Source: Hydrogenophaga sp. | GTDB lineage: Bacteria > Pseudomonadota > Gammaproteobacteria > Burkholderiales > Burkholderiaceae_C | NCBI RefSeq assembly: GCF_030158645.1 | Contig: NZ_JAOASO010000043.1 | Coordinates: 1 to 64,000 of the forward strand | Direction: 5' to 3' | Length of the DNA: 64,000 nucleotides | In this document: positions 1 through 64,000 of the stretch, piece after piece | Position numbering within the stretch: the stretch's first letter is position 1 | Layout of the letters: each line of letters begins with the position of its first letter | Translations under genes and position numbers: made by a program | The notes under the pieces: generated by a model | Database searches by the model: none | Told to the model about the DNA's origin: nothing | Seen by the model: the letters and a program-made list of their open reading frames with translations, nothing else

Positions 1-167
1 TTCTCCATCTCCCACTGGTAGACGCCGCCACCCAGATCGGTGAGCTTCTCGACCTTGGGGAAATGGCTGACCGATTCGGGCACGTCGGAGAGCACCTCGA
101 ACACCTCGGCCGCCTTGGCCTTGACGTCGAATTCGTAGCCCAGATCGATTTTCACGGTGATGGCCAT
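1..167 (-). CDS. SRPBCC family protein (5' part only)
   Basis: Reading the minus strand from the ATG at 167 gives a protein beginning MAITVKIDLGYEFDVKAKAA, which leaves the window at base 1, so only about 55 residues are visible. The N-terminal strand followed by an 'AAEVFEVLSDVPESVSHFP' helix and loop resembles START/SRPBCC (polyketide cyclase-like) ligand-binding proteins. A GAGGAG Shine-Dalgarno lies just upstream of the ATG, which supports this start. The gene is divergent from the ylqF gene at 290. Its ligand cannot be inferred. Confidence 0.7.
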   Translation of the reverse strand, partial: MAITVKIDLGYEFDVKAKAAEVFEVLSDVPESVSHFPKVEKLTDLGGGVYQWEME

Positions 168-289
168 GGCGCTCCTCAAGGGGGTGTTGTGGTGGAAATT
201 CATTGTAGGGACGGGCCTGCCCGGCGGCCCCCGGGAGTTACACCAAGGCACAATCCCCGCTCCCCACCTCTCTTCGAGACCGTTTTCCC

Positions 290-1237
290 ATGAGCATCCA
301 GTGGTTCCCCGGGCACATGCACCTCACGCGCAAGGCCATCACCGAGCGGGTGAAGGACATCGACGTCGTGATCGAGATGCTCGACGCACGCCTGCCGGGG
401 TCCAGTGCCAACCCGCTGCTGGCCGAGCTCACGGCCGGTCGGCCCACGCTCAAGGTGGTCAACAAGCAGGACATGGCCGACCCCGAGCGCACCGCGCTCT
501 GGCTCGCCCACTACAACGCCCAGCCCAACACCCGCGCCATCGCGCTCGACGCCAGCATCACCGCGCCGGCGCGCGCCATCATCGCCTCGTGCTTCGAACT
601 CGCCCCTTTGCGCGGCGGCATGGTCAAGCCCATGCGGGTGCTGATCTGCGGCATCCCCAACGTGGGCAAAAGCACGCTGATCAACACCCTGCTGGGCAAA
701 CGCTCGGCCAAGACCGGCGACGAGGCCGGCATCACCCGCACCGAACAACGCCTGGTGCTGGCCGATGACTTTTACTTGTTTGACACCCCCGGCATGCTGT
801 GGCCGCGCATCGTGGTGCCCGAGAGCGGCTACAACCTCGCGGCCAGCGGCGCCGTGGGCCGCAACGCCTACGACGACCAGGAGGTGGCGCTGGAGCTGCT
901 GTCCAAGCTCAGGGTCGCCTACGGCGCGCAACTCGAAGCGCGCTACAAGCTCGGTTTGCCGCTGGACACCTTGGCCAGCCTCCCCGACGAGGAGGTGATG
1001 GCGGCCATCGCGCGCAAGCGCGGCGCCATCGGCACGGGTGGCAGCATCAACTGGCAAAAGGCCTCCGAGCTCCTGATCGCCGACTTTCGCAGCGGCGTGT
1101 TGGGTCGCATCACGCTGGAGACGCCCGAGCAGTTCCTGCAATGGCTCGCGGCCGGCCAGCAGGCCGATGCCGAGCGCCAGAACAAGAAAAAGGAACGCGC
1201 CAACAAGCCCAAGGTGCGCAAGCCCGACCGGCGCTGA
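290..1237 (+). CDS. ylqF: ribosome biogenesis GTPase YlqF/RbgA family
   Basis: This 315-residue protein has the circularly permuted G-motif order of the YlqF/RbgA/YawG GTPases. The G4 motif NKQD (about residues 58-61) comes before the P-loop GIPNVGKST (121-129), and DTPG follows. The opening 'IQWFPGHM' is the family hallmark. The family acts in late assembly of the large ribosomal subunit. The C-terminus is basic and lysine-rich, as expected for an RNA-binding tail. Length is normal for proteobacterial members. The whole-length antisense ORF (200..1264) is a shadow. Confidence 0.95.
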
Positions 1238-1320
1238 AACTCCCGCGGGCTTGATCCGCGTCAAGGCGGGCGGTGCGCCCAGGCTTCAGGATGGAACGCC
1301 CCGTTCCGATGGAGCCCGCC

Positions 1321-1926
1321 ATGACCCACCCCATCACCGCGTCCCGCCGCATCTTGCTGATTGAAGGCCATCCCGACCCGGGTGCCGAGCGCCTCAACCA
1401 CGCACTGGTCAATGCCTACGCCGAGGGCGCCACCGCCGCCGGCCACGGGGTGCGGCGCATCGCCGTGGGCGCGCTCGACTTTCCGTTCCTCAAGACCGCA
1501 GAGGCCTGGCACCACGGCGCGCTGCCACCCTCGCTGCAGCCCGCGCAGGACGCCATCGCCTGGGCCGAACACGTGGTGATCTTTTTCCCGCTCTGGCTGG
1601 GTGACATGCCGGCGCTGCTCAAGGCCTTTCTGGAGCAGGTGGCGCGCCCGGGTTTTGCGGTCGGGCCCGAAGGGGCCAAACCGTTCGGGCACAAGCCGTT
1701 GAGCGGGCGTTCGGCGCGGGTGGTGGTCACCATGGGCATGCCGGCGCTGGCCTACCGCTGGTACTTCCGCGCGCACAGCGTCAAATCGCTGGAGCGCAAC
1801 ATCCTGGGCTTCGTGGGCTTTGCACCCATCCACGAAACCCTGATCGGTTCGGTGGAGGGCCTGGGCTCGGCGGGTGTGGCGCGCTGGCTGGGCAAGCTCG
1901 GGAAACTGGGCGCGCAGGCCGCCTGA
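1321..1926 (+). CDS. flavodoxin-fold NAD(P)H dehydrogenase (quinone), KefF/MdaB-like
   Basis: The 201-residue protein opens with a Rossmann-like strand, RILLIEGHPDPG, and has the 'VVIFFPLWLGDMPALLKAF' segment typical of Flavodoxin_2 quinone reductases. These bind FMN/FAD and use NAD(P)H to reduce quinones in the cytosol. The ORF track starts at a GTG at 1273, but the ATG at 1321 is preferred: GGAG lies 6 nt before it, and the extra N-terminal residues do not look like the family. Confidence 0.82.
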   Translation: MTHPITASRRILLIEGHPDPGAERLNHALVNAYAEGATAAGHGVRRIAVGALDFPFLKTAEAWHHGALPPSLQPAQDAIAWAEHVVIFFPLWLGDMPALLKAFLEQVARPGFAVGPEGAKPFGHKPLSGRSARVVVTMGMPALAYRWYFRAHSVKSLERNILGFVGFAPIHETLIGSVEGLGSAGVARWLGKLGKLGAQAA

Positions 1927-1948
1927 ACCCGGCGTCGCAGGGCCGTCG

Positions 1949-2875
1949 TCAAGGCCGCAAGGTGATCTTCAGGACGCGGCCATCAGCCAGCCAGGCACAG
2001 GCGCCGTCGGCTCTGGGCGTGAGCCGCTCCACCGTGCCGGGCAGGGGCTGGAGGTCGGCCAGCTCGTGCCACTGCCCGGGCGCTTCCCAGCGCAGGGCGT
2101 GCAACGCCTGGCGCGCCATGTCGGGCACGACGATGGTGGGTCGCAAGCCGGGCTGCTGCACGATCACCGCCAGTTGCTGTTCCAGCGCACCCATGCGGTG
2201 GTTGGACACGTCGAGCGCGCGGGCGAAAGGCACCAGCGCCGGGGGTTGCAGGTGGTGCAGCGTGAGCACACCGCCGATGTGGGGCGTGGTCACACTGGCC
2301 ACATCGAGTCGGCCGTCACCGTCAAAGTCGGCAAAACCCACCGGGTTCAGCCAGCGAAAGGTCGAGCCGGCGTGGGGTCCCCGGGCGCGCTCCACGAGCG
2401 TGGCTTGCCCATCGCGCTGCGCCAGCCCCAGCACCACCAGGGCGGCACCCCGCAGCGCATCGGCTTCGATCAGCACGATCTCGTCCCGGCCGTCGCCATC
2501 GAGGTCCACGAGGCGGGGAACCCGGTCCTCGAACACGCGATGAACCGGCAAGGACAGGCCCACCTTCACCGAAGCGCCGCGGGGTGTTCGGGTCAACACG
2601 TGGACACTGCCGGCGTGCACCGGTGAGCCCAGTGCGCCGTGCGGATAGCGGCGCGTGGGCGAGCCCAGCCAGACCCAGGCGATGTCTTTCGAGCCAGCCA
2701 CCGCCTGGCTGTCGGTCAGGCGACCGGACGCCTCGGTCGGTGCGGGTGGCGGTGTGGCTGGCGTTGCGCAGGTTGCGTCGGCGGGCTCCACCGACAAACC
2801 CATGGCCAAAGCCCATGCCGGAAACAGGCCGAGGACCAGCCCCAGACAGCACCGCCGGGAAAGGCCCCCGGTCAC
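1949..2875 (-). CDS. secreted FG-GAP/VCBS repeat protein
   Basis: A signal-peptide-like N-terminus (LGLVLGLFPAWALAMG) is followed by a beta-propeller-type body carrying the calcium-loop motifs 'DLDGDGRDE' and 'DFDGDGRLD'. These motifs are typical of FG-GAP/VCBS repeats in exported proteins. The start is taken as the GTG at 2875, which overlaps the upstream gene's stop as GTGA. The ORF track's much longer version (to 3520) is only readthrough of an open frame across the neighbour. It is probably translationally coupled to the DUF4399 lipoprotein. The ligand or function is unknown. Confidence 0.7.
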   Translation of the reverse strand: MTGGLSRRCCLGLVLGLFPAWALAMGLSVEPADATCATPATPPPAPTEASGRLTDSQAVAGSKDIAWVWLGSPTRRYPHGALGSPVHAGSVHVLTRTPRGASVKVGLSLPVHRVFEDRVPRLVDLDGDGRDEIVLIEADALRGAALVVLGLAQRDGQATLVERARGPHAGSTFRWLNPVGFADFDGDGRLDVASVTTPHIGGVLTLHHLQPPALVPFARALDVSNHRMGALEQQLAVIVQQPGLRPTIVVPDMARQALHALRWEAPGQWHELADLQPLPGTVERLTPRADGACAWLADGRVLKITLRP

Positions 2876-3414
2876 TTCACCGTGATGGTGATGCGCTCGC
2901 TGATCACCACCGGGTGGTGCGGGATGTGGTTCTGGTCGGCCACGATGAGTTGCAGCGTGTGGGTGCCGGGCTTGAGTTCCACGCTGGTCTCGGTCTGGCC
3001 CAGGCCGAAGTGGCGGTATTGGTCGTTGGCGGGCAGCGGGGCATTGGCATCGACCGCCGCCACGTCGATCAACAGGTGGTGGTGGCCGGTACCGGCCTTC
3101 TCCACACCCGCCGGCGCCACGCCCATGCCACTGAGGCCGAACACCACTTTCACCGGGTTGGTGACGGTGGCGCCGTTGCGCAGGTTGACGAAATAGACCT
3201 TGGCCTCGGGCGCAGCGACCACTTTCTTGTAGCCCGAACCCAGCGTGGGCGTGCTGGCCGTGATGCTGACCGGGGCGGTGGGTGCTGCCGTGGCCATCAT
3301 GCCGCCGTGGTGCATGGCGTGCATCGCGGCGTGGTCGTGGCGGGCGCAGCCGGACAGAACGAGAAGGGCTGCGGCCGTCAGGCCGAGTGACGCGGTGCGC
3401 GGGGAAAAGGTCAT
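2872..3414 (-). CDS. DUF4399 lipoprotein
   Basis: The protein has 180 residues. A lipobox, 'LLVLSGC', ends the signal peptide, so it is probably a periplasmic lipoprotein. The body matches the DUF4399 style: 'YFVNLRNGATVTNPVKVVFGL', then a 'GHHHLLID' segment and 'LKPGTHTLQLIVADQNHIPH'. The start at 3414 has AGGAG about 7 nt upstream; the track's start at 3504 is too early. The stop overlaps the GTG of the FG-GAP gene, so the two form a small operon. The histidine-rich N-terminus might bind metal, but this is not established. Confidence 0.8.
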   Translation of the reverse strand: MTFSPRTASLGLTAAALLVLSGCARHDHAAMHAMHHGGMMATAAPTAPVSITASTPTLGSGYKKVVAAPEAKVYFVNLRNGATVTNPVKVVFGLSGMGVAPAGVEKAGTGHHHLLIDVAAVDANAPLPANDQYRHFGLGQTETSVELKPGTHTLQLIVADQNHIPHHPVVISERITITVK

Positions 3415-3526
3415 GAGGTGTCTCCTGGGGTGGTTGTTGTGCCACGCAGGATACGCGTTGGGGCGGGCGCACGAGGCCAGTCGCCCAGTGCCGGCCGGGG
3501 TCATTGCGACCCCGGTGCACCCAGGT

Positions 3527-3808
3527 TCAGGGCGCGACCTTCACGCCTTTCCAGAAGGCCACACGGCCCCGGATCTCGTCGGCTTCCGGTTTGGGGTCCG
3601 GGTAGTACCAGGCCGCGTCGGTGTTGAGTTCACCGTTGACCAGCAGCGAGTAGTAGCTCGCCTGGCCCTTCCAGGGGCAGCTGGTGCGGTGGTTGCTGAA
3701 GGTCACGTGTTCGCGGTTGAGCGAACTCTCGGGAAAATAGTGGTTGCCTTCCAGCACCACCGTGTCGTCGCTCTCGGCGATCACGGCGCCGTTCCAGGTG
3801 GCCTTCAT
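3527..3808 (-). CDS. DUF427 domain protein
   Basis: The 93-residue protein fits DUF427: MKATWNGAVIAESDDTVVLE, then 'YFPESSLNREHV', 'TSCPWKGQASYYSL' and 'AAWYYPDPKPEA'. All of these are conserved family blocks. It is a full-length, small cytosolic beta-rich protein whose biochemical function is not known. It lies directly after the lysine-rich 46-residue ORF on the same strand (8 nt gap), so the two are probably cotranscribed. Confidence 0.88.
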   Translation of the reverse strand: MKATWNGAVIAESDDTVVLEGNHYFPESSLNREHVTFSNHRTSCPWKGQASYYSLLVNGELNTDAAWYYPDPKPEADEIRGRVAFWKGVKVAP

Positions 3809-3815
3809 GCCAGGC

Positions 3816-3956
3816 TCACTTGTTCTTGTCCTTGCCGCGCGGCAGCACCGCCGTCACGGGCGGCATGGGCCGGTCGGACGTGGCCGGGCCCTTGGGCGCG
3901 GAGGTGTCTTTTTTGGGTTTTTTGGACAGTTTTTCGTTGCGCTGTTCTTTGCCCAT
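3816..3956 (-). CDS. small lysine-rich hypothetical protein (46 aa)
   Basis: This ORF is too short for the supplied track. It reads MGKEQRNEKLSKKPKKDTSA and ends 'AVLPRGKDKNK'. The protein is strongly basic and predicted disordered, with no recognisable domain. Support comes from a GGAG sequence a few bases before the ATG, a fit with the same-strand gene spacing (stop 8 nt before the DUF427 start), and the absence of a competing ORF. It may be a nucleic-acid-associated small protein, but nothing in the sequence proves that. Confidence 0.55.
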   Translation of the reverse strand: MGKEQRNEKLSKKPKKDTSAPKGPATSDRPMPPVTAVLPRGKDKNK

Positions 3957-4023
3957 GGGGGGTCTCCGTTTAACAGCCGCGAAGGCGGCTCGACTGCGCG
4001 ATGGTAAGCCACAAAACCACGCT

Positions 4024-4632
4024 TCAAGGCTGTCCCAGGCCGAGGAAAGTGGCCAGGGCCTGGGTGTCGTTGGCGCCGGCCTGCATCACCACCTGGTTGC
4101 TTCGCTGGTGGCGCGCCACGATGTAAGGCACCGAGGCGGCGCCCAGGCGCTCCAGCAGCTCGGTGTTGGTCTTGATGGCGGCCAGCACGTCGGGCGCGAT
4201 GTCGGCCGAGGCCGAGGTGCCGCCGCTGCCGGCCAGCAGCGAAGTCTCGTGCGCGGCCATGGCCTGCACCGGGTTGGTCGCGGTCATGATCGCCGCGCCC
4301 TGGGGTGCGCTCTTGGCGTTCATGATGGCCACCGGCAACCAGACGAACTTGACGCTGGTGTGCAACGGCAGGGACGCCTCCCACAGGCGCGCGCAGTGCG
4401 GGCATTGCGGGTCGAACAACACATACACGGCGTTGGCGCTGAGGATCTTGCCGGCGGCGAAACCCTTGCCTTGCGCAGCGAGCACGTCCATGGCCTGTGC
4501 CGCGTCGATCGGGGTTGTGCTGGCGGTCGCCGCGGGCGCACCGGCGGCCGGGGCGCTGGCCCCGTCTTTGGAGCAGGCGGACAGCAGGGCCAGCGATGCG
4601 AGCACGGGCAGGGCAAGGTGTCGAATGTTCAT
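4024..4632 (-). CDS. thioredoxin-fold lipoprotein, DsbG/DsbC-like
   Basis: The 202-residue protein has a lipobox (LLSAC) and a thioredoxin-fold core with the motif 'FDPQCPHC', a CPHC redox active site. The downstream 'ASVPYIVARH' carries the cis-proline region expected of DsbA/C/G folds. It is most likely a membrane-anchored periplasmic thiol-disulfide oxidoreductase or isomerase. It lacks the separate N-terminal dimerisation domain seen in full DsbG; an Ala/Pro-rich linker takes its place. The substrate is unknown. Confidence 0.8.
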   Translation of the reverse strand: MNIRHLALPVLASLALLSACSKDGASAPAAGAPAATASTTPIDAAQAMDVLAAQGKGFAAGKILSANAVYVLFDPQCPHCARLWEASLPLHTSVKFVWLPVAIMNAKSAPQGAAIMTATNPVQAMAAHETSLLAGSGGTSASADIAPDVLAAIKTNTELLERLGAASVPYIVARHQRSNQVVMQAGANDTQALATFLGLGQP

Positions 4633-4652
4633 GGTCGGCCCAGCGCAATGGG

Positions 4653-5129
4653 TCAGTTGTTGAGGATCAGGTTGGCGATCAGGCCGGTGGCAATCGCGAT
4701 CAGCACGTAGTCACCGCCCACCTGCACCCACTGGTGGCCCCGAGGAGGTGCATACAGGCGGTGCTGGTGATGGTTGACCACCACGTACTGGCGGCTGCGG
4801 TATTCCTGCGGAATGTAACGCCCGCGCTGGAACTGCGGGCCGCGCGCCTGGTAGTAACGCACCTGCGGGCCATGGCGGTATTCGTGGCGGTCGGCCCGGC
4901 GTTCCTGGCGGAAGTCACGGCGGTCTTCGCGGCGTTCCTGGCGGAACTCGCGGCGGTCGTCGCGGCGGTCTTCACGGAAGTCGCGGCGGTCATCGCGGCG
5001 ATCGTCCACGCGCTGCAAGGTGGGCTTTTCGAAGCGCCCGCCGTTGGGGTTGCCTTGTGCGAAAGACAAGGAGCTGATGCCCAGCGTGGCGGCAGCGATC
5101 GCATACACAAAAAGGTTTCTGGATTTCAT
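4653..5129 (-). CDS. RcnB-like periplasmic protein with Arg/Asp repeats
   Basis: A signal peptide (MKSRNLFVYAIAAATLGISS...FAQ) precedes a highly charged region built from repeated DDRRDFR/ERREDRRDFR units (about residues 35-85). A YxxRQYVVV...YAPPRGHQWVQVGGDYVLI block and a hydrophobic end (IATGLIANLIL) follow, which is the pattern of the RcnB family. The start is set at 5129, with AGGAG upstream, rather than the track's 5213. RcnB proteins are linked to Ni/Co homeostasis in E. coli, but most members, probably including this one, are uncharacterised. Confidence 0.75.
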   Translation of the reverse strand: MKSRNLFVYAIAAATLGISSLSFAQGNPNGGRFEKPTLQRVDDRRDDRRDFREDRRDDRREFRQERREDRRDFRQERRADRHEYRHGPQVRYYQARGPQFQRGRYIPQEYRSRQYVVVNHHQHRLYAPPRGHQWVQVGGDYVLIAIATGLIANLILNN

Positions 5130-5243
5130 GGAGAACACTCCTGTGGGTTGGTGAGCTTTCATGTTGTGCCCTCCATGTATCTGCCGGGTAAATGCACGGC
5201 GCTGCACAGGCAAAGTTGCGCAGCCGCTTGTGGGGCGTTCGCG

Positions 5244-5720
5244 TCAGCCCTGGGCGGCGGCCTGGGCGTGCAGCTTGGCGGCGATGTATTCGCCGTGCGT
5301 CACGTGCAGCAATCCCGCCACCTTGCTGATCACGTGGTGCTCGTTGGCGTCGAGTTGGTTGTCGGCGAATGCCACTTCCCACATGGCTTCGACCACGCTG
5401 ATTTTTTGCGCCTGGGTGAAGCGCTCGTTCATCAGGCCGGTGAAGCGCTGGTAGTCGTAGGCGGTGCGGGCCGTCTCGTGCGCCAGTTCCATCAGGCGTT
5501 CCAGCTCGTCGTCGCTCAGGTCGAACTTGCGCCGCAGCGCGGCGATCACCGCCTCACGCTCGCTGTCCTTGAGGTCGGGCTCGGCCCGCATCACCTCCAC
5601 CAGCAGCACCGCCGTGGACAACTGCAGGGTGTGCGCCTGCTCGGCGGGCAGCTGGGCGCCAGCCGGTGCGGTGAGGCTGGCGGCGAGGTTGTCGAACAGG
5701 TCTTTGAGGTTTCGGAGCAT
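5244..5720 (-). CDS. TerB family tellurite-resistance-like protein
   Basis: The protein has 158 residues and is all helical. It contains 'LLVEVMRAEPDLKDSEREAV' and 'MWEVAFADNQLDANEHHVIS', the paired acidic helix-loop repeats typical of TerB/DjlA-N domains, which bind divalent metal. The start at 5720 (MLRNLKDLFDNL) is preferred to the track's 5864. It is probably cytosolic. The usual Ter operon partners are absent, so a role in tellurite resistance should not be assumed. Confidence 0.8.
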   Translation of the reverse strand: MLRNLKDLFDNLAASLTAPAGAQLPAEQAHTLQLSTAVLLVEVMRAEPDLKDSEREAVIAALRRKFDLSDDELERLMELAHETARTAYDYQRFTGLMNERFTQAQKISVVEAMWEVAFADNQLDANEHHVISKVAGLLHVTHGEYIAAKLHAQAAAQG

Positions 5721-5754
5721 GGGCTTGGATTCACAAGGAGGGCGTGGGTGGAGC

Positions 5755-6399
5755 TCAGGCCGGTGCCGATGGTTCCCGAGCCCACACCAGCAGCAGGTTG
5801 TTGGCGGGCATGGCGTGGCGCTCGCGCAGGTGCAAACCGGCCTGCCGTGCTTCGTGTGCCACATCGCTCAGCCGGCGGATGCCCCAGTCGGGGTGGGTGT
5901 TGCGCAGGCTCTCGTCGAACGCCAGGTTGCCGGGTGAAGTGGGTACGCCGTCTTCGATGTACGGACCGTAGGTGATGAGCACGCCGCCCGGTGCCATCAC
6001 GCGCGCCGCGCCCCGCATGAGCCCCGCGCAGGCCGCCCAGGGGGCGATGTGCAGCATGTTGGCGCAATAGACCGCGTCGAAGGTGTTCCCAAACGCCTCG
6101 CCGAAGAGGTCGGCCTCGTCGGGCCACTGGTCCGAGGTCACGTCCAGCCGCAGGGGCGGCAGCACATTGGTCACACGCGCCTGCTCCGTCCAGGCGGCGA
6201 TCGTGGCCATCGCACTGGCCTGCATGTCGGTGGGTTGCCACTGCCAGCCGGGCAGACCGGCGGCAAACCACGTGGCGTGCTGGCCAGTGCCCGATGCGAT
6301 CTCCAGTGCCATGCCACGCTCGGGCAGCACCCGCTGGAGGGTTTCCAGGATCGGCTGCTTGTTGCGGTCGGCGGCTGGGCTGGCGGGCAGGGCGGTCAT
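5755..6399 (-). CDS. DUF938 SAM-dependent methyltransferase
   Basis: The 214-residue class I methyltransferase fold has 'ALEIASGTGQHATWFA' as the SAM-binding motif I, an acidic strand-2 end 'WQPTD', and the DUF938 hallmarks 'YCANMLHIAPW', 'LITYGPYIEDG' and 'FDESLR'. Length is normal. The N-terminal 'RNKQPILETLQRVLP' is also family-typical. The substrate is unknown. A CACAAT hexamer lies 6 nt before the ATG (see the promoter entry). It is a short-gap neighbour of the TerB gene on the same strand. Confidence 0.88.
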   Translation of the reverse strand: MTALPASPAADRNKQPILETLQRVLPERGMALEIASGTGQHATWFAAGLPGWQWQPTDMQASAMATIAAWTEQARVTNVLPPLRLDVTSDQWPDEADLFGEAFGNTFDAVYCANMLHIAPWAACAGLMRGAARVMAPGGVLITYGPYIEDGVPTSPGNLAFDESLRNTHPDWGIRRLSDVAHEARQAGLHLRERHAMPANNLLLVWAREPSAPA

Positions 6400-6405
6400 G
6401 CCTGC

Positions 6406-6411
6406 ATTGTG
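6406..6411 (-). promoter_or_regulatory. -10-like hexamer, possible leaderless start (DUF938 gene)
   Basis: CACAAT on the minus strand ends 6 nt before the ATG at 6399, and no Shine-Dalgarno is visible between. It matches the spacing seen at several other genes in this window. No good -35 was found. Confidence 0.3.
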
Positions 6412-6547
6412 GTCCAGCCCGGGCGCGATCCGGGCGACCCTGGGGGTTATCGTCGCGCGGCACCGGTTGGTGCGGTGCCGCGTGATAAATTGCGGGCACG
6501 TTCGGCGTGGGAGACCAGTGCCTCAGAGCCCTGTACCCGTTGCCGAC

Positions 6548-7612
6548 ATGTCCCACCACACCGCTTCCGCCGACCCCCGTGTCGATATCGTCTACCTCTG
6601 GGTGGACGGCAACGATCCCGCCTGGCGCGCCCGGCGCCACCAGGCGGCGCGGCAAGGCGGTGCCCTCGATCCCGGCGCCATGGCGCTGTACGGCAACGTG
6701 GAAGGGCGCTTTCGCGACAACGATGAACTGCGCTACAGCCTGCGTGCGCTGGAGCGCTACTTCCCCGACCATGGTCACGTGTACCTCGTCACCGACGGCC
6801 AGACGCCGGCGTGGCTGCGGCCTTCCAGCCGGCTCACGCTGGTCGATCACCGCGAGCTGATCCCCGCGAGCCAGTTGCCCACGTTCGATTCGGCCCACAT
6901 CGAGTCGTACGTGCACCGCATCGCAGGCCTGTCGGAGCGCTTTTTCTATTTCAACGACGACGTGTTCTTTGGTGCGCCGGTGCAACTGGACGACTGGTTC
7001 TGGTCGGGCGGTGTGTGCGCCACCTGGTCGCACGACCCGGTTGTCGAAGGTACGGCGCTGCGTTCGGATGAGAACGCGCTGGAGAACGCCAGCCGGCTGT
7101 CGGCGCAATGGCTGGGCCGGCTGCCCCACTACCGGCACACCCCGCGCACGTTTGCCCACTCGCCACGGCCGCTGCTCAAGTCGTTGCTGCTGGCGGCCGA
7201 GGCGCAGGCACCCGAGCTGTTCGAGCGGGCCCGGTCCACCACGTTTCGCAACTGGGCCAGCCCCACGCTGGTGTCCGACTTCGTGTTGCGCCGGGCGCTG
7301 GCCCACGGGCATTTGCGCATGAGGGAGTGCGCGCACCTGCACGTGACCACCGGCTGTGACGACCAGGCGCAGCAGCTGGATGCCTTGATCGACGCCGCCG
7401 GCACGCTGGATTTCTTCTGCATCAACGACACCACCGATGACGCCCACGGCGCCGACCCCCGCCTGGCCAAGGTGCGCGCCGCGCTGCAGACCCTGTTTCC
7501 GCTCGCGTCGCGTTTTGAACTGGAGCAGCCCGGCCCAGCGCACAGCCCGGCGCACACGCACCGCCACCCCCGGCCGGCCGCGCGCCACCCATCGGCTAGC
7601 ATGAAGCGATGA
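6548..7612 (+). CDS. Stealth family sugar-phosphotransferase
   Basis: The conserved Stealth blocks are clear: CR1 'VDIVYLWVDGNDPAW' near the N-terminus, CR2 'RFRDNDELRYSLRALERYFP', CR3 with 'FFYFNDDVFFG', and a later CR4-like region. Proteins of this family transfer hexose-1-phosphate from nucleotide sugars in capsule or exopolysaccharide synthesis. The start at 6548 (MSHHTAS) is chosen because it sits just before CR1; the track's 6083 start is readthrough. No other glycan genes flank it. Its stop overlaps the next gene's start (ATGA). The C-terminus is His/Pro-rich and low-complexity. Confidence 0.85.
   Translation: MSHHTASADPRVDIVYLWVDGNDPAWRARRHQAARQGGALDPGAMALYGNVEGRFRDNDELRYSLRALERYFPDHGHVYLVTDGQTPAWLRPSSRLTLVDHRELIPASQLPTFDSAHIESYVHRIAGLSERFFYFNDDVFFGAPVQLDDWFWSGGVCATWSHDPVVEGTALRSDENALENASRLSAQWLGRLPHYRHTPRTFAHSPRPLLKSLLLAAEAQAPELFERARSTTFRNWASPTLVSDFVLRRALAHGHLRMRECAHLHVTTGCDDQAQQLDALIDAAGTLDFFCINDTTDDAHGADPRLAKVRAALQTLFPLASRFELEQPGPAHSPAHTHRHPRPAARHPSASMKR
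7597..7602 (+). promoter_or_regulatory. -10-like hexamer before the SRAP gene
   Basis: TAGCAT lies 6 nt before the ATG at 7609, inside the 3' end of the Stealth gene. It fits the recurring TANNNT-N6-ATG layout but may be coincidental, given that the two genes overlap. Confidence 0.25.
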
Positions 7613-8286
7613 GCACCCAATACGAGAGCCTGCAGCTCGCCAGCCTGTACCCCGACGCTTTCAATGTGCCGGCACCCGAAAAGCCCGCCGGGCGCGATGT
7701 GTGGCCGCGCAAGCCCGGCGTGTTTGTCCGCCTGGTGGCGAGCGAGCCGGTGGCCGATGGCGTTGAGCCCGGCAAACCCGAACTGGAGCTCGTCACGGGT
7801 CAGTTCGGCCTCGTGCCCACCTGGGTCAAGTCGGCGTCGGACGCGAAGCTGCGCTCCACCAAGCTGGTCAATGCGCGCAGCGAAATCGTGACCACCTCGA
7901 ACAACTTCCGAGACGCCTGGCTCGGTTCGCAGCGCTGCATCGTGCCGATGGTGTCGTTCCAGATCGACGACCTGCGCAACGGCAAGCCCGTGCCCACACG
8001 CATCACCCGCGTGGACGGCAAGCCCATGGGCGTGGCGGGCCTGTGGGAGCGCTGGCAGGGCGCGGGCGCCGAGGAAATCGTGAGCTTCTGCCTGCTCACG
8101 GTGAACGCCAACAGCCACGCACTGATGCACCGCTACGGGCAACCCGGCAGCGAAAAACGCATGCCGGCGATCTTGAATGAAGGCGCCTACAACGCCTGGC
8201 TCACCGCGCCTCAACCGGAGAAGGCGCGCGAGTTCATGCGCGCCTATTCGGCCGCGCTGCTCACGGCGAATCCGGTGCAGAAGTAG
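7609..8286 (+). CDS. degenerate SRAP (YedK/HMCES-like) protein
   Basis: The SRAP fold is recognisable from 'GQFGLVPTWVKS', 'LVNARSE' (Asn88), 'RCIVP', 'GVAGLWERW', 'FCLLTVNANSHALMH' (His174) and 'KRMPAIL'. Active SRAP proteins use Cys2 to crosslink abasic DNA and a Glu in the 'F/IYE' block. Here residue 2 is Ser (MSTQ) and the Glu block reads 'VSFQID', so both residues are missing. The protein may bind DNA without catalysis. The ATG overlaps the Stealth stop by 4 bases. Confidence 0.8.
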   Translation: MSTQYESLQLASLYPDAFNVPAPEKPAGRDVWPRKPGVFVRLVASEPVADGVEPGKPELELVTGQFGLVPTWVKSASDAKLRSTKLVNARSEIVTTSNNFRDAWLGSQRCIVPMVSFQIDDLRNGKPVPTRITRVDGKPMGVAGLWERWQGAGAEEIVSFCLLTVNANSHALMHRYGQPGSEKRMPAILNEGAYNAWLTAPQPEKAREFMRAYSAALLTANPVQK

Positions 8287-8665
8287 GGCTCTTCGGGCGC
8301 CGGGCGTGGGCAGCGGGTTTGCTGGCCTGGCGCTTGGGCAGGGTGAGCACCGGCGGCATGGGTTCGTGAAACCGGGAGTGCTGGCGCAACAGCATGGCGG
8401 CTTCAAAGCGCGTGCGCCGCTTGACCACCACATGCAGCAACAAGAGCGCCACGCCCACCGCCAGCGCCATCCAGGCCGGTGCCAGCAGGGCGCGTGAGGC
8501 CATCGTGAACCTCGGCTCGTCGGCCATGGCCAGGGACAGCATCCACAAACCACAGCCCGCGAGCAGGGAGCTCACCCCGTTGACCAGCAGCGGCTCGTGT
8601 TTGCGCCGCGCGGATTTGCGCGGTGCGGTGGGGGCCTCGTGCAGGCGGGCTCGTTTTTTTGACAT
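8261..8665 (-). CDS. two-helix membrane protein, hypothetical
   Basis: A 134-residue protein with a basic N-terminus (MSKKRARLHEAP), two predicted transmembrane helices ('VSSLLAGCGLWMLSLAM' and 'MALAVGVALLLLHVVV') and a basic, Pro-rich C-terminal tail. No known domain was recognised. Its 3' end overlaps that of the SRAP gene by 26 bases in a convergent arrangement. The ORF is supported by membrane-protein composition and the lack of a better frame. Confidence 0.6.
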   Translation of the reverse strand: MSKKRARLHEAPTAPRKSARRKHEPLLVNGVSSLLAGCGLWMLSLAMADEPRFTMASRALLAPAWMALAVGVALLLLHVVVKRRTRFEAAMLLRQHSRFHEPMPPVLTLPKRQASKPAAHARRPKSPTSAPDSP

Positions 8666-8788
8666 GCCTGTGCATCGTGCCGCCAGGCGGCGGTAAAAGG
8701 CACCCTTTCCCGACGAAGGAGGCCCATCACCGGCTGACCGCGCAGCCCTGCGCAGGCGAAGAAACGCTTTGTTTTAACCCGACGCCGA

Positions 8789-10054
8789 TCATGAGGACTT
8801 ACGGTTGATACCCGGCGGTGGTGAGCTCATCAGCTCGCCCGGCGCGGTGTCGATGTCGTGCTGCGACAGTGGGCGCGAATCACTGGCTTCACCCACCTCG
8901 GCCAGGGCGCGGCGTTCGGCCTGGTTGATCACGTCCATGGGCGTCGCGCCCTCGGGATCGAGCGTGATCACACCCATGCCCAGCTCGGGCGTGAACGGCT
9001 GGAAGGTCTGGCGCACGTCCATCACCGACATCGGCATGGCCACGGTGGAACGCAGGCGTGTCAGGGCTTCCAGCGTGGCCTGGTTCAGCTGGTCGGCGGC
9101 GAGCACCACCACGAAGCACCGCGGGTGGTAAAGCCCCACCACACACCGGAAGCCCGCAGCGCGGCGAACGCGCGCGGCCAGGGTGGTCAGGATCTGGTGC
9201 TCCGCGCCCTGACCCGGGGCATCCGCCAGCTCGTACAGGTTGCTCACATGCAGGCACACCACCGTGCACACACCGCCACGCCGTGCCGTGCGCCAGAACA
9301 CGTGTTCGACCTCGGCCAGCAGCGTGCCACCGGTGGGCAAGCCGGTGGCGGGCTCGGCGCCGGCTTCCAGGCGCGAGAGGCGCGCCAAGCGGCGGTTGTA
9401 CCGGTTGCGCACCAGGCCCAGCACCGACGCGATGAGGAAGTACGCCAGCGTGAGCACGGCGGTGGCCAGCCACACGCCCAGGCCCAGTCCAGGCAAGCCC
9501 AGACCTTTCGCATAGAGCCCCACAGTGGCGGCCGCCAGGCACACCATGCCCAGGCCCATCCAGCGCGCCAGCGGGTCGCCGAGCTTTGCAGCGCGAACCA
9601 CGGCGATCATGCCGAGCACCACCGGCACCAGGTTGGCGGTGGCCGCCAGCGCCAGCAACGCGTGAAAGTCCAGCGGGTCCACCTGCGAAGACACCGCGGC
9701 CAGCGCGAGCGCCACCAGCAGGATGGCCGTGCCGCCCAGCGCGGTGAGGTTGTGCACCAGCACGTCCTCGCGCACGCCACCGAGCCAGTTGCCCAGAAAG
9801 TACAGCGCCATGGCGCCCGCCAGCGGCCCCAGGCTGGCCTTGAGCACGATCATCAGTCGCGCCGGCAGATCCGGAAAAAACACCTCGGGCAGCCCCGTGA
9901 TGACGACACAGCTCGCACCCGCGATCAGCACGAAGAGCAGGTTGCGCACCGACCCCACCGAGCGGCTGGCCAACGCATCGCCCAGCGCCACGGCCGACAA
10001 GGTCAACAGACCACCCAGCATGGCGGACCACACGGCAATTTCAGAAACAGGCAT
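8789..10054 (-). CDS. membrane protein with degenerate GGDEF domain
   Basis: About seven hydrophobic helices (residues 1-235) are followed by a GGDEF-like domain. The usual DxLTGLxNR reads 'EPATGLPTGG', and the GGDEF signature position reads 'VGLYHPRCFVVVL', so the catalytic residues for c-di-GMP synthesis are absent. It is probably an inactive sensor or receptor relative of diguanylate cyclases. Two close starts exist (10063 and 10054); the track's 10096 is less likely. It is divergent from the DTW gene. Confidence 0.7.
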   Translation of the reverse strand: MPVSEIAVWSAMLGGLLTLSAVALGDALASRSVGSVRNLLFVLIAGASCVVITGLPEVFFPDLPARLMIVLKASLGPLAGAMALYFLGNWLGGVREDVLVHNLTALGGTAILLVALALAAVSSQVDPLDFHALLALAATANLVPVVLGMIAVVRAAKLGDPLARWMGLGMVCLAAATVGLYAKGLGLPGLGLGVWLATAVLTLAYFLIASVLGLVRNRYNRRLARLSRLEAGAEPATGLPTGGTLLAEVEHVFWRTARRGGVCTVVCLHVSNLYELADAPGQGAEHQILTTLAARVRRAAGFRCVVGLYHPRCFVVVLAADQLNQATLEALTRLRSTVAMPMSVMDVRQTFQPFTPELGMGVITLDPEGATPMDVINQAERRALAEVGEASDSRPLSQHDIDTAPGELMSSPPPGINRKSS

Positions 10055-10161
10055 GCGGGGCATTGTGGTGGGCTCGGCGCAAAGCTTCTGAGACAAATGT
10101 CACGCAGGCAACGGCAGGGGTGCTTTTTCCGGCGGACGTGCAGCGCCGAGCGGCCAGCGCC

Positions 10162-10167
10162 TACAGT
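10162..10167 (+). promoter_or_regulatory. -10-like hexamer before the DTW gene
   Basis: TACAGT ends 6 nt before the ATG at 10174; the intervening CCTCCC is not a Shine-Dalgarno. This is consistent with a leaderless or near-leaderless transcript. Confidence 0.35.
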
Positions 10168-10173
10168 CCTCCC

Positions 10174-10953
10174 ATGACCGTCGTGACAACCCAGCCGCCA
10201 GCCACCGAACCCCACCACGCGGTGCACCGCCTGCGCACACGCCGCCTGGCCGCCAGCGCCAAGCCGTTCGTGGCCCGCGGCTCGGGGGGTGGGCGCTGCG
10301 CCGACTGCCGCCTCGTGGTCAGCCACTGCGTGTGTGCCCTGCGGCCGCAGGCGACCACGCGCGCCGGCATGTGCCTCGTCATGGGCGACATCGAAGCGCT
10401 CAAGCCCAGCAACACCGGCTGGCTGGTGGCCGACGTGGTCAACGACACCTGGGCCTTCGGCTGGTCCCGCACAGCGGTGGACCCCGGCCTGCTCGCGTTG
10501 CTGGCCGATCCGCAGTGGCAGCCGGTGCTGGTGTTTCCCGGCGAGTTCGTCGAAGCCGGGCGCGTGGTGACCCAGCTGCCACCCCGGGCGTCGGGCGGCA
10601 AGAAGCCGCTCTTTGTGTTGCTCGACGGCACCTGGTCCGAAGCCCGCAAGATGTTTCGCAAGAGCCCCTACCTGGACCACCTGCCGGTGCTCAGCCTGCA
10701 CCCCGAGGAAGTGTCCAACTACCGGCTGCGCCGCTCGGCGCGCGAGAGCCATTTCTGCACCTCGGAAGTGGCGGCGCTGTGCCTCGCGCTGGCCGGTGAA
10801 ACCCACGCAGGCGAGAGCCTGGCGGCCTGGCTCGACGTTTTCACGGAGCACTACCTCAGCGCCAAACGCAGCGTCGTCCTCGATCGCGAGAGCGACGCGC
10901 ACCAGCGGCTGCAAGCGCTGGCCGATCCGGGCCGCGCCGCCCCGTCGGTCTGA
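10174..10953 (+). CDS. DTW domain tRNA-uridine aminocarboxypropyltransferase
   Basis: The protein has 259 residues. It has the cysteine block '[13 protein letters not shown]', the SAM-binding 'VLVFPGE' region, the name-giving '[12 protein letters not shown]' motif, and a '[20 protein letters not shown]' block. All are typical of the TapT/YfiP and TSR3-related DTW family, which adds the acp group to tRNA uridine (acp3U47 in E. coli). The N-terminal Cys cluster is a probable zinc site. The start at 10174 is preferred over the track's 10063, which runs back into the divergent promoter region. Confidence 0.85.
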
Positions 10954-10963
10954 GGCCCGGTGC

Positions 10964-10969
10964 TAAGCT
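10964..10969 (+). promoter_or_regulatory. -10-like hexamer before rluE
   Basis: TAAGCT ends 7 nt before the ATG at 10977, in the 23-nt gap after the DTW gene. It belongs to the recurrent near-start hexamer set; support is weak. Confidence 0.25.
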
Positions 10970-10976
10970 GCCCGCC

Positions 10977-11525
10977 ATGCTTTTGGCACCCGCTTCCCGC
11001 TTGATCTGCTTCAACAAACCCTATGGCGTGCTGAGCCAGTTCACGCCCGAGGGGCGCTGGCGCGGCCTCAAGGACTTCATCGACATCCCGGGCGTGTACG
11101 TGGCCGGTCGGCTCGATGCCGACAGCGAAGGTCTGCTGCTGCTCACCAACGATGGCCAGCTGCAGGCCCGCATCAGCGACCCGCGCCACAAGATGGAAAA
11201 AACCTACTGGGTGCAGGTGGAAGGTGTGCCCGATGAAGCCGCACTCGCGGCGTTGCGCCAGGGCGTGCAACTCAACGACGGCCCCACGCGCCCCGCCCGA
11301 GCGCGCCTCATGCCCGAACCTTCCCCCTTGTGGGAACGCAACCCGCCGGTCCGCTTTCGCCAGTCCATCCCCACCAGCTGGCTGGAGCTGGTGATCAGCG
11401 AGGGGCGCAACCGCCAGGTGCGCCGCATGACCGCCGCTGTGGGCCACCCCACGCTGCGGCTCATCCGCGCGGCCATCGGGCCGCACGCGCTGGAGGGTCT
11501 GGCGCCCGGTGCGCTGCGCGGTTGA
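10977..11525 (+). CDS. rluE: RluE-type 23S rRNA pseudouridine synthase
   Basis: The 182-residue RsuA/RluE-family enzyme carries the catalytic motif '[13 protein letters not shown]' (Asp within motif II), the '[12 protein letters not shown]' motif I, and '[21 protein letters not shown]' near the end. It lacks the N-terminal S4 domain, which fits RluE (23S U2457 in E. coli) rather than RsuA or RluB/F. It converts uridine to pseudouridine in rRNA. The gene is downstream of the DTW tRNA-modification gene, forming a small RNA-modification cluster. Confidence 0.88.
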
Positions 11526-11543
11526 ACACGGCAGACCAAACAC

Positions 11544-12185
11544 ATGGCCAACAAGATCCTGCTCACCGGGTTTGACGCCTTCGGCGGCGCCACGCTCAAC
11601 CCCAGCTGGCTCGCCGTGCGCGCCCTGCACGACCGGCAGATCCTCGGCCACACGGTGGTGGCCGCGCAGCTGCCCACGGTGTTCGATGCTTCGTTGACTG
11701 CACTGAACGCGCTGCTGACGCAGCACCGGCCTGCGCTCGTCATCTGCGTGGGCCAGGCTGGTGGGCGCAGCGCAATCTCGCTGGAGCGCGTGGCCATCAA
11801 CGTGAACGACGCGCCCATCGCCGACAACGCAGGCGGTCAACCGGTGGACACACCGGTGAAGCCCGGCGCCCCGGCGGCCTACTTCACCAGTCTGCCCATC
11901 AAGGCCATGCTGGCCGCGCTGCAAGCCGACGGCGTGGCCGCCGAGGTGTCGCAAACCGCCGGCACCTTCGTCTGCAACCACGTGTTTTACGGGCTCATGC
12001 ACGCCCTGGCCACACGACGCGAACTGAAGCACACGCGCGGGGGGTTCATCCACGTGCCCTGGCTGCCCGAGCAAGGCACACCCGGCATGGCGCTGGACGA
12101 CATCGTGCGCGGCCTGCGGCTCGCATTGCGCTGCGCCCTGCAGGTGGACAAAGACGCCGCGCTGGGCGCCGGTGCCACGAACTGA
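11544..12185 (+). CDS. pcp: pyroglutamyl-peptidase I
   Basis: The protein has 213 residues. The catalytic triad is intact: Glu81 in 'SLERVAIN', Cys144 in 'GTFVCNHVFYG' and His170 in 'GFIHVPWLP'. The N-terminal 'ILLTGFDAFGG' is the family signature. It is a cytosolic peptidase that removes N-terminal pyroglutamate from peptides. Length is normal and it starts 18 nt after rluE, so it may be cotranscribed. Confidence 0.95.
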   Translation: MANKILLTGFDAFGGATLNPSWLAVRALHDRQILGHTVVAAQLPTVFDASLTALNALLTQHRPALVICVGQAGGRSAISLERVAINVNDAPIADNAGGQPVDTPVKPGAPAAYFTSLPIKAMLAALQADGVAAEVSQTAGTFVCNHVFYGLMHALATRRELKHTRGGFIHVPWLPEQGTPGMALDDIVRGLRLALRCALQVDKDAALGAGATN

Positions 12186-12198
12186 AGCCGCCGCAGCC

Positions 12199-12525
12199 TC
12201 AGGCCTGCCAGACCCCGAAGCCCGCCGAGCGCAGGTCGATGCCGATCTCGATCTCCTTCTCCACCGCGTCGTCGTACTGCATCGGGTTGAAGCCCTCGTA
12301 CAGATCGGGCAGCAGCCGCAGCCCGTACTTCATCACATACGCATTCGACTGAATCCCCGCCTTGTGCTTGTCGAACCGCACGTCCGGGTCCAGCCCGGTC
12401 ATGCCCACGTACACACAGGGCTTGCCGTCGATGTAGCCCGGGTTGTTCTTGCGAAAGCGCGGTTCCAGCAGCACGTCGTTGTGCAGCTCGATGACGTAGA
12501 CGTGGTGGTTGGGGCGGCGGGCCAT
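12199..12525 (-). CDS. GIY-YIG-like small protein
   Basis: The protein has 108 residues. The order 'HVYVIEL' ... 'PCVYVGMTGLDPDVRFDKHKAG' ... 'DAVEKEIEIG' resembles a divergent GIY-YIG nuclease domain (GIY and YIG strands, Arg/His helix, late Glu), but GIY reads VYV and YIG reads YVG. Activity is therefore uncertain. Its ATG directly abuts the stop of the HEPN-like gene (TAGATG), so translation is probably coupled and it forms the third gene of an MNT/HEPN operon. The family also occurs as a solo gene, so the link could be incidental. Confidence 0.55.
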   Translation of the reverse strand: MARRPNHHVYVIELHNDVLLEPRFRKNNPGYIDGKPCVYVGMTGLDPDVRFDKHKAGIQSNAYVMKYGLRLLPDLYEGFNPMQYDDAVEKEIEIGIDLRSAGFGVWQA

Positions 12526-12933
12526 CTACGCGTTCAAGGCCTTTACAACCTGCTCTGCTGCCGTGATCAGATCGGTCACCAAGCGTTCGTCCACTTCCAT
12601 CAACCCCTCGTACTCGCCGAGGTTGCGTTTGTTGTGGCAAAGGTCCAGCACGCGCCACACCGCTGGCCCCAAACCCAGCGTGTGAGGCAGCACCTGAAAG
12701 ACGATGTAGCGATTACTCGCTCGGTAGCCTTTGCAGCGCAATGCCGCCAAGCAAAGGGCGTGGGCAGCGTTGTAGGCGAGGTCGAAACGACTTTCCAGCG
12801 CCAGCGAGACGTTGCGCGCATCGGCCAACCGTGCTTTTCCGGTGCGGATCAAGCCCGCTGTTTCGCTGTCATCCGGTGCCTCGGCTTTCAAGGCCTTGCC
12901 GGGACCGCTCAAGTTTTCAAGTGCTTGTGTCAT
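12526..12933 (-). CDS. HEPN-like protein, partner of MNT nucleotidyltransferase
   Basis: An all-helical 135-residue protein with 'SRFDLAYNAAHALCLAALRCKGYR' and 'RVLDLCHNKRNLGEYEG', which is HEPN-like in layout. The canonical RNase motif R-x4-6-H is not seen: the His precedes the Arg (HNKRN), and a Tyr occupies the distal position. It overlaps the upstream MNT gene by 17 bases, as HEPN/MNT pairs often do. It may be the toxin or accessory half of a toxin-antitoxin-like unit. Function is inferred from pairing only. Confidence 0.6.
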   Translation of the reverse strand: MTQALENLSGPGKALKAEAPDDSETAGLIRTGKARLADARNVSLALESRFDLAYNAAHALCLAALRCKGYRASNRYIVFQVLPHTLGLGPAVWRVLDLCHNKRNLGEYEGLMEVDERLVTDLITAAEQVVKALNA

Positions 12934-13534
12934 GGGTCGGCTCCTCCTCGCCGATCAGCCATATCTTGGGCTGTTGCATCACACGTGTGACGAACGCATT
13001 GTCTTGGGCGACACGCCGCTCAAACTCCTCGGGGGTATAGATCGTGGGGTTCACCGTGCGCCCCAGCGTGTGGGCTGCGGCCTCCAATGCGCCAAACACT
13101 TCCCCGTAGCGCAGACTGGGACTCACGATCAACAGGTCCACGTCGCTTTGTGCCGTGTCTTGCTGGCTGGCCATGGAACCAAACACAAAAGCCCGTTGGA
13201 TCGCCGGCGCCATGGGCGCCAGAGCGGCGCGCAACACATCGCCCAGCCCCATGGTCTTGAGCACCAGCCCTCGCAGCTCGGCAAATACCGGAGAAGCCGC
13301 GTTGGCCTGGTAGTGCTTCTGGTTGCCCTGTTTCCGCACGGTGATGAGGCCTGCGTCGCACAGCCCCGCTAGCTCGCGCTGTACTGCGCCCGTGCCGGAT
13401 TGAGCCATCGCGATCAATTCATTGGCGTAAAAACTTCGGTCGGGCGTGCCAAACAGGACGGCCAATACCCGTTGCCGGACCTTGGGGAACAAGGCGTCGG
13501 CTGTGCCGGAGAGGAGCGGTGCGTTTGTATTCAT
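12917..13534 (-). CDS. winged-helix MNT-type nucleotidyltransferase (antitoxin-like)
   Basis: The 205-residue protein combines an N-terminal winged-helix DNA-binding domain (about 10-85; 'SFYANELIAMAQSGTGAVQRELAGL') with a minimal nucleotidyltransferase domain bearing 'VFGSMASQQ' and 'SDVDLLIV' (the GSx and DxD pattern). Such proteins AMPylate or otherwise restrain a HEPN partner and often repress their own operon. The start at 13534 (MNTNAPLL) has an operator-like palindrome directly upstream; the track's 13597 start would run through the promoter. First gene of the three-gene operon. Confidence 0.8.
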   Translation of the reverse strand: MNTNAPLLSGTADALFPKVRQRVLAVLFGTPDRSFYANELIAMAQSGTGAVQRELAGLCDAGLITVRKQGNQKHYQANAASPVFAELRGLVLKTMGLGDVLRAALAPMAPAIQRAFVFGSMASQQDTAQSDVDLLIVSPSLRYGEVFGALEAAAHTLGRTVNPTIYTPEEFERRVAQDNAFVTRVMQQPKIWLIGEEEPTHDTST

Positions 13535-13547
13535 ACCCAAATTGGGT
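13535..13547. promoter_or_regulatory. operator-like palindrome touching the MNT start codon
   Basis: The sequence ACCCAAATTGGGT has perfect 6-nt arms around one central base and sits immediately before the ATG at 13534. It would overlap the transcription start expected from the TATTAT -10-like hexamer next to it. The MNT protein has a winged-helix domain, so autoregulation here is a reasonable inference. Confidence 0.6.
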
Positions 13548-13550
13548 CCA

Positions 13551-13556
13551 ATAATA
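13551..13556 (-). promoter_or_regulatory. -10-like element of the MNT/HEPN operon
   Basis: TATTAT on the minus strand lies 16 nt before the ATG, leaving a leader of about 10 nt or less and no Shine-Dalgarno. No convincing -35 was found. Confidence 0.4.
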
Positions 13557-13603
13557 CCTTGTTTGGGGTTTATCGGTGCGGCAAAACATCCGGCCACACG
13601 AGC

Positions 13604-14080
13604 TCAGTCGCCGCTTAGAACAGCCCTCATGCGCTCACCCACCACCGACATCGCCCGCCCGAAGCCCGCCACCCAGCGCAGTGATTCGGGCTCAATGACG
13701 AACAGCGAAAAATCGCCAAACGAAAACAGCGGTTCGGCGTCGGGCAGTTTGGCCAGGTAGGCCTCGCGCGCCTGCGCGTGCCCGGCCGAGTCGGGTGGGT
13801 AGGGACGTGCTTGACCTTGCAGGCTGGCGCGGGGCAGGGCCAGCGGTGAATCGCCAACCGCCAGCGGCGCAGTGACCAGCAGCGCCACGGCGGGGTTGTG
13901 CAGCATGTCCTGCGTGTGGGTGGCGAGCTGGCTCACGTGAATGACGAAGCCCGTGCCATCGGGCAGCAGCGCGAACGGCACCATGGACACGGCGGGGGCG
14001 CCCTTGTGCAGCGTGGCCAGCGAGGCCACGGGCTGCGTGCGCAGCAAAGACATGAGTGCGGCGGATTCGGAAGCGTCCAT
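13604..14080 (-). CDS. HugZ/pyridoxamine 5'-phosphate oxidase family protein
   Basis: A 158-residue split-barrel flavin- or heme-binding protein. 'QPVASLATLHKGAPAVSMVPF' is the typical first strand pair of the PNPOx-like fold, followed by 'FVIHVSQLATHTQDML' and 'RASLQGQA' as in HugZ/heme-utilisation relatives. The later 'FGDFSLFVIEPESLRWVAGFGRA' is also characteristic of that subgroup. The start is placed at 14080 (MDASESAAL), 8 nt after the LysR gene's stop; the track's 14302 is readthrough. Possible roles are heme or FMN binding; the substrate is unproven. Confidence 0.8.
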   Translation of the reverse strand: MDASESAALMSLLRTQPVASLATLHKGAPAVSMVPFALLPDGTGFVIHVSQLATHTQDMLHNPAVALLVTAPLAVGDSPLALPRASLQGQARPYPPDSAGHAQAREAYLAKLPDAEPLFSFGDFSLFVIEPESLRWVAGFGRAMSVVGERMRAVLSGD

Positions 14081-14088
14081 GGGGCTGG

Positions 14089-15024
14089 TCAGGCTGTGGG
14101 TTTCCCGGGCCGTGAAGCCAGCGGCGCATGCACCGCCATCAGCTCCACCACCCAGTCGATGAAGGCCCGCAGTTTCGCACTCACATGGCGGTTCGGCGGG
14201 AAGGCCACGTACATCGGCATGGCATCGACGCGCCAGCCGTCGAACAGTGGCACCAGCTCGCCGCGCGCTGCGTGGTCGCGCGCCATGTACTGCGGCAGCC
14301 ACAGCACGCCCATGCCCGCCACGCCGGCCGCCAGGTAGGCGTTGCCGTCGTCCACCGCCACCGCATGGCGCCTCTGCACTTGAACGCGCTCGCCATCGCG
14401 TTGCAGGCCCATGGGCGCCACCGTGCCGCTGCGCGCGCGCAGGTAGCCCACCGTGCGGTGGTGCGGGTCTTCCAGCTCAGCCGGGTGCAGCGGCGTGCCG
14501 GCGCGCTGCAGGTAGCTGGGCGCGGCGTACACGCCGATCGGCAGATCACCCACGTGGCGCGCGATCAACGACGGGTCGGTGATTTCGCCGCCGCGCAGCA
14601 CGCCGTCCACGTTGTCGCCGATCAGGTCCACCATGCGGTCGCTCACGCCCATGTGCAGCTGGATCTCGGGGTAGCGCGCGTGAAACGCCGGCAGCGCCGG
14701 CATCAGGATCAGGCGGGCCAGCGGGCTGGGCACGTCCACACGCAGGCGCCCGCGCGGCGAGGCCACTGCGCTGGAGAGGCTGGTGTCCGCGTCCTCCATG
14801 TCGGCCAGCAGGCGCACCACGCGCTCGTAGTAAGCGGCGCCATCCGCCGTCACCTTCACCTGCCGCGTGGTGCGGTTCAGCAGCTTCACGCGCAGCCGCG
14901 CCTCCAGCTGCTGCACCAGTTGCGTCACCGTGGTCTTGCTCATGTGCAGCGTCTGCGCCGCCTTGGTGAAGCTGCCGGCTTCCACCACGCGGGCAAAGGC
15001 CTGCATCGCGTCGAATCGGTCCAT
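14089..15024 (-). CDS. LysR-family transcriptional regulator
   Basis: 311 residues with the canonical N-terminal winged helix-turn-helix (MDRFDAMQAFARVVEAGSFTKAAQTLHMSKTTVTQLVQQLE) and a periplasmic-binding-like effector domain. It is divergent from the RidA gene, with a T-N11-A box between them, and immediately upstream of the HugZ-like gene on its own strand. It likely controls one or both neighbours. The CrgA/AaeR-like subgroup is suggested by the 'LLNRTTRQVKVT' block. The effector is unknown. Confidence 0.92.
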   Translation of the reverse strand: MDRFDAMQAFARVVEAGSFTKAAQTLHMSKTTVTQLVQQLEARLRVKLLNRTTRQVKVTADGAAYYERVVRLLADMEDADTSLSSAVASPRGRLRVDVPSPLARLILMPALPAFHARYPEIQLHMGVSDRMVDLIGDNVDGVLRGGEITDPSLIARHVGDLPIGVYAAPSYLQRAGTPLHPAELEDPHHRTVGYLRARSGTVAPMGLQRDGERVQVQRRHAVAVDDGNAYLAAGVAGMGVLWLPQYMARDHAARGELVPLFDGWRVDAMPMYVAFPPNRHVSAKLRAFIDWVVELMAVHAPLASRPGKPTA

Positions 15025-15048
15025 GTCGGTTCCTCACACCGGTTTGAT

Positions 15049-15067
15049 TGTTTGGAAACGCCAAACA
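15049..15067. promoter_or_regulatory. LysR-type binding box
   Basis: TGTTTGG-N5-CCAAACA is a perfect 7-nt-arm inverted repeat containing the T-N11-A signature of LysR sites. It lies between the divergent lysR (start 15024) and ridA (start 15150) genes, so it probably serves both promoters. Confidence 0.65.
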
Positions 15068-15149
15068 GTCATTGTGCGACTGGCCTGTTTATCCCTGGGC
15101 CGCCGGTGCCTAGAGTCCATGCATTCCAACCACCTTCAAGAGGCTTTGC

Positions 15150-15554
15150 ATGTCCGCACGTGACGTTGTCTTTCCCGCCGGGCGCCAGGCGCTCTATGAA
15201 AAAAACCGCTACTCGCCGGCGATCCGGTCCAACGGTTTTCTGTTCGTCTCAGGCCAGGTGGGCAGCCGCCCCGATGGTTCACCCGAGCCCGACCTGCAAG
15301 CCCAGGTGCGGCTCGCGTTCGACAACCTCAACGCCATCCTCTCGGCCGCCGGGTGCACGTTCAAAGACGTGGTCGACGTGACCGTCTTCATCGTCGATCC
15401 CGAGCCCAAGTTTGAAACCATCTGGACAGAGCTCACCAAGCATTGGGGCGACGCACCGTACCCCACGCTCACCGGCGTCGGCGTGACCTGGCTCTACGGC
15501 TTTGATTTCGAGATCAAGGTGATTGCGAAGCTGCCGGAGGCCGTGGCGGCCTGA
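15150..15554 (+). CDS. RidA/YjgF family protein
   Basis: 134 residues with 'NRYSPAIRSNGFLFVSGQVG', 'QVRLAFDNLNAILSAAGCTFKDVVDVTVFIVD' and 'PYPTLTGVGVTWLYG', matching the YjgF/YER057c/UK114 fold. Some members deaminate reactive enamine or imine intermediates; the conserved RidA Arg near the C-terminus is not evident, so this may belong to another subfamily. It is probably regulated by the divergent LysR gene. Downstream it runs into a truncated hepT sequence on the other strand. Confidence 0.85.
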   Translation: MSARDVVFPAGRQALYEKNRYSPAIRSNGFLFVSGQVGSRPDGSPEPDLQAQVRLAFDNLNAILSAAGCTFKDVVDVTVFIVDPEPKFETIWTELTKHWGDAPYPTLTGVGVTWLYGFDFEIKVIAKLPEAVAA

Positions 15555-15563
15555 TCTGCGTGG

Positions 15564-15615
15564 CCAGAGCCGTTTCCCGCACGTCCCACAGGAAGGCGCG
15601 CGGATCACGCTGCAT
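15564..15615 (-). pseudogene. truncated hepT toxin remnant
   Basis: An ATG inside the last codons of mntA (TATGCAGCGTGA) opens the frame MQRDPRAFLWDVRETAL, which matches the usual start of HepT (DUF86) toxins and their usual overlap with mntA. After about 17 codons the similarity ends and the frame continues into sequence antisense to ridA, stopping at 15514. The catalytic HEPN Arg/His motif is gone. This is best read as a deletion remnant. Confidence 0.65.
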
Positions 15616-15913
15616 AGATGGCTTCGCGATGGCGGTTGATGTTGGCCAGCACGTATGGATTGCGCACCGCGCCGGGTTCGACCAAGTCCACACCCCGGCC
15701 GAGCAATTGCTCCAGATCTGACTTGGCGCCAAAGAAGGAATTCAGATCGGGGTAGACGCCCGGGGCGAACTCCACCAGAAAGTCCGCGTCGCTGCTGTCG
15801 GGGTTGAAGTCATCGGCACGCGCAGCCGAGCCGAACACTTCCAGCCGGCGAATGCCGTGGCGCTGGCAGATGGCAGCGATGCCTGAGCGGTGTTGGGCGA
15901 TGGCGGGATGCAT
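15605..15913 (-). CDS. mntA: MntA-type nucleotidyltransferase antitoxin (toxin partner lost)
   Basis: 102 residues, with 'RLEVFGSAARADDFNPDSSDADFLVEF' carrying the GSxAR...SDxDxLV nucleotidyltransferase pattern of MntA, followed by 'LEQLLGRGVDLVEPGAVRNPYVLANI'. MntA AMPylates and inactivates the HEPN toxin HepT. Here the partner is truncated to a stub directly downstream, so the antitoxin appears orphaned. A TACACT hexamer lies 7 nt before the ATG. The gene may be decaying or may act on HepT proteins elsewhere. Confidence 0.85.
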   Translation of the reverse strand: MHPAIAQHRSGIAAICQRHGIRRLEVFGSAARADDFNPDSSDADFLVEFAPGVYPDLNSFFGAKSDLEQLLGRGVDLVEPGAVRNPYVLANINRHREAIYAA

Positions 15914-15920
15914 GATGCCG

Positions 15921-15926
15921 AGTGTA
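15921..15926 (-). promoter_or_regulatory. -10-like hexamer before mntA
   Basis: TACACT on the minus strand ends 7 nt before the ATG at 15913, with no Shine-Dalgarno between. It is part of the recurrent near-start set. Confidence 0.3.
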
Positions 15927-15981
15927 TCGACGGACCGCGCTGGTCAGCAATGCCGGGGCATCAAGCTACCGCGCCCAGGCC

Positions 15982-16389
15982 TCACAGCCACACCGACCCC
16001 GGCGCCGGGCTGGTTTCGATGGTGAAGTCGGGCGAGCCGCCCAGCACGAAGGCGCCGAGCACCAGGCTGAGCAGCGAGATGAACAGGCTGGCCCAGAACG
16101 CCGTCCAGAACCCGTCGACCTTGAAGCCGTCCACCAGCTTGGCCACCAGCAACAGCATCAGCGCGTTGATCACCAGCAGGAACAGGCCAAAGCTCAGCAG
16201 CGTCAAGGGCAGCGTGAGCACCACCAGCAGCGGCCTCACCACCGCATTGGCCAGCCCCAGCAGCAGGGCCGAGACCACCAGCGCCGAGGTGCTGCCGAAC
16301 CGGATGCCCTTGAACAAATGGCTCGCCACCCACAGGGCGAGGGCGGTGATGGCCCAGTGGAGGAGGAAGGGGGTGAGGTTGGCGAGCAT
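15982..16389 (-). CDS. phage-holin-4-like (DUF) membrane protein
   Basis: 135 residues with four hydrophobic helices: 'LLHWAITALALWVASHLF', 'LVVSALLLGLANAVVRPLLVVLTLPLTLLSFGLFLLVINALMLLLVAKLV' and 'FWASLFISLLSLVLGAFVLG'. The 'GIRF...NAVVRPLLVVLTLPLTLLSFGLF' pattern is that of the Phage_holin_4_2/YvlD family, which is chromosomal and not evidence of a prophage. It lies in the inner membrane; function unknown. Confidence 0.82.
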   Translation of the reverse strand: MLANLTPFLLHWAITALALWVASHLFKGIRFGSTSALVVSALLLGLANAVVRPLLVVLTLPLTLLSFGLFLLVINALMLLLVAKLVDGFKVDGFWTAFWASLFISLLSLVLGAFVLGGSPDFTIETSPAPGSVWL

Positions 16390-16522
16390 GGAGGGGGCGT
16401 TTCGGGTGGAGGATGTGGGCGGGCGCCGGGCGAGTGTAGGTTGCAGCCGCTGGCGGGCTTTCGCTTGCAGGCGAGGTGATTGCGTGCATCATGCGGCCAG
16501 GGACGCAATCACTTACAACTAC

Positions 16523-18343
16523 ATGGCCACACTCATACCAGCACTCGGCGCTTGTCTTTCGCGCATGACCAGCGGAGAAAGACGGCTCGCCGAACGTCTG
16601 GAGCAAAAGCTCGAAGACGACTACCTGCTCTGGTACGACGTGCCCGTCGGCCCCAAACAATCGCACCCCGACTTTGTGATCCTGCATCCGCGCCGCGGGC
16701 TGCTGATTCTGGAAACCAAAGACTGGAAGCTGGAGACCATCAAGAACGCCACGCGCCAAGCCTGGGAAATCATTCCTGACGGGCATGTGAAGGTGGTCAT
16801 CAACCCGCTGGCACAGGCGCGGCATTGCGCCATTCAAGTGGTCAACGCGCTGGAGCGCGACGAACAGCTGGTGCAGCCCAGCGGCCCCCACCAGGGCAAG
16901 CTGGCTTTTCCGTGGGGCCACGGCGTGGTGTTCACCCGCATCACGCGCAGACAGTTTGAAATGGCCGGGCTGGGTGAGGCCATCGAGCCGCATTACGTCA
17001 TCTGCTCCGACGAGATGACCGAGTCCACCGACCCGGAGCAGTTTCAGCAACGCCTGTGGAACATGTTTCCGCACGCGTTTGGCAACGTCATGTCGCTGCC
17101 GCAGCTCGACCGCGTGCGCTGGATCATGTTTCCCGAGGTGCGCGTGCAGGTGCAAGGCGCCCTGTTTGACGACAGCGACGAAGCCGCAGAAATGCCCAGC
17201 GTCATGCGGGTGATGGACATCCAGCAGGAGCAGCTGGCCCGCAGCCTGGGCGACGGGCACCGCGTGATTCACGGTGTGGCCGGCTCGGGCAAGACCATGC
17301 TGCTGGGCTACCGCGCCGAGCACCTGGCCAAGGCCCACACCGCTGCGAGCAAACCCATCCTCATGCTTTGCTACAACGAGCCGCTGGCCAAGCAGCTCGC
17401 CCGCGTGATGACCGCCAAAGGCATTGCCGACCGCGTGCACGCCGTGCACTTTCACAAGTGGTGCCGCGACCAGCTGGTGGCCTTTGGCCAGACCCTGCCC
17501 GACCCCCGCCTACCCGTGGGCGCCAAGATGGCCGACATGGTGCAACGCGTGATCCACGGTGTGGACCGCCAGCAGATTCCGAGTGGGCAATACCAGGCCG
17601 TGCTCATTGACGAAGGCCACGACTTCGCGCCCGAGTGGCTCAGGCTCATCACCCAGATGGTGGACCCGGCCACCAACAGCCTGCTGGTGCTGTACGACGA
17701 CGCGCAGAGCATTTACGAGCGCAGCCGGAGCAAGCAGTTCAGCTTCAAGAGCGTGGGCATTCAGGCGCAGGGGCGCACCACCATCCTCAAGATCAACTAC
17801 CGCAACACGCGGCAGATCTTGCAAACCGCCAGCCTCGTGGCCGCCGATTTGCTGACCGCCGAGGACAAGGACGAAGACGGCATCCCCATGCTCAAGCCCG
17901 TGAGCTGCGGGCGCGACGGCGAAGCGCCGCTCATCATCCGCCTGCCCAGCCTGCGGGCCGAAGCCACGCGCGTGGCCGAGCTGCTGGGTGCCGCCCACCA
18001 GGAAGGCCACGCCTGGGGCGACATGGCCATCATCTGCCGGCACTACAGCGAGATGGACGAATGCGCCGGCGTGCTGCGCCAGCGCGGCCTGCCGCACCAG
18101 GTGCGCAAAGGCGCGGGCAGCTTCGACCCCGCCGCCGACACCATCAAGGTGCTGACCATGCACGCCAGCAAAGGGCTGGAGTTCCCGGTGGTGGCGCTGG
18201 TGGGCGCGGGCCACATGCCCGCGAAGGGCGAAGACGAGCGCGAAGAAGCGAAGCTGTTTTATGTGGGGGCTACGCGGGCCACGCATCGGTTGATCATCGG
18301 GATGGGTGGGGAAGGGCGGTTCGGGCAGAGGCTGGCTACTTGA
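16523..18343 (+). CDS. NERD-domain UvrD-like helicase
   Basis: 606 residues. The N-terminal NERD domain (about 10-140) shows 'HPDFVILHPRRGLLILETKDW', the E-x-K nuclease-related signature. A superfamily 1 helicase follows: Walker A 'GVAGSGKTMLLGYRA', 'VLIDEGHDF' (motif II), 'LKINYRNTRQIL', 'LTMHASKGLEFPVV' and 'KLFYVGATRATHRL'. The start at 16523 (MATLIPAL) is preferred, since the track's 15890 start gives unrelated N-terminal sequence. It is likely a DNA repair or defence helicase. It is convergent with the TIR gene. GC content is like the rest of the chromosome. Confidence 0.88.
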   Translation: MATLIPALGACLSRMTSGERRLAERLEQKLEDDYLLWYDVPVGPKQSHPDFVILHPRRGLLILETKDWKLETIKNATRQAWEIIPDGHVKVVINPLAQARHCAIQVVNALERDEQLVQPSGPHQGKLAFPWGHGVVFTRITRRQFEMAGLGEAIEPHYVICSDEMTESTDPEQFQQRLWNMFPHAFGNVMSLPQLDRVRWIMFPEVRVQVQGALFDDSDEAAEMPSVMRVMDIQQEQLARSLGDGHRVIHGVAGSGKTMLLGYRAEHLAKAHTAASKPILMLCYNEPLAKQLARVMTAKGIADRVHAVHFHKWCRDQLVAFGQTLPDPRLPVGAKMADMVQRVIHGVDRQQIPSGQYQAVLIDEGHDFAPEWLRLITQMVDPATNSLLVLYDDAQSIYERSRSKQFSFKSVGIQAQGRTTILKINYRNTRQILQTASLVAADLLTAEDKDEDGIPMLKPVSCGRDGEAPLIIRLPSLRAEATRVAELLGAAHQEGHAWGDMAIICRHYSEMDECAGVLRQRGLPHQVRKGAGSFDPAADTIKVLTMHASKGLEFPVVALVGAGHMPAKGEDEREEAKLFYVGATRATHRLIIGMGGEGRFGQRLAT

Positions 18344-18557
18344 CGGACAACCTTCACCGCTCGCGAACCGTCGCTATGGCACGAGTGCAACTGTTCCTCA
18401 CCAAACGACCGACGAGTTTTGCGAGATGTACTACGCTGAAAATTGGCAGGAGCTGCCTGCCGATGGAGTTAGGTCTTGCTTGGCGGGGAGCGAGAACTCA
18501 ATGTGGGAATGCCTCGCACTAGATGGGAGCAGACGTTGAATGCTCCTCCATTTTTAC
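18344..18557. other. gap of mixed composition, no gene called
   Basis: This 214-base stretch between the convergent helicase and TIR genes is less GC-rich than the flanking helicase. The only listed ORF (18306..18539, +) has no recognisable domain and overlaps the helicase end, so it is not called. The stretch may mark the left junction of the acquired AT-rich segment. Confidence 0.5.
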
Positions 18558-21026
18558 CTAATGCTTCTTCCCTGAGCTAGGAAGCTGGCGTTCAAGTCCA
18601 TCGCAGCATTGCTGCGTGAAGAAGAGTCGATTTTCTGCGAGTATGTTCCTAGCATTGTCGAACTGTTGTCGTGAGCAAAAGTGTTCAAAGTCAACGCGTG
18701 CCAATTCTATTTTGGCTAGTGGGAATTTCTTTTCACGAAGAGTCTTGGATATTTCACCGTGAAGCTCATTAAACTGCAGGTCTTTCCCCTTTAAAGAGAG
18801 CATGCTAAGAAGAGTAAGCTTCACTGCGATTGGCAAGTTTTTTCGAGTGGAGAAAAGCTCTTGAAGGGAGGTTAAATCATTCTCAATTATGACTTCTCTC
18901 ATTTTTTCTCTTGCAAAATAGAAAGACGTCCCCTCGCGCTCATCGGCTGTTCTAAGTTGATCAAGGCAGCTATCAATTTCGGACACCGAAGCGCCGCGCC
19001 GCTCAGTTTTAAATCTTTCCAGCAGTATCATTGCCAAGATATCGAGTACATAAGGATTTCCAAAGGCAAGATCATGGGCCTTGGTTACGCAGTTGTATGC
19101 CTCGTCGAAGCTTCTCTCAAATGCGTAGATGTACGCGAGTTCACGGTATACATGGGAATCAGCATATCTATCTTGGCGGATTCTTTTGTACCATTCCAAA
19201 GCGCTCCGGAGATTTCCTTTTAAGCGCTCCTTTAAGCCGTTCCCAAAATTGTAAATCGCGTCTGATTGAGGCGATTTTTTGATGTTTAAATACTCTTTGG
19301 TGAAGTATTTGAACGAATCTTCATTTCCGGACCTTACAGAAGAAAGGCCAATTAATCTCCAGGCCTCTCTTTTGCCATTTTCACTTAGCTTTTCTGATTG
19401 CATATATGCATCTTTAGCTAGTCTCAATGAAGAGTTGTAGTCTTGAGCGTCGTATCGACGCTTTGCAGCGCGAATTTGTTGGCTTGGCATTACCAAGTTC
19501 GACAAATACCCTGAGATAGGGGTGCCGTCAAGAATGTGTGCAACTATACGAGCATCTAAGAGTTGAATTGAGAGGTAACTCTTGTCTTCAATTTTGTCGA
19601 ATTCTTCGAGAAGTGATTTTCGAAAGGGGGCGAGAGCTGCTCTATGTTTGTTGGCAAGATTTTCAGCAACTCTTTGAATGTAGCTCACAAGCGAATAATC
19701 TGATCCAGCTCGGATTAGTAGGCCTGCATCAAGCAGCGCTTCCGTGGCATCTTCGAAGGCCGGCCAGTCATTGAGAATGTTTTGAATTTCCCCGTAGGAA
19801 AGAATATTCGTTTCTGAGTAAAGTGCTACAGCCATTTCTCGATCTAAACTGCCGTCGACGACATCATTGAGGATTAGCTGAACTTGTTCGTTAATTAGTT
19901 TAACAATATTGTTGTGGGTTCTGTTCGGCTTATATTGAGGATTTCTTTTGAGGTAGTTGGCAACCAAGGTAATAAGTCCAGGGTGGCCTGATATGCTGGT
20001 TTCAATTCTGCTTTGCTCGTCCTTGCTTGGAATTGAAATGCCATGTTTTTTAATCAATATCCTAAACAAGAAGGTTGACCACTTTTCTTCAAGCGGCTCA
20101 ATTGTCAAGAACAGCCCATTGGTGAGGCTGTGGCCATTCAAGAAGCGCTGAGATACAAACCAGACGTATGGGTAATCTGCGGGTTCAAGGTATTTTGTTA
20201 GGTTTGCAAACCATGACTGCGGCTTTCCCTCCTCAGTTAAAGCTGCAGTGCCTAGGTTGATGACAACCACTTGATTAAATGATGTAGAGATTTCTTTTAG
20301 CAGTTTTGCCAGCTCGCGCGTGCGAAGCAGTGGGCTAAGTGCAATATATCTATCTAATTCAATTTTGTACTCATTTGCTCTCCAGTTTGCGCTGTAAGCA
20401 AGTGCACGGCGATATATATCGAATACATCGTCTACTTGGGCAACAGCTATCTCTATTTTATGGGTGGAAATCTGTGGGTAATATGACTGATATACTTTTG
20501 ATGCAAGCGTTCTTCTGCCAATTCCATTTGGCCCAGAGAGATATAGATAGCTGACTCCATTTTCAAGTTCAGATAGGGAGTCAACTATTTTTCTCTCATC
20601 TTCACTTCGTCCATGACATTCAAATTGAGTATTTGTCGAGTCATTTATTTCGTTGAGCAACCGAAGGGCAACGTGTTTGGGTGAGGGTGGGCAAGATACT
20701 AGATAGCGCCCCAACCAAGCCGGCAGAACGTTCCATTTTGTGTCATCTAATTGGAAAACTAGAAACTTCCGAATTTTCCACTTCGTTCGGAGTTCAAGAG
20801 CTAAATCAAGTTCGCCATTTACCCAGTTCGAACTAATTGACGATGCCGATAGAAATAGGGCATAGATCTGACAGTCCTCTATTCCCTCTAAAATCTGTGT
20901 TGGAAGATCGCCGTTTTTCTCGAACGTCTTAATGTCGTAGACGCATCGTCCCGCGCCTAATTCTTCATAGACCTTTTCGACAAAATCTTTGTCAAATGAG
21001 CTGTGTGAAAGAAAAACTTTTGACAT
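18558..21026 (-). CDS. TIR domain / P-loop NTPase / TPR-like protein (defence candidate)
   Basis: 822 residues. The N-terminal TIR domain (1-130) starts 'SKVFLSHSSFDKDFVEKVY' and keeps the putative NADase Glu72 in 'SNWVNGELDLALEL'. A P-loop-like 'LSGPNGIGRRT' (165-173) has Arg for the Walker Lys, and the Walker B strand 'QVVVINLG' lacks acidic residues, so nucleotide use is doubtful. The middle resembles a STAND-type module, and the C-terminal half is helical repeats with TPR-like 'ALEWYKRIRQDRYADSHVYRELAYIY'. The start at 21026 has a perfect AGGAGG 6 nt upstream. Base composition is clearly AT-rich compared with neighbours, implying transfer. Likely a single-gene abortive defence protein. 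Confidence 0.8.
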   Translation of the reverse strand: MSKVFLSHSSFDKDFVEKVYEELGAGRCVYDIKTFEKNGDLPTQILEGIEDCQIYALFLSASSISSNWVNGELDLALELRTKWKIRKFLVFQLDDTKWNVLPAWLGRYLVSCPPSPKHVALRLLNEINDSTNTQFECHGRSEDERKIVDSLSELENGVSYLYLSGPNGIGRRTLASKVYQSYYPQISTHKIEIAVAQVDDVFDIYRRALAYSANWRANEYKIELDRYIALSPLLRTRELAKLLKEISTSFNQVVVINLGTAALTEEGKPQSWFANLTKYLEPADYPYVWFVSQRFLNGHSLTNGLFLTIEPLEEKWSTFLFRILIKKHGISIPSKDEQSRIETSISGHPGLITLVANYLKRNPQYKPNRTHNNIVKLINEQVQLILNDVVDGSLDREMAVALYSETNILSYGEIQNILNDWPAFEDATEALLDAGLLIRAGSDYSLVSYIQRVAENLANKHRAALAPFRKSLLEEFDKIEDKSYLSIQLLDARIVAHILDGTPISGYLSNLVMPSQQIRAAKRRYDAQDYNSSLRLAKDAYMQSEKLSENGKREAWRLIGLSSVRSGNEDSFKYFTKEYLNIKKSPQSDAIYNFGNGLKERLKGNLRSALEWYKRIRQDRYADSHVYRELAYIYAFERSFDEAYNCVTKAHDLAFGNPYVLDILAMILLERFKTERRGASVSEIDSCLDQLRTADEREGTSFYFAREKMREVIIENDLTSLQELFSTRKNLPIAVKLTLLSMLSLKGKDLQFNELHGEISKTLREKKFPLAKIELARVDFEHFCSRQQFDNARNILAENRLFFTQQCCDGLERQLPSSGKKH

Positions 21027-21029
21027 ATC

Positions 21030-21038
21030 TATCCTCCT
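21030..21038 (-). promoter_or_regulatory. strong Shine-Dalgarno of the TIR gene
   Basis: CAGGAGGAT on the minus strand is centred about 8 nt before the ATG at 21026. It fixes the start codon and differs from the weak or absent ribosome sites of many neighbours. Confidence 0.75.
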
Positions 21039-21177
21039 GAATTTTTGATTGGGAATGCTGTTCTTGGCTTCCACGCCTTGTGACTCATGGTGAAAAGGTA
21101 TTGCTAGTTCTTTGCGCGTGAGTAATTAATGCATTTCTTGAATCTCTGTATCCCAGATAAAGGTGGTTTATCCCATG

Positions 21178-23019
<1,842 letters not shown>

Positions 23020-23025
23020 CAGGGC

Positions 23026-23031
23026 ATTCTA
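23026..23031 (-). promoter_or_regulatory. -10-like hexamer before glnS
   Basis: TAGAAT on the minus strand ends 6 nt before the ATG at 23019; no Shine-Dalgarno is present. It is one of the clearer members of the near-start hexamer set. Confidence 0.4.
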
Positions 23032-23164
23032 GGGGCGCGTTGCGTTTCCCCTCGGTGCCAGCGGTCTGTGGCGCGGGCTGAATGGTCGTGGCGCACCGCT
23101 TCAATTCGGGGGCTTTCCGTTATGGTTGCTGCGAAGCGGAGGGCCCCCCCGGGGCACACACAAC

Positions 23165-24397
23165 ATGACCAACGAACACCCTGAAACCATCCCCAACGAA
23201 GAGCCCACGCAATGGGAGATCACGCAGGCCGAAGACGTGTTTTTGCCGTCGGTGCGCGTGCGCCTGGGCTGGGCCGACATTGAAGCGGCGGTGGAGCGCG
23301 GCGCGATCGTGCCGAGCGAGGCGCACGCCTTGTGGTCGACGTGGGCGTCGCCGGGCAGCCAGCAGCGCGTGAGCGCCGAAGAGCTGGCCCCGCCCGCCGC
23401 GCAGCCGCTGCCGTCGGGCGTGCCGCTCTCGCCCATGCCGCGCATGGCGCCGGGCCCGGCCTTCTCATTCACCAACACGCTCTATTACTTCGGCGGCATG
23501 CTGGCCATCGGCGCCATGACGCTCTTCATGACGCTGGGCTGGGAGCTGTTCGGCGCGTGGGGCGTGTTCGCCTTGTCGATGGGCTACCTGGTGGGCGCGC
23601 TGCTGGTGGCGCGCAACCTCATGAAACAGCGGCTGCGCACACCGGCCGGCGTGCTGGCCACGCTGGCGGTGTGCCTGGTGCCGCTGGCGGTGTGGGCGCT
23701 GCAGAGCGGGCTGGGTTTCTGGCCCGAAGGCAGCAACGACAACTACCGGGACTACCACCGTTACATCGACTGGCGCTGGCTCACGCTGGAACTGGCCACG
23801 CTCGCGGCCGCCGTGGTCATGCTGCGCAGCTTCCGGCTGCCGTTCATGGTGATGCCGGTGGCCGTGACGCTGTGGTACCTCAACATGGACGTGGCGCACA
23901 TGCTCATGCAAAAGGACGGCTTCGACTGGGCATTCACGCGCGACGTGTCGCTGGTGTTTGGCCTGGCCACCTGCGCCATCGCGGTGTGGGTCGACCTGCG
24001 CAGCCGCACCGCCACCCACCCGCTGAACCGGCAAGACTTCGCCTTCTGGCTCTACCTCTTCGGCGCCATCATGTTCTGGTGTGGCCTGAGCCTGCGAGAC
24101 AGCGACTCGGAGCTCAACAAGTTCCTCTATGCGCTCATCAACGTGGGCCTGGTGTTCCTGGGCGCGGCCATCGGCCGGCGCGTGTTCACCGTGCTCGGTG
24201 CCATCGGTGTGGCGAGCTACCTGGGCTATTTGTCGTACCGCGTGTTTGAAGACAGCCTGCTGTTCCCGTTTGCGCTCACGCTGCTGGGCTTGGGCGTGGT
24301 GGCGCTGGGCATCTGGTGGCAGCGGCGCGAGGCCGCCATTCATGCGCGGCTGGCCAGCTGGCTGCCAGCGGCGCTGAGGCCGCTGGCGTCCGGCTGA
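23165..24397 (+). CDS. DUF2157-like multi-pass membrane protein
   Basis: 410 residues. A soluble N-terminus (about 1-95) includes 'WADIEAAVERGAIVPSEAHALWSTW', which resembles the SHOCT/DUF2157-type helical lead. It is followed by roughly nine transmembrane helices from 'NTLYYFGGMLAIGAMTLFMTLGW' onward. The start at 23165 (MTNEHPET) is chosen over the track's 23126. It is an inner-membrane protein of unknown function. Divergent from glnS and convergent with the beta-propeller lipoprotein gene. Confidence 0.7.
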   Translation: MTNEHPETIPNEEPTQWEITQAEDVFLPSVRVRLGWADIEAAVERGAIVPSEAHALWSTWASPGSQQRVSAEELAPPAAQPLPSGVPLSPMPRMAPGPAFSFTNTLYYFGGMLAIGAMTLFMTLGWELFGAWGVFALSMGYLVGALLVARNLMKQRLRTPAGVLATLAVCLVPLAVWALQSGLGFWPEGSNDNYRDYHRYIDWRWLTLELATLAAAVVMLRSFRLPFMVMPVAVTLWYLNMDVAHMLMQKDGFDWAFTRDVSLVFGLATCAIAVWVDLRSRTATHPLNRQDFAFWLYLFGAIMFWCGLSLRDSDSELNKFLYALINVGLVFLGAAIGRRVFTVLGAIGVASYLGYLSYRVFEDSLLFPFALTLLGLGVVALGIWWQRREAAIHARLASWLPAALRPLASG

Positions 24398-24420
24398 CGT
24401 TCAGTACTTCAGTACGTCAG
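24394..24420. repeat. palindrome spanning two convergent stop codons
   Basis: CTGACGT and ACGTCAG form perfect 7-nt arms around a 13-nt spacer, inside which TTCAGTAC occurs twice in tandem with the arm edge. The element contains the stop of the DUF2157 gene and that of the lipoprotein gene. It could fold in either transcript, but no T-tract follows, so terminator function is only possible. Confidence 0.4.
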
Positions 24421-26103
24421 GTTCAACTGCAGCACCGCGGTGGTGCCGCTGGATTCGTTGCCCACCACCAGCAGCGGTTTGCCGTTGGGCGACTGCGCCG
24501 CTTTGATCAAGGTCAGGCCTTCTGGTCCGCGGTCGCCGGTGGCGCCGGTGCGGGTGTTGAGGTAGGTGGTGTAAACGGGTGCGTTGGGGTTCGTCACGTC
24601 GTACACCATCACGCCGCCCACGCGCTCCAGGCCAATGAACGCAAAGGTCTTGCTGCCGAAGGTGCCCACGGTCACGCCTTCGGGCTCAGGGCCTTTGCTC
24701 CTGCTTCGGCTGTCAAGGGTGTTGTTGGTGTTGCTGGCATTGAAGTTGACGTTGGCAAGAGCCTGTGTGCGCTGCTCCAGGTCATCGCCCGAGTCGAACA
24801 CGCGGTTTACCTCGGTGCTCCAGATGGAGAACGAACGCGCACCAAAGCCGTAGAGCTCGTTGCACAAACCGGCGCCATTCTTGCCGTCAACCCCTGCGTT
24901 GGGTGTGGTGGTGATGTTCAGGCGTCCCAGGTTGCTGTCCAGAATCTGGTTGGCTGCATCGCTGAACACAGTTGGATCAAGACCCAGGCTGCAATGGCTG
25001 CTCACGCTTCGTTCCTCGACCAGTCCAGTCCATTCGCGCGCATCACCTTCGTTGGCGGTGATCAGCCAGGTCCGGCCGCCCGCGGTGTAGCTGGCAATGG
25101 CGTCGGGCAAGTAGAGGCCTTTGACTGGAACGGGGCCGATCTTGACCACCGCAGTGCCACCGTTGGCGTTCATGACGCTGTCTCTGTCGCTCACGTCCAT
25201 GCCCATGCCGGCCAGGCTGTGGTCCTTGAAGCCGAGGGACTTGACGGACGTGATGGTCTTGGTGGCGATGTCCACCGTGGCAATTGCGTTGTTCTCCTGC
25301 AGCGTGACGTAGGCGGTCTTGCTGTCGGCAGAGACGGTGATGTACTCGGGCTCCAGGTCTTGCGACACGCTGGCGCCTGGGCCGTAGATGCGCACACCAG
25401 CCGTGCGCAGGCTGGCGATCTGGCCATCAAAGCTGCCGAATCCGGCGCTGCTCACGGTGCGGGTCAGCGTCACCGACGTGGCGGTGGGCGTCACACCAGC
25501 GAGCGCAATCACGCTGACCGAGCCCACCGGGTCCACCGAGTCGGGCAGGCCGTAGCTGTTGGGCTCACCCTCGTTGGCCACCAGCAGGTGGCTGCCGTCG
25601 GGCGTGAAGGTGAGCATGTCGGGCAGGGCGCCCACGGTGTCGGTGCCGAGGATGGTCAGGTCGCTGGCACGCACCCAGGCGACCACGCCGTTGCTGGTCT
25701 TGGGGTTGGCTTCCACGGCGAGTGCCACGACGCCGTTGAACACCGCCACGCTGTTGATGGCGGCCAGGCCCGGGCCGATGGAGGCGGCGGAGATCGAGGT
25801 GATCAAGCTGGGTGCGGCGGGGTTGCTCAGATCGAGCACGTCCACCGAGGCGAGTGCACCGTTGATGACGAACAGGCGTTTGGTCAGTGGGTCGTAGGCC
25901 GTGATCTCGGCGGACGACGCGCCGCCGGCGTGGGTGAAGCCCCCGATCTTCTCCAGTGCGAGGCTCACCGGCGTGGCTTCCACCACGGGGGTGGGCGTGG
26001 CTGGTGGGGCATCGCTGCCGCCGCCGCAAGCGGCGAGCGCGGCGGTCATGACGAGGGAGGTGGCAAACAGGCGGGCGCGCGGCTGCTGAGGCAGGAGTCT
26101 CAT
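24409..26103 (-). CDS. choice-of-anchor I beta-propeller lipoprotein
   Basis: 564 residues. The lipobox 'TAALAACGGGS' is followed by a Pro/Thr linker. The body shows 'YDPLTKRLFVINGALASVDVLDLSNP', 'LPDMLTFTPDGSHLLVANEGEPNSYG', 'LEPEYITVSADSKTAYVTLQENNAIATVD', 'LYLPDAIASY' and 'WLITANEGDAREW', all hallmarks of the choice-of-anchor I family. It is an exported, probably outer-membrane-anchored propeller. Some relatives are linked to phosphatase or esterase-like modules, but no catalytic motif is clear here. Confidence 0.82.
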   Translation of the reverse strand: MRLLPQQPRARLFATSLVMTAALAACGGGSDAPPATPTPVVEATPVSLALEKIGGFTHAGGASSAEITAYDPLTKRLFVINGALASVDVLDLSNPAAPSLITSISAASIGPGLAAINSVAVFNGVVALAVEANPKTSNGVVAWVRASDLTILGTDTVGALPDMLTFTPDGSHLLVANEGEPNSYGLPDSVDPVGSVSVIALAGVTPTATSVTLTRTVSSAGFGSFDGQIASLRTAGVRIYGPGASVSQDLEPEYITVSADSKTAYVTLQENNAIATVDIATKTITSVKSLGFKDHSLAGMGMDVSDRDSVMNANGGTAVVKIGPVPVKGLYLPDAIASYTAGGRTWLITANEGDAREWTGLVEERSVSSHCSLGLDPTVFSDAANQILDSNLGRLNITTTPNAGVDGKNGAGLCNELYGFGARSFSIWSTEVNRVFDSGDDLEQRTQALANVNFNASNTNNTLDSRSRSKGPEPEGVTVGTFGSKTFAFIGLERVGGVMVYDVTNPNAPVYTTYLNTRTGATGDRGPEGLTLIKAAQSPNGKPLLVVGNESSGTTAVLQLNLTY

Positions 26104-26198
26104 GGTGGTCTTGTGGTTTTAAGGGTTGAAAACCACGGTTGTAGGGACCGGCCATGAAACGACCGTGACGCCCGCGTGACGCTGGCGTGACGCTTTGG

Positions 26199-26825
26199 CT
26201 ACTGGCCGAAGCGCGGGCCGTCTTTCAGGAACGCGTCTTCCGCGGGCGTGGTGGTGCGCCCGAGCACGGCGTTGCGGTGGGGGAAGCGCCCGTACTGCGC
26301 CACGATGTCGCGGTGCACCACCGCAAAGCGCAGGTTGCTGGCGAGTTTGTCGCGCAACGCTGCGGGGCTGCTGTCCACCAGCCGCTGAAAACGCGCCACG
26401 CACTCTTCCTGCAGTTCGAGGTTTTCCGCGTGCATGAGCGGCATGTAGAGAAACACGCAGCCGGCCGGCGTGAGCGCGGTGTCCATGCCTTCGGCGAGCG
26501 AAAGCCGGCTCAGGCGCTGGGCGCGGGCATCGCCGTCGAAGGCGCGGCGCTGGCCGCGGTGCACGTTGCGCGAGAGCTGGTCGAGCAGCACGATGAGCGC
26601 CAGCCGCGCGCGCGGCCCGGCTTCCCAGTCGGTGAGTCCACCGTCCAGCGCGTCGTCCACCAGCAGGCCAAAGCGCTGGCGGATGGCGGCGTCCTGCGCG
26701 GGATCGCCGCCAAACCACAGCGCGTTGTGGTCTTGCGAGGGCCAGTCGCGCTGCAAGCCGTCGCCGAACCAGAAATCGAGCACATCGAGGGCGGCGGGGG
26801 GTGTGGAGAGCCGGGAATCGGTCAT
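26199..26825 (-). CDS. DUF924 family protein
   Basis: 208 residues, with 'VLDFWFGDGLQRDW' and 'ALWFGGDPAQDAAIRQRFG' at the N-terminus, 'LALIVLLDQLSRNVHRGQRRAFDGDARA' in the middle, and 'FLYMPLMHAENLELQEECVARF' later. All are conserved DUF924 segments (all-helical, TPR-like fold). The start at 26825 (MTDSRLST) is preferred to the track's 26922 or 26966. Cytosolic; the molecular function is not known. Confidence 0.9.
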   Translation of the reverse strand: MTDSRLSTPPAALDVLDFWFGDGLQRDWPSQDHNALWFGGDPAQDAAIRQRFGLLVDDALDGGLTDWEAGPRARLALIVLLDQLSRNVHRGQRRAFDGDARAQRLSRLSLAEGMDTALTPAGCVFLYMPLMHAENLELQEECVARFQRLVDSSPAALRDKLASNLRFAVVHRDIVAQYGRFPHRNAVLGRTTTPAEDAFLKDGPRFGQ

Positions 26826-26950
26826 GGGGGTTACGTCTGGCAACGACTTTGACGGGGCGTGCGGTACGGCGGGAGGCGCCGTTGCTTGTAATGCAGGCAC
26901 AGGGTAACCAAAACCCTGGCACCCGCCCCCCGCGAATTCAGGAGCCCCAC

Positions 26951-27418
26951 ATGAAAACCGCCTCACTCCAAGCCCACTGGGCGCGCACCTCGGCCTTCGC
27001 CCGTGGTCTCACGCTGGCCGCCCTGGCCGCCAGCGCATGGGCCCTGTCCACCGCCGCCACGACGGCGCAGGCCCGCGACAACATTTCCTGGTCCATCGGC
27101 ATCGGCTCCCCCGGTGTGGCCGTGGGGGTGTCCAACTACCCGCAGCCGGTTTACGTCAACCGCTACCCGGTGTACGAGGAGCGCTACCCCATCTACGAAG
27201 AGCGCCGCCCGATCTACCAGCGGCCCATCGTGGTGGAGCGTCGCCCGGTGGTGGTGTACCCGCAGCCGGTGTATGTGCAGCCGCGCCCTTACTACCGCTC
27301 CCACTGGGGCCACGGCCCGCGCTGGGATGACCGCCGCTACGGGCACGGTCACCGCAAGCACGGCCATCGTGGCGGGCGCGACTGGGACGATGACGACGGC
27401 CGTCGCGGCCACCGCTGA
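26951..27418 (+). CDS. secreted Tyr/Pro/Arg-rich repeat protein
   Basis: 155 residues. The long signal peptide ends near 'STAATTAQARD'. 'NISWSIGIGSPGVAVGVSNY' and then short tandem units built on YP(V/I)YEER, RRPIYQRP and YPQPVYVQPR follow, before a Gly/His/Arg/Asp-rich tail. An AGGAG lies shortly before the ATG at 26951. This style is common among small exported proteins of betaproteobacteria with unknown function. No catalytic motif is visible. Confidence 0.65.
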   Translation: MKTASLQAHWARTSAFARGLTLAALAASAWALSTAATTAQARDNISWSIGIGSPGVAVGVSNYPQPVYVNRYPVYEERYPIYEERRPIYQRPIVVERRPVVVYPQPVYVQPRPYYRSHWGHGPRWDDRRYGHGHRKHGHRGGRDWDDDDGRRGHR

Positions 27419-27424
27419 GCGGCC

Positions 27425-28213
27425 TCACATGGCCCGAAACCGGTCCGCGTAAAGCCGGCTCACGGCAAAGGCTTCGGGCCGGGCGCGCAGCTTCAGGCTC
27501 AGCCGCCCGGCTTCGTTGCGGGTGACGTTGTCGATGGCCTCGGCACGCACCACGGTGCCCCGGTGGACCTGCCAGAACACGGCGGGGTCCAGCTGGGGCA
27601 TCAGTTCTTTCAGCGGGGTGCGGATCAGCACCTCGCCTTGCGCCAGCAGCACGCGCACGTATTTGTCGGCCGCCTCGAACGCCTGCACCTCGGTGAGTGG
27701 CACCATGCGGATGCTCTGGCCCACGCTGGCCGGAATCACCTGCAGGCGGGCGGCGGGCGGTTGCGGTGGGGCCATCAGCTGGCGCAGTTGTTCCAGCGTG
27801 GCGTCCAATGGTCCGGTGGCGGGGCGGCGCTGCGCGAGCAGGGCCTGCACGCGCTGCACGGTCATGCGCAGGCGCTCGGGTTGCACGGGCTTGAGCAGGT
27901 AGTCCACCGCCTGGGTCTCGAAGGCCTGCACGGCGTAGGCATCGAACGCGGTCACAAACACCAGCGCGGGAAAGGGCTGGTCGTCGGGCCATTCCTCGGC
28001 CAGCTCGGCGGCGGCGTCCAGCCCGCTTTGGCCGGGCATGCGGATGTCGAGCAACAGCACGTCGGGGCGCAGGGCCAGCGCCTGCGCCACGGCGGCGTCG
28101 CCGTCGCCCACCACCTTCAACACACGCAGGTCGGGCCAGGCGCGCACCAGTTCGGCCTGCAGCGCCTGGGCCAGCAGGGGTTCGTCTTCGGCGATGAGGG
28201 CGGTGGCGTTCAT
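27425..28213 (-). CDS. LytTR-family response regulator
   Basis: 262 residues. A receiver domain (1-125) with acidic pocket 'IAEDEP', phosphoacceptor Asp56 in 'DVLLLDIRMPG' and 'VDYLLKPV' is joined to a C-terminal LytTR DNA-binding domain ('VQAFEAADKYVRVLLAQGEVLIRTPLKELMPQL...FWQVHRGTVVRAEAID'). The pattern is like AlgR/LytR. Its start overlaps the stop of the kinase gene by 4 bases (ATGA), so the two are cotranscribed and are almost certainly a cognate pair. The target genes are unknown. Confidence 0.93.
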   Translation of the reverse strand: MNATALIAEDEPLLAQALQAELVRAWPDLRVLKVVGDGDAAVAQALALRPDVLLLDIRMPGQSGLDAAAELAEEWPDDQPFPALVFVTAFDAYAVQAFETQAVDYLLKPVQPERLRMTVQRVQALLAQRRPATGPLDATLEQLRQLMAPPQPPAARLQVIPASVGQSIRMVPLTEVQAFEAADKYVRVLLAQGEVLIRTPLKELMPQLDPAVFWQVHRGTVVRAEAIDNVTRNEAGRLSLKLRARPEAFAVSRLYADRFRAM

Positions 28214-29244
28214 GGGGTGGGCAGGGGCAGGGTGAGCAGGGCGCGGGTGCCGGCGCCCGGGGCGCTGTGCCAGTGCAGCCGGGCCTGGCCGGGGTAGGCG
28301 GTGGCCAGTCGCTCGCGCACCTGGCTCAGGCCGAAGCCGGCCGCCGGTTCGGCCTCACAGCCCACGCCGGTGTCGCTCACTTCGAGTTCGAGGCCGCCGG
28401 CGCCCTGGCGCGCGCTCACCCGGATCTCGCCGCCGTCCACGCTGGGCTCCAGCCCGTGGCGGATGCAGTTCTCCACCAGCGGTTGCAGCAGCAGCGGCGG
28501 CACGCGCTGGCGGCTGAGGGCCTCGGGCAGTTCCAGCGTGTAGCGCAGGCGCGGACCCATGCGCACGGCCATGAGTTCGAGGTAGTCGCGCAGCCGCGCG
28601 AACTCGTCGGCCAGGGTGTGCTGCCCGGCGGTGGCGTCTGCGCGGGAGGCCTTGAGCGTGGCGCGCAGAAAGTCGTTGAGCCGATCCAGCATGGCCACGG
28701 CGCGCTCGGGATCGGTGCCGATGAGGGCGCGCAGGTTGGCCAACGTGTTGAACAGCATGTGCGGCTCCAGCTGGGATTCGAGCAGCTTCAGGCGCGCTTC
28801 GGTGGCCTGGCGCTGGGCTTCTTCGCCGGCCAGCCGGGCGCGGGCCAGCAGCTCGCGGCTGGTGAAGTAGTAAGCGCCAAAGCCGCCGGCCGAGAGCGAC
28901 ATCAGCACAAAGCCCAGCGTGGCGCGGGGGAAGTGGTTCAGGCCGATCAGCAGCGGACGCCCCAGCAGCGCGTTCGCGATGGCGCTGCCCAGCGGGTAGG
29001 CGACCAGCACCGCACCGATCACCAGCCCGGCCATGGCGCGTGCGCCGGGCCAGCCGCTGGGGTGCAACACAAAGCGCCCGCCGTCGATCAGGCCCCAGAT
29101 GAGCAGGCCGATGAACTGGGAATAGACCATGTTCACGGCCAGGGTCTCGCCGCTGACCGCGGTGATGGCCAGCGCAAGGACCGTGTTGAACACCACGGCG
29201 GCCAGGGCCCGGCGGGCGATGGTGACGGGGTTGAACGGCGGCAT
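28210..29244 (-). CDS. LytS/AlgZ-type sensor histidine kinase
   Basis: 344 residues. Four or more N-terminal transmembrane helices (about 15-135) precede a coiled linker and the His_kinase (PF06580-type) box 'LLESQLEPHMLFNTLANLRALI', then the N-box 'LLLQPLVENCIRHGLEP' and 'VSDTGVGCE'. It phosphorylates the LytTR regulator immediately downstream. The start at 29244 is preferred: the track's 591-residue version includes out-of-family sequence that is antisense or readthrough. It is grouped with two small membrane-protein genes upstream. Confidence 0.9.
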   Translation of the reverse strand: MPPFNPVTIARRALAAVVFNTVLALAITAVSGETLAVNMVYSQFIGLLIWGLIDGGRFVLHPSGWPGARAMAGLVIGAVLVAYPLGSAIANALLGRPLLIGLNHFPRATLGFVLMSLSAGGFGAYYFTSRELLARARLAGEEAQRQATEARLKLLESQLEPHMLFNTLANLRALIGTDPERAVAMLDRLNDFLRATLKASRADATAGQHTLADEFARLRDYLELMAVRMGPRLRYTLELPEALSRQRVPPLLLQPLVENCIRHGLEPSVDGGEIRVSARQGAGGLELEVSDTGVGCEAEPAAGFGLSQVRERLATAYPGQARLHWHSAPGAGTRALLTLPLPTP

Positions 29245-29276
29245 GGACGCAGTATCCCGCAAGGCCGGGGTCGGGT

Positions 29277-29579
29277 TCACAAGCCCTGGCGCTGCCGTGT
29301 CAGGCGTTCGCGCTCCTGCGCCACCAGCCGCGCCTGCAGCCCGCCGCCGCCCAGCGCGATCCACACGCCCACGCCGTGCATGAGCAGGCCCAGGCCCCAG
29401 CCCAGTGCGGGGTAGATCGCCCAATGGCGCCCGCTGGCCAGCGAGAGGCCCATGAGTGCGGTGTTGACGGCCAGAAACACGAGGGCGTGTGCGCACCAGC
29501 CCATGCGGGCGCCAACGCGGCGGCGTGCGATGCGGTCCAGGTCGGAATCGGTGGCGGTCTGGATCAGGTGGGTGTTCAT
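29277..29579 (-). CDS. 2TM domain protein
   Basis: 100 residues with the '2TM domain' layout: a short charged N-terminus 'LDRIARRRVGARMGWCAHALVFLAVNTALM', a second helix 'YPALGWGLGLLMHGVGVWIAL', and a basic, coiled C-terminal tail 'LVAQERERLTRQRQ'. The family is often located beside LytTR two-component genes, as here, which suggests a link to that system. Inner membrane; function unknown. Confidence 0.82.
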   Translation of the reverse strand: MNTHLIQTATDSDLDRIARRRVGARMGWCAHALVFLAVNTALMGLSLASGRHWAIYPALGWGLGLLMHGVGVWIALGGGGLQARLVAQERERLTRQRQGL

Positions 29580-29627
29580 GGCGGGCTTTCGAGGGTGAAG
29601 GTGGACAGCGGTGGACGGGCGGGTGGT

Positions 29628-30059
29628 TCAGACCAGGCCGAGCCACTGGCCCCAGACCAGCTGGCCGAGCAGGCGCCCGGGGGCCAGGGTGAAAGCGCCC
29701 GCGATCAGGCAGGCGCTCACGTACAGCGAGACCATGGTCTTGCGGTGGCCGCTCACGTTGCCGCGCAGCAGTTGCCGGAAAGCCAGGAACAGGCTGAACA
29801 GGACGACCGGGATCAGCAGGTGGATGGGCGAGAAGCCGGCGATGTTGGGCACCGCGGGGTCGCTGATGAAGATGGCCGACAGCGCGGTGACCAGCATGAG
29901 CGTGACCCAGGCGTAGCCCGCGGCGCGGTGCAGCCGGGGGCGCTGGCCTCGGGGCTGGCGGCTGGCGTGACCGCGGCGCGCCCACAGGGCGATGGGACCG
30001 ATGGTCAGGGCGGCCAGGGCCGCGGTGGTGTGCACGGCAATGAGGGGGGTGAGTTGCAT
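29628..30059 (-). CDS. DUF2306 membrane protein
   Basis: 143 residues with four predicted helices. 'HTTAALAALTIGPIALWAR', 'LHRAAGYAWVTLMLVTALSAIFI', 'FSPIHLLIPVVLFSLFLAF' and 'HRKTMVSLYVSACLIAGAFTL' match DUF2306/YozB-like proteins, which carry conserved membrane histidines. Located with the 2TM and LytTR genes on the same strand, so it may be part of that transcription unit. No biochemical role is known. Confidence 0.8.
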   Translation of the reverse strand: MQLTPLIAVHTTAALAALTIGPIALWARRGHASRQPRGQRPRLHRAAGYAWVTLMLVTALSAIFISDPAVPNIAGFSPIHLLIPVVLFSLFLAFRQLLRGNVSGHRKTMVSLYVSACLIAGAFTLAPGRLLGQLVWGQWLGLV

Positions 30060-30251
30060 GGCGCTCTCCGGTGGGTGGTGTGGGGCGGACTGTGCCGACG
30101 GGCGCAGGGCCGGTCCAACGGATTGCGACGAATCCGGGTGCGGGGGGCGTGAAATGCCGCCGGGCGGAGCGAAATGCCGCGCGCAGCCGGTGCTTTACCC
30201 GCGCGAAACCCGGCAGATACCCCGCAGTGATGCAGGTACGACCCCCGTTCC

Positions 30252-30257
30252 TACAAT
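30252..30257 (+). promoter_or_regulatory. -10-like hexamer before macA
   Basis: TACAAT ends 6 nt before the ATG at 30264; GGACCG is between. Transcription would begin at or next to the start codon, consistent with a leaderless transcript. No strong -35 was found. Confidence 0.4.
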
Positions 30258-30263
30258 GGACCG

Positions 30264-31664
30264 ATGAAAAAAGCGACTTGGATTTCGGGTGCGGTGGTGC
30301 TGGCGCTGGCGGCTGGCGGCGGCTGGTGGTGGAGCCAGCGCAGCGCGCAATCGGCGGTGCAGTACCGCACCGCCACCATCGAGCGCGGCCCGCTGCAGGC
30401 CAGCGTGTCGGCCAGCGGCACGGTCAACCCGGTCACGCAGGTGTCGGTGGGCACCCAGGTCTCGGGCCAGGTGCGCGCGGTGTACGTGGACTTCAACACC
30501 GAGGTGAAGGCCGGCCAGTTGATCGCCGAGATCGACCCGCAGACGTTTGAGTACCGCCTGAGTTCGACCCAGGCCGACCTGGACGCCTCGCGCGCGGCGG
30601 TGCAGATCGCGGTGGCCAACTCGGCGTCGAGCCGGGCCAACGTGTCGCGTGCGCAGTCGGATCTGGCGGAGGCGCAGCGCACCCATGAGCGCAACGTGAA
30701 CCTGGTGGGGCAGGGTTTCATCGCCCAGAGCGAGGCCGACCGCACGCGCGCCGTGATGATCTCGGCGCAGGAATCGCTCAAGGCGGTGCAGGCGCTGGTG
30801 GGTGTGAGCGAGGCGCAGATCAAGAGCGCACAGGCCAATGTGGCGCAGCGCGAGGCGGCGGTGGCGCAGGCGCGCATCGACCTCTCGCGCACCCGCATCA
30901 CCTCGCCGGTGGACGGCATCGTGATCAAGCGCACCGTGGAAAAAGGCCAGACCGTGGCCGCCAGCCTGCAGGCGCCCGAGCTGTTCGTGATTGCGCAGAA
31001 CCTCTCCGACATGCAGGTGGACGCCAGCATCGATGAAGCCGACGTGGGCCGCATCCAACCGGGGCAAAAAGCCAGCTTCACGGTGGACGCGTTCCCCGGC
31101 CAGAACTTTGAAGGCCAGGTGCGCCAGGTGCGCAAGGCCGCCACCAATGTGTCCAACGTCGTGACGTACGTGGCGGTGGTGGGCTTTGCCAACGAGTCCG
31201 GGCGCTTGCTGCCCGGCATGACGGCCAACGTGCGCGTGGTCACCGAGTCGCGCGAGTCGGTGTTGAAGGTGCCGAATGCCGCGCTGCGCGTGCGCATCGC
31301 CGGCGTGGAGCCGGCGGCGGTGCCGGCGGGTCCGAACGATGCCCCGGCCAGCGCGGCCGCGGCGCCCGCCGCCAGCGGAGCCTCCAATGGCGCGCCCCGC
31401 GTGGCCGGGCAGGGCCGTCCGGGCGGATCGGGTCGCGGTGCGTCGCAGCGCGGCCGCATCTTCCTGCTGGATGCCAAGGGCAAACCGCAGGCGTACGACG
31501 TGCGCCTGGGGGTGAGCGATGGAACCTCGACCGAGCTGCTGGTGCGGCCCGATGCCCCCAACGCGGAGGCGCTGGTGGAAGGCGCCACCGTGATCACGGG
31601 CGTGAGCGGCGCTGCGACATCGGCGTCACCCGCCCGGGCGGCCGGTCCCCGGATGCCGTTCTGA
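30264..31664 (+). CDS. macA: MacA-like efflux adaptor (membrane fusion protein)
   Basis: 466 residues. An N-terminal anchor ([17 protein letters not shown]) precedes the lipoyl half '[43 protein letters not shown]', a long alpha-hairpin coiled coil (about 95-205), the second lipoyl half '[21 protein letters not shown]' and a beta-barrel. A low-complexity Ala/Gly/Arg-rich insertion lies near residues 350-395. It bridges the inner-membrane MacB transporter to a TolC-like outer-membrane channel. First gene of a three-gene operon with 2-nt spacing to the ATPase gene. Confidence 0.92.
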
Positions 31665-31666
31665 CC

Positions 31667-32388
31667 ATGACCACTCCCAACCTCATCGAAGCGCGCGACC
31701 TGGTCAAGACCTACACCATGGGCGACCAGACCGTGCAGGCCCTGGCCGGCGTGTCGCTCACCATCGAGGTGGGCGAATTCGTGGCCATCATGGGCGCGTC
31801 GGGCTCGGGCAAGTCCACCCTCATGAACATCCTGGGTTGCCTGGACCGACCCACCAGCGGCCACTACAGCCTGGCGGGCGAGCCGGTGGAGTCGCTCGCT
31901 CCCGACGACCTGGCCAGCGTGCGCAACCGGCGCATCGGTTTCGTGTTCCAGCAGTTCAACCTGCTGCCGCGCACCAGCGCCCGCGAAAACGTGGAGTTGC
32001 CCATGGTGTACGCGGGCGTGCCCTCGGCCGAACGCCAGCAGCGCGCCCTGGCCGCGTTGCAGCGTGTGGGCCTGGGCGAGCGCAGCGGGCACACGCCGGC
32101 CGAACTCTCGGGCGGCCAGCAGCAGCGTGTGGCGATCGCCCGCGCCCTGGTCAACCAGCCGCAGCTGATCCTGGCCGACGAGCCCACCGGCGCGCTCGAT
32201 ACCCACACCAGCGAGGACATCATGCGGCTGCTGACCGAACTCAACGAGCAGGGCATCACGGTGGTGCTGGTCACGCACGAGAGCGACATCGCGGCCTGGG
32301 CCAAGCGCCGGCTGGTGTTTCGCGACGGCCTGATCGTGGAGGACGTGCGGCAGACGCCGGTGCGCCACCTCACGGCGGAGGCCGCACC

Positions 32389-32392
<4 letters not shown>
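31667..32392 (+). CDS. MacB-type ABC transporter ATP-binding protein
   Basis: 241 residues with Walker A '[21 protein letters not shown]', the Q-loop region '[22 protein letters not shown]', signature '[19 protein letters not shown]', Walker B '[12 protein letters not shown]' and the switch His in 'VTHESD'. It is of the LolD/MacB subfamily. In E. coli the ATPase and permease are fused as MacB; here they are separate genes. It drives the permease coded downstream, whose ATG overlaps its stop (ATGA). Confidence 0.95.
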
Positions 32393-33621
<1,229 letters not shown>

Positions 33622-33713
33622 GCGCGCCGGAAGCGGGCCGACCCAGCAGGTACGATACCGGCCTGCCCGTCGGGCCCTCGGTGGGCCCGCGCACCACCTG
33701 AGAATGTGCTCCC

Positions 33714-34544
33714 ATGGATTTTGTGTTGTTGATCAAGGCCGCCATCATGGGCGTGGTGGAAGGCCTCACCGAGTTCATCCCGGTGTCCTCCACCGGCCAC
33801 CTCATCCTGGCGGCTTCGCTGCTGAACATGCCGGGCGAGAAGATCAAGCTCTTCGAGGTCGTCATCCAGACCGGCGCCATGATGGCCATCGTCTCGCTCT
33901 ACGCCCGCAAGTTGTGGGACACGCTGCTGGGGCTGCCCCGCGAGCGGCAGGCGCAGCGCTTCACGCTCAACGTGCTGGTGGGCTTCTTCCCCGCCGCCTT
34001 GCTCGGCTTCCTGTTCATCGGCGTCATCAAGAGCGTGCTGTTCAATCCGCTGGTGGTGGCGATGGGCTTCATCGTGGGCGGGGTGATCATCCTGTGGGCC
34101 GAGCGGCGGCAGGCGCGGGGGGTGGTGCCGCGCATCGAGTCGGTGGACGAGGTGCGCTGGACCGATGCGCTCAAGGTGGGCCTGGTGCAGTGCGCAGCGC
34201 TGGTGCCTGGCGTGAGCCGCTCGGGCGCCACGATCATCGGCGGCATGCTGCTGGGCTTCAGCCGCAAGGCCGCCACCGAGTTCAGCTTTTTCCTGGCGAT
34301 CCCGGTGCTCTTTGGCGCCGCCGCTTACGACCTCTACAAAAGCCGCGACCTGCTGAGCACGGCCGACATTCCGCTGTTTGCGGTCGGGCTGTTTTTCTCG
34401 TGGCTGTCGGCCTGGATCTGCGTGCGCTGGTTGCTGCGTTTCGTGGCCACCCACACCTTTGCGCCTTTCGCGTGGTACCGCATCGCTTTTGGCGCGCTGA
34501 TCCTGCTCACCGCGGCCATGGGCTGGGTCGACTGGGTGGCCTGA
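33714..34544 (+). CDS. uppP: undecaprenyl-diphosphatase
   Basis: 276 residues, with the two BacA/UppP active-site blocks '[18 protein letters not shown]' (Glu and Ser) and '[18 protein letters not shown]' (Arg), plus about eight transmembrane helices. It removes the terminal phosphate of undecaprenyl diphosphate to recycle the lipid carrier for peptidoglycan and other envelope glycans, and overproduction gives bacitracin resistance. Length is normal. It sits 92 nt after the macB permease and is probably separately expressed. Confidence 0.96.
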
Positions 34545-34553
34545 ACCGGCTGA

Positions 34554-36476
34554 TTACCCCGCCAGTGGCGCGTAGAGGCTGAAAAAGAAGGTGGCGCCTT
34601 GGCCCGGTGCGCCGGTGGCGCCCATGCCGCCACCGTGTCGCTGCACGATGCGCAGCGAAGTGGCCAGACCAATGCCCAGGCCCGCGAATTCGTGCGGCAT
34701 GTGCAGGCGCTGAAACGGCTGGAACAGCTTGCCCGCGCGGGTCATGTCGAATCCCGCTCCGTTGTCGCTCACGCAAAAGCGCGTCTGGCCGTCGACCTCC
34801 TGCGCATGGACGCGGATCACCGCGTGCGGTGTCTTTGCGGTGTACTTCCAGGCGTTGTTCAGCAGGTTCTGCATCAGCGCTTCGATCAACGGTGGATCGG
34901 CCATCGCATTGAGGTCGGGTTCGATCTCCCAGCGCACGTCGCGCCGCGGGTCGGCGCTGGCGAACTCGTCGAGCAGGCGGCCGGCGATGTGGCTGATGTT
35001 GACCGGCTTGCGCTGCAGTTCGCCGCGCGAGAACTGCGAGAGCGTGAGCAGACCGTCGATGAGCTCGCCCATCTTCTTGCTGGCGCCCATGATGCGCTCC
35101 AGGTGCGCCTGGCTGCCTGTGTCGAGCTTGGGGTTGTCTTCGCGCAGCGCCTGGGCAAAACCGTTGATGATGCGCAGCGGCGAACGCAGGTCGTGCGCCA
35201 CCGCGTAAGAATAGCTCTCCAGCTCGTCGTAGGCGGCCTTCAGGGCGCGTGTGCGCTCGTCGATGCGCTGCTCCAGCGAGGCGTTGAGTTGCTGGATTTC
35301 CATCTCGTTGCGCTTGCGCTCGGTCACGTCGCGCGTGACACCCAGGGCGCGCACCGCGCGGCCATGGGCATCGCGCTCGAACTCGGCGCGCACGGTGAAC
35401 CAGCGCCATTCGCCGCCGAACATGATCCGGTACTCGATGTCGTACACCGCCTTGCCCTGTACCGCCAGCGCCCACTGGCGCAGCACGTGGGCCCGGTCGT
35501 CGGGGTGGGTGATGGCCAGCAGTTCGGTGTCGGTGAATTCGGCTTGTGGCAGGCCCAGTGTTTCGTGCGAACCCGACAGCGTGATGAAGCGGCGCGTGGC
35601 CACGTCGGCCTGCCAGCTCGCCAGGCCGGCGAGTTCGTGCGCCTGGCGCAGCAGTTGCTCGCTGGTGCGCAGGGCTTGCTCGGCGTGTTTGAGGGCGCTG
35701 ATGTCCTGCACGACGGCGATCACGTAGTCGGCTTCGCCCGAAGCCTTGCGCACCAGCGAGATCGTCAGGAAGGCCCAGACCACGTGGCCGCGTTTGTGGA
35801 TGTAGCGCTTCTCGAAACTGTAGTGGTGGATCTCGTCGTTCAGCGCGCGGTGGAACTGGGCGAGATCGACTTCCAGGTCGTCCGGGTGGGTGAAGTCCCG
35901 GAAGTGCATCGTCAGCATCTCGGCCTTGGTGTAGCCAAAGATGTCGCAGTAGGTCTGGTTGATGCGGATCCACTCGCCGTTGAGGTGGCTGTGGGTCATG
36001 CCGGTGGCACCCTGCTCGAAGGTGTCTTCCAGCTGCTGCTTGCCTTGCTGGATCAGGGCGGTGGCTTCGCGCAGGTGGCGGTTCTGCCGCTGCATGAGGG
36101 CGATGGCACCGACCACCACGAGCTGTGTGATCAGGTGCCACAGGTTGAGCCAGAAGGCCTCGACCGGATCCTCGAACGCGAAACTGAAGTAGGGCTTGAC
36201 CAGCGCAAAATTGATCGCCAGGGCCCCCAGCAGGGTGCTGAACATGCCGACCCGGAAGCCACCGTAAAGTGCCGAGATGGCCGCCGCCAGCGACAGCGTG
36301 ATGAAGCGCCCGCCCGACTCGGCCGGCGCCAGCGCGATCCGCATCCAGGCCGCCAGCAAGGTGATCACCAGCGCCACGGCCAGCCGCAACCAGATGCTGT
36401 GCCGGTCGGGTTGCCAGTCTGCCAGGCGACGCCACCCCCGCTGCAGCGGGTTGCCCGATGGAGAAGGAGGCGTCAT
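34554..36476 (-). CDS. PAS-domain sensor histidine kinase with DUF4118-type membrane domain
   Basis: 640 residues. A four-helix DUF4118/KdpD-like membrane domain (about 28-128) is followed by two PAS domains (about 145-265 and 285-395), each with PAC-like ends, then a short coiled coil and HisKA with His428 in 'YAVAHDLRSPLRIINGF'. The ATPase domain has 'LMQNLLNNAWKYT', 'VSDNGAGFDM' and 'GLGIGLATSLRIVQRHGG'. No receiver is fused and no response regulator is adjacent, so the partner is not known. Confidence 0.9.
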   Translation of the reverse strand: MTPPSPSGNPLQRGWRRLADWQPDRHSIWLRLAVALVITLLAAWMRIALAPAESGGRFITLSLAAAISALYGGFRVGMFSTLLGALAINFALVKPYFSFAFEDPVEAFWLNLWHLITQLVVVGAIALMQRQNRHLREATALIQQGKQQLEDTFEQGATGMTHSHLNGEWIRINQTYCDIFGYTKAEMLTMHFRDFTHPDDLEVDLAQFHRALNDEIHHYSFEKRYIHKRGHVVWAFLTISLVRKASGEADYVIAVVQDISALKHAEQALRTSEQLLRQAHELAGLASWQADVATRRFITLSGSHETLGLPQAEFTDTELLAITHPDDRAHVLRQWALAVQGKAVYDIEYRIMFGGEWRWFTVRAEFERDAHGRAVRALGVTRDVTERKRNEMEIQQLNASLEQRIDERTRALKAAYDELESYSYAVAHDLRSPLRIINGFAQALREDNPKLDTGSQAHLERIMGASKKMGELIDGLLTLSQFSRGELQRKPVNISHIAGRLLDEFASADPRRDVRWEIEPDLNAMADPPLIEALMQNLLNNAWKYTAKTPHAVIRVHAQEVDGQTRFCVSDNGAGFDMTRAGKLFQPFQRLHMPHEFAGLGIGLATSLRIVQRHGGGMGATGAPGQGATFFFSLYAPLAG

Positions 36477-36576
36477 GGGTTCGACGGCGGGTTGAGGGCT
36501 TCGTGTGCTGGTGCGGGTGCGTCAGTCCCGGTTATACCGGAGCGGCGAACGGCGTGGACCGCGGGTCTGCCCTTGT

Positions 36577-37425
36577 TCATGGGGCGGCTTGCAGCGCTTG
36601 CAGCATCGTGTCGATCGCGGCGGCGGTCTTCAGCGGCTGCTCCATCGGGAACAGGTGGCTGCCTTCGATCATGACCAGGCGCTCCGGGTGCTCCCGACCC
36701 ACCAGCCGGTGGGTCATGGCCATGCCGACCTGCTTCATTTCCAGCGAACGGGTGCCACCGATGAAACCCACCGGACATTGCAACGGATGGCGGCGCAGCA
36801 GGCGGTCCAGGTTGTGCGGCAGGGTGTTGTAGATCGCGGTCTCCACCTCGCGGTCGAAGTCCAGCGTGCGGTGTTGCTGGCCATGGGCATCGACCACGTC
36901 GCGCGTGCCGTGGGCAATGTAGTCCTGCAGCACCTGCGGGTCCCAGGCGGCAAAGGCCTTCTTGCTGGCGAAGTGCGCCTGGGCCGCCGCCGCATTGGCC
37001 CAGGTGTTGCGCCGCTTGCGGCTGATCTTGCCGGGTGAGACCGATCCCACCAGCTGCGTGCGTTTGATCAGCTCCAGCGTGCGCGCACGCCAGCCGCCAA
37101 GCACCGGCGAGTCGATCAGCACCACACCGCGCACCGGGTGCCCGCCCAGCTGCGGGTGGCGTGCGGCGCACATGAGGCTCAGGAATCCGCCCAGCGAATG
37201 GCCCACCAGCCAGGCGCCGCGTCCGTGGGTTTCGATTTCGGGCGCAGCGAAGTCGGCGAGCTGCTGCACCAGGTGCGGCCAGTTGCTGGTGACGGGGTAC
37301 TGCGGGTCGTGCCCGAACTTCTCAAGCGCGCGCACCGTGTGGCCACGTGCGCGCAGGGACTTGAAGAGGACGCGGTAGGTGCTGGCGGGGAAGCTGTTCG
37401 CGTGGGAGAAGATGATCAGCGACAT
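36577..37425 (-). CDS. alpha/beta hydrolase
   Basis: 282 residues with the nucleophile elbow 'AWLVGHSLGGFLSL' (Ser in GHSLG), the oxyanion-side 'SHANSFPASTYRVLF' and a late His in 'EGSHLFPMEQPLKTA'. It is a soluble cytosolic hydrolase of the alpha/beta fold (lysophospholipase/esterase-like subgroup). The substrate cannot be assigned. It lies 3 nt after the Anbu gene's stop, so it is probably in the mutS-anbu-hydrolase unit. Confidence 0.85.
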   Translation of the reverse strand: MSLIIFSHANSFPASTYRVLFKSLRARGHTVRALEKFGHDPQYPVTSNWPHLVQQLADFAAPEIETHGRGAWLVGHSLGGFLSLMCAARHPQLGGHPVRGVVLIDSPVLGGWRARTLELIKRTQLVGSVSPGKISRKRRNTWANAAAAQAHFASKKAFAAWDPQVLQDYIAHGTRDVVDAHGQQHRTLDFDREVETAIYNTLPHNLDRLLRRHPLQCPVGFIGGTRSLEMKQVGMAMTHRLVGREHPERLVMIEGSHLFPMEQPLKTAAAIDTMLQALQAAP

Positions 37426-37428
37426 GCC

Positions 37429-38256
37429 TTAAATGAGCTTCTCTCGGGCGTTCGAGATCTTCTTCAGCGGCTGGCTGCGCGCGCCGTTGCACAGCAGCGG
37501 AACGTCGGTGTGGGCGCCGTCCCAGGTCGGGTGTTCGATGCTGTCGAACACCTCGCGCAGCTTCTGGCCCCAGGTGTTGTGCAGCATGCGGAAGTAAGGG
37601 TTGTCGTTGTCGATGCAGGTGATCTTGTCGGTCTGCAGCTGGTTGGCTTCGTACACGACCAGATCCAGTGGCAGACCCACCGACAGGTTGGACTTGAGCG
37701 TGGAGTCCATCGACACCAGCACGCATTTGGCGGCTTCGTCCAGCGGGGTCTCGGGGGTGATGACGCGGTCGAGCACCGGCTTGCCGTACTTGGATTCCCC
37801 GACCTGGAAGAACGGGGTCTCGGACGTGGCTTCGATGAAGTTGCCGGCCGAATAGACCTGGAACAAACGCATGCCCTCGCCCTGGATCTGGCCGCCGAAG
37901 ATCATGGACACGTTGAATTCCACGCCCGCGCGCTGCAGCGACTCGCCGTCGCGCTCGTACACGTGGCGAACGGCCGCGCCCAGCACCCGCGCGGCGTCGA
38001 ACATGCTTTTGGCGTTCCAGATGGTGATGCTCTCGTCGGTATCGGGGTCCTTGAGCTGCTCGACCTGAAGGATCTCGCGCACCGATTGCGAGATGCTCAG
38101 GTTGCCCGCCGACAGCAGGCACATGAAGCGGTCGCCCGGCTTCTCGTAGACGATCATCTTGCGGAAGGTGCTGATCTGGTCGAGACCGGCGTTGGTGCGC
38201 GAGTCGGACAGGAAGACCAGCCCCGCGTCGAGTTTGATGCCTACGCAATAGGTCAT
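37429..38256 (-). CDS. Anbu-type proteasome-like protease
   Basis: 275 residues starting [24 protein letters not shown], the Anbu (ancestral beta-subunit, or BPH) family N-terminus. Removal of Met would expose the Thr2 nucleophile. '[20 protein letters not shown]', 'MIFGGQ' and '[18 protein letters not shown]' are also family-typical. Anbu assembles into a lock-washer self-compartmentalised particle. Its usual operon partners (transglutaminase-like, Alpha-E and circularly permuted ATP-grasp genes) are not here; it overlaps the mutS stop by 4 bases instead. Confidence 0.88.
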
Positions 38257-40934
38257 GGTGCGGTGTCGCTTTCGGGTGGGTGTTGCATTGCCTGCAATCG
38301 GTACAGCGCGTCGAGGGCCTGCTTCGGGGTCAGGGCGTCGGGATTGATCTGGGCCAGCGCCCGTTCGACCGCCGACGGTTCGGCAGCGGCCACGGGCGCG
38401 GGCGGCGCAAACAGGTCGATCTGCGCCTGCCCCGATTTTTGCTGCGATTCGAGCGCTTCGAGCGCGGCGCGCGCCTGGCGCACCAGCGAGGTCGGCATGC
38501 CGGCCAGCCGCGCCACCTGCACGCCGTAGCTGCGGCTCGCCGGGCCGGGCTGGATGTCGTGCAGGAACACGATGTCGTCGCCGGCTTTGCAGTGGCCGCT
38601 GGTGTGTGTTTCGACGGCAGATACATGCACGTTGATCGCGCGCTCGTGCTTCGCCGGGAACGCCGTCAGTTCGAAGTAGTGCGTCGCGAACAGCGTGAAC
38701 GCGTTGTTGCGCTCGTGCAGATGGCTGGCAATGGCGCCGGCCAGCGCCAGGCCGTCGAAGGTGCTGGTGCCGCGGCCGATCTCGTCCATCAGCACCAGGC
38801 TGTGGGGCGTGGCGGCGTGCAATATCTGCGCGGCCTCGGTCATCTCCAGCATGAAGGTGGACTGCGCATTGGCCAGATCGTCGGCCGCGCCGATGCGGGT
38901 GTGGATGGCGTCGATCGGCCCCAGCCGGCAAGCGGCTGCGGGCACGAAGCTGCCCATGCTGGCCAGCAGCACGATCACCGCCACCTGGCGCATGTAGGTG
39001 CTCTTGCCGCCCATGTTGGGGCCGGTGATCACCTGCATGCGCTGCTTGGGGCCGAGCACCGTGTCGTTGGCGATGAAGCTGCCGCCGCTGGTTTCGTTCA
39101 GCCGCGCCTCCACCACCGGGTGGCGCCCGCCGCGGATGTCGATGCAGGGCTCGGGCACGAACTGCGGCGCGTTCCAGTTCAGCGTGAGCGAACGCTCGGA
39201 CAGCGCGCACAGCGCGTCGAGCGCGGCCATGGCGCGCGCCAGCTGCGTGAGCGGCGCAACAAAGGCCTGCAGCTGGTCCAGCAACTGCTCGTAAAGCCAC
39301 TTCTCGCGGGCCAGCGCCCGGTCCTGTGCGGAGAGCGCCTTGTCCTCGAACGCCTTGAGTTCGGGCGTGATGAAACGCTCCGCGTTCTTCAGCGTCTGGC
39401 GGCGGCGGTAGTCGTCGGGCACCTTCGAGGCCTGGCCCTGCGTGACCTCGATGTAGAAGCCGTGCACCTTGTTGAACTGCACGCGCAGGTTGGCAATGCC
39501 GGTGCGCGCGCGCTCGCGCTGCTCCAGCTCGATCAGGAAACCGTCGCAGTTGTTCTGGATGGCGCGCAGCTCGTCGAGGTCGGGGTCAAAGCCGTCGGCG
39601 ATCACGCCACCGTCGCGCACCAGCGCGGCGGGTTCTGCCAGCAGCGCCGAGCGCAGCAGCCCGGCACAGCCCTCGGGCGGGGTGAGGTGTGTGGCGATGC
39701 CGTCCAGCAGGCCACCAGCCTCCTGCGAGCCGAGTTGCCGCGCCAGTTGCTGCGCTCGCTCCAGCGTCTGCCCCAGACCCACCAGCTCGCGCGGTTTCAC
39801 CTGCCGCAGGGCCGTTCGTGCGGTGATGCGCTCCACGTCGCTCGCGCCCTTGAGCGCGGCGCGCAGGCCCTGCCACAGGCCACCGCGCAGGGTGGTGATG
39901 GCGGCCAGCCGGGCGCGTGCTGGCGCACGGTCGCGCCGGGGCTCCAGCAGCCAGCTGCGCAGCGCGCGGCTGCCCATGCCGGTGCAGCACACATCGAGCA
40001 GCGAGAGCAGCGTGGGGCTGGTCTCGCCGCGCAGGGTCTGGGTCAGTTCGAGGTTGCGCCGGGTGTTGAGCGGCAGGTCGATCAGCTCGCCGCTGCGGGC
40101 CACCTGCAGGCTCTTCACATGGGTGAGTGCACGGCCCTGCGTGTGCTCGGCGTAGTTGAGCAGGGCCGACGCCGCGGCGTGCGCATCCGTCAGGTCTTGC
40201 GCGTCCCACGCGGCGAGGCTGGCGGCCTGCAGTTGCTCCAGCAGCTTGCGCTGGCCCAGGCCGGCGTCGAACGCCCAGGCCGGGCGCAGCACTGCCACCA
40301 GGCGTTGCCCGTTGGTGGGGTTGGCCAGCGCCAGCACGGTTTTCTCGAACGCGGTGGATGAGTCCGCGCTGTAGAGCAATTCGCCGGGATTGACGCGCGC
40401 CACCCAGTCGGCGAGTTCGTCGCTCGCGCACTGTGCTAGGAACACGATGCCCTGCGTGACCGACATCCACGCCAGACCACAGCCGGTGCGCGCGCCGGGG
40501 TGCACGGCCATGAGCACCGCCTCGGTCTTGTCGGAGAGCAGTTCGCTGTCGGTCAGCGTGCCGGGCGTGACCACCCGCACCACCTTGCGCTCCACCGGGC
40601 CTTTGGACGTGGCCACGTCGCCCACCTGTTCGCAGATGGCGACCGACTCGCCCAGCTTGATGAGACGCGCCAGGTACGTGTCGACCGAATGGAAGGGCAC
40701 GCCGGCCATCACCACCGGCTGCCCACCCGACTGGCCGCGCTGGGTCAGCGTGATGTCGAGCAGGCGCGCGGCCTTCTCGGCGTCGGCAAAGAACAGCTCG
40801 TAAAAGTCGCCCATGCGGTAGAAAAGCAGCGTGTTCGGGTACCCGGCTTTGAGGCCGAAGTACTGCTGCATCATCGGCGTGTGCGCAGACAGCTCGCCTG
40901 CGGGGGAGTGGGGGGCGGCGGTGTCCTTGTTCAT
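38253..40934 (-). CDS. mutS: DNA mismatch repair protein MutS
   Basis: 893 residues. The N-terminal mismatch-binding motif is present in '[35 protein letters not shown]' (Phe-x-Glu nearby). The core and clamp domains follow, then the ATPase with Walker A '[13 protein letters not shown]', '[16 protein letters not shown]' (Walker B/signature) and 'FATHYFELT'. The C-terminal helix-turn-helix dimerisation region is present. It recognises mispairs and recruits MutL. Length is slightly above E. coli MutS. First gene in a unit with anbu and the hydrolase. Confidence 0.97.
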
Positions 40935-41141
40935 GGGTGGCTCAGAGCGAGGGCGTGGCTTGCACCGTCTGGTTCACCATGAACAGAGCGACGGACGGCC
41001 CGGATGCTCACGACGCGTGAGAAGGCGAGCGCAAAGGCGATGCGGGTGAGCGGGTGGGGCAGTTTCATGGGTTCTGTGGTGGGGCGGCGTGCCGGCGGGC
41101 CGTGCACCCGGCGGTCTCCTGGTCGGCTGGCCAGGTCTGCA

Positions 41142-42266
41142 TCATGTCAGGCGGTAGCGGTAGACACCGTCCGCACCCAATTCGCGCACGGCTTCGCCGC
41201 GCACCAGCAGGTGGTTGAGGTGGGCCACACCTTCGCCGGTGGCCATGCCCAGCAGTTCGCCGGTGTTGTCGATGGCGCGCGCGAACAGGGCACCGAACAC
41301 ATCGACTGTGCGTTTGGGCGATTCGGCCAGGCTGCGGCGCAGGCGCTGCAGGCCGCGCTCGTGACCGTGTGCCAGGCGATCCAGTCTGGCATGCAAGCCC
41401 CGGAAGGGCTCACCGTGGGCGGGCAAGACCAGCAGCTCGTCGCTCAGCGTGCTGCGAAGGCGCTCAATGCTCTCGATCCAGTCGCCCAGCGGGTCGGCGT
41501 CGGGTTCGGTCGGGAACACGCTCACGTTGGAGGAAATGCGTGGGAGCACCTGGTCGCCCGAGACCAGCACGCCCAGGTCGTCGCTGAGCAGGCAGGCGTG
41601 TTCGGGCGAATGGCCGCGCCCGACGACCACGCGCCAGCCGTGCGCGCCAATGCGCACCGTCTCCCCGTCGGTGAGGCGGCGAAAGCTGTCGGGCAGGGCG
41701 TGCATGTGCTTGCCGTAACCGCCGAAGCGGGTGCGGTAGATGTCCAGGGCTTCCTCGTTCCAGCCCATCTGCCGGTAGAACTGGATGGCTTCTTCGGGCG
41801 CTTCACGGCCGGTGTCTCCCACGAGGGTGCGGCAGGTCAGGTACTCGAGCCGCGTCATCCACAGCCGGCACTGGAACTTGCGCGTGAGCCAGCCCGCCAT
41901 GCCCACGTGGTCGGGGTGCATGTGGGTGCAGAAGATGCGCGTGATGCGCGCACCCTGCGCCGTGGCGGCCAGCGGCCCCTCGGGTGAGATCAACCGGCGC
42001 CAGGCGGCCAGCGCCTCGGGTGTCTTGGTGCCGGTGTCGATCACGGCCCAGCCTGGGCCGTGCGCGTCTTCGTCGGCCACCGCCCAGAGGTTGATGTGGT
42101 TCAGCGCGAACGGCAGCGGCATGCGCAGCCACAGCACGCCGGGCGCGACCTCGCGCACCTCGCCAGGCGCTGGCGGCTCGCCACAGGGGTAGAGCAGCGC
42201 GTGGGGTGCGTCGGGCGTGGCGGCTGGGTCGTCGGGGCGGCCGTCCGGGGTGGGGGCATCAAGCAT
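41142..42266 (-). CDS. metallo-beta-lactamase fold hydrolase
   Basis: 374 residues with the zinc motif 'FCTHMHPDHVGMAGWL' (HxHxDH), the later His in 'GRGHSPEHACLL', Asp in 'LVSGDQVLP' and His in 'VLPAHGEP', as in glyoxalase II-like MBL enzymes. A C-terminal winged-helix-like segment 'GELLGMATGEGVAHLNHLLVRG' matches the LACTB2-type subgroup. The start at 42266 (MLDAPTPD) is chosen because an AACAAT hexamer lies 6 nt upstream; the track's 42440 start is not family-like. The substrate is unknown. Confidence 0.88.
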   Translation of the reverse strand: MLDAPTPDGRPDDPAATPDAPHALLYPCGEPPAPGEVREVAPGVLWLRMPLPFALNHINLWAVADEDAHGPGWAVIDTGTKTPEALAAWRRLISPEGPLAATAQGARITRIFCTHMHPDHVGMAGWLTRKFQCRLWMTRLEYLTCRTLVGDTGREAPEEAIQFYRQMGWNEEALDIYRTRFGGYGKHMHALPDSFRRLTDGETVRIGAHGWRVVVGRGHSPEHACLLSDDLGVLVSGDQVLPRISSNVSVFPTEPDADPLGDWIESIERLRSTLSDELLVLPAHGEPFRGLHARLDRLAHGHERGLQRLRRSLAESPKRTVDVFGALFARAIDNTGELLGMATGEGVAHLNHLLVRGEAVRELGADGVYRYRLT

Positions 42267-42272
42267 GGGGCG

Positions 42273-42278
42273 ATTGTT
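42273..42278 (-). promoter_or_regulatory. -10-like hexamer before the MBL gene
   Basis: AACAAT on the minus strand ends 6 nt before the ATG at 42266, with no Shine-Dalgarno visible. It fits the near-start layout seen at several genes. Confidence 0.3.
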
Positions 42279-42303
42279 CCAGATGCCCGCACCCACCCGG
42301 GAT

Positions 42304-43113
42304 TCAGGCGGCGGCTTCCATTTGCAGGCGCAGTGCAGCCAGCTCGTTGCGCAGCGCATCGTTTTGTGCCTGAAGCTCCTGCACCTGGCGGCGCAGGGCG
42401 GCGAGTTCGCCTTCTGGTGCCCGCGCTTCATCGCCTGCATCCACGGCCTTGCGGCGCGATTCGCGCACGCGTTTGGCGGCCAGTTTGAGCTCGTCTTTGC
42501 CGGCCAGCGCCGCGGCCTTCTGTTCGTCCGCCGGCAGGTCGGCCACCGCCGCCGCCGCGTTGAGCGAGAGCGCGCCGGCTTTGAGCGCTTGCACCAGCTC
42601 GGGTGCGGCCTGTTTCTGGATCTTTTCGATCTGCACCACCTGGCTGCTGCTCAGCCGCGCCGCCCGGGCGATGTCTTCACGGCTGCGCAGCGGCCTGGGC
42701 GAGACAGGGTTGTCCGACGTCGATGCAGGCGGTGCTGCGTCGGGCGCCACGTCACCGGGTGCCGGCGCAGACGCGAGGAAGCGCGAACGCCGATCGGCCA
42801 GGATGTCACGCTTGCGCAGGGCCAGCACACCGCGCTGGAAATCCGACACGCTGCGCCGCCCCAGGTGCTGGTCGATCATCCACAGGTGCACGTCCTGCTC
42901 CGACTGGAAGTTGGGGTTTTGCACCGTCTGGAACGCGATGCCGTGCTGTTGGCAGATGCCGTACCGGTTGTGCCCGTCCACCAGCACATCGCCCCACAGC
43001 ACCAGGGCGTCCCGGCAGCCCTCGGCCAGCAAGCTGCGCTCCAGCGCCGCGTGTTCGTCCGGGGTCAGGGGGTCGATGTAGGCTTTGAAATCGGGGTTGA
43101 CCTTGAGGTGCAT
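42304..43113 (-). CDS. ParB N-terminal domain (plasmid-partition-like) protein
   Basis: 269 residues. An N-terminal ParB/Srx-like domain has 'LVLWGDVLVDGHNRYGICQQHG', the ParB-type DGHNRY loop. A helical middle with 'QRGVLALRKRDILADRRSRF' and a helix-turn-helix-like 'SREDIARAARLSSSQVVQIEKI' follow, then a C-terminal leucine-rich coiled coil 'ELAALRRQVQELQAQNDALRNELAALR'. No ParA is nearby, so chromosome partition is unlikely to be its main role; a DNA-binding regulator is more plausible. The start at 43113 is used; the track's 43497 is readthrough. Confidence 0.75.
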   Translation of the reverse strand: MHLKVNPDFKAYIDPLTPDEHAALERSLLAEGCRDALVLWGDVLVDGHNRYGICQQHGIAFQTVQNPNFQSEQDVHLWMIDQHLGRRSVSDFQRGVLALRKRDILADRRSRFLASAPAPGDVAPDAAPPASTSDNPVSPRPLRSREDIARAARLSSSQVVQIEKIQKQAAPELVQALKAGALSLNAAAAVADLPADEQKAAALAGKDELKLAAKRVRESRRKAVDAGDEARAPEGELAALRRQVQELQAQNDALRNELAALRLQMEAAA

Positions 43114-43144
43114 GGGAACGGTGTGCGGTGAGAAAGGGCGCGAA

Positions 43145-43150
43145 TTGTAG
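43145..43150 (-). promoter_or_regulatory. candidate -10 of the ParB-like gene
   Basis: TACAAT on the minus strand lies about 32 nt before the ATG at 43113, allowing a leader of roughly 25 nt. The -35 is not obvious. Confidence 0.35.
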
Positions 43151-43276
43151 ATGCCGTTCGCCCGCGCAGTGTGCGGTTTGACGCTGTGCAGGGCACGCCG
43201 GCCCGCGTACATTTGCGGGTGACGCCCAGTCGTGGGACGGACATCTCGCCCAGCGCACCCCAACCACAGAGCACGC

Positions 43277-46200
43277 ATGCCTGAAGCTGCCTCAGAACCT
43301 GCCCCCGACGAGCGGGTCTCCCAGCCGCCGTTCCCGGCACCGGCGGGTACCTTTCCTCTTCCCTTCGACGCCATCTTCATGGCCGCGCCGTTGCCGGCCT
43401 CGGTGTCCAGCTGGCACGACGGTCGCCTGCTGTGCGTCAACGACGCGTGGCTGGCGATCACCGGCCTGTCGCGGGAAGCGGCCATCGGCCGCACCACGGT
43501 GGAGCTGGGTCACTGGCGCGACCCGGCCGAGCGCGATCGGTTTCTGCACCACCTGCCCTGCCCGGACAACGTGCAGGTGTTGCACCTGCATGGCGGTCAT
43601 GCACACCGGGTGCGCATGCACGCCGCGCCGCTGGAGACCGGAGCCGGCAAGTTGCTGCTGGTCTATTTCACCGAGGTCACCCGGGAGCTGGAAGCCCAGG
43701 CCGCGCTGGTGAGGTCCAACGAGGCGCTGAAGCTGGCCAACGTGGCACTGCAGCAGCGGGTTGAACTGCACGCCGTGATCGAGAAGATGGCCCGGGTGGG
43801 CCATTGGACCAACGCCGAGAACGACGACGAGGTGATCTGGTCGTCGGGTCTGTACGAGATCGCCGGGCTTGAACCCGAGGATCGCATCCGCCGCACGGCG
43901 GGGCGCGCGGGCATCCACCCGGACGACAAGCCCGCCTGGCTTGCTGCCCGAACCGCCTTTGATGGACGGGAAGTGGAGTTCCGCTGGTTGCGGCCCGATG
44001 GCGAGCTGCGCTGGTTGCGCACCCGCATCGGCCAGACCACCGTGGCGGGCAACGCGCAAACCGATTTTGGCGTGGTGCAGGACATCACGGCCGAACGGGC
44101 AGCCACCCAGCGACTGGGAGAACAGCTCAAGCTGCTGCAGGCCATCGCCGCCCGCGTGCCGGGGATGATGTACCAGGCGCGGCTGGGCGCGGACGGCCGG
44201 AGCACGATTTCCTATGTCAATGATGTCGCGCGCGACATGCTTGAGATCGAACCACACGATCTGCAGCGAGATGCCAGCATCCTGTTCGAGCGGGTTCATC
44301 CCGGCGACCGGGCCGATGTGATCGCCTCGCTGCAGCGCTCAGCGCGCGAACTGGCGCTCTGGCGACAGACCTACCGGGTGGTGTTGCCCAAGGGGGGCGA
44401 GCGCTGGTACAGCGTGGAGGCGGTGCCCCAGGGCGAGCCCGATGGGTCCGTCGTCTGGCACGGCTTCACCTCCGACGTCACCCAGGCGCGGCTGGCCGCT
44501 CAGCGGGTGGAGCGCCAGCAGCGCATGCTGGAGGCGGTGCGCCGTGCGCAGGCGGTGTTCATCGAAACCGAGGAAAAACGCGCCGCGTTTGAAGGCCTGC
44601 TGGACGCGTTTCTTCAACTCACCCACAGTGGCTACGGGTTCGTGGGCGAGGTGCTGTACGACGTCAACGACCACCCCTACCTGAAGACGCACGCGATCAC
44701 CAACATCTCGTGGGACGAGGCATCGCGGCGCATGTACACGGACCAGCTCGATGCCGGCATGACCTTCAGCAACCTCAAGACGCTGTTTGGTCGGGCCATG
44801 ACCAGCGGCAAACCCGTGATCGCCAACGATCCCCGCCAGGATTCGCGCTCGGGCGGCATGCCCGCAGGGCATCCGGGCATGGACGCGTTCCTGGGCATTC
44901 CCCTGTTGGTGGGGGATCGGCTCGTGGCCATGGTCGGCTTGGCCAACCAGCCCGACGGCTACAGCGAGGCCGACATCGAGTTCCTGCAGCCGCTGCTGGG
45001 CGCCGTTCGCCAGCTGGTGCTGGCCTGGCGCAGCTTTCAGGAGCGCAAGCGCACGCGCAGCCAGCTCGAGGCCACCAGTGCCCTGCTCACCGAGAAGAGC
45101 GCCGCCCTGCAGGTCACGCTGGACAGCATCAGTCAGGGACTGACCATGGTGGATGCACAGGGTCGCATCCGTTTCTTCAACAAGCGAACGCTGGAGCTGC
45201 TGGACCTGCCCGACGAATTGCTGGCACGGCGACCCACCCTCGAAGAGGTGGTCAAGTACCAGCGCGAGCGCGGTGATTTTGGTCCGCACCTGCAACTGCT
45301 GGACCCGCTGGCGCGGCGCTACCTCGACGAGCCCGATCCGCTGGAACTTCCCGACCACTACTGGCGCAAGACGCGGGACGGACGCACGCTGGAGGTCCGT
45401 TCCCGTCGCCTGTCCGACGGTGGGGTGGTGCGCACCTTCACCGACGTCAGTCCGTACATCGCGACCCAGGAAGCGCTGCGCGAAGAGCGCCAGCGCCTGG
45501 CCCGGGTGCTGGACGCCACCCGGCCCGGGATCTGGGAGGCCAACCTCGACGAACGGACGCTGATCGTCAACGAGCGCTGGGCCGAAATGCTGGGGCACAC
45601 CCTGGCCGAACTGGAGCCCGTGACCTTCGACACCTGGCAATCGCGGGTGCACCCCGATGACCTGGTGCGGGCCGACGCCGTGCGCGACCAGCACCTCAGG
45701 GGCGAGCTGCTTTTCTACGAATGCGATCTGCGCCTGAAGCACAAGGACGGTCATTGGGTCTGGATCAACACGCGGGGCCGCTTGCACCCGAAAGACCGCG
45801 ACGATCAGGCCCTCTGCATGTCGGGCACGCACCTGGACATCAGCGAGCGTGTGGCCGCGCAGGAGCAGATCCGTGCGCTCAATGCCAGCCTGGAGCAGCG
45901 GGTGCGGGCGCGCACCGCTGAACTGGAGCGTTCCATGCGCGACATGGAAGCCATTTCGTATTCGATCGCACACGACCTGCGGGCGCCGTTGCGGTCGGTC
46001 AACGGCTTTGCGCAGGTGATCAACGAAGAAGAGGGCGATCGGCTCAGCGAGAACGGGCGCCAGATGTTCGAGCGCATCGCGCGCTCGTCGCGCAACATGG
46101 GTCAGATGATCACCGACATGCTGGAGCTGCTGCGCGTGGTGCAGGTCGAGCTCGTTGCGCGTCCCGTGCCCATGAGGTCGCTGGCGAGCGCGGTCGCTGA

Positions 46201-46594
46201 AGCGCTGGCACCGCAGGTGCCCAGCGCCCGCATCGAGGTGGGTGAGCTGCCCGATGCGCTGGGTGATGCCACGCTCCTGCGCCAGGTGCTGAGCAACCTC
46301 CTGGACAACGCCTTGAAGTATTCAAGGCATCAGGGCGAGCCGGTGGTGGTCGTGGGTTTTGACGACGACGCAGCTGCTTATTTCGTGCGCGACAACGGCA
46401 TGGGTTTCGACATGGCACGGGCGAACAAACTGTTCGGCCTGTTCCAGCGGCTGCATGCCGGCACCGATGTGCCCGGCATGGGCGTGGGCCTGGCCATCGT
46501 GGCGCGCATCATCGAGCGCCACGGCGGCACCATCTGGGCCGAGTCGGCGCCGGGGCAGGGCGCCTGTTTCTGGTTCCGCGTGCCGCGCGCCTGA
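43277..46594 (+). CDS. large multi-PAS/GAF cytosolic sensor histidine kinase
   Basis: 1105 residues, no clear transmembrane helix. Order: PAS (about 30-130), PAS_3 (165-285), PAS (295-405), GAF (430-590; 'GYGFVGEVLYDVNDHPYLKTHAI'), PAS_7-like (615-735), PAS_3 (750-870), then HisKA with His899 in 'SYSIAHDLRAPLRSVNGFAQVI' and the ATPase motifs 'LSNLLDNALKYS', 'VRDNGMGFDM' and 'GMGVGLAIVARIIERHGG'. The PAS_7/PAS-linker part suggests multi-signal integration. There is no response regulator nearby. The start at 43277 is preferred to the track's 43232. Confidence 0.9.
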   Translation: MPEAASEPAPDERVSQPPFPAPAGTFPLPFDAIFMAAPLPASVSSWHDGRLLCVNDAWLAITGLSREAAIGRTTVELGHWRDPAERDRFLHHLPCPDNVQVLHLHGGHAHRVRMHAAPLETGAGKLLLVYFTEVTRELEAQAALVRSNEALKLANVALQQRVELHAVIEKMARVGHWTNAENDDEVIWSSGLYEIAGLEPEDRIRRTAGRAGIHPDDKPAWLAARTAFDGREVEFRWLRPDGELRWLRTRIGQTTVAGNAQTDFGVVQDITAERAATQRLGEQLKLLQAIAARVPGMMYQARLGADGRSTISYVNDVARDMLEIEPHDLQRDASILFERVHPGDRADVIASLQRSARELALWRQTYRVVLPKGGERWYSVEAVPQGEPDGSVVWHGFTSDVTQARLAAQRVERQQRMLEAVRRAQAVFIETEEKRAAFEGLLDAFLQLTHSGYGFVGEVLYDVNDHPYLKTHAITNISWDEASRRMYTDQLDAGMTFSNLKTLFGRAMTSGKPVIANDPRQDSRSGGMPAGHPGMDAFLGIPLLVGDRLVAMVGLANQPDGYSEADIEFLQPLLGAVRQLVLAWRSFQERKRTRSQLEATSALLTEKSAALQVTLDSISQGLTMVDAQGRIRFFNKRTLELLDLPDELLARRPTLEEVVKYQRERGDFGPHLQLLDPLARRYLDEPDPLELPDHYWRKTRDGRTLEVRSRRLSDGGVVRTFTDVSPYIATQEALREERQRLARVLDATRPGIWEANLDERTLIVNERWAEMLGHTLAELEPVTFDTWQSRVHPDDLVRADAVRDQHLRGELLFYECDLRLKHKDGHWVWINTRGRLHPKDRDDQALCMSGTHLDISERVAAQEQIRALNASLEQRVRARTAELERSMRDMEAISYSIAHDLRAPLRSVNGFAQVINEEEGDRLSENGRQMFERIARSSRNMGQMITDMLELLRVVQVELVARPVPMRSLASAVAEALAPQVPSARIEVGELPDALGDATLLRQVLSNLLDNALKYSRHQGEPVVVVGFDDDAAAYFVRDNGMGFDMARANKLFGLFQRLHAGTDVPGMGVGLAIVARIIERHGGTIWAESAPGQGACFWFRVPRA

Positions 46595-46597
46595 GCG

Positions 46598-47527
46598 TCA
46601 GAAGGGCGCGTCGCCCTGGCTGGGCGCATCCGCTGCCGGTGCCTCGGCCGCAGGCGCTTCGGCAGCCGGTGCGCCGGTGTTGCGGGCTTGCCGCACCGCC
46701 GCCTTGTCGCCCGCGCTGGCGAACTTGCTGTATTTGCCGGTCACACCGACCAGCTGGCCGTAGATCTTCGGGTTGGCGGCCATGCATTCCTTTTGCTCCA
46801 GGAAGTCGGCTTCGCCGGTGAAGTTGCCGATCAGGCCACCAGCCTCGGTGACCAGCAGTGCGCCCGCGGCCACGTCCCAGGGCGAGAGACCCATCTCGAA
46901 AAAGCCGTCGGTGAAGCCCGCCGCCACGTAGGCCAGGTCGAGTGCGGCCGAGCCGGGGCGGCGCACGCCGGCCACGCGGGGCATCACGTCGCCGAGCATC
47001 TGCAGGTAGGTCTGGAAGGCGTCGCCCGGGCGGAACGGAAAGCCGGTGGACATGAGGCAGTCGCGCAGCGTGGTGCGCTTGGCCACGCGGATGCGGCGGT
47101 CGTTCAGGTACGCGCCGCGTCCGCGCGTGGCGCAGAAGAGGTCGTTGCGGGTGGGGTCGTAAATCACGGCCTGTTCGAGCTTGTTGCCCACCATGAGCGC
47201 GATGCTCACGCAGTAGACCGGGAAGCCGTGAATGAAGTTGGTGGTGCCGTCCAGCGGGTCGATGATCCAGACGTGGTCTGCGCCGCCGTGCCGTCCTTCG
47301 CGTTTGCCCGACTCCTCGGCCCAGATCGCGTGGTCGGGGTAGGCGGTGAGCAGCGTGTCGATGATTGCGGCCTCGGCGGCCTGATCAACTTCGGTCACGA
47401 AATCGTTGGTCTGCTTGACCGAAACGCGGACCGATTCCACATCCAGTGCGGCGCGGTTGATGATGGTGCCGGCAAGGCGTGCGGCCTTGATGGCCACGTT
47501 GAGCATGGGGTGGAGCGTGGACGACAT
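46598..47527 (-). CDS. suhB: inositol-1-monophosphatase SuhB
   Basis: 309 residues with the metal-binding signatures '[17 protein letters not shown]' and '[18 protein letters not shown]', and Glu in '[11 protein letters not shown]', all standard for the lithium-sensitive inositol monophosphatase family. In E. coli, SuhB also acts in transcription complexes on rRNA operons. The C-terminal tail carries [13 protein letters not shown]-type Ala/Glu/Pro repeats that are not part of the catalytic fold. It is divergent from trmJ. Confidence 0.94.
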
Positions 47528-47650
47528 GAATTGTGAACCTCGGCGCGACACGGGACGTGGCGCGCAGCAGTGGAAGAGCAGACAGAAACGCCCCGGTGAT
47601 GCGGGGCGGCGACAATGTGCGAGATTTTACCGCCACCTCCACACCCCAGC

Positions 47651-48385
47651 ATGCGCACCCGTTTTGTATTGATCCAGACCAGTCACGCCGGTAACGTCGG
47701 CGGCGTGGCCCGCGCCCTGAAAGTGATGGGTTTTGACGACCTGGTGCTGGTGCAGCCGCGCTGGGCCAACGTGCTCAGGCGCGAAGAAACCATCCAGCGC
47801 GCCAGCGGCGCCAACGACGTGCTGGCCAGGACGCGCGTCGTCGACACGCTGGACGAAGCACTCGACGGCGTGACCCACCTGTGCGCCACCGCCATGACGC
47901 CGCGCGACTTCGGCCCGCCCACGCTGGCGCCGCGCGAACACTTCGAGACTCTGCTGGCCACACCCGAGCCGCCCGAGGGCGTGGCTTTCCTGTTTGGCTC
48001 GGAGCGCTTCGGCATGCGCAACGAAGACGTGTACCGCTGCCACGCGGCGCTCAGCATCCCCACCGCGCCCGATTTCGGTTCGCTCAACCTCGCGGCGGCG
48101 GTGCAGCTGATCGCCTACGACTGGCGCCAGGCGCTCGGAGGTTTTGCGCCGCTACCACCCGCGCCGCCACGCCAGCAGGCCGACGCGCAGGCCATCGGCG
48201 GCATGCTGACGCACCTGGAGCAGGCGCTGGTGGCCGTGGACTTTCTGGACCCGGCGGCGCCCAAGAAGCTCATGCCGCGCCTGAACCAGCTTTTCAACCG
48301 CGCTGCTCCCAGCGAGGAAGAAATCCACATCTTGCGAGGTGTTGCCAAGGCGATGCTGCAGGTGGCCGACAAGGCCAGGCGCTAG
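47651..48385 (+). CDS. trmJ: tRNA (cytidine/uridine-32-2'-O)-methyltransferase TrmJ
   Basis: 244 residues of the SpoU/TrmH class. 'VLIQTSHAGNVGGVARALKVMGFDDLVLV' is motif 1, 'VAFLFGSERFGMRNEDV' is motif 2 and 'IPTAPDFGSLNLAAAVQLIAYDWR' is motif 3 (knot). It methylates the 2'-OH of position 32 in tRNA using SAM. The start at 47651 (MRTRFVL) is preferred to the track's 47615. It is followed at once by cysE. Confidence 0.94.
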   Translation: MRTRFVLIQTSHAGNVGGVARALKVMGFDDLVLVQPRWANVLRREETIQRASGANDVLARTRVVDTLDEALDGVTHLCATAMTPRDFGPPTLAPREHFETLLATPEPPEGVAFLFGSERFGMRNEDVYRCHAALSIPTAPDFGSLNLAAAVQLIAYDWRQALGGFAPLPPAPPRQQADAQAIGGMLTHLEQALVAVDFLDPAAPKKLMPRLNQLFNRAAPSEEEIHILRGVAKAMLQVADKARR

Positions 48386-48388
48386 ACT
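48383..48388 (+). promoter_or_regulatory. -10-like hexamer before cysE
   Basis: TAGACT overlaps the trmJ stop codon and ends 6 nt before the cysE ATG at 48395. The GCCGCC spacer is not a Shine-Dalgarno. Confidence 0.3.
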
Positions 48389-48394
48389 GCCGCC

Positions 48395-49162
48395 ATGTTT
48401 GCCCGCCTCCGCTCCGACATCCAGTGTGTTCTAGACCGCGACCCCGCTGCGCGCAGCGTGTTTGAAGTCGTCACCTGCTACCCCGGCCTGCACGCGGTCT
48501 GGCTGCACCGCCCGGCCCACTGGTGCTGGAACCACGGCTTCAAGTGGATGGGCCGTTTCATCTCGCACGTCGCGCGGTTCGCCACCGGCATCGAGATCCA
48601 CCCCGGCGCCAAGGTGGGAGAGCGCGTGTTCTTCGACCACGCCATGGGCGTGGTGGTGGGTGAAACCGCCGAGATCGGTGATGGCTGCACCATCTACCAG
48701 GGCGTGACGCTGGGCGGCACCTCGCTCTACAAGGGCACCAAGCGCCACCCCACGCTGGGCAAGGACGTGGTGGTGAGCGCGGGCGCCAAGGTGCTGGGTG
48801 GTTTTCTGGTGGGCGACGGCGCCAAGATCGGCAGCAACGCGGTGGTGATCAAGCCGGTGCCGGCGGGCGCCACGGCGGTGGGCATCCCGGCCCGCATCAT
48901 CCCCAGCAAAACCGGCGAGAGCGCCGACGTGACCGACCCGAAGTTCCAGGCCTACGGCATCACCCAGGAAGACGATCCGCTCTCACAGGCCATGCGCGGA
49001 CTGATCGACACCACCGCGAGTCAGGAGCACCAGATCGCGCTGCTGTGGTGCGCGATCGAAAAGCTGTCTCAGTCGTCGCGTGATGGCGACTGCGTGCCCA
49101 AAGACGCGGCGCGCGAAGAGTGCTTTGAAGCCGACAAGCTCAACCAGCTGATCGGGAAATAG
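48395..49162 (+). CDS. cysE: serine O-acetyltransferase CysE
   Basis: 255 residues. A helical N-terminal SATase region ('[29 protein letters not shown]') precedes the left-handed beta-helix with hexapeptide repeats ('[30 protein letters not shown]' and '[38 protein letters not shown]'). It makes O-acetylserine from serine and acetyl-CoA, the first step of cysteine synthesis. It is of the shorter bacterial type with an extra C-terminal tail. The gene ends next to a strong inverted repeat. Confidence 0.95.
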
Positions 49163-49163
49163 A

Positions 49164-49373
49164 GAACACCCCCGCGCCGCGCCTGCGGCGCGTCACCCCC
49201 TCAAGGGGGCGGCATCTGCGGCCCGGCAAAGCCGGTTCCGCGATGCCCTTGGACAACTCCCCCTCCGGCGCGACGTGTCTGTGATCAAGGATGCCGTGGA
49301 ACTGGCTCTGCCAGGCCACAGGCATCGCCCCCTTGAGGGGGTGACGCGCCGCAGGCGCGGCGCGGGGGTGTTC
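49164..49373. repeat. 48-nt perfect inverted repeat, mobile-like intergenic element
   Basis: The left arm (49164-49211) and right arm (49326-49373) are exact reverse complements of 48 nt, separated by 114 nt. Each arm contains smaller hairpins, CGCCGCGCCTGCGGCG and CCCCCTCAAGGGGG. The right arm reaches the slyD stop codon and the left begins 2 nt after cysE ends, so it can act as a bidirectional terminator for the convergent genes. The form is like a miniature inverted-repeat element. Confidence 0.85.
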
Positions 49374-49848
49374 AATGATGATGTCCGTGCGCGCCGTGCG
49401 CATGGCCGTGTGAAATCTCTTCCGCACTCGCCGCTTTCACATCCACCACCTTGACGGCGAACTTCAGTGTCTGCCCGGCCATGGGGTGGTTGCCGTCCAG
49501 GTGCACCGTGTCGCCCTTGATCTTCATCACGGTGAACACGTGCTGCTGGCCTTTGTCGTCGCTGCCTTCGAGCTGACCGCCGACCTTCACGCCCGGTGGA
49601 AAGTCGCGCTTGGGCATGGTGGTCACCAGGCTCTCGTCGCGCACGCCGAACGCGTCTTCGGGCGGCAGCACCAGCGTGGCGGCGAAGCCGGGCTCCTGGC
49701 CTTCCAGCGCCTTCTCGATGCCCGGCAGCGTGTTGCCGTAGCCGCCGTGCAAATACGCGCGCGGCTCCTTGCCGTCTTCGAGCACCTTGCCCTGGGCATC
49801 GGTGGCGCGGAAGGTGAGGGTGACGATGGTGTCTTTGGTGATCTTCAT
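49372..49848 (-). CDS. slyD: FKBP-type peptidyl-prolyl isomerase SlyD-like
   Basis: 158 residues. The order 'IVTLTFRATDAQGKVLEDGKEPRAYLHGGYGNTLPGIEKALEGQEPG' with an insert-in-flap domain and 'HLDGNHPMAGQTLKF' is that of SlyD. The C-terminus ends with a short metal-binding tail 'SHGHAHGAHGHHH', shorter than in E. coli SlyD. It is a cytosolic proline isomerase and chaperone, linked to nickel handling in some species. The start at 49848 is used; the track's 50499 is readthrough into mogA. Confidence 0.93.
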   Translation of the reverse strand: MKITKDTIVTLTFRATDAQGKVLEDGKEPRAYLHGGYGNTLPGIEKALEGQEPGFAATLVLPPEDAFGVRDESLVTTMPKRDFPPGVKVGGQLEGSDDKGQQHVFTVMKIKGDTVHLDGNHPMAGQTLKFAVKVVDVKAASAEEISHGHAHGAHGHHH

Positions 49849-49868
49849 GTTGTGTCTCGCAAACAGGT

Positions 49869-50474
49869 TCAGCGCGCAGGGCGCATGGCGGATTTGGGGC
49901 GGAAGGCCTTGCAGACCTCGTCGTTGGTTTCGAGGTAGGGCCCGCCGATGAGGTCGATGCAGTAGGGCACGGCGGCAAAGATGCCGTTGACCTTCTGCGA
50001 GCCGTCGGCGTTCTTCAAACCTTCCAGCGTTTCGGCAATCGCCTTGGGCTGGCCTGGCAGGTTCAGGATCAGGCTCTGGTCGCGGATCACGGCCACTTGG
50101 CGCGAGAGGATGGCAGTGGGCACAAAGGTCAGGCTGATCTGGCGCATCTGTTCGCCAAAGCCCGGCATCTCCTTGTGCGCCACGGCCAGCGTGGCCTCGG
50201 GCGTCACGTCGCGCAGCGCCGGGCCGGTGCCGCCGGTGGTGAGCACGAGTGAGCAGCCCGCCTCGACCAACTCGATCAGCGTGGCGCTGATGCGCTCCAC
50301 CTCGTCGGGGATCAGGCGGGGCTCGAAGGTGATGGGGTTTTTGAGCGCGCGCGTGAGCCACTCCTGCAGCGCGGGCAGCCCCTTGTCTTCGTACACACCG
50401 GTGCTGGCGCGGTCGCTGATGGACACGATGCCGATGCGCACCGGGTCTTCTTGTGGACGGGTGGTTTCGTTCAT
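49869..50474 (-). CDS. mogA: molybdopterin adenylyltransferase MogA
   Basis: 201 residues with the MoaB/MogA signatures 'GIVSISDRASTGVYEDKGLPAL', 'LVLTTGGTGPALRDVTPEAT' and 'LPGQPKAIAETL'. It adenylates molybdopterin before molybdenum insertion into the cofactor. The nasA nitrate reductase at the right edge would need this cofactor. Its start overlaps the darP stop (ATGA), and slyD follows closely on the same strand. Confidence 0.92.
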   Translation of the reverse strand: MNETTRPQEDPVRIGIVSISDRASTGVYEDKGLPALQEWLTRALKNPITFEPRLIPDEVERISATLIELVEAGCSLVLTTGGTGPALRDVTPEATLAVAHKEMPGFGEQMRQISLTFVPTAILSRQVAVIRDQSLILNLPGQPKAIAETLEGLKNADGSQKVNGIFAAVPYCIDLIGGPYLETNDEVCKAFRPKSAMRPAR

Positions 50475-51124
50475 GCGGGGTCTTCTTCCACCGGCGCATC
50501 GGGTTCGTCCGAGCCCTGGTTCAACGCGGCCTTGACCAGCTGGAAAATTTCGCGGTAGGCCTTGCCGTGGCGCACCGCTTCACCGGCGCGCTCCAGCGCC
50601 TCGTTGGCCTGCGCGTCCTTGCGGGCCTGGCGGATCAGCGCGCGCAGTTGTTGCACGTCGGTGTCCGGCGCCTGTTCCAGCCAGCGCGTGAGCGCGTCGT
50701 CGTTGGCGATGAGTTGGTCGCGCCATTGTTCGGCCAGGTGCAGCGACAAGGTGCCTTTGGCGGACCCCTTGTTCTGCTCGTCCAGTGCGGCTTCCACCTC
50801 GGCCAGCGTGGCTTCGCTCACGCCGCGCATGAGCTTGCCGATGTACTGCATCTGGCGGCGGCGGCCTTCAAAGTTGGTGATTTTCTTGCAGTCGTTGACC
50901 GCGTCCACCAGTTTCTCCGACAGGTCGAGCCGCTTCATCAGGTCGGCGCGCAGCGTGAGCAGGCTCTCGCCGAGCTGTTGCAGCCGATCGCTGTACTTTT
51001 TGAGATCGGTCTTGCTCATGTCGTCGGAACCCTTGAGCTCGCGCTTGAGTTCCAGGTCCAGCTCGCTGCCCAGGGCGACGAACTGGCCGCGGACGAAATA
51101 GCCTTTGGTGGGTTTGCGGGACAT
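50471..51124 (-). CDS. darP: ribosome-associated protein DarP (YjgA)
   Basis: 217 residues, helical and rich in charged residues. 'KKYSDRLQQLGESLLTLRADLMKRLDLSEKLVDAVNDCKKITNFEGRRRQMQYIGKLMRG' is the YjgA core, with the C-terminal 'QLRALIRQARKDAQ'. It promotes late assembly of the 50S subunit. The start at 51124 (MSRKPTKGYF) is preferred; the longer track ORF (51505) is antisense to pmbA. Divergent from pmbA, as in many proteobacteria. Confidence 0.93.
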   Translation of the reverse strand: MSRKPTKGYFVRGQFVALGSELDLELKRELKGSDDMSKTDLKKYSDRLQQLGESLLTLRADLMKRLDLSEKLVDAVNDCKKITNFEGRRRQMQYIGKLMRGVSEATLAEVEAALDEQNKGSAKGTLSLHLAEQWRDQLIANDDALTRWLEQAPDTDVQQLRALIRQARKDAQANEALERAGEAVRHGKAYREIFQLVKAALNQGSDEPDAPVEEDPA

Positions 51125-51221
51125 GTGGGGTCTCAAAAGGGGAGGGCTGCACGCTGGGCAGCATGGGCATCTGCGCGCGATGCAGCGCCCGGGTAGGGCG
51201 GCCAGTATCATAGCCGTCGAT

Positions 51222-52652
51222 ATGAAAAATGCCCCCCACACCCCGGCCCAGCCCACCGCCTCAAGCTCGGCCAACGCCCCGCTCCCCGGTTTCCAGTACG
51301 CCCGCAGCCAGTTTGAAGAGCTGGTCGATCTCGCCCTGTCGCACGCCCAACAGCTCGGCGCGGCCGATGCCGCCGCCGAGGTGTCCGAAGGCGCTGGCCT
51401 GAGCGTGTCGGTGCGCAAGGGCGAGCTGGAGAACGTGGAGCGCAACCGCGACAAGTCGCTCGGCGTCACGGTGTACCTGGGCCAGAAACGCGGCAACGCG
51501 TCCACCTCCGATTTCTCCGCCGCTGCGGTGCGCCAGACGGTGCAGGCCGCTTATGACATCGCCCGCTTCACCGCCGAAGACCCCATGGCCGGCCTGCCCG
51601 ACGTGGCCGATGTGGCCGACAGCTACCTCGACCTTGACCTGTTCCACCCCTGGGCGCTGAACTCCGAAGAGGCCATGCGCATCGCGCTGGAATGCGAAGC
51701 CGCGGCCTTTGCCACCAGCAAGAAGATCAACAACAGCGAAGGCGCCGGCGTGTCGGCCCAGCAGTCGCACTTTTTCACCGCCCACATGCGCGACGGTGCG
51801 CGCTCGGGTGCCGGCATCTTCAGCGGCGGTTACGCCAGCTCGCGCCACAGCCTGTCGGTGGCACCCATCGCAGGCAAAGGCGCCAACATGCAGCGCGACT
51901 ATTGGTACAGCTCGCAGCGTTCGCCGCAAGACCTGGCTTCTCCGCAGGCCGTGGGCCGCTACGCCGCCGAACGCACCCTCGCGCGCCTGAACGGCCGCAA
52001 GATCGCCACCACCGAATGCCCGGTGCTGTTCGAGTCGCCCATGGCCGCCGGCCTGCTGGGCGCCTACGTGCAGGCCACCAGCGGCGGCGCGCTCTACCGC
52101 AACACCACCTTTTTGCCCAACAGCCTGGGCAAGCGCGTGCTGGCCAAACACATCGACATTCTCGAAGACCCTCACCTGCGCAACGGCAAGGGAAGCTCGC
52201 CGTTCGACGATGAAGGCGTGCGCACGGCCAAGCGCAAGGTGGTGTCGGCCGGCAAGGTGCAGGGCTACTTTCTGTCCACCTACTCGGCGCGCAAGCTCGG
52301 CATGCGCACCACCGGCAACGCGGGCGGTTCGCACAACCTCACGCTCACCAGCCGCCTCACGCAGCCCGGTGACGACCTGCGCGCCATGCTCCAGAAGCTC
52401 GGCCGCGGTCTGATGGTCACCGAGCTCATGGGCCAGGGCGTGAACTACGTGACCGGCGACTATTCGCGCGGCGCCTCGGGCTACTGGGTGGAGAACGGCG
52501 AGATCGCTTACCCGGTGCACGAGATCACCATCGCCGGCAACTTGAAAGACATGTTTCAAGGCATCGAGGCGGTGGGTGCGGATGCGTACAACTTCGGCGC
52601 CAAGACGGTGGGCTCGATCCTGGTCAACCGGATGAAGATCGCCGGCAGCTGA
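51222..52652 (+). CDS. pmbA: TldE/PmbA metalloprotease subunit
   Basis: 476 residues with the PmbA/TldD family blocks 'LVDLALSHAQQLGAADAAAEVSEGAGLSVSVRKGELENVERNRDKSLGVTVYLG', 'VLFESPMAAGLLGAYVQATSGGALYRN' and 'GVNYVTGDYSRGASGYWVENGEIAYPVHEITIAGN'. TldD and TldE form a protease pair that processes microcin B17 and other unfolded peptides; TldD is the zinc partner and is not in this window. The start at 51222 (MKNAPHTP) is preferred to the track's 51105. Confidence 0.95.
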   Translation: MKNAPHTPAQPTASSSANAPLPGFQYARSQFEELVDLALSHAQQLGAADAAAEVSEGAGLSVSVRKGELENVERNRDKSLGVTVYLGQKRGNASTSDFSAAAVRQTVQAAYDIARFTAEDPMAGLPDVADVADSYLDLDLFHPWALNSEEAMRIALECEAAAFATSKKINNSEGAGVSAQQSHFFTAHMRDGARSGAGIFSGGYASSRHSLSVAPIAGKGANMQRDYWYSSQRSPQDLASPQAVGRYAAERTLARLNGRKIATTECPVLFESPMAAGLLGAYVQATSGGALYRNTTFLPNSLGKRVLAKHIDILEDPHLRNGKGSSPFDDEGVRTAKRKVVSAGKVQGYFLSTYSARKLGMRTTGNAGGSHNLTLTSRLTQPGDDLRAMLQKLGRGLMVTELMGQGVNYVTGDYSRGASGYWVENGEIAYPVHEITIAGNLKDMFQGIEAVGADAYNFGAKTVGSILVNRMKIAGS

Positions 52653-52687
52653 TGTAGTCGACGGCCACCGGCCACCCCGAATTCACC

Positions 52688-53575
52688 ATGCGCCCCGAGG
52701 CCCTCGCCCTGCTCGCGGCGGGCTGCTGGGCGATCGCCAGCCTCTTTTCGGCGCCCGCGGCGCAGCGCTTGGGCGCGTTTGCCTTCAGCCGCTGGCGCAT
52801 GCTGTTTGCCAGCCTCATCTTGTGGTGCATTGCCCTGTCCACCGGCGGCTGGCGCGGCTTGCACGCGTCCGCCATCGGGCTGCTGGCGGTGTCCGGCGTG
52901 ATCGGTATCTTCATTGGCGACACCGCGCTGTTCGCCTGCATGAACCGGCTCGGACCGCGCCGCTCGGGCGTGTTGTTTGCCACGCACGCCCTGTTTTCGG
53001 CATTGATCGCGTGGATGGTGCTGGGCGAAAATTTGTGGGGCTGGTCGCTGGTGGGCAGTGGATTGCTCGTGAGTGGTGTGATGCTGGCCATCGTGTGGGG
53101 CCGACGCGGCGATGAACAACACGGCTGGGAGCAGACCCGGGGCCGCCTGGTGGTGGGGGTCGCGCTGGGACTGCTGGCGGCGCTGTGCCAGTCGGTGGCC
53201 ACGCTGATGCTCAAGCCGCTCATGACCACGGGCATCGATGCCGTGGCGGGCTCGGCGGTGCGCATGAGCACGGCCTTGCTGTCCCATGTGGCGCTGCTGG
53301 CTTGCGGCTGGGCTGGTGCCCGTGCCCAGGCCCGCGTCCGACTGCAGGATGCGGCCCTGACCTTCGCCAGCGCCGCCGTCGCGATGGCGCTGGGCATGAC
53401 GCTGATCCTGCAGGCCATGAAGCACGGCCAGGCAGGGCTGGTGGCCATTCTGTCGTCGGTGACACCGATCCTGATCCTGCCCGCGCTCTGGTTGGTGTAC
53501 AGGCGCCGTCCCGCCTGGGGCGCCTGGGCGGGCGCTGCGCTGGCCGTGGCGGGAACCGCGCTGACCCTGCGCTGA
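52688..53575 (+). CDS. DMT superfamily (EamA) transporter
   Basis: 295 residues with ten hydrophobic helices in two EamA repeats; the first repeat has 'ALFACMNRLGPRRSGVLFATHALFSALIAWMVLGENLW' and the second 'MKHGQAGLVAILSSVTPILILPALWLVY'. Inner-membrane metabolite exporter or permease; the substrate cannot be inferred. The ATG lies 35 nt after pmbA, so it may be cotranscribed with it. Confidence 0.88.
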   Translation: MRPEALALLAAGCWAIASLFSAPAAQRLGAFAFSRWRMLFASLILWCIALSTGGWRGLHASAIGLLAVSGVIGIFIGDTALFACMNRLGPRRSGVLFATHALFSALIAWMVLGENLWGWSLVGSGLLVSGVMLAIVWGRRGDEQHGWEQTRGRLVVGVALGLLAALCQSVATLMLKPLMTTGIDAVAGSAVRMSTALLSHVALLACGWAGARAQARVRLQDAALTFASAAVAMALGMTLILQAMKHGQAGLVAILSSVTPILILPALWLVYRRRPAWGAWAGAALAVAGTALTLR

Positions 53576-53707
53576 GCGCAGCGAGGCGGGGGCATGAGGC
53601 GTTGACCCGACCCTCAGCCTCTTGCGGCGCTGCTACTGCCGAGGCGTTATTGCGATCCGGCGGCATCGTCGATACGGTCGATTCCCTCACAACTTCGGGA
53701 GGGTGTC

Positions 53708-55573
53708 ATGTCACCAGCAGGTTCTTCCATGGGCGCCGCAGGTCGCGCGAAAGTCGGCAGGCGTTTTGATCGGCTGTGGCGCCACCTGCAGGTGCTCGCA
53801 GCAACTGCGGCGATGGGTGGGTTCATCGGGCAAGCCCAGGCCACGTTCCCCGGCGAGAACGGCGTCATCGTGTTCAACAGCGGTGGGTCGGAATCCATCA
53901 TCGGCAGGGTCTCGCCCGGCAGCAGCACCGTCACCATGCTGACCCAGGGATACGCGCCCAAGGTGTCGCCCAACGGGAAAAAAGTGGCGTTTCTGAGGGG
54001 CAAGTACAGAGACCTCAAAGACGTTTACGTGATGAACATCGACGGCTCCGGCGTCGTCAAGTTGACCGAAACCCCGGTGGCGACCGCGGTGGCGTGGTTC
54101 TCCGACGGAACCAGGTTGGCCTACACGGTGGCCGCATCCACACTCGCCATGGCGGACCTCTGGACCATGAGGGCGGATGGCACCGACAAAATCCGCGTCC
54201 GCGCGTTGACGGAGGCGCTGTACGGGATGGATTGGTCACCGTCGAGCGACGCGTTTGTCTTCGCCGGGACCGGCTACGTCTACGTGGCGGACATGGTGAA
54301 CCCGCTGTCGAATCCGATTCATCCAGGCCACATGCCTTCCTGGGCGCCGGACGGAAAGAAGATCGTCTTTGGTGGAAGTCAGGGCTACCAGGGTCTTGCA
54401 GAAATCAGGCCAGACGGGACAGGCTATCGCGTGTTGCCGCCTGACAATACCTTCACAGGGACCAACGCCATCTCCCCAGATGGCACGCTCATCGCTGGTG
54501 GTATCGCTTCGAACGGGTCTCAATTGGCGACCCGTGCCCCCGCCGGCGTCCCCACCACGTTCACCTGGCCCACCGCCGTCGGTAACGTGGATTGGGGTCG
54601 GGTGCCGAAGAACTGTTTTGCCAGCACGCCGGAGGGCGGTGGCGGGGTGCTGGCCGACGATGTGGATGCCTACGCAGACCAATGCGCCATCGCCCTTGTG
54701 CCCGAACCCGTGGCCAGCGGTGTGCTGGCGCAGGCGGTGGCGGTGGGGTCCAATGGACGCGTCCATGCCCGCACGCTGAAGGCCAATCCCTCGGGCGGCA
54801 ATCCTGTGTGGGGCCCTTTCACGGTGATCCCCGGCTTGTCGGGCAACCCCGATGGTGTGAGCGCGAAAAAACTCGCCATCGCGGCGGCCAGGGACGGCAG
54901 TTTCCAGGTGGCCATCACCATCGCCGGCGACAACACGGTGGCCCACGCCCTGCAGTACCCCAACGGCACCTGGTCCGGTTTCAGCCGCCTGGACGGCTTC
55001 TCGGGGTCTCCCGATTTCCAGGCTCGCGATGTCGCCATCGCCATCAATGGAAGTTCGGCCAGTTCAGCGGGCAACGCGCAGGTGATCGCCAACGGTCTGG
55101 TGGGCGGCAGCGTGTTTCACCGGGTCCGTTGGCCGGCGGGCAACTGGACACCCTTTTCGCAGGTGCCCGGTGCGCAAACGTTGGACACACAGGCGCTGGC
55201 CATCGCTTCCTCGGACGATCTCAACACGAACCTGCTGGTCATCACGACCCAGGGCATCGTCAAACAGGTGCTTCGGGATCCGGACGGGAACTGGGGTGGC
55301 TGGGTCAACGTGGGAACACCGTTGGGCATGCAGTTCAACGAGGCCAGCGACGTGGCGATCACACGCACCGAACTGGCGGGCAACCCCGCCCATGTCATGT
55401 TGTTGGACTCGAAGAGCCGGGCGTACTTCCAGGTGCGCGCCCATCCGAATCTGGCGGCTTCCTGGCAGGGGGTTGTGCCCACCGTGAGCGTCACCACCGA
55501 CGGTCGAACGGTGTCGATCTCTTCTGCGGGGAGCGGGAGCATCCTGCTGACCACGCGCGTTGACCCGCCGTGA
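53708..55573 (+). CDS. secreted protein with PD40/TolB-like and PLL-like beta-propeller halves
   Basis: 621 residues. The signal peptide ends near 'FIGQAQATF'. The N-terminal half has WD40-like/PD40 repeats ('VSPNGKKVAFLRGKYRDLKDVYVMNIDGSG', 'PSWAPDGKKIVFGGSQGYQGLAEIRPDGTG'). The C-terminal half has repeating 'W..F..IPG' units ('WGPFTVIPGLSG', 'WSGFSRLDGFSG', 'WTPFSQVPG', 'WGGWVNVG') like Photorhabdus lectin-like (PLL) propellers. A GGGAGG lies before the ATG at 53708. A carbohydrate- or surface-binding role is possible but unproven. Confidence 0.7.
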   Translation: MSPAGSSMGAAGRAKVGRRFDRLWRHLQVLAATAAMGGFIGQAQATFPGENGVIVFNSGGSESIIGRVSPGSSTVTMLTQGYAPKVSPNGKKVAFLRGKYRDLKDVYVMNIDGSGVVKLTETPVATAVAWFSDGTRLAYTVAASTLAMADLWTMRADGTDKIRVRALTEALYGMDWSPSSDAFVFAGTGYVYVADMVNPLSNPIHPGHMPSWAPDGKKIVFGGSQGYQGLAEIRPDGTGYRVLPPDNTFTGTNAISPDGTLIAGGIASNGSQLATRAPAGVPTTFTWPTAVGNVDWGRVPKNCFASTPEGGGGVLADDVDAYADQCAIALVPEPVASGVLAQAVAVGSNGRVHARTLKANPSGGNPVWGPFTVIPGLSGNPDGVSAKKLAIAAARDGSFQVAITIAGDNTVAHALQYPNGTWSGFSRLDGFSGSPDFQARDVAIAINGSSASSAGNAQVIANGLVGGSVFHRVRWPAGNWTPFSQVPGAQTLDTQALAIASSDDLNTNLLVITTQGIVKQVLRDPDGNWGGWVNVGTPLGMQFNEASDVAITRTELAGNPAHVMLLDSKSRAYFQVRAHPNLAASWQGVVPTVSVTTDGRTVSISSAGSGSILLTTRVDPP

Positions 55574-55654
55574 GCCCTTGGGCATTCGATGCGCTGCGCA
55601 GCGGCCCGCGCGCTGCGCCTGGTTCTGAAGCTTGCGCCGGAGCCCGGTTTTGGG

Positions 55655-56107
55655 TCAGCCAGCCAGCGCAGCCTTGACCGCCGCTGACACCATGCCCATG
55701 TCGGCCTTGCCGGCCAGGCGTGTTTTCACCGCGCCCATGACCTTGCCCATGTCGCCGGGACCGGTTGCGCCGAGCTCGGCCACGATGGCCTTCACTTCGG
55801 CAGTCACCTCTTCGGCCGAGAGGCGTGCGGGCAGGTAGGCCTGCAACACCTTCAGCTCGGCGCTTTCCTTGTCGGCCAGGTCCATGCGCTCGGCCTTGGT
55901 GAAGGCTTCGATGCTGTCCTTGCGCTGCTTGATCAGCTTGTCGACGATGGCGACCACCATGGCGTCGTCGAGCTCCACGCGGTCGTCCACTTCCTTCTGC
56001 TTCATGGTTATCGCTGAGATAAGCAGACGGATGGTGCCCAGGCGCTCGCTGTCCTTGGCGCGCATGGCGGCCTTCATGTCTTCGGTGATCTGTTCCTTGA
56101 GGCTCAT
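55655..56107 (-). CDS. yqeY: GatB/YqeY domain protein
   Basis: 150 residues: 'MSLKEQITEDMKAAMRAKDSERLGTIRLLISAITMKQKEVDDR' is the YqeY N-terminus, and the rest is the helical GatB/Yqey C-terminal-type domain ('LLPAR' and 'GDMGKVMGAVKTRLAGKADMGMVSAAVKAAL'). The tRNA-binding tail of GatB is implied, but the function is unknown. It follows rpsU on the same strand, separated by a terminator. In many bacteria the gene sits in the rpsU-dnaG-rpoD region, but here no dnaG follows. Confidence 0.92.
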   Translation of the reverse strand: MSLKEQITEDMKAAMRAKDSERLGTIRLLISAITMKQKEVDDRVELDDAMVVAIVDKLIKQRKDSIEAFTKAERMDLADKESAELKVLQAYLPARLSAEEVTAEVKAIVAELGATGPGDMGKVMGAVKTRLAGKADMGMVSAAVKAALAG

Positions 56108-56147
56108 GGGGACTCCTGTGGGTGGTGAAGAGAATGTTCAGGAAACA

Positions 56148-56183
56148 AAAAAGCCCGCTTGAACGTCTTCCAGCGGGCTTTTG
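56148..56183 (-). terminator. rho-independent terminator of rpsU
   Basis: On the minus strand AAAAGCCCGC-N14-GCGGGCTTTTTT forms a strong hairpin with a closing T-run, about 30 nt after the rpsU stop. It probably separates rpsU from yqeY, with some readthrough possible. Confidence 0.85.
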
Positions 56184-56212
56184 GGCAACCGGGCGAACCC
56201 GGCGGCACAGAC

Positions 56213-56425
56213 TCAGTACAGCTTCTTGGGCAGCTGCATCGAGCGCACACGCTTGTAGTGGCGCTTGACGGCGGCGGCCTTCTTGCGCTTGCGCTCGGCG
56301 GTGGGCTTTTCGTAAAACTCACGGGCGCGCAGGTCGGTCAGCAAGCCGAGCTTTTCGATGGTGCGCTTGAAACGGCGCAGAGCGACGTCGAAGGGTTCGT
56401 TGTCTTTTACACGGATGGTCGTCAT
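56213..56425 (-). CDS. rpsU: 30S ribosomal protein S21
   Basis: 70 residues: '[57 protein letters not shown]' is the standard S21 sequence with its basic C-terminus. It associates with the 30S platform and affects initiation. Its leader is long (about 120 nt) and carries a hairpin, see the separate entries. Confidence 0.98.
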
Positions 56426-56500
56426 GGGCGAGAAATGTCCAGAATGCGCGGAAAGAGGATGTTCGGGAAGATCGGGCCCAAGCGTCGTATCCGCAAAATG

Positions 56501-56531
56501 CCCCGTCGTTAACTAGTATTGGCAGACGGGG
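56501..56531 (-). other. hairpin in the rpsU leader
   Basis: CCCCGTC and GACGGGG form perfect 7-nt arms with a 17-nt loop in the predicted 5' untranslated region of rpsU, near its transcription start. It is not followed by a T-run, so it looks more like a leader structure than a terminator. Confidence 0.5.
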
Positions 56532-56551
56532 ATTTGCCAGCAAAGCCTTGG

Positions 56552-56557
56552 ATTATA
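56552..56557 (-). promoter_or_regulatory. candidate -10 of the rpsU promoter
   Basis: A perfect TATAAT on the minus strand lies about 127 nt before the rpsU ATG, just beyond the end of the flavoprotein gene. No good TTGACA at 17 nt was found. It implies a leader of about 120 nt. Confidence 0.5.
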
Positions 56558-56563
56558 GCCACT

Positions 56564-57781
56564 TCAATCCGATTGGCTACCCAGAGCCAGCGCGCACGCA
56601 TGCGCACTCGCCCAGGCCCACTGGAAGTTGTAACCGCCCAGCCAGCCGGTCACATCCACCACCTCGCCAATGAAATACAGGCCCGGTTGCTTCGATTCCA
56701 GGGTTTGCGACGAGAGATCGCGTGTGTCCACCCCGCCCAGCGTCACTTCGGCTTTTTTGTAGCCCTCGGTGCCGGTGGGGGTGATTTCCCAGCGGGAGAG
56801 GCGCTCGGCCAGCCGGGTCAGGGCCTTGTCGGACGCTTCGGCCACCGGCCGTTGCCAGTCGGCGTCCTGCTGGACCCAGGCGTCGGCCAGGCGGCTGGGC
56901 ACGAGGCCGGCGAGTTCGTTGACCAGCAGTTTGCGGGAAGAGGCCTTGGCGCGCGCCAGGGCAGCGGGCAGGTCGGCGTCGGGCGCCAGGTTGAGGCGGA
57001 TCGGCGTGCCTTCTTGCCAGTAGCTGGAGATCTGCAGCACGGCCGGGCCGGAGAGGCCACGGTGGGTGAAGAGCAGGTCTTCCAGAAATGCCATCTGCGT
57101 TTTTTTCTGACCGGTCTCGATGCGCACAGGCAGCGCCAGACCGGACAGCTCGGCGTATGGCGACCAATGGTCGCCGTCGAAGGTCATGGGCACCAGGCCC
57201 GGACGTGGCTCGACCAGGCGCAAGCCGAACTGCTTCGCCAGCCGAAAGCCGAAGTCGGTGGCACCAATCTTGGGGATGGACAGGCCGCCGGTGGCCACCA
57301 CCACGGAGCGGCTGCGCACCGGGCCGCGGTCGGTGTCGAGCTCGTACACGCCGTCGCCGTCCACCCGAATGGCCTTCACGCCACAAGGTTGCCAGCGCTG
57401 CACGCCGCCCGCATCGCACTCGCGCAGCAGCATCTCGATCAGGTCTTCGGCCGAGCGGTCGCAGAACAGCTGGCCTTTGTGCTTTTCATGAAAGGCAATG
57501 CCGTGCCGCTGCAGCAGCCCGATGAAATTGGCAGGCGTGTAGCGCGATAGCGCCGAGCGGCAGAAGTTCGGGTTGGCGCTGATGAAGTGCTTGTGCGGCG
57601 CGTGGGGGTCGAGGTCGCGGTTGGTGAAATTGGCGCGCCCGCCGCCCGAGATGCGGATCTTTTCGGCCACCTTCTCGCTGTGGTCGAGCACGAGCACCCG
57701 CAGGCCTCGTTGACCGGCGATACCGGCACAGAAGAGGCCGGCGGCGCCAGCGCCGATGACGATGGCGTCGAAGTTTTGCAT
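56564..57781 (-). CDS. YhiN/HI0933-type NAD(P)/FAD-dependent oxidoreductase
   Basis: 405 residues with the FAD-binding 'AIVIGAGAAGLFCAGIAGQRGLRVLVLDHSEKVAEKIRISGGGRANFTN' N-terminus, the middle 'VVVATGGLSIPKIGATDFGFRLAKQFG' and the C-terminal 'GLYFIGEVVDVTGWLGGYNFQWAWASAHACA'. These are standard YhiN/HI0933 blocks. A cytosolic flavoprotein of undefined substrate. The start at 57781 is used; a TACACT hexamer lies 7 nt upstream. The 652-residue track ORF starts far too early. Confidence 0.93.
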   Translation of the reverse strand: MQNFDAIVIGAGAAGLFCAGIAGQRGLRVLVLDHSEKVAEKIRISGGGRANFTNRDLDPHAPHKHFISANPNFCRSALSRYTPANFIGLLQRHGIAFHEKHKGQLFCDRSAEDLIEMLLRECDAGGVQRWQPCGVKAIRVDGDGVYELDTDRGPVRSRSVVVATGGLSIPKIGATDFGFRLAKQFGLRLVEPRPGLVPMTFDGDHWSPYAELSGLALPVRIETGQKKTQMAFLEDLLFTHRGLSGPAVLQISSYWQEGTPIRLNLAPDADLPAALARAKASSRKLLVNELAGLVPSRLADAWVQQDADWQRPVAEASDKALTRLAERLSRWEITPTGTEGYKKAEVTLGGVDTRDLSSQTLESKQPGLYFIGEVVDVTGWLGGYNFQWAWASAHACALALGSQSD

Positions 57782-57788
57782 GGCGCGC

Positions 57789-57794
57789 AGTGTA
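57789..57794 (-). promoter_or_regulatory. -10-like hexamer before the YhiN-type gene
   Basis: TACACT on the minus strand ends 7 nt before the ATG at 57781 and has no Shine-Dalgarno after it. It belongs to the recurrent near-start set. Confidence 0.3.
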
Positions 57795-57807
57795 GGCGCC
57801 CCGGCGT

Positions 57808-58494
57808 TCAGCCGTTGCTTCGGCTTCGCTCCGCCAGCACGGCCGCCTTGCGGGTGAGACGGTCGATTTCCCCGGTGATGTCCGACAGCACGTTGGCCAC
57901 TACCGCGAATTCGCGGCCGTGTTGCCCGGCCCGCGCGGCGATCACCTGCGCGTTGAAGCTCACCACTTTCGCTTCCTTGGCCACGCTCTGGATGTCGTCC
58001 ACGATGCCGGCGAGCTCTTTCATCATGGCGTCGGAACGGGCCTTGGCGACTTCGTCGAAGGCCGTGGTGGCGGTGTTGAGGGCTTCGAGAATGCGGTCGG
58101 TGTGACCGACCAGCTCGGCGGTGGTCGCCCCCGCGCGCGGGTTGGCGGCTCCGATCTGGTCGAGTGCACTGCGCACGAGTTGCATGAAGTCCTGAACCAC
58201 GGGGCCGACCCCGCGTGGGCCCTGGTAGGTGTCGTTGATTTGGCGGGCGCTGGCGGGCTCGAGATGTGCACCGGCGTCCAGCAGATGCCGCTGACTTTCG
58301 GTGAAGATCTGCAGGCTGCGCTGGGCGGCTTGCAGCCGAACCCCATCGCCCTGCGCAGCGAGCACGGTCTGCAGGATCATGCGTTGCGACAGCATGCGCT
58401 GGCGCGCCGCGAGGTTCACCAGCGAGAGGCCCGCGATGTGGGCCGGCGTGTCGGTGCGCTGAACGGCGGTGTTGGGAGCGGCGAGTGTGGTCAT
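57808..58494 (-). CDS. soluble PilJ/NIT-type sensor with truncated MCP-like tail
   Basis: 228 residues. 'GLSLVNLAARQRMLSQRMIL' matches the PilJ/NarX-type N-terminal sensing motif (PF13675-like), but no transmembrane helix is seen. The C-terminus 'VVSFNAQVIAARAGQHGREFAVVANVLSDI' matches the first arm of an MCP signalling hairpin but ends before the tip. It is probably cytosolic and may sense nitrate or a related anion, given the nasA/cobA genes nearby. The start at 58494 (MTTLAAPN) is preferred to 58554. Confidence 0.75.
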   Translation of the reverse strand: MTTLAAPNTAVQRTDTPAHIAGLSLVNLAARQRMLSQRMILQTVLAAQGDGVRLQAAQRSLQIFTESQRHLLDAGAHLEPASARQINDTYQGPRGVGPVVQDFMQLVRSALDQIGAANPRAGATTAELVGHTDRILEALNTATTAFDEVAKARSDAMMKELAGIVDDIQSVAKEAKVVSFNAQVIAARAGQHGREFAVVANVLSDITGEIDRLTRKAAVLAERSRSNG

Positions 58495-58567
58495 GCCGAA
58501 CACCAAGCAATCGCCGGGCCACGGCTGTGCGTGCCCAGCCCGCGCGTTGCGCACCAGCGTGGCGCGC

Positions 58568-59695
58568 TCAGCCTTTCCAGGTGAAGGGAAACGCGAGCTG
58601 CTTCAAAAAACCCTTCGGCACGTAGTCGCCCAGCACGCCGTAGCGCTCGGGCCAGACCTTGGGGCTGTTGACGGCGGTGCCGAACAGGTGGTCGAGAAAG
58701 GCGTAGTGCGCGGCGTAGTTCTTGTCGATCGCATCCGCGTCCTGGCTGTGGTGCCAGTGGTGGAAGTTGGGCGTGACGATGAGGTAGCGCAGCGGGCCCA
58801 GGCGCACGCTCACGTTGGCGTGGTTGAACACGGCCTGGAAGCCCACCACGATGATGTAGGCGTCGATCACTTCCTTGGAAAAGCCCAGCAGGTAGATGGG
58901 CCCGAGCACCAGCGTGCGCGTGATGATGGTCTCCAGGATGTGTTGGCGCGAACCGGCCATCCAGTCCATGTGTTGGGTGCTGTGGTGCACCGCGTGCAGG
59001 CGCCAGAGCAGGGGCACCTCGTGGTAGGCGCGGTGTGTCCAGTACTGCGCGAGGTCGGCCACGAGGATGATCAGCGGCAGCGCAGCCCAGAACGGCAGCG
59101 CCGCGATCCAGCCGCGCACGCCGTCCACCGGCACCCAGCCGAAGATGTTGTGCACCAGCAGGTTGGTGGCCAGCAGCATGAAGCCGATCACCAGGTGGTT
59201 GACGATGAAGTGGTGAAAGTCGGTCTGCCACTCGGGGCGGAACACCGGCTGGTCCTTGCGCAGGGCGAACAGCTTTTCAATGAAGATGAAGATCAGCGCC
59301 GAACCCAGCAGGTCGAGGATGAACCAGTCCATGCCGATGTAGGGGGTGTGGTCGGGGAAGTTCGGATCCACCTCGACCTGGTGCCCGCCCAGCAACGCGC
59401 TGAGCGTGACCAGCGCAAACGCGAAGGCCGAGAGCCAGCGCGCGCGGTTGAACAGCACGTTCACCAGGCTCAGGCCACCAGCGATCACCATGCCCCCGAA
59501 GAGCAGCTGCCGCATGAGGCCCACGTCGTACTGCTGGCGCAGCTGGGGGGTGGTGAGGTACTGCGGAAAGTGAAACGCCATCACACCGAGGAAACACAGG
59601 ATGGCCAAGGACAGGGCGATGGCCCCGGTGACAAGGCCCCGACCCGGTCGCAGGGCACCGTGGCCTTCGGTGAACTGGTTGAGTTTTTTGAGCAT
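58568..59695 (-). CDS. sterol desaturase / fatty acid hydroxylase family protein
   Basis: 375 residues. Multiple hydrophobic helices and the di-iron histidine clusters 'HRAYHEVPLLWRLHAVHHSTQHMDW' and 'NFHHWHHSQD' are typical of the fatty acid hydroxylase superfamily. It is a membrane enzyme, likely acting on a lipid or hopanoid/carotenoid substrate, with no further indication which. It lies between the PilJ-type gene and cobA, all on the minus strand. Confidence 0.9.
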   Translation of the reverse strand: MLKKLNQFTEGHGALRPGRGLVTGAIALSLAILCFLGVMAFHFPQYLTTPQLRQQYDVGLMRQLLFGGMVIAGGLSLVNVLFNRARWLSAFAFALVTLSALLGGHQVEVDPNFPDHTPYIGMDWFILDLLGSALIFIFIEKLFALRKDQPVFRPEWQTDFHHFIVNHLVIGFMLLATNLLVHNIFGWVPVDGVRGWIAALPFWAALPLIILVADLAQYWTHRAYHEVPLLWRLHAVHHSTQHMDWMAGSRQHILETIITRTLVLGPIYLLGFSKEVIDAYIIVVGFQAVFNHANVSVRLGPLRYLIVTPNFHHWHHSQDADAIDKNYAAHYAFLDHLFGTAVNSPKVWPERYGVLGDYVPKGFLKQLAFPFTWKG

Positions 59696-59763
59696 GCAGA
59701 GGGCTCCGGAGCGCCCCGACGGGGGCGCGGCTGCGGCAGTGTAGCGGCGCCTGGCGCGCGGGT

Positions 59764-60564
59764 TCAGGCCGTGCGGGCGAGCGGCAGCGGCGCCTGAAGA
59801 GCGGCGATGCCGCTCACCACATCGCCCACCACGATCACCGCCGGACTGCCCAGCCCTTCGTGCTCGATGGTGGCGCGCAATTGCCCCAGCGTGGTGACGG
59901 CGTGGCGTTGTTGGGGCAGCGTGGCGTGCTGGATCACGGCCACCGGTGTGTGGGCCGGCAGGCCGGTGAGCAGTTCGGTCTGGATCTGCTGCGAGCCACT
60001 CACGCCCATGTAGATCACCAGCGTGAGCTTGGCGTCGCGCGCGGTGGCGGCCAGGGCCGGCCAGTCGGTGCCGCTGTCGCCGGGCTTGGCGTGGCCGGTG
60101 ACGAACACCACGCCGTGCGCGTGTTCGCGGTGGGTGAGCGGCACACCCAGCGAGGTGAGGCTGGCCAGGCCGGCGGTGATGCCGTTGACCACCTGCACCT
60201 CGATGCCGGCGGCGCGCAGCGCTTCCACCTCTTCACCGCCACGTCCGAAGATGAAGGGGTCACCGCCCTTGAGGCGCACCACCACCTCGCCTTCGCCTGC
60301 GGCCATGACCATGAGCTTTTCAATGAAGGCCTGCGGCGTGCTCTTGCAGCCGCCGCGCTTGCCCACATGCACGATGCGCGCACGCGGTGATGCGTGGGCC
60401 AGCACCGCATCGCTCACCAGATCGTCGACCAGCAACACGGTGGCCGCGCTGATGGCCTTGACCGCTTTGAGCGTGAGCAACTCCGGATCGCCCGGGCCGG
60501 CGCCCACGAGCGAGACGGTACCGGGCAGGAACTCAGAGGGCGTGTGCATGGGCTGGGGAATCAT
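59764..60564 (-). CDS. cobA: uroporphyrinogen-III C-methyltransferase (siroheme synthesis)
   Basis: 266 residues. The SUMT motifs are present: 'GTVSLVGAGPGDPELLTLKAVKAI', 'VRLKGGDPFIFGRGGEEVEAL', 'AGIEVQVVNGITAG' and 'LVIYMGVSG'. It makes precorrin-2 from uroporphyrinogen III using two SAM, on the way to siroheme. Siroheme is needed by assimilatory nitrite and sulfite reductase, so it fits the adjacent nasA. A second start (MHTPSE, 60549) is possible. The upstream ybiB ends at 60533, so the two overlap by about 30 bases. Confidence 0.92.
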   Translation of the reverse strand: MIPQPMHTPSEFLPGTVSLVGAGPGDPELLTLKAVKAISAATVLLVDDLVSDAVLAHASPRARIVHVGKRGGCKSTPQAFIEKLMVMAAGEGEVVVRLKGGDPFIFGRGGEEVEALRAAGIEVQVVNGITAGLASLTSLGVPLTHREHAHGVVFVTGHAKPGDSGTDWPALAATARDAKLTLVIYMGVSGSQQIQTELLTGLPAHTPVAVIQHATLPQQRHAVTTLGQLRATIEHEGLGSPAVIVVGDVVSGIAALQAPLPLARTA

Positions 60565-61462
60565 GGTGCTCAAGCGCTCGCAAGATGTGTTCCACCTGCA
60601 GTGCGATCGGCGTGGGAATGGGCAACGAACCGTCGAGCACGGCGCGGATGTAGGCCGCGGTGCGCGCGGCGTCCACCGAGGGCAACGAAGGCAGCTGCGC
60701 GAGCGGGCCGTCTTGCTGTGGCTGCACCTCGGTGCGCTCGCCGTCGCGAAAAATTTCCATGCGCGGTGTGCGGCGCGCATCGGCTACGGGCTCGCCTTCG
60801 GTACCGCGCAGCAGCATCGCGTGTGCGCCGGTGAGTGTCCAGGTGGCGGCCATGGAACCGGCGTATTCGGGGTGGGTGTAGCTGCCCACGATGAAGGCCT
60901 GGCCCGCACACGGGTTCATGAGCTTGACCAGGCTGTGCGCCGGGTTGCGCAGGCCGACCGCACGGCGCACATCGAGCAGGCGCTTGAGGCCGGGGCACAG
61001 CACCTCCGTGGGCACAAAGGCCACGTGCCCCGACGCCAGCTTGGGCACCTGGGTGGCCGGCAACACGCCGAGCTCGGTGAAAACACGACCGGCGAACACA
61101 CGTTTGTCTTCGGTGGCCGTGCCGTGCACCAGCACCGGCACACCCTGGCGCGCCAGCAGCAACGCCAGCAGGGGCGTGAGCACCGGCAGCTTGCGCGCAC
61201 CGTTGTAGCTGGGCAGCACCACGGTGGTGAGGCCGTTGTCGGGCAGGCGGTGCAGGCGGGCGTGGGCAGCGTCCAGAAAGCCGGCCATCTCGTCGGGCGT
61301 TTCACCCTTGATGCGCATGGCCAGACAAAAGCCGCCCACCTCCAGGTCGGTCACCGAGCCGTCGAGCACCTGGCCCAGCAGGTCGGTGGCCTGCTCGCGC
61401 GTGAGCGAGCGGGCGCCGTCCTTGCCGCGACCGATTTCCTTGATGTAGTGGCTGATTCCCAT
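60533..61462 (-). CDS. ybiB: YbiB-type glycosyltransferase/phosphoribosyltransferase-like DNA-binding protein
   Basis: 309 residues. 'GRGKDGARSLTREQATDLLGQVLDGSVTDLEVGGFCLAMRIKGET' is the helical lead of anthranilate phosphoribosyltransferase-like folds, and the body shows 'LVHGTATEDKRVFAGRVFTELGV' and 'LRGTEGEPVADARRTPRMEIFRDG'. It is most like YbiB (TrpD2), a relative reported to bind nucleic acid without being TrpD. It is part of the nasA-ybiB-cobA cluster. The catalytic glycine-rich loop of TrpD is not clear, so anthranilate activity is doubtful. Confidence 0.85.
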   Translation of the reverse strand: MGISHYIKEIGRGKDGARSLTREQATDLLGQVLDGSVTDLEVGGFCLAMRIKGETPDEMAGFLDAAHARLHRLPDNGLTTVVLPSYNGARKLPVLTPLLALLLARQGVPVLVHGTATEDKRVFAGRVFTELGVLPATQVPKLASGHVAFVPTEVLCPGLKRLLDVRRAVGLRNPAHSLVKLMNPCAGQAFIVGSYTHPEYAGSMAATWTLTGAHAMLLRGTEGEPVADARRTPRMEIFRDGERTEVQPQQDGPLAQLPSLPSVDAARTAAYIRAVLDGSLPIPTPIALQVEHILRALEHHDSPAHAHAL

Positions 61463-61519
61463 GGCGCGCGATTGTCCGGGAAGTTTGATGACCCGGCGTT
61501 ATATGTCGAAAGCCAGGGC

Positions 61520-64000
61520 TCAGGCGGGGAGCAGCGCCGGGGTGGCACGCACCAGGCGCTTGAGTTCGGGCACACACGATCCGCAGTTGGTGCCGCAGTG
61601 CAGGCTGGTTTGCAGTGTGGCCAGGCGCGCGTCCTCGCTGCCCTCGCAGGTGGCCAGCCGGTCGGTGATGGCCAGGTCGGTCACGTTGAAGCAGGTGCAC
61701 ACCTGCCGGCCCTTGGCCTCGACGGCCACCGGCGGTTGGGCGCCGGGCATGAGCAAGCGGCGGCCGTAGGCGTCGGCGGGCAGTTCGTCTTGCAGCAGCG
61801 GCTTGAGCCAGGCCTCGGCGCGCGTGTCGCCGGCCAGCACAAAGCCGTCGAGCTGCGTGACCTCACCCACACGCACCAGCCGTGCGGCGCGGTGCTGGCC
61901 CAGGCGTTTGTCGGTGTAGCGCAAGGCATCCGCCGTGTTCAGGCCGAGCAGGGCTTCGATCTGCTCGGTCAGGGCCGGGTCGGGCGCTTCGGGGGCGGCG
62001 GCGCGGAACAAGACACCGGTGCGTTCCCGACCGAACGGCACGCAAGACGCAAAAGGGAACTTCGCCATGAGTTCGCGCAAGCCCCGCTGTGCGCTCAGTG
62101 CACCGGTCTCGGGCAGCCAGGCCATGGCCAGCAGCGTCCAGGGCAGCTCGGCCTTGAGCACTTTCACTGCGGCGTGTTTGAGTTCGGGCTGTTTTGAGGA
62201 CGGGCAGTATGCCGAGGTGGTGAGTGCGTTCACACCCGCGAGCACCTCGCCGGTGCTGCTCATGCCGCTCAGGTACTCGGCGCCCCAGTGCATGGCGATG
62301 AAGGCCTGCGACAGGCCGATGTCGGTCGAGCCCTGCAGTGGCACCACGATGGCGCCGCGCTTGCTGGTCACGTGCACCAGATCGCCTTCTTTCAGGCCAC
62401 GGCGCACCATGTCCTGCGGGTTGAGTTGCACGGACGGCTCGGCCACATGACCGAACAGGCGGCCCAGCGTGCCGGTGCGCGTCATGCCGTGCCACTGGTC
62501 GCGCAGGCGGCCGGTGGTGAGCGAGAACGGGTAGCGCGATTCGCGCGGTTCGGCCAACGGGACGAAGGGCAGGGCAGCGAAGCGGGCTTTGCCATCGACG
62601 GTGGGGAAGACGCCGTTTTCGTAGAGGCGCTGTTTTCCCTGCGTCTCGCCGGATTTGATAGGCCATTGTTGCGGGCCTTCGTTCTCCAGTTTTTCGTAGG
62701 AGAGACCGGTGATGTCCAGGTCGCGTCCTCTTGTTGACTCGCGGTGTTCGTTCCAGATGTCTTCGGGGGTTTGGTAGGGGAAGAGGGTCTTCTCCGGCTG
62801 CACCGCAAATGGGGTCAGAGCCGAATTTCGTTGGAGGTTGTTGGCGGCATCGGGCGCTGCTGTCCTGAATTCGGATCTGACCCCATTTGCTCTCTCCAGC
62901 CGCCTCGCAAAGTCCACGACGATGCGCCAGTCGTGCCGTGCCTCACCCGGTGCGGGCACGGCCGGGCGGACGCGGCTGATGCGGCGTTCGCTGTTGGTCA
63001 CGGTGCCGTCTTTCTCGCCCCAGGTGGTGGCGGGCAGCAGCAGGTCGGCGAAGTCGCAGGTGGCGGCGGTGGCGTAGGCCTCCTGCACCACGACGAACTC
63101 GGCGCGCTGCAGCGCGCGGCGCACGGTGGCCTGGTCGGGCATGGACTGGGCCGGGTTGGTGCAGGCGATCCACAGCGCCTTGACCTCGCCGTCGGCCGCC
63201 GCCTCGAACATCTCCACCGCGCTCTTGCCCGGCTTCTCGGGCACGCTCGGCACGCCCCACAGCGCGGCCACTTCCGCGCGGTGCTGCGGGTTGGCCAGGT
63301 CGCGGTGGGCGCTCAACAGGTTGGCCAGGCCGCCGACCTCGCGCCCGCCCATGGCGTTGGGCTGACCGGTGAGGCTGAAGGGGCCGGCGCCGGGTTTTCC
63401 GATCTGGCCGGTGGCCAGGTGCAGGTTGATCAGGGTGGCGTTTTTCGCGGTGCCGCTGCTGCTCTGGTTCAGGCCCTGGCAGTACAGGCTGAGCGTGGCG
63501 GCCGACTGTGCGAACCATTGGGCAGCGGTGTAGAGGTCTTCCTTTTTCAAGCCACACGCTTGCGCCACGCGTTCGGGCGTGTGCTCCCGGACCAGGGCCT
63601 TGAGCGCGTCAAACCCGGTGGTGTGCGCGGCAATGAACGCGGTATCCAACCAGCCTTCCCACAACATGACGTGCAGCAAGCCGTGGAACAGCATCACGTC
63701 GCTGCCGGGTTGCAGCGGCAGGAACAGGTCGGCGAAACCGGCGGTGTCGGTGCGGCGCGGGTCGGCCACGATCACCTTCATGGCCGGGTTGGCCTGCTTC
63801 GCTGCTTCGATGCGGCGGAACAGCACCGGGTGCGCGAAGGCCGCGTTGCTGCCGACGATGAACAGGCACTGCGCGTGGTTCACGTCGTCATAGCAGGCGG
63901 GCGGCGCATCGGCGCCCAGCGTGAGCTTGTAGCCGGCCACCGCGCTGCTCATGCACAGGCGCGAGTTGGTGTCGACGTTGTTGGTGCCGATCAGGCCCTT
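61520..64000 (-). CDS. nasA: assimilatory nitrate reductase catalytic subunit (5' end beyond window)
   Basis: At least 827 residues are visible. The frame is open to the right edge ('KGLIGTNNVDTNSRLCMSSAVAGY' is a molybdopterin oxidoreductase block), so the N-terminal [4Fe-4S] cysteines are missing from view. Molybdopterin-binding blocks and 'LTTGRLRDQWHGMTRTG' follow, then a C-terminal BFD-like [2Fe-2S] domain with 'VCTCFNV' and 'HCGTNCGSC'. It reduces nitrate to nitrite in the cytosol. An in-frame palindromic insertion (62805-62890) lies between two conserved blocks. Confidence 0.93.
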   Translation of the reverse strand, partial: KGLIGTNNVDTNSRLCMSSAVAGYKLTLGADAPPACYDDVNHAQCLFIVGSNAAFAHPVLFRRIEAAKQANPAMKVIVADPRRTDTAGFADLFLPLQPGSDVMLFHGLLHVMLWEGWLDTAFIAAHTTGFDALKALVREHTPERVAQACGLKKEDLYTAAQWFAQSAATLSLYCQGLNQSSSGTAKNATLINLHLATGQIGKPGAGPFSLTGQPNAMGGREVGGLANLLSAHRDLANPQHRAEVAALWGVPSVPEKPGKSAVEMFEAAADGEVKALWIACTNPAQSMPDQATVRRALQRAEFVVVQEAYATAATCDFADLLLPATTWGEKDGTVTNSERRISRVRPAVPAPGEARHDWRIVVDFARRLERANGVRSEFRTAAPDAANNLQRNSALTPFAVQPEKTLFPYQTPEDIWNEHRESTRGRDLDITGLSYEKLENEGPQQWPIKSGETQGKQRLYENGVFPTVDGKARFAALPFVPLAEPRESRYPFSLTTGRLRDQWHGMTRTGTLGRLFGHVAEPSVQLNPQDMVRRGLKEGDLVHVTSKRGAIVVPLQGSTDIGLSQAFIAMHWGAEYLSGMSSTGEVLAGVNALTTSAYCPSSKQPELKHAAVKVLKAELPWTLLAMAWLPETGALSAQRGLRELMAKFPFASCVPFGRERTGVLFRAAAPEAPDPALTEQIEALLGLNTADALRYTDKRLGQHRAARLVRVGEVTQLDGFVLAGDTRAEAWLKPLLQDELPADAYGRRLLMPGAQPPVAVEAKGRQVCTCFNVTDLAITDRLATCEGSEDARLATLQTSLHCGTNCGSCVPELKRLVRATPALLPA
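62805..62890. repeat. palindromic element inserted in frame in nasA
   Basis: The arms (62805-62827 and 62868-62890) are reverse complements at 22 of 23 positions, starting GCAAATGGGGTCAGA, with a 40-nt interior. The element encodes ANGVRSEFRTAAPDAANNLQ and on, which fits no part of NasA. The arm resembles REP-type repeats associated with tyrosine transposases in proteobacteria (from memory). The frame is maintained on both sides. Confidence 0.8.

Follow-up and report, generated by a model that had tools for sequence, protein, structure and literature searches.

The nasA gene at the end of the window, the 64,000-nucleotide stretch of Hydrogenophaga sp. DNA analysed here, contains a palindrome whose reality and exact placement are confirmed. 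Taken as a whole, it is most probably a miniature element of the GGGGTCAGA class, non-autonomous and inserted in frame into the interdomain linker of the NasA protein, which joins the molybdopterin domain to the dinucleotide-binding domain. The element fits the TIRYT/RAYT repeat class, resides in a linker that appears permissive and is presumably translated. Its parts are listed in Table 1.

Table 1. Position of the palindromic element and of its host gene in the window.
Feature	Position	Strand	Basis
nasA, assimilatory nitrate reductase	61520..64000, runs past window end at 64000	-	Pfam domains, open frame
Whole inserted miniature element	62805..62890	-	Covariance-model match; empty site in relatives
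5' arm, nasA sense strand (GCAAATGGGGTCAGATCCGAATT)	62868..62890	-	Inverted-repeat search; covarying pairs
3' arm, nasA sense strand (AATTCGGCTCTGACCCCATTTGC)	62805..62827	-	Inverted-repeat search; covarying pairs
Variable 40-nt interior	62828..62867	-	Between arms

The two arms, 23 nt each and 40 nt apart, are complementary at 22 of 23 positions (96%), as a preliminary description made from the sequence had reported, and form the only inverted repeat detected between 62500 and 63200. On the nasA sense strand the element reads GCAAAT-GGGGTCAGATCCGAATT-(40 nt)-AATTCGGCTCTGACCCC-ATTTGC. Folded as single-stranded DNA, the palindrome has a minimum free energy of −30.2 kcal/mol, against −13.4 ± 2.6 kcal/mol for 200 dinucleotide shuffles (z = −6.4). 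No target duplication or clean junction could be defined for it.

The minus-strand frame is uninterrupted across the palindrome, bearing out the earlier observation, and contains 826 codons inside the window. The product has the Pfam domains Molybdopterin, Molydop_binding and Fer2_BFD, with the BFD-like domain at the C-terminus; its matches to NasC/NasA-type models are below the model cut-offs. The closest nasA genes are those of Hydrogenophaga in the named collection. Measured between fixed anchors, the linker has a length of 132 nt in most relatives from the genus and of 213 nt in the window, a net gain of 81 nt with the frame intact. A gain of about 30 residues had been proposed; relative to the NasA of these relatives the gain stands, and the anchor alignment puts its size at 27 codons. 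The encoded peptide contains ..ANGVRSEF..RNSALTPFA.., and nothing in the solved nitrate reductase corresponds to the extra residues: the phmmer alignment to it breaks at 352/390. The AF2 model supports no structural claim, because its mean pLDDT of 67.7 and pTM of 0.55 are too weak; the insert (residues 357-389) has a pLDDT below 50, consistent with a flexible loop but no proof of it. The tolerated surface loop suggested earlier is thus plausible and weakly supported.

Repeats of the same kind are multicopy in another genus of the Comamonadaceae, g131. Thirteen inverted pairs of about 75 nt each, found in 2.0 Mb of one contig of a g131 genome (G153), typically read GGGGTCAGATC[AC]CAATTCA..CGAAATTG[TG]GCTCTGACCCC and share their asymmetric arms (AGATC/AGAGC) with the nasA element. 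None is clearly within a conserved gene body and some small or N-terminally extended open reading frames overlap them; as this judgement is based on open reading frames only, we call these copies apparently non-genic. A covariance model trained on the 13 copies alone matches the window copy with 76.3 bits and an E-value of 2.4e-16 (a rough value, from a short calibration). Up to E = 1, its matches in 88 loci (0.7 Mb) are ten nasA genes, three xdhB genes and one purL gene, and nothing else. Across 26 copies, 97% of the arm cells are paired and nine pairs show compensatory change, outer pairs included; the covariation score was reached by none of 500 shuffles. The length of the linker varies across the NasA family, as would be expected if the palindrome had arisen by chance in an ordinary variable linker and had never been mobile. 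We give practically no credence to this explanation: the fold is far more stable than that of shuffled sequences, the covariance-model search, with its match to the repeat family of another genus, refutes it, and the same element is present in xdhB and purL. The family match and the empty sites in relatives support the original proposal of a mobile-type palindrome lying in frame between conserved blocks of nasA.

Both arms contain GGGGTCAG, which corresponds to GGGGWSAS, given as the consensus motif of TIRYT repeats in PMC3733652 and PMC6006769. The GTAG tetranucleotide is absent beside the palindrome in every copy aligned; the element is therefore not a classical REP, and identity with GTAG REPs or REPINs was rejected. 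The label "REP-like" needs correcting in this respect: the element fits the terminal-inverted-repeat class (TIRYT, GGGGWSAS). In G968, a more distant genome from another family of the same taxonomic class, the related arm GGGGTCAGAGTCGAATT forms 13 pairs (at least 13 GGGGTCAGAGTCGAATTTCC inverted pairs, at loci L170-L175). A separate genome, G016 (2.2 Mb), contains 31 matches to GGGGTCAGA-type repeats, mostly TTCCAATT, far above its relatives. Searching Rfam with the element gave no match, and nothing relevant was found in the literature on the core sequence or the encoded peptide. Plasmid and phage blastn searches for a source, as well as plasmid tblastn searches with the encoded peptide, gave chance-level matches only. 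Three viral contigs contain a single arm that has no partner, and these were dismissed as chance matches.

In the window's own genome (an assembly 92.8% complete, surveyed by pattern searches), the exact arm core does not occur a second time, an absence that the preliminary description had named as a refutation; the family to which the arms belong is, however, multicopy in g131. A looser core, GGGGTCAGA..AATT, is present on two other contigs. The genome contains one copy of the subtype found in nasA and one Y1_Tnp gene (contig C125), the tyrosine transposase that the preliminary description had proposed looking for. The C125 protein (233 amino acids) has its Y1_Tnp domain at residues 13-121, with HFH and YLDLNP signatures, a class 2 type with a C-terminal extension; it scores 77.2 bits against NF047646, the NCBIfam model for REP-associated tyrosine transposases, just below the cut-off of 80. 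The gene is flanked by inverted GGGGTCAGATTCCAATT, with the same core GGGGTCAGA as the nasA element but with TTCCAATT in place of TCCGAATT. Each of the 11 genomes checked has a Y1_Tnp gene with GGGGTCAGA-type repeats (at most one mismatch) on one side or both; G022 has a further Y1_Tnp copy, which lacks them. Presumably, a transposase of the TIRYT type moves, or once moved, such elements. That the C125 enzyme moved the nasA element is something we infer from the shared core of the flanking repeats, whose inner arm differs; this difference, and the lack of another copy of the subtype in the genome, count against the preferred explanation of an inserted miniature element.

The element is not restricted to nasA. 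A strict pair pattern (gap 20-50) is present in four of 401 genomes of the family, in nasA in two and in xdhB in two; xdhB (TIGR02965) carries the element in all three g131 genomes, and in G246 it is also found in purL (NF003672). In xdhB, the element occupies a loop of which the solved homologue 1jro has a shorter version and paralogues have none. In G318, a fragmentary metagenome-assembled genome (loci L146, L178 and L180), xdhB falls into several separate frames close to the element, either as a pseudogene or through an assembly error. The purL gene of G246 (L190, minus strand of 1-2676) encodes, apart from the GVRSEL..NSALTQ element, a further repeat peptide, VRPEPVEGQAEASTSSARTEL, which is also in frame and whose repeat is of the CTTCGAC type.

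All 14 genic copies have the same orientation and the same frame: the 5' arm encodes GV[RG][SP]E[FL] and the 3' arm [NI]SALT. They also share an arm variant, GAATT/AATTC, while the 13 G153 copies mostly have CAATT/AATTG. Read in the shared frame, the G153 arms would encode N-W/C/F-A-L-T and the genic arms N-S-A-L-T; judged by these translations, the genic copies contain a compensated base-pair swap that clears Trp, Cys or Phe from the frame and keeps the hairpin. Because the nasA copies are not mutually independent, there may be as few as three independent genic cases (nasA, xdhB and purL), and for three such cases against the 13 G153 copies the difference in arm variant has a Fisher P of 0.002. 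The GAATT/AATTC variant could predate entry into genes, since the multicopy pairs of G968 have a CGAATT-type arm. One orientation and one frame for all genic copies is not a strong prediction of random insertion followed by survival, and this is a further point against the preferred explanation. That this transposase-linked class includes a subtype adapted to genes, which enters or persists in coding sequence in one frame and orientation, has arms compensated to keep hairpin and harmless hydrophilic peptide alike, and moves between homologous genes across species, is a tentative and rather doubtful idea.

The window's genome is not alone in having this element, which is found in nine further nasA genes; of the earlier statement that the family offers no equivalent of the extra residues, the comparison with the solved nitrate reductase stands. 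Seven of the carriers (L006, L007, L008, L066, L067, L070 and L075) belong to the same genus or its neighbours; the others are a Curvibacter (L081) and a metagenome-assembled genome of the Burkholderiales (L089). Their arms are nearly identical and their interiors variable. In L075 (Hydrogenophaga intermedia MER 62, 4072-4121), the hairpin is reduced to a minimum, the two arms and four interior bases, and the frame is nevertheless kept. The distribution of the element among nasA genes is patchy: on a nasA tree calculated with the linker omitted, the ten carriers need nine changes (gains and losses together), eight of them forced by well-supported (starred) branches.

The data fit two histories. 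In the first, to which we give about even chances, homologous exchange of short tracts among nasA genes carried one old insertion sideways, or let empty alleles often displace an inherited one. All ten nasA copies agree in orientation, in frame and in having the GAATT/AATTC variant, and the similarity of the elements departs from the gene tree (for example, 0.96 for L005 and L067, with 0.66 at third positions). Within the arms, 10 of 12 third positions are invariant, compared with 31% in amino-acid-conserved codons of nasA (P about 3e-4, assuming independence of sites), silent-site conservation beyond that of the rest of the gene. Any tract that the carriers have in common around the element is at most about 60 nt long, which speaks against exchange, although this recombination-tract test is weak because third positions are near saturation at such divergence. 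The second history, repeated independent insertion of the same subtype in many lineages with the linker or its DNA as a preferred or permissive target, is a serious possibility that falls short of being probable. It would account for the number of changes on the tree and for the flanks, which in sliding windows (of low power) track each carrier's own clade beyond about 60 nt. The uniformity of the ten copies argues against it, as do the derived residues of PE[KNR] type that six carriers have a short way downstream and that empty alleles lack; no other copy of the subtype that could have been a source is present in the carriers checked.

Both the silent-site conservation and the compensatory changes in the arms, outer pairs included, would also be expected if a hairpin in the nasA gene or its message were kept by selection for a function. 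We regard such selection as unlikely: most relatives have no element, and covariation would also arise among mobile copies, whose movement requires the hairpin, or from template-switch correction of palindromes.

Evidence for repeated use of the site comes from the linker itself. Twenty-two of 99 NasA sequences have at least 12 extra residues there, while at any other site of the aligned 810-residue body (ragged ends excluded) at most three sequences have such long insertions. At least three palindrome families in total occupy the linker, that is, at least two besides the present one. The repeat CTTCGACAAGCTCAG..CTGAGCCTGTCGAAG is present at this position in L012 and, judged by the encoded peptide, probably L009, from two same-genus genomes. 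A CCCTCACCCCAGCCCTCTCCC-type palindrome lies in frame in Polaromonas and Ramlibacter (L096, L100, L121 and L129) and, by peptide, also in L095, L130 and L138; it encodes PSPQPSPASGRG or LPLGEGGGEG and requires five changes on the nasA tree. In G153, too, this linker of nasA contains an element, a shorter one, and the insertion is clearly independent, since its core GGGGTCAGAACCCAATTAA is identical to the repeats beside that genome's own transposase gene. The G153 case and the further families favour repeated insertion. The element, described before as seemingly rare, is carried by a patchy set of relatives in a linker used repeatedly by several palindrome families.

Under the preferred explanation of an inserted miniature element, two terminal inverted repeats enclosing some 40 nt of variable sequence would allow a long single-strand hairpin to form, and Y1/HuH transposases of the TIRYT type, flanked by repeats of this core, would move or once have moved such elements. 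One copy would have entered the NasA linker in an orientation and frame giving a stop-free, hydrophilic peptide, so that NasA gained its 27 residues and presumably kept working; we infer that the loop is neutral. In the genic copies, the base-pair swap in the arms removes Trp, Cys or Phe from the frame with the palindrome retained. The element may have reached separate nasA lineages through the exchange of short tracts, or it may have inserted repeatedly.

The closest known systems are the TIR repeats of TIRtrons, or TIRYT transposases (PMC3733652; classified as subclass 2.1, RAYT group 1, in PMC6006769). Shared features are the GGGGTCAG core, the inverted pair, related repeats beside a Y1 transposase gene and a moderate copy number in some genomes. 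The present element differs in lying within genes (nasA, xdhB and purL), where it is read in frame and has an arm variant compatible with coding; the accessible parts of those papers describe no in-gene TIR copies. REPINs, or REP doublets, and their RAYTs (PMC3116915, PMC2817692) likewise combine inverted repeats about 70 nt apart, a hairpin and a tyrosine transposase in the genome, but are described as almost wholly extragenic, and the present element has no GTAG tag. Intragenic GTAG and CGTC REPs, also palindromes within genes, have been reported, with the suggestion that they may be neutral where a linker or loop is flexible (PMC3733652, in its accessible part); they belong to another repeat class, and neither recurrent use of a linker nor a compensated coding variant is described for them there. 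Rickettsia palindromic elements (as described in PMC10969869) resemble the present element in being in-frame palindromes with a recurrent peptide in unrelated protein genes, here those for NasA, XdhB and PurL. They differ in length (about 150 nt, against about 75-86 nt here) and lineage; the present element is also tied to a transposase-flanking repeat class, most of whose G153 copies look non-genic.

As far as the sources reached show, four things are new: this repeat class in coding sequence, a common frame in three unrelated proteins, compensated, coding-compatible arms, and a single linker that is used again and again. Rickettsia provides the best-known cases of in-frame palindromes that code for protein; the present class comes with a candidate transposase encoded by the genomes that carry it, with natural alleles, occupied or empty, in close species, with three host proteins and with a visible coding-compatible change in its arms. 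Together these make it testable whether such insertions are tolerated junk, selected loops or gene-adapted elements, and the system offers a natural test of how far genes tolerate in-frame mobile DNA. A gene-adapted subtype, if true, would amount to a protein-coding palindrome system like that of Rickettsia, but with a candidate enzyme. One protein linker can gather unrelated mobile palindromes, which aids annotation and marks permissive sites in enzymes.
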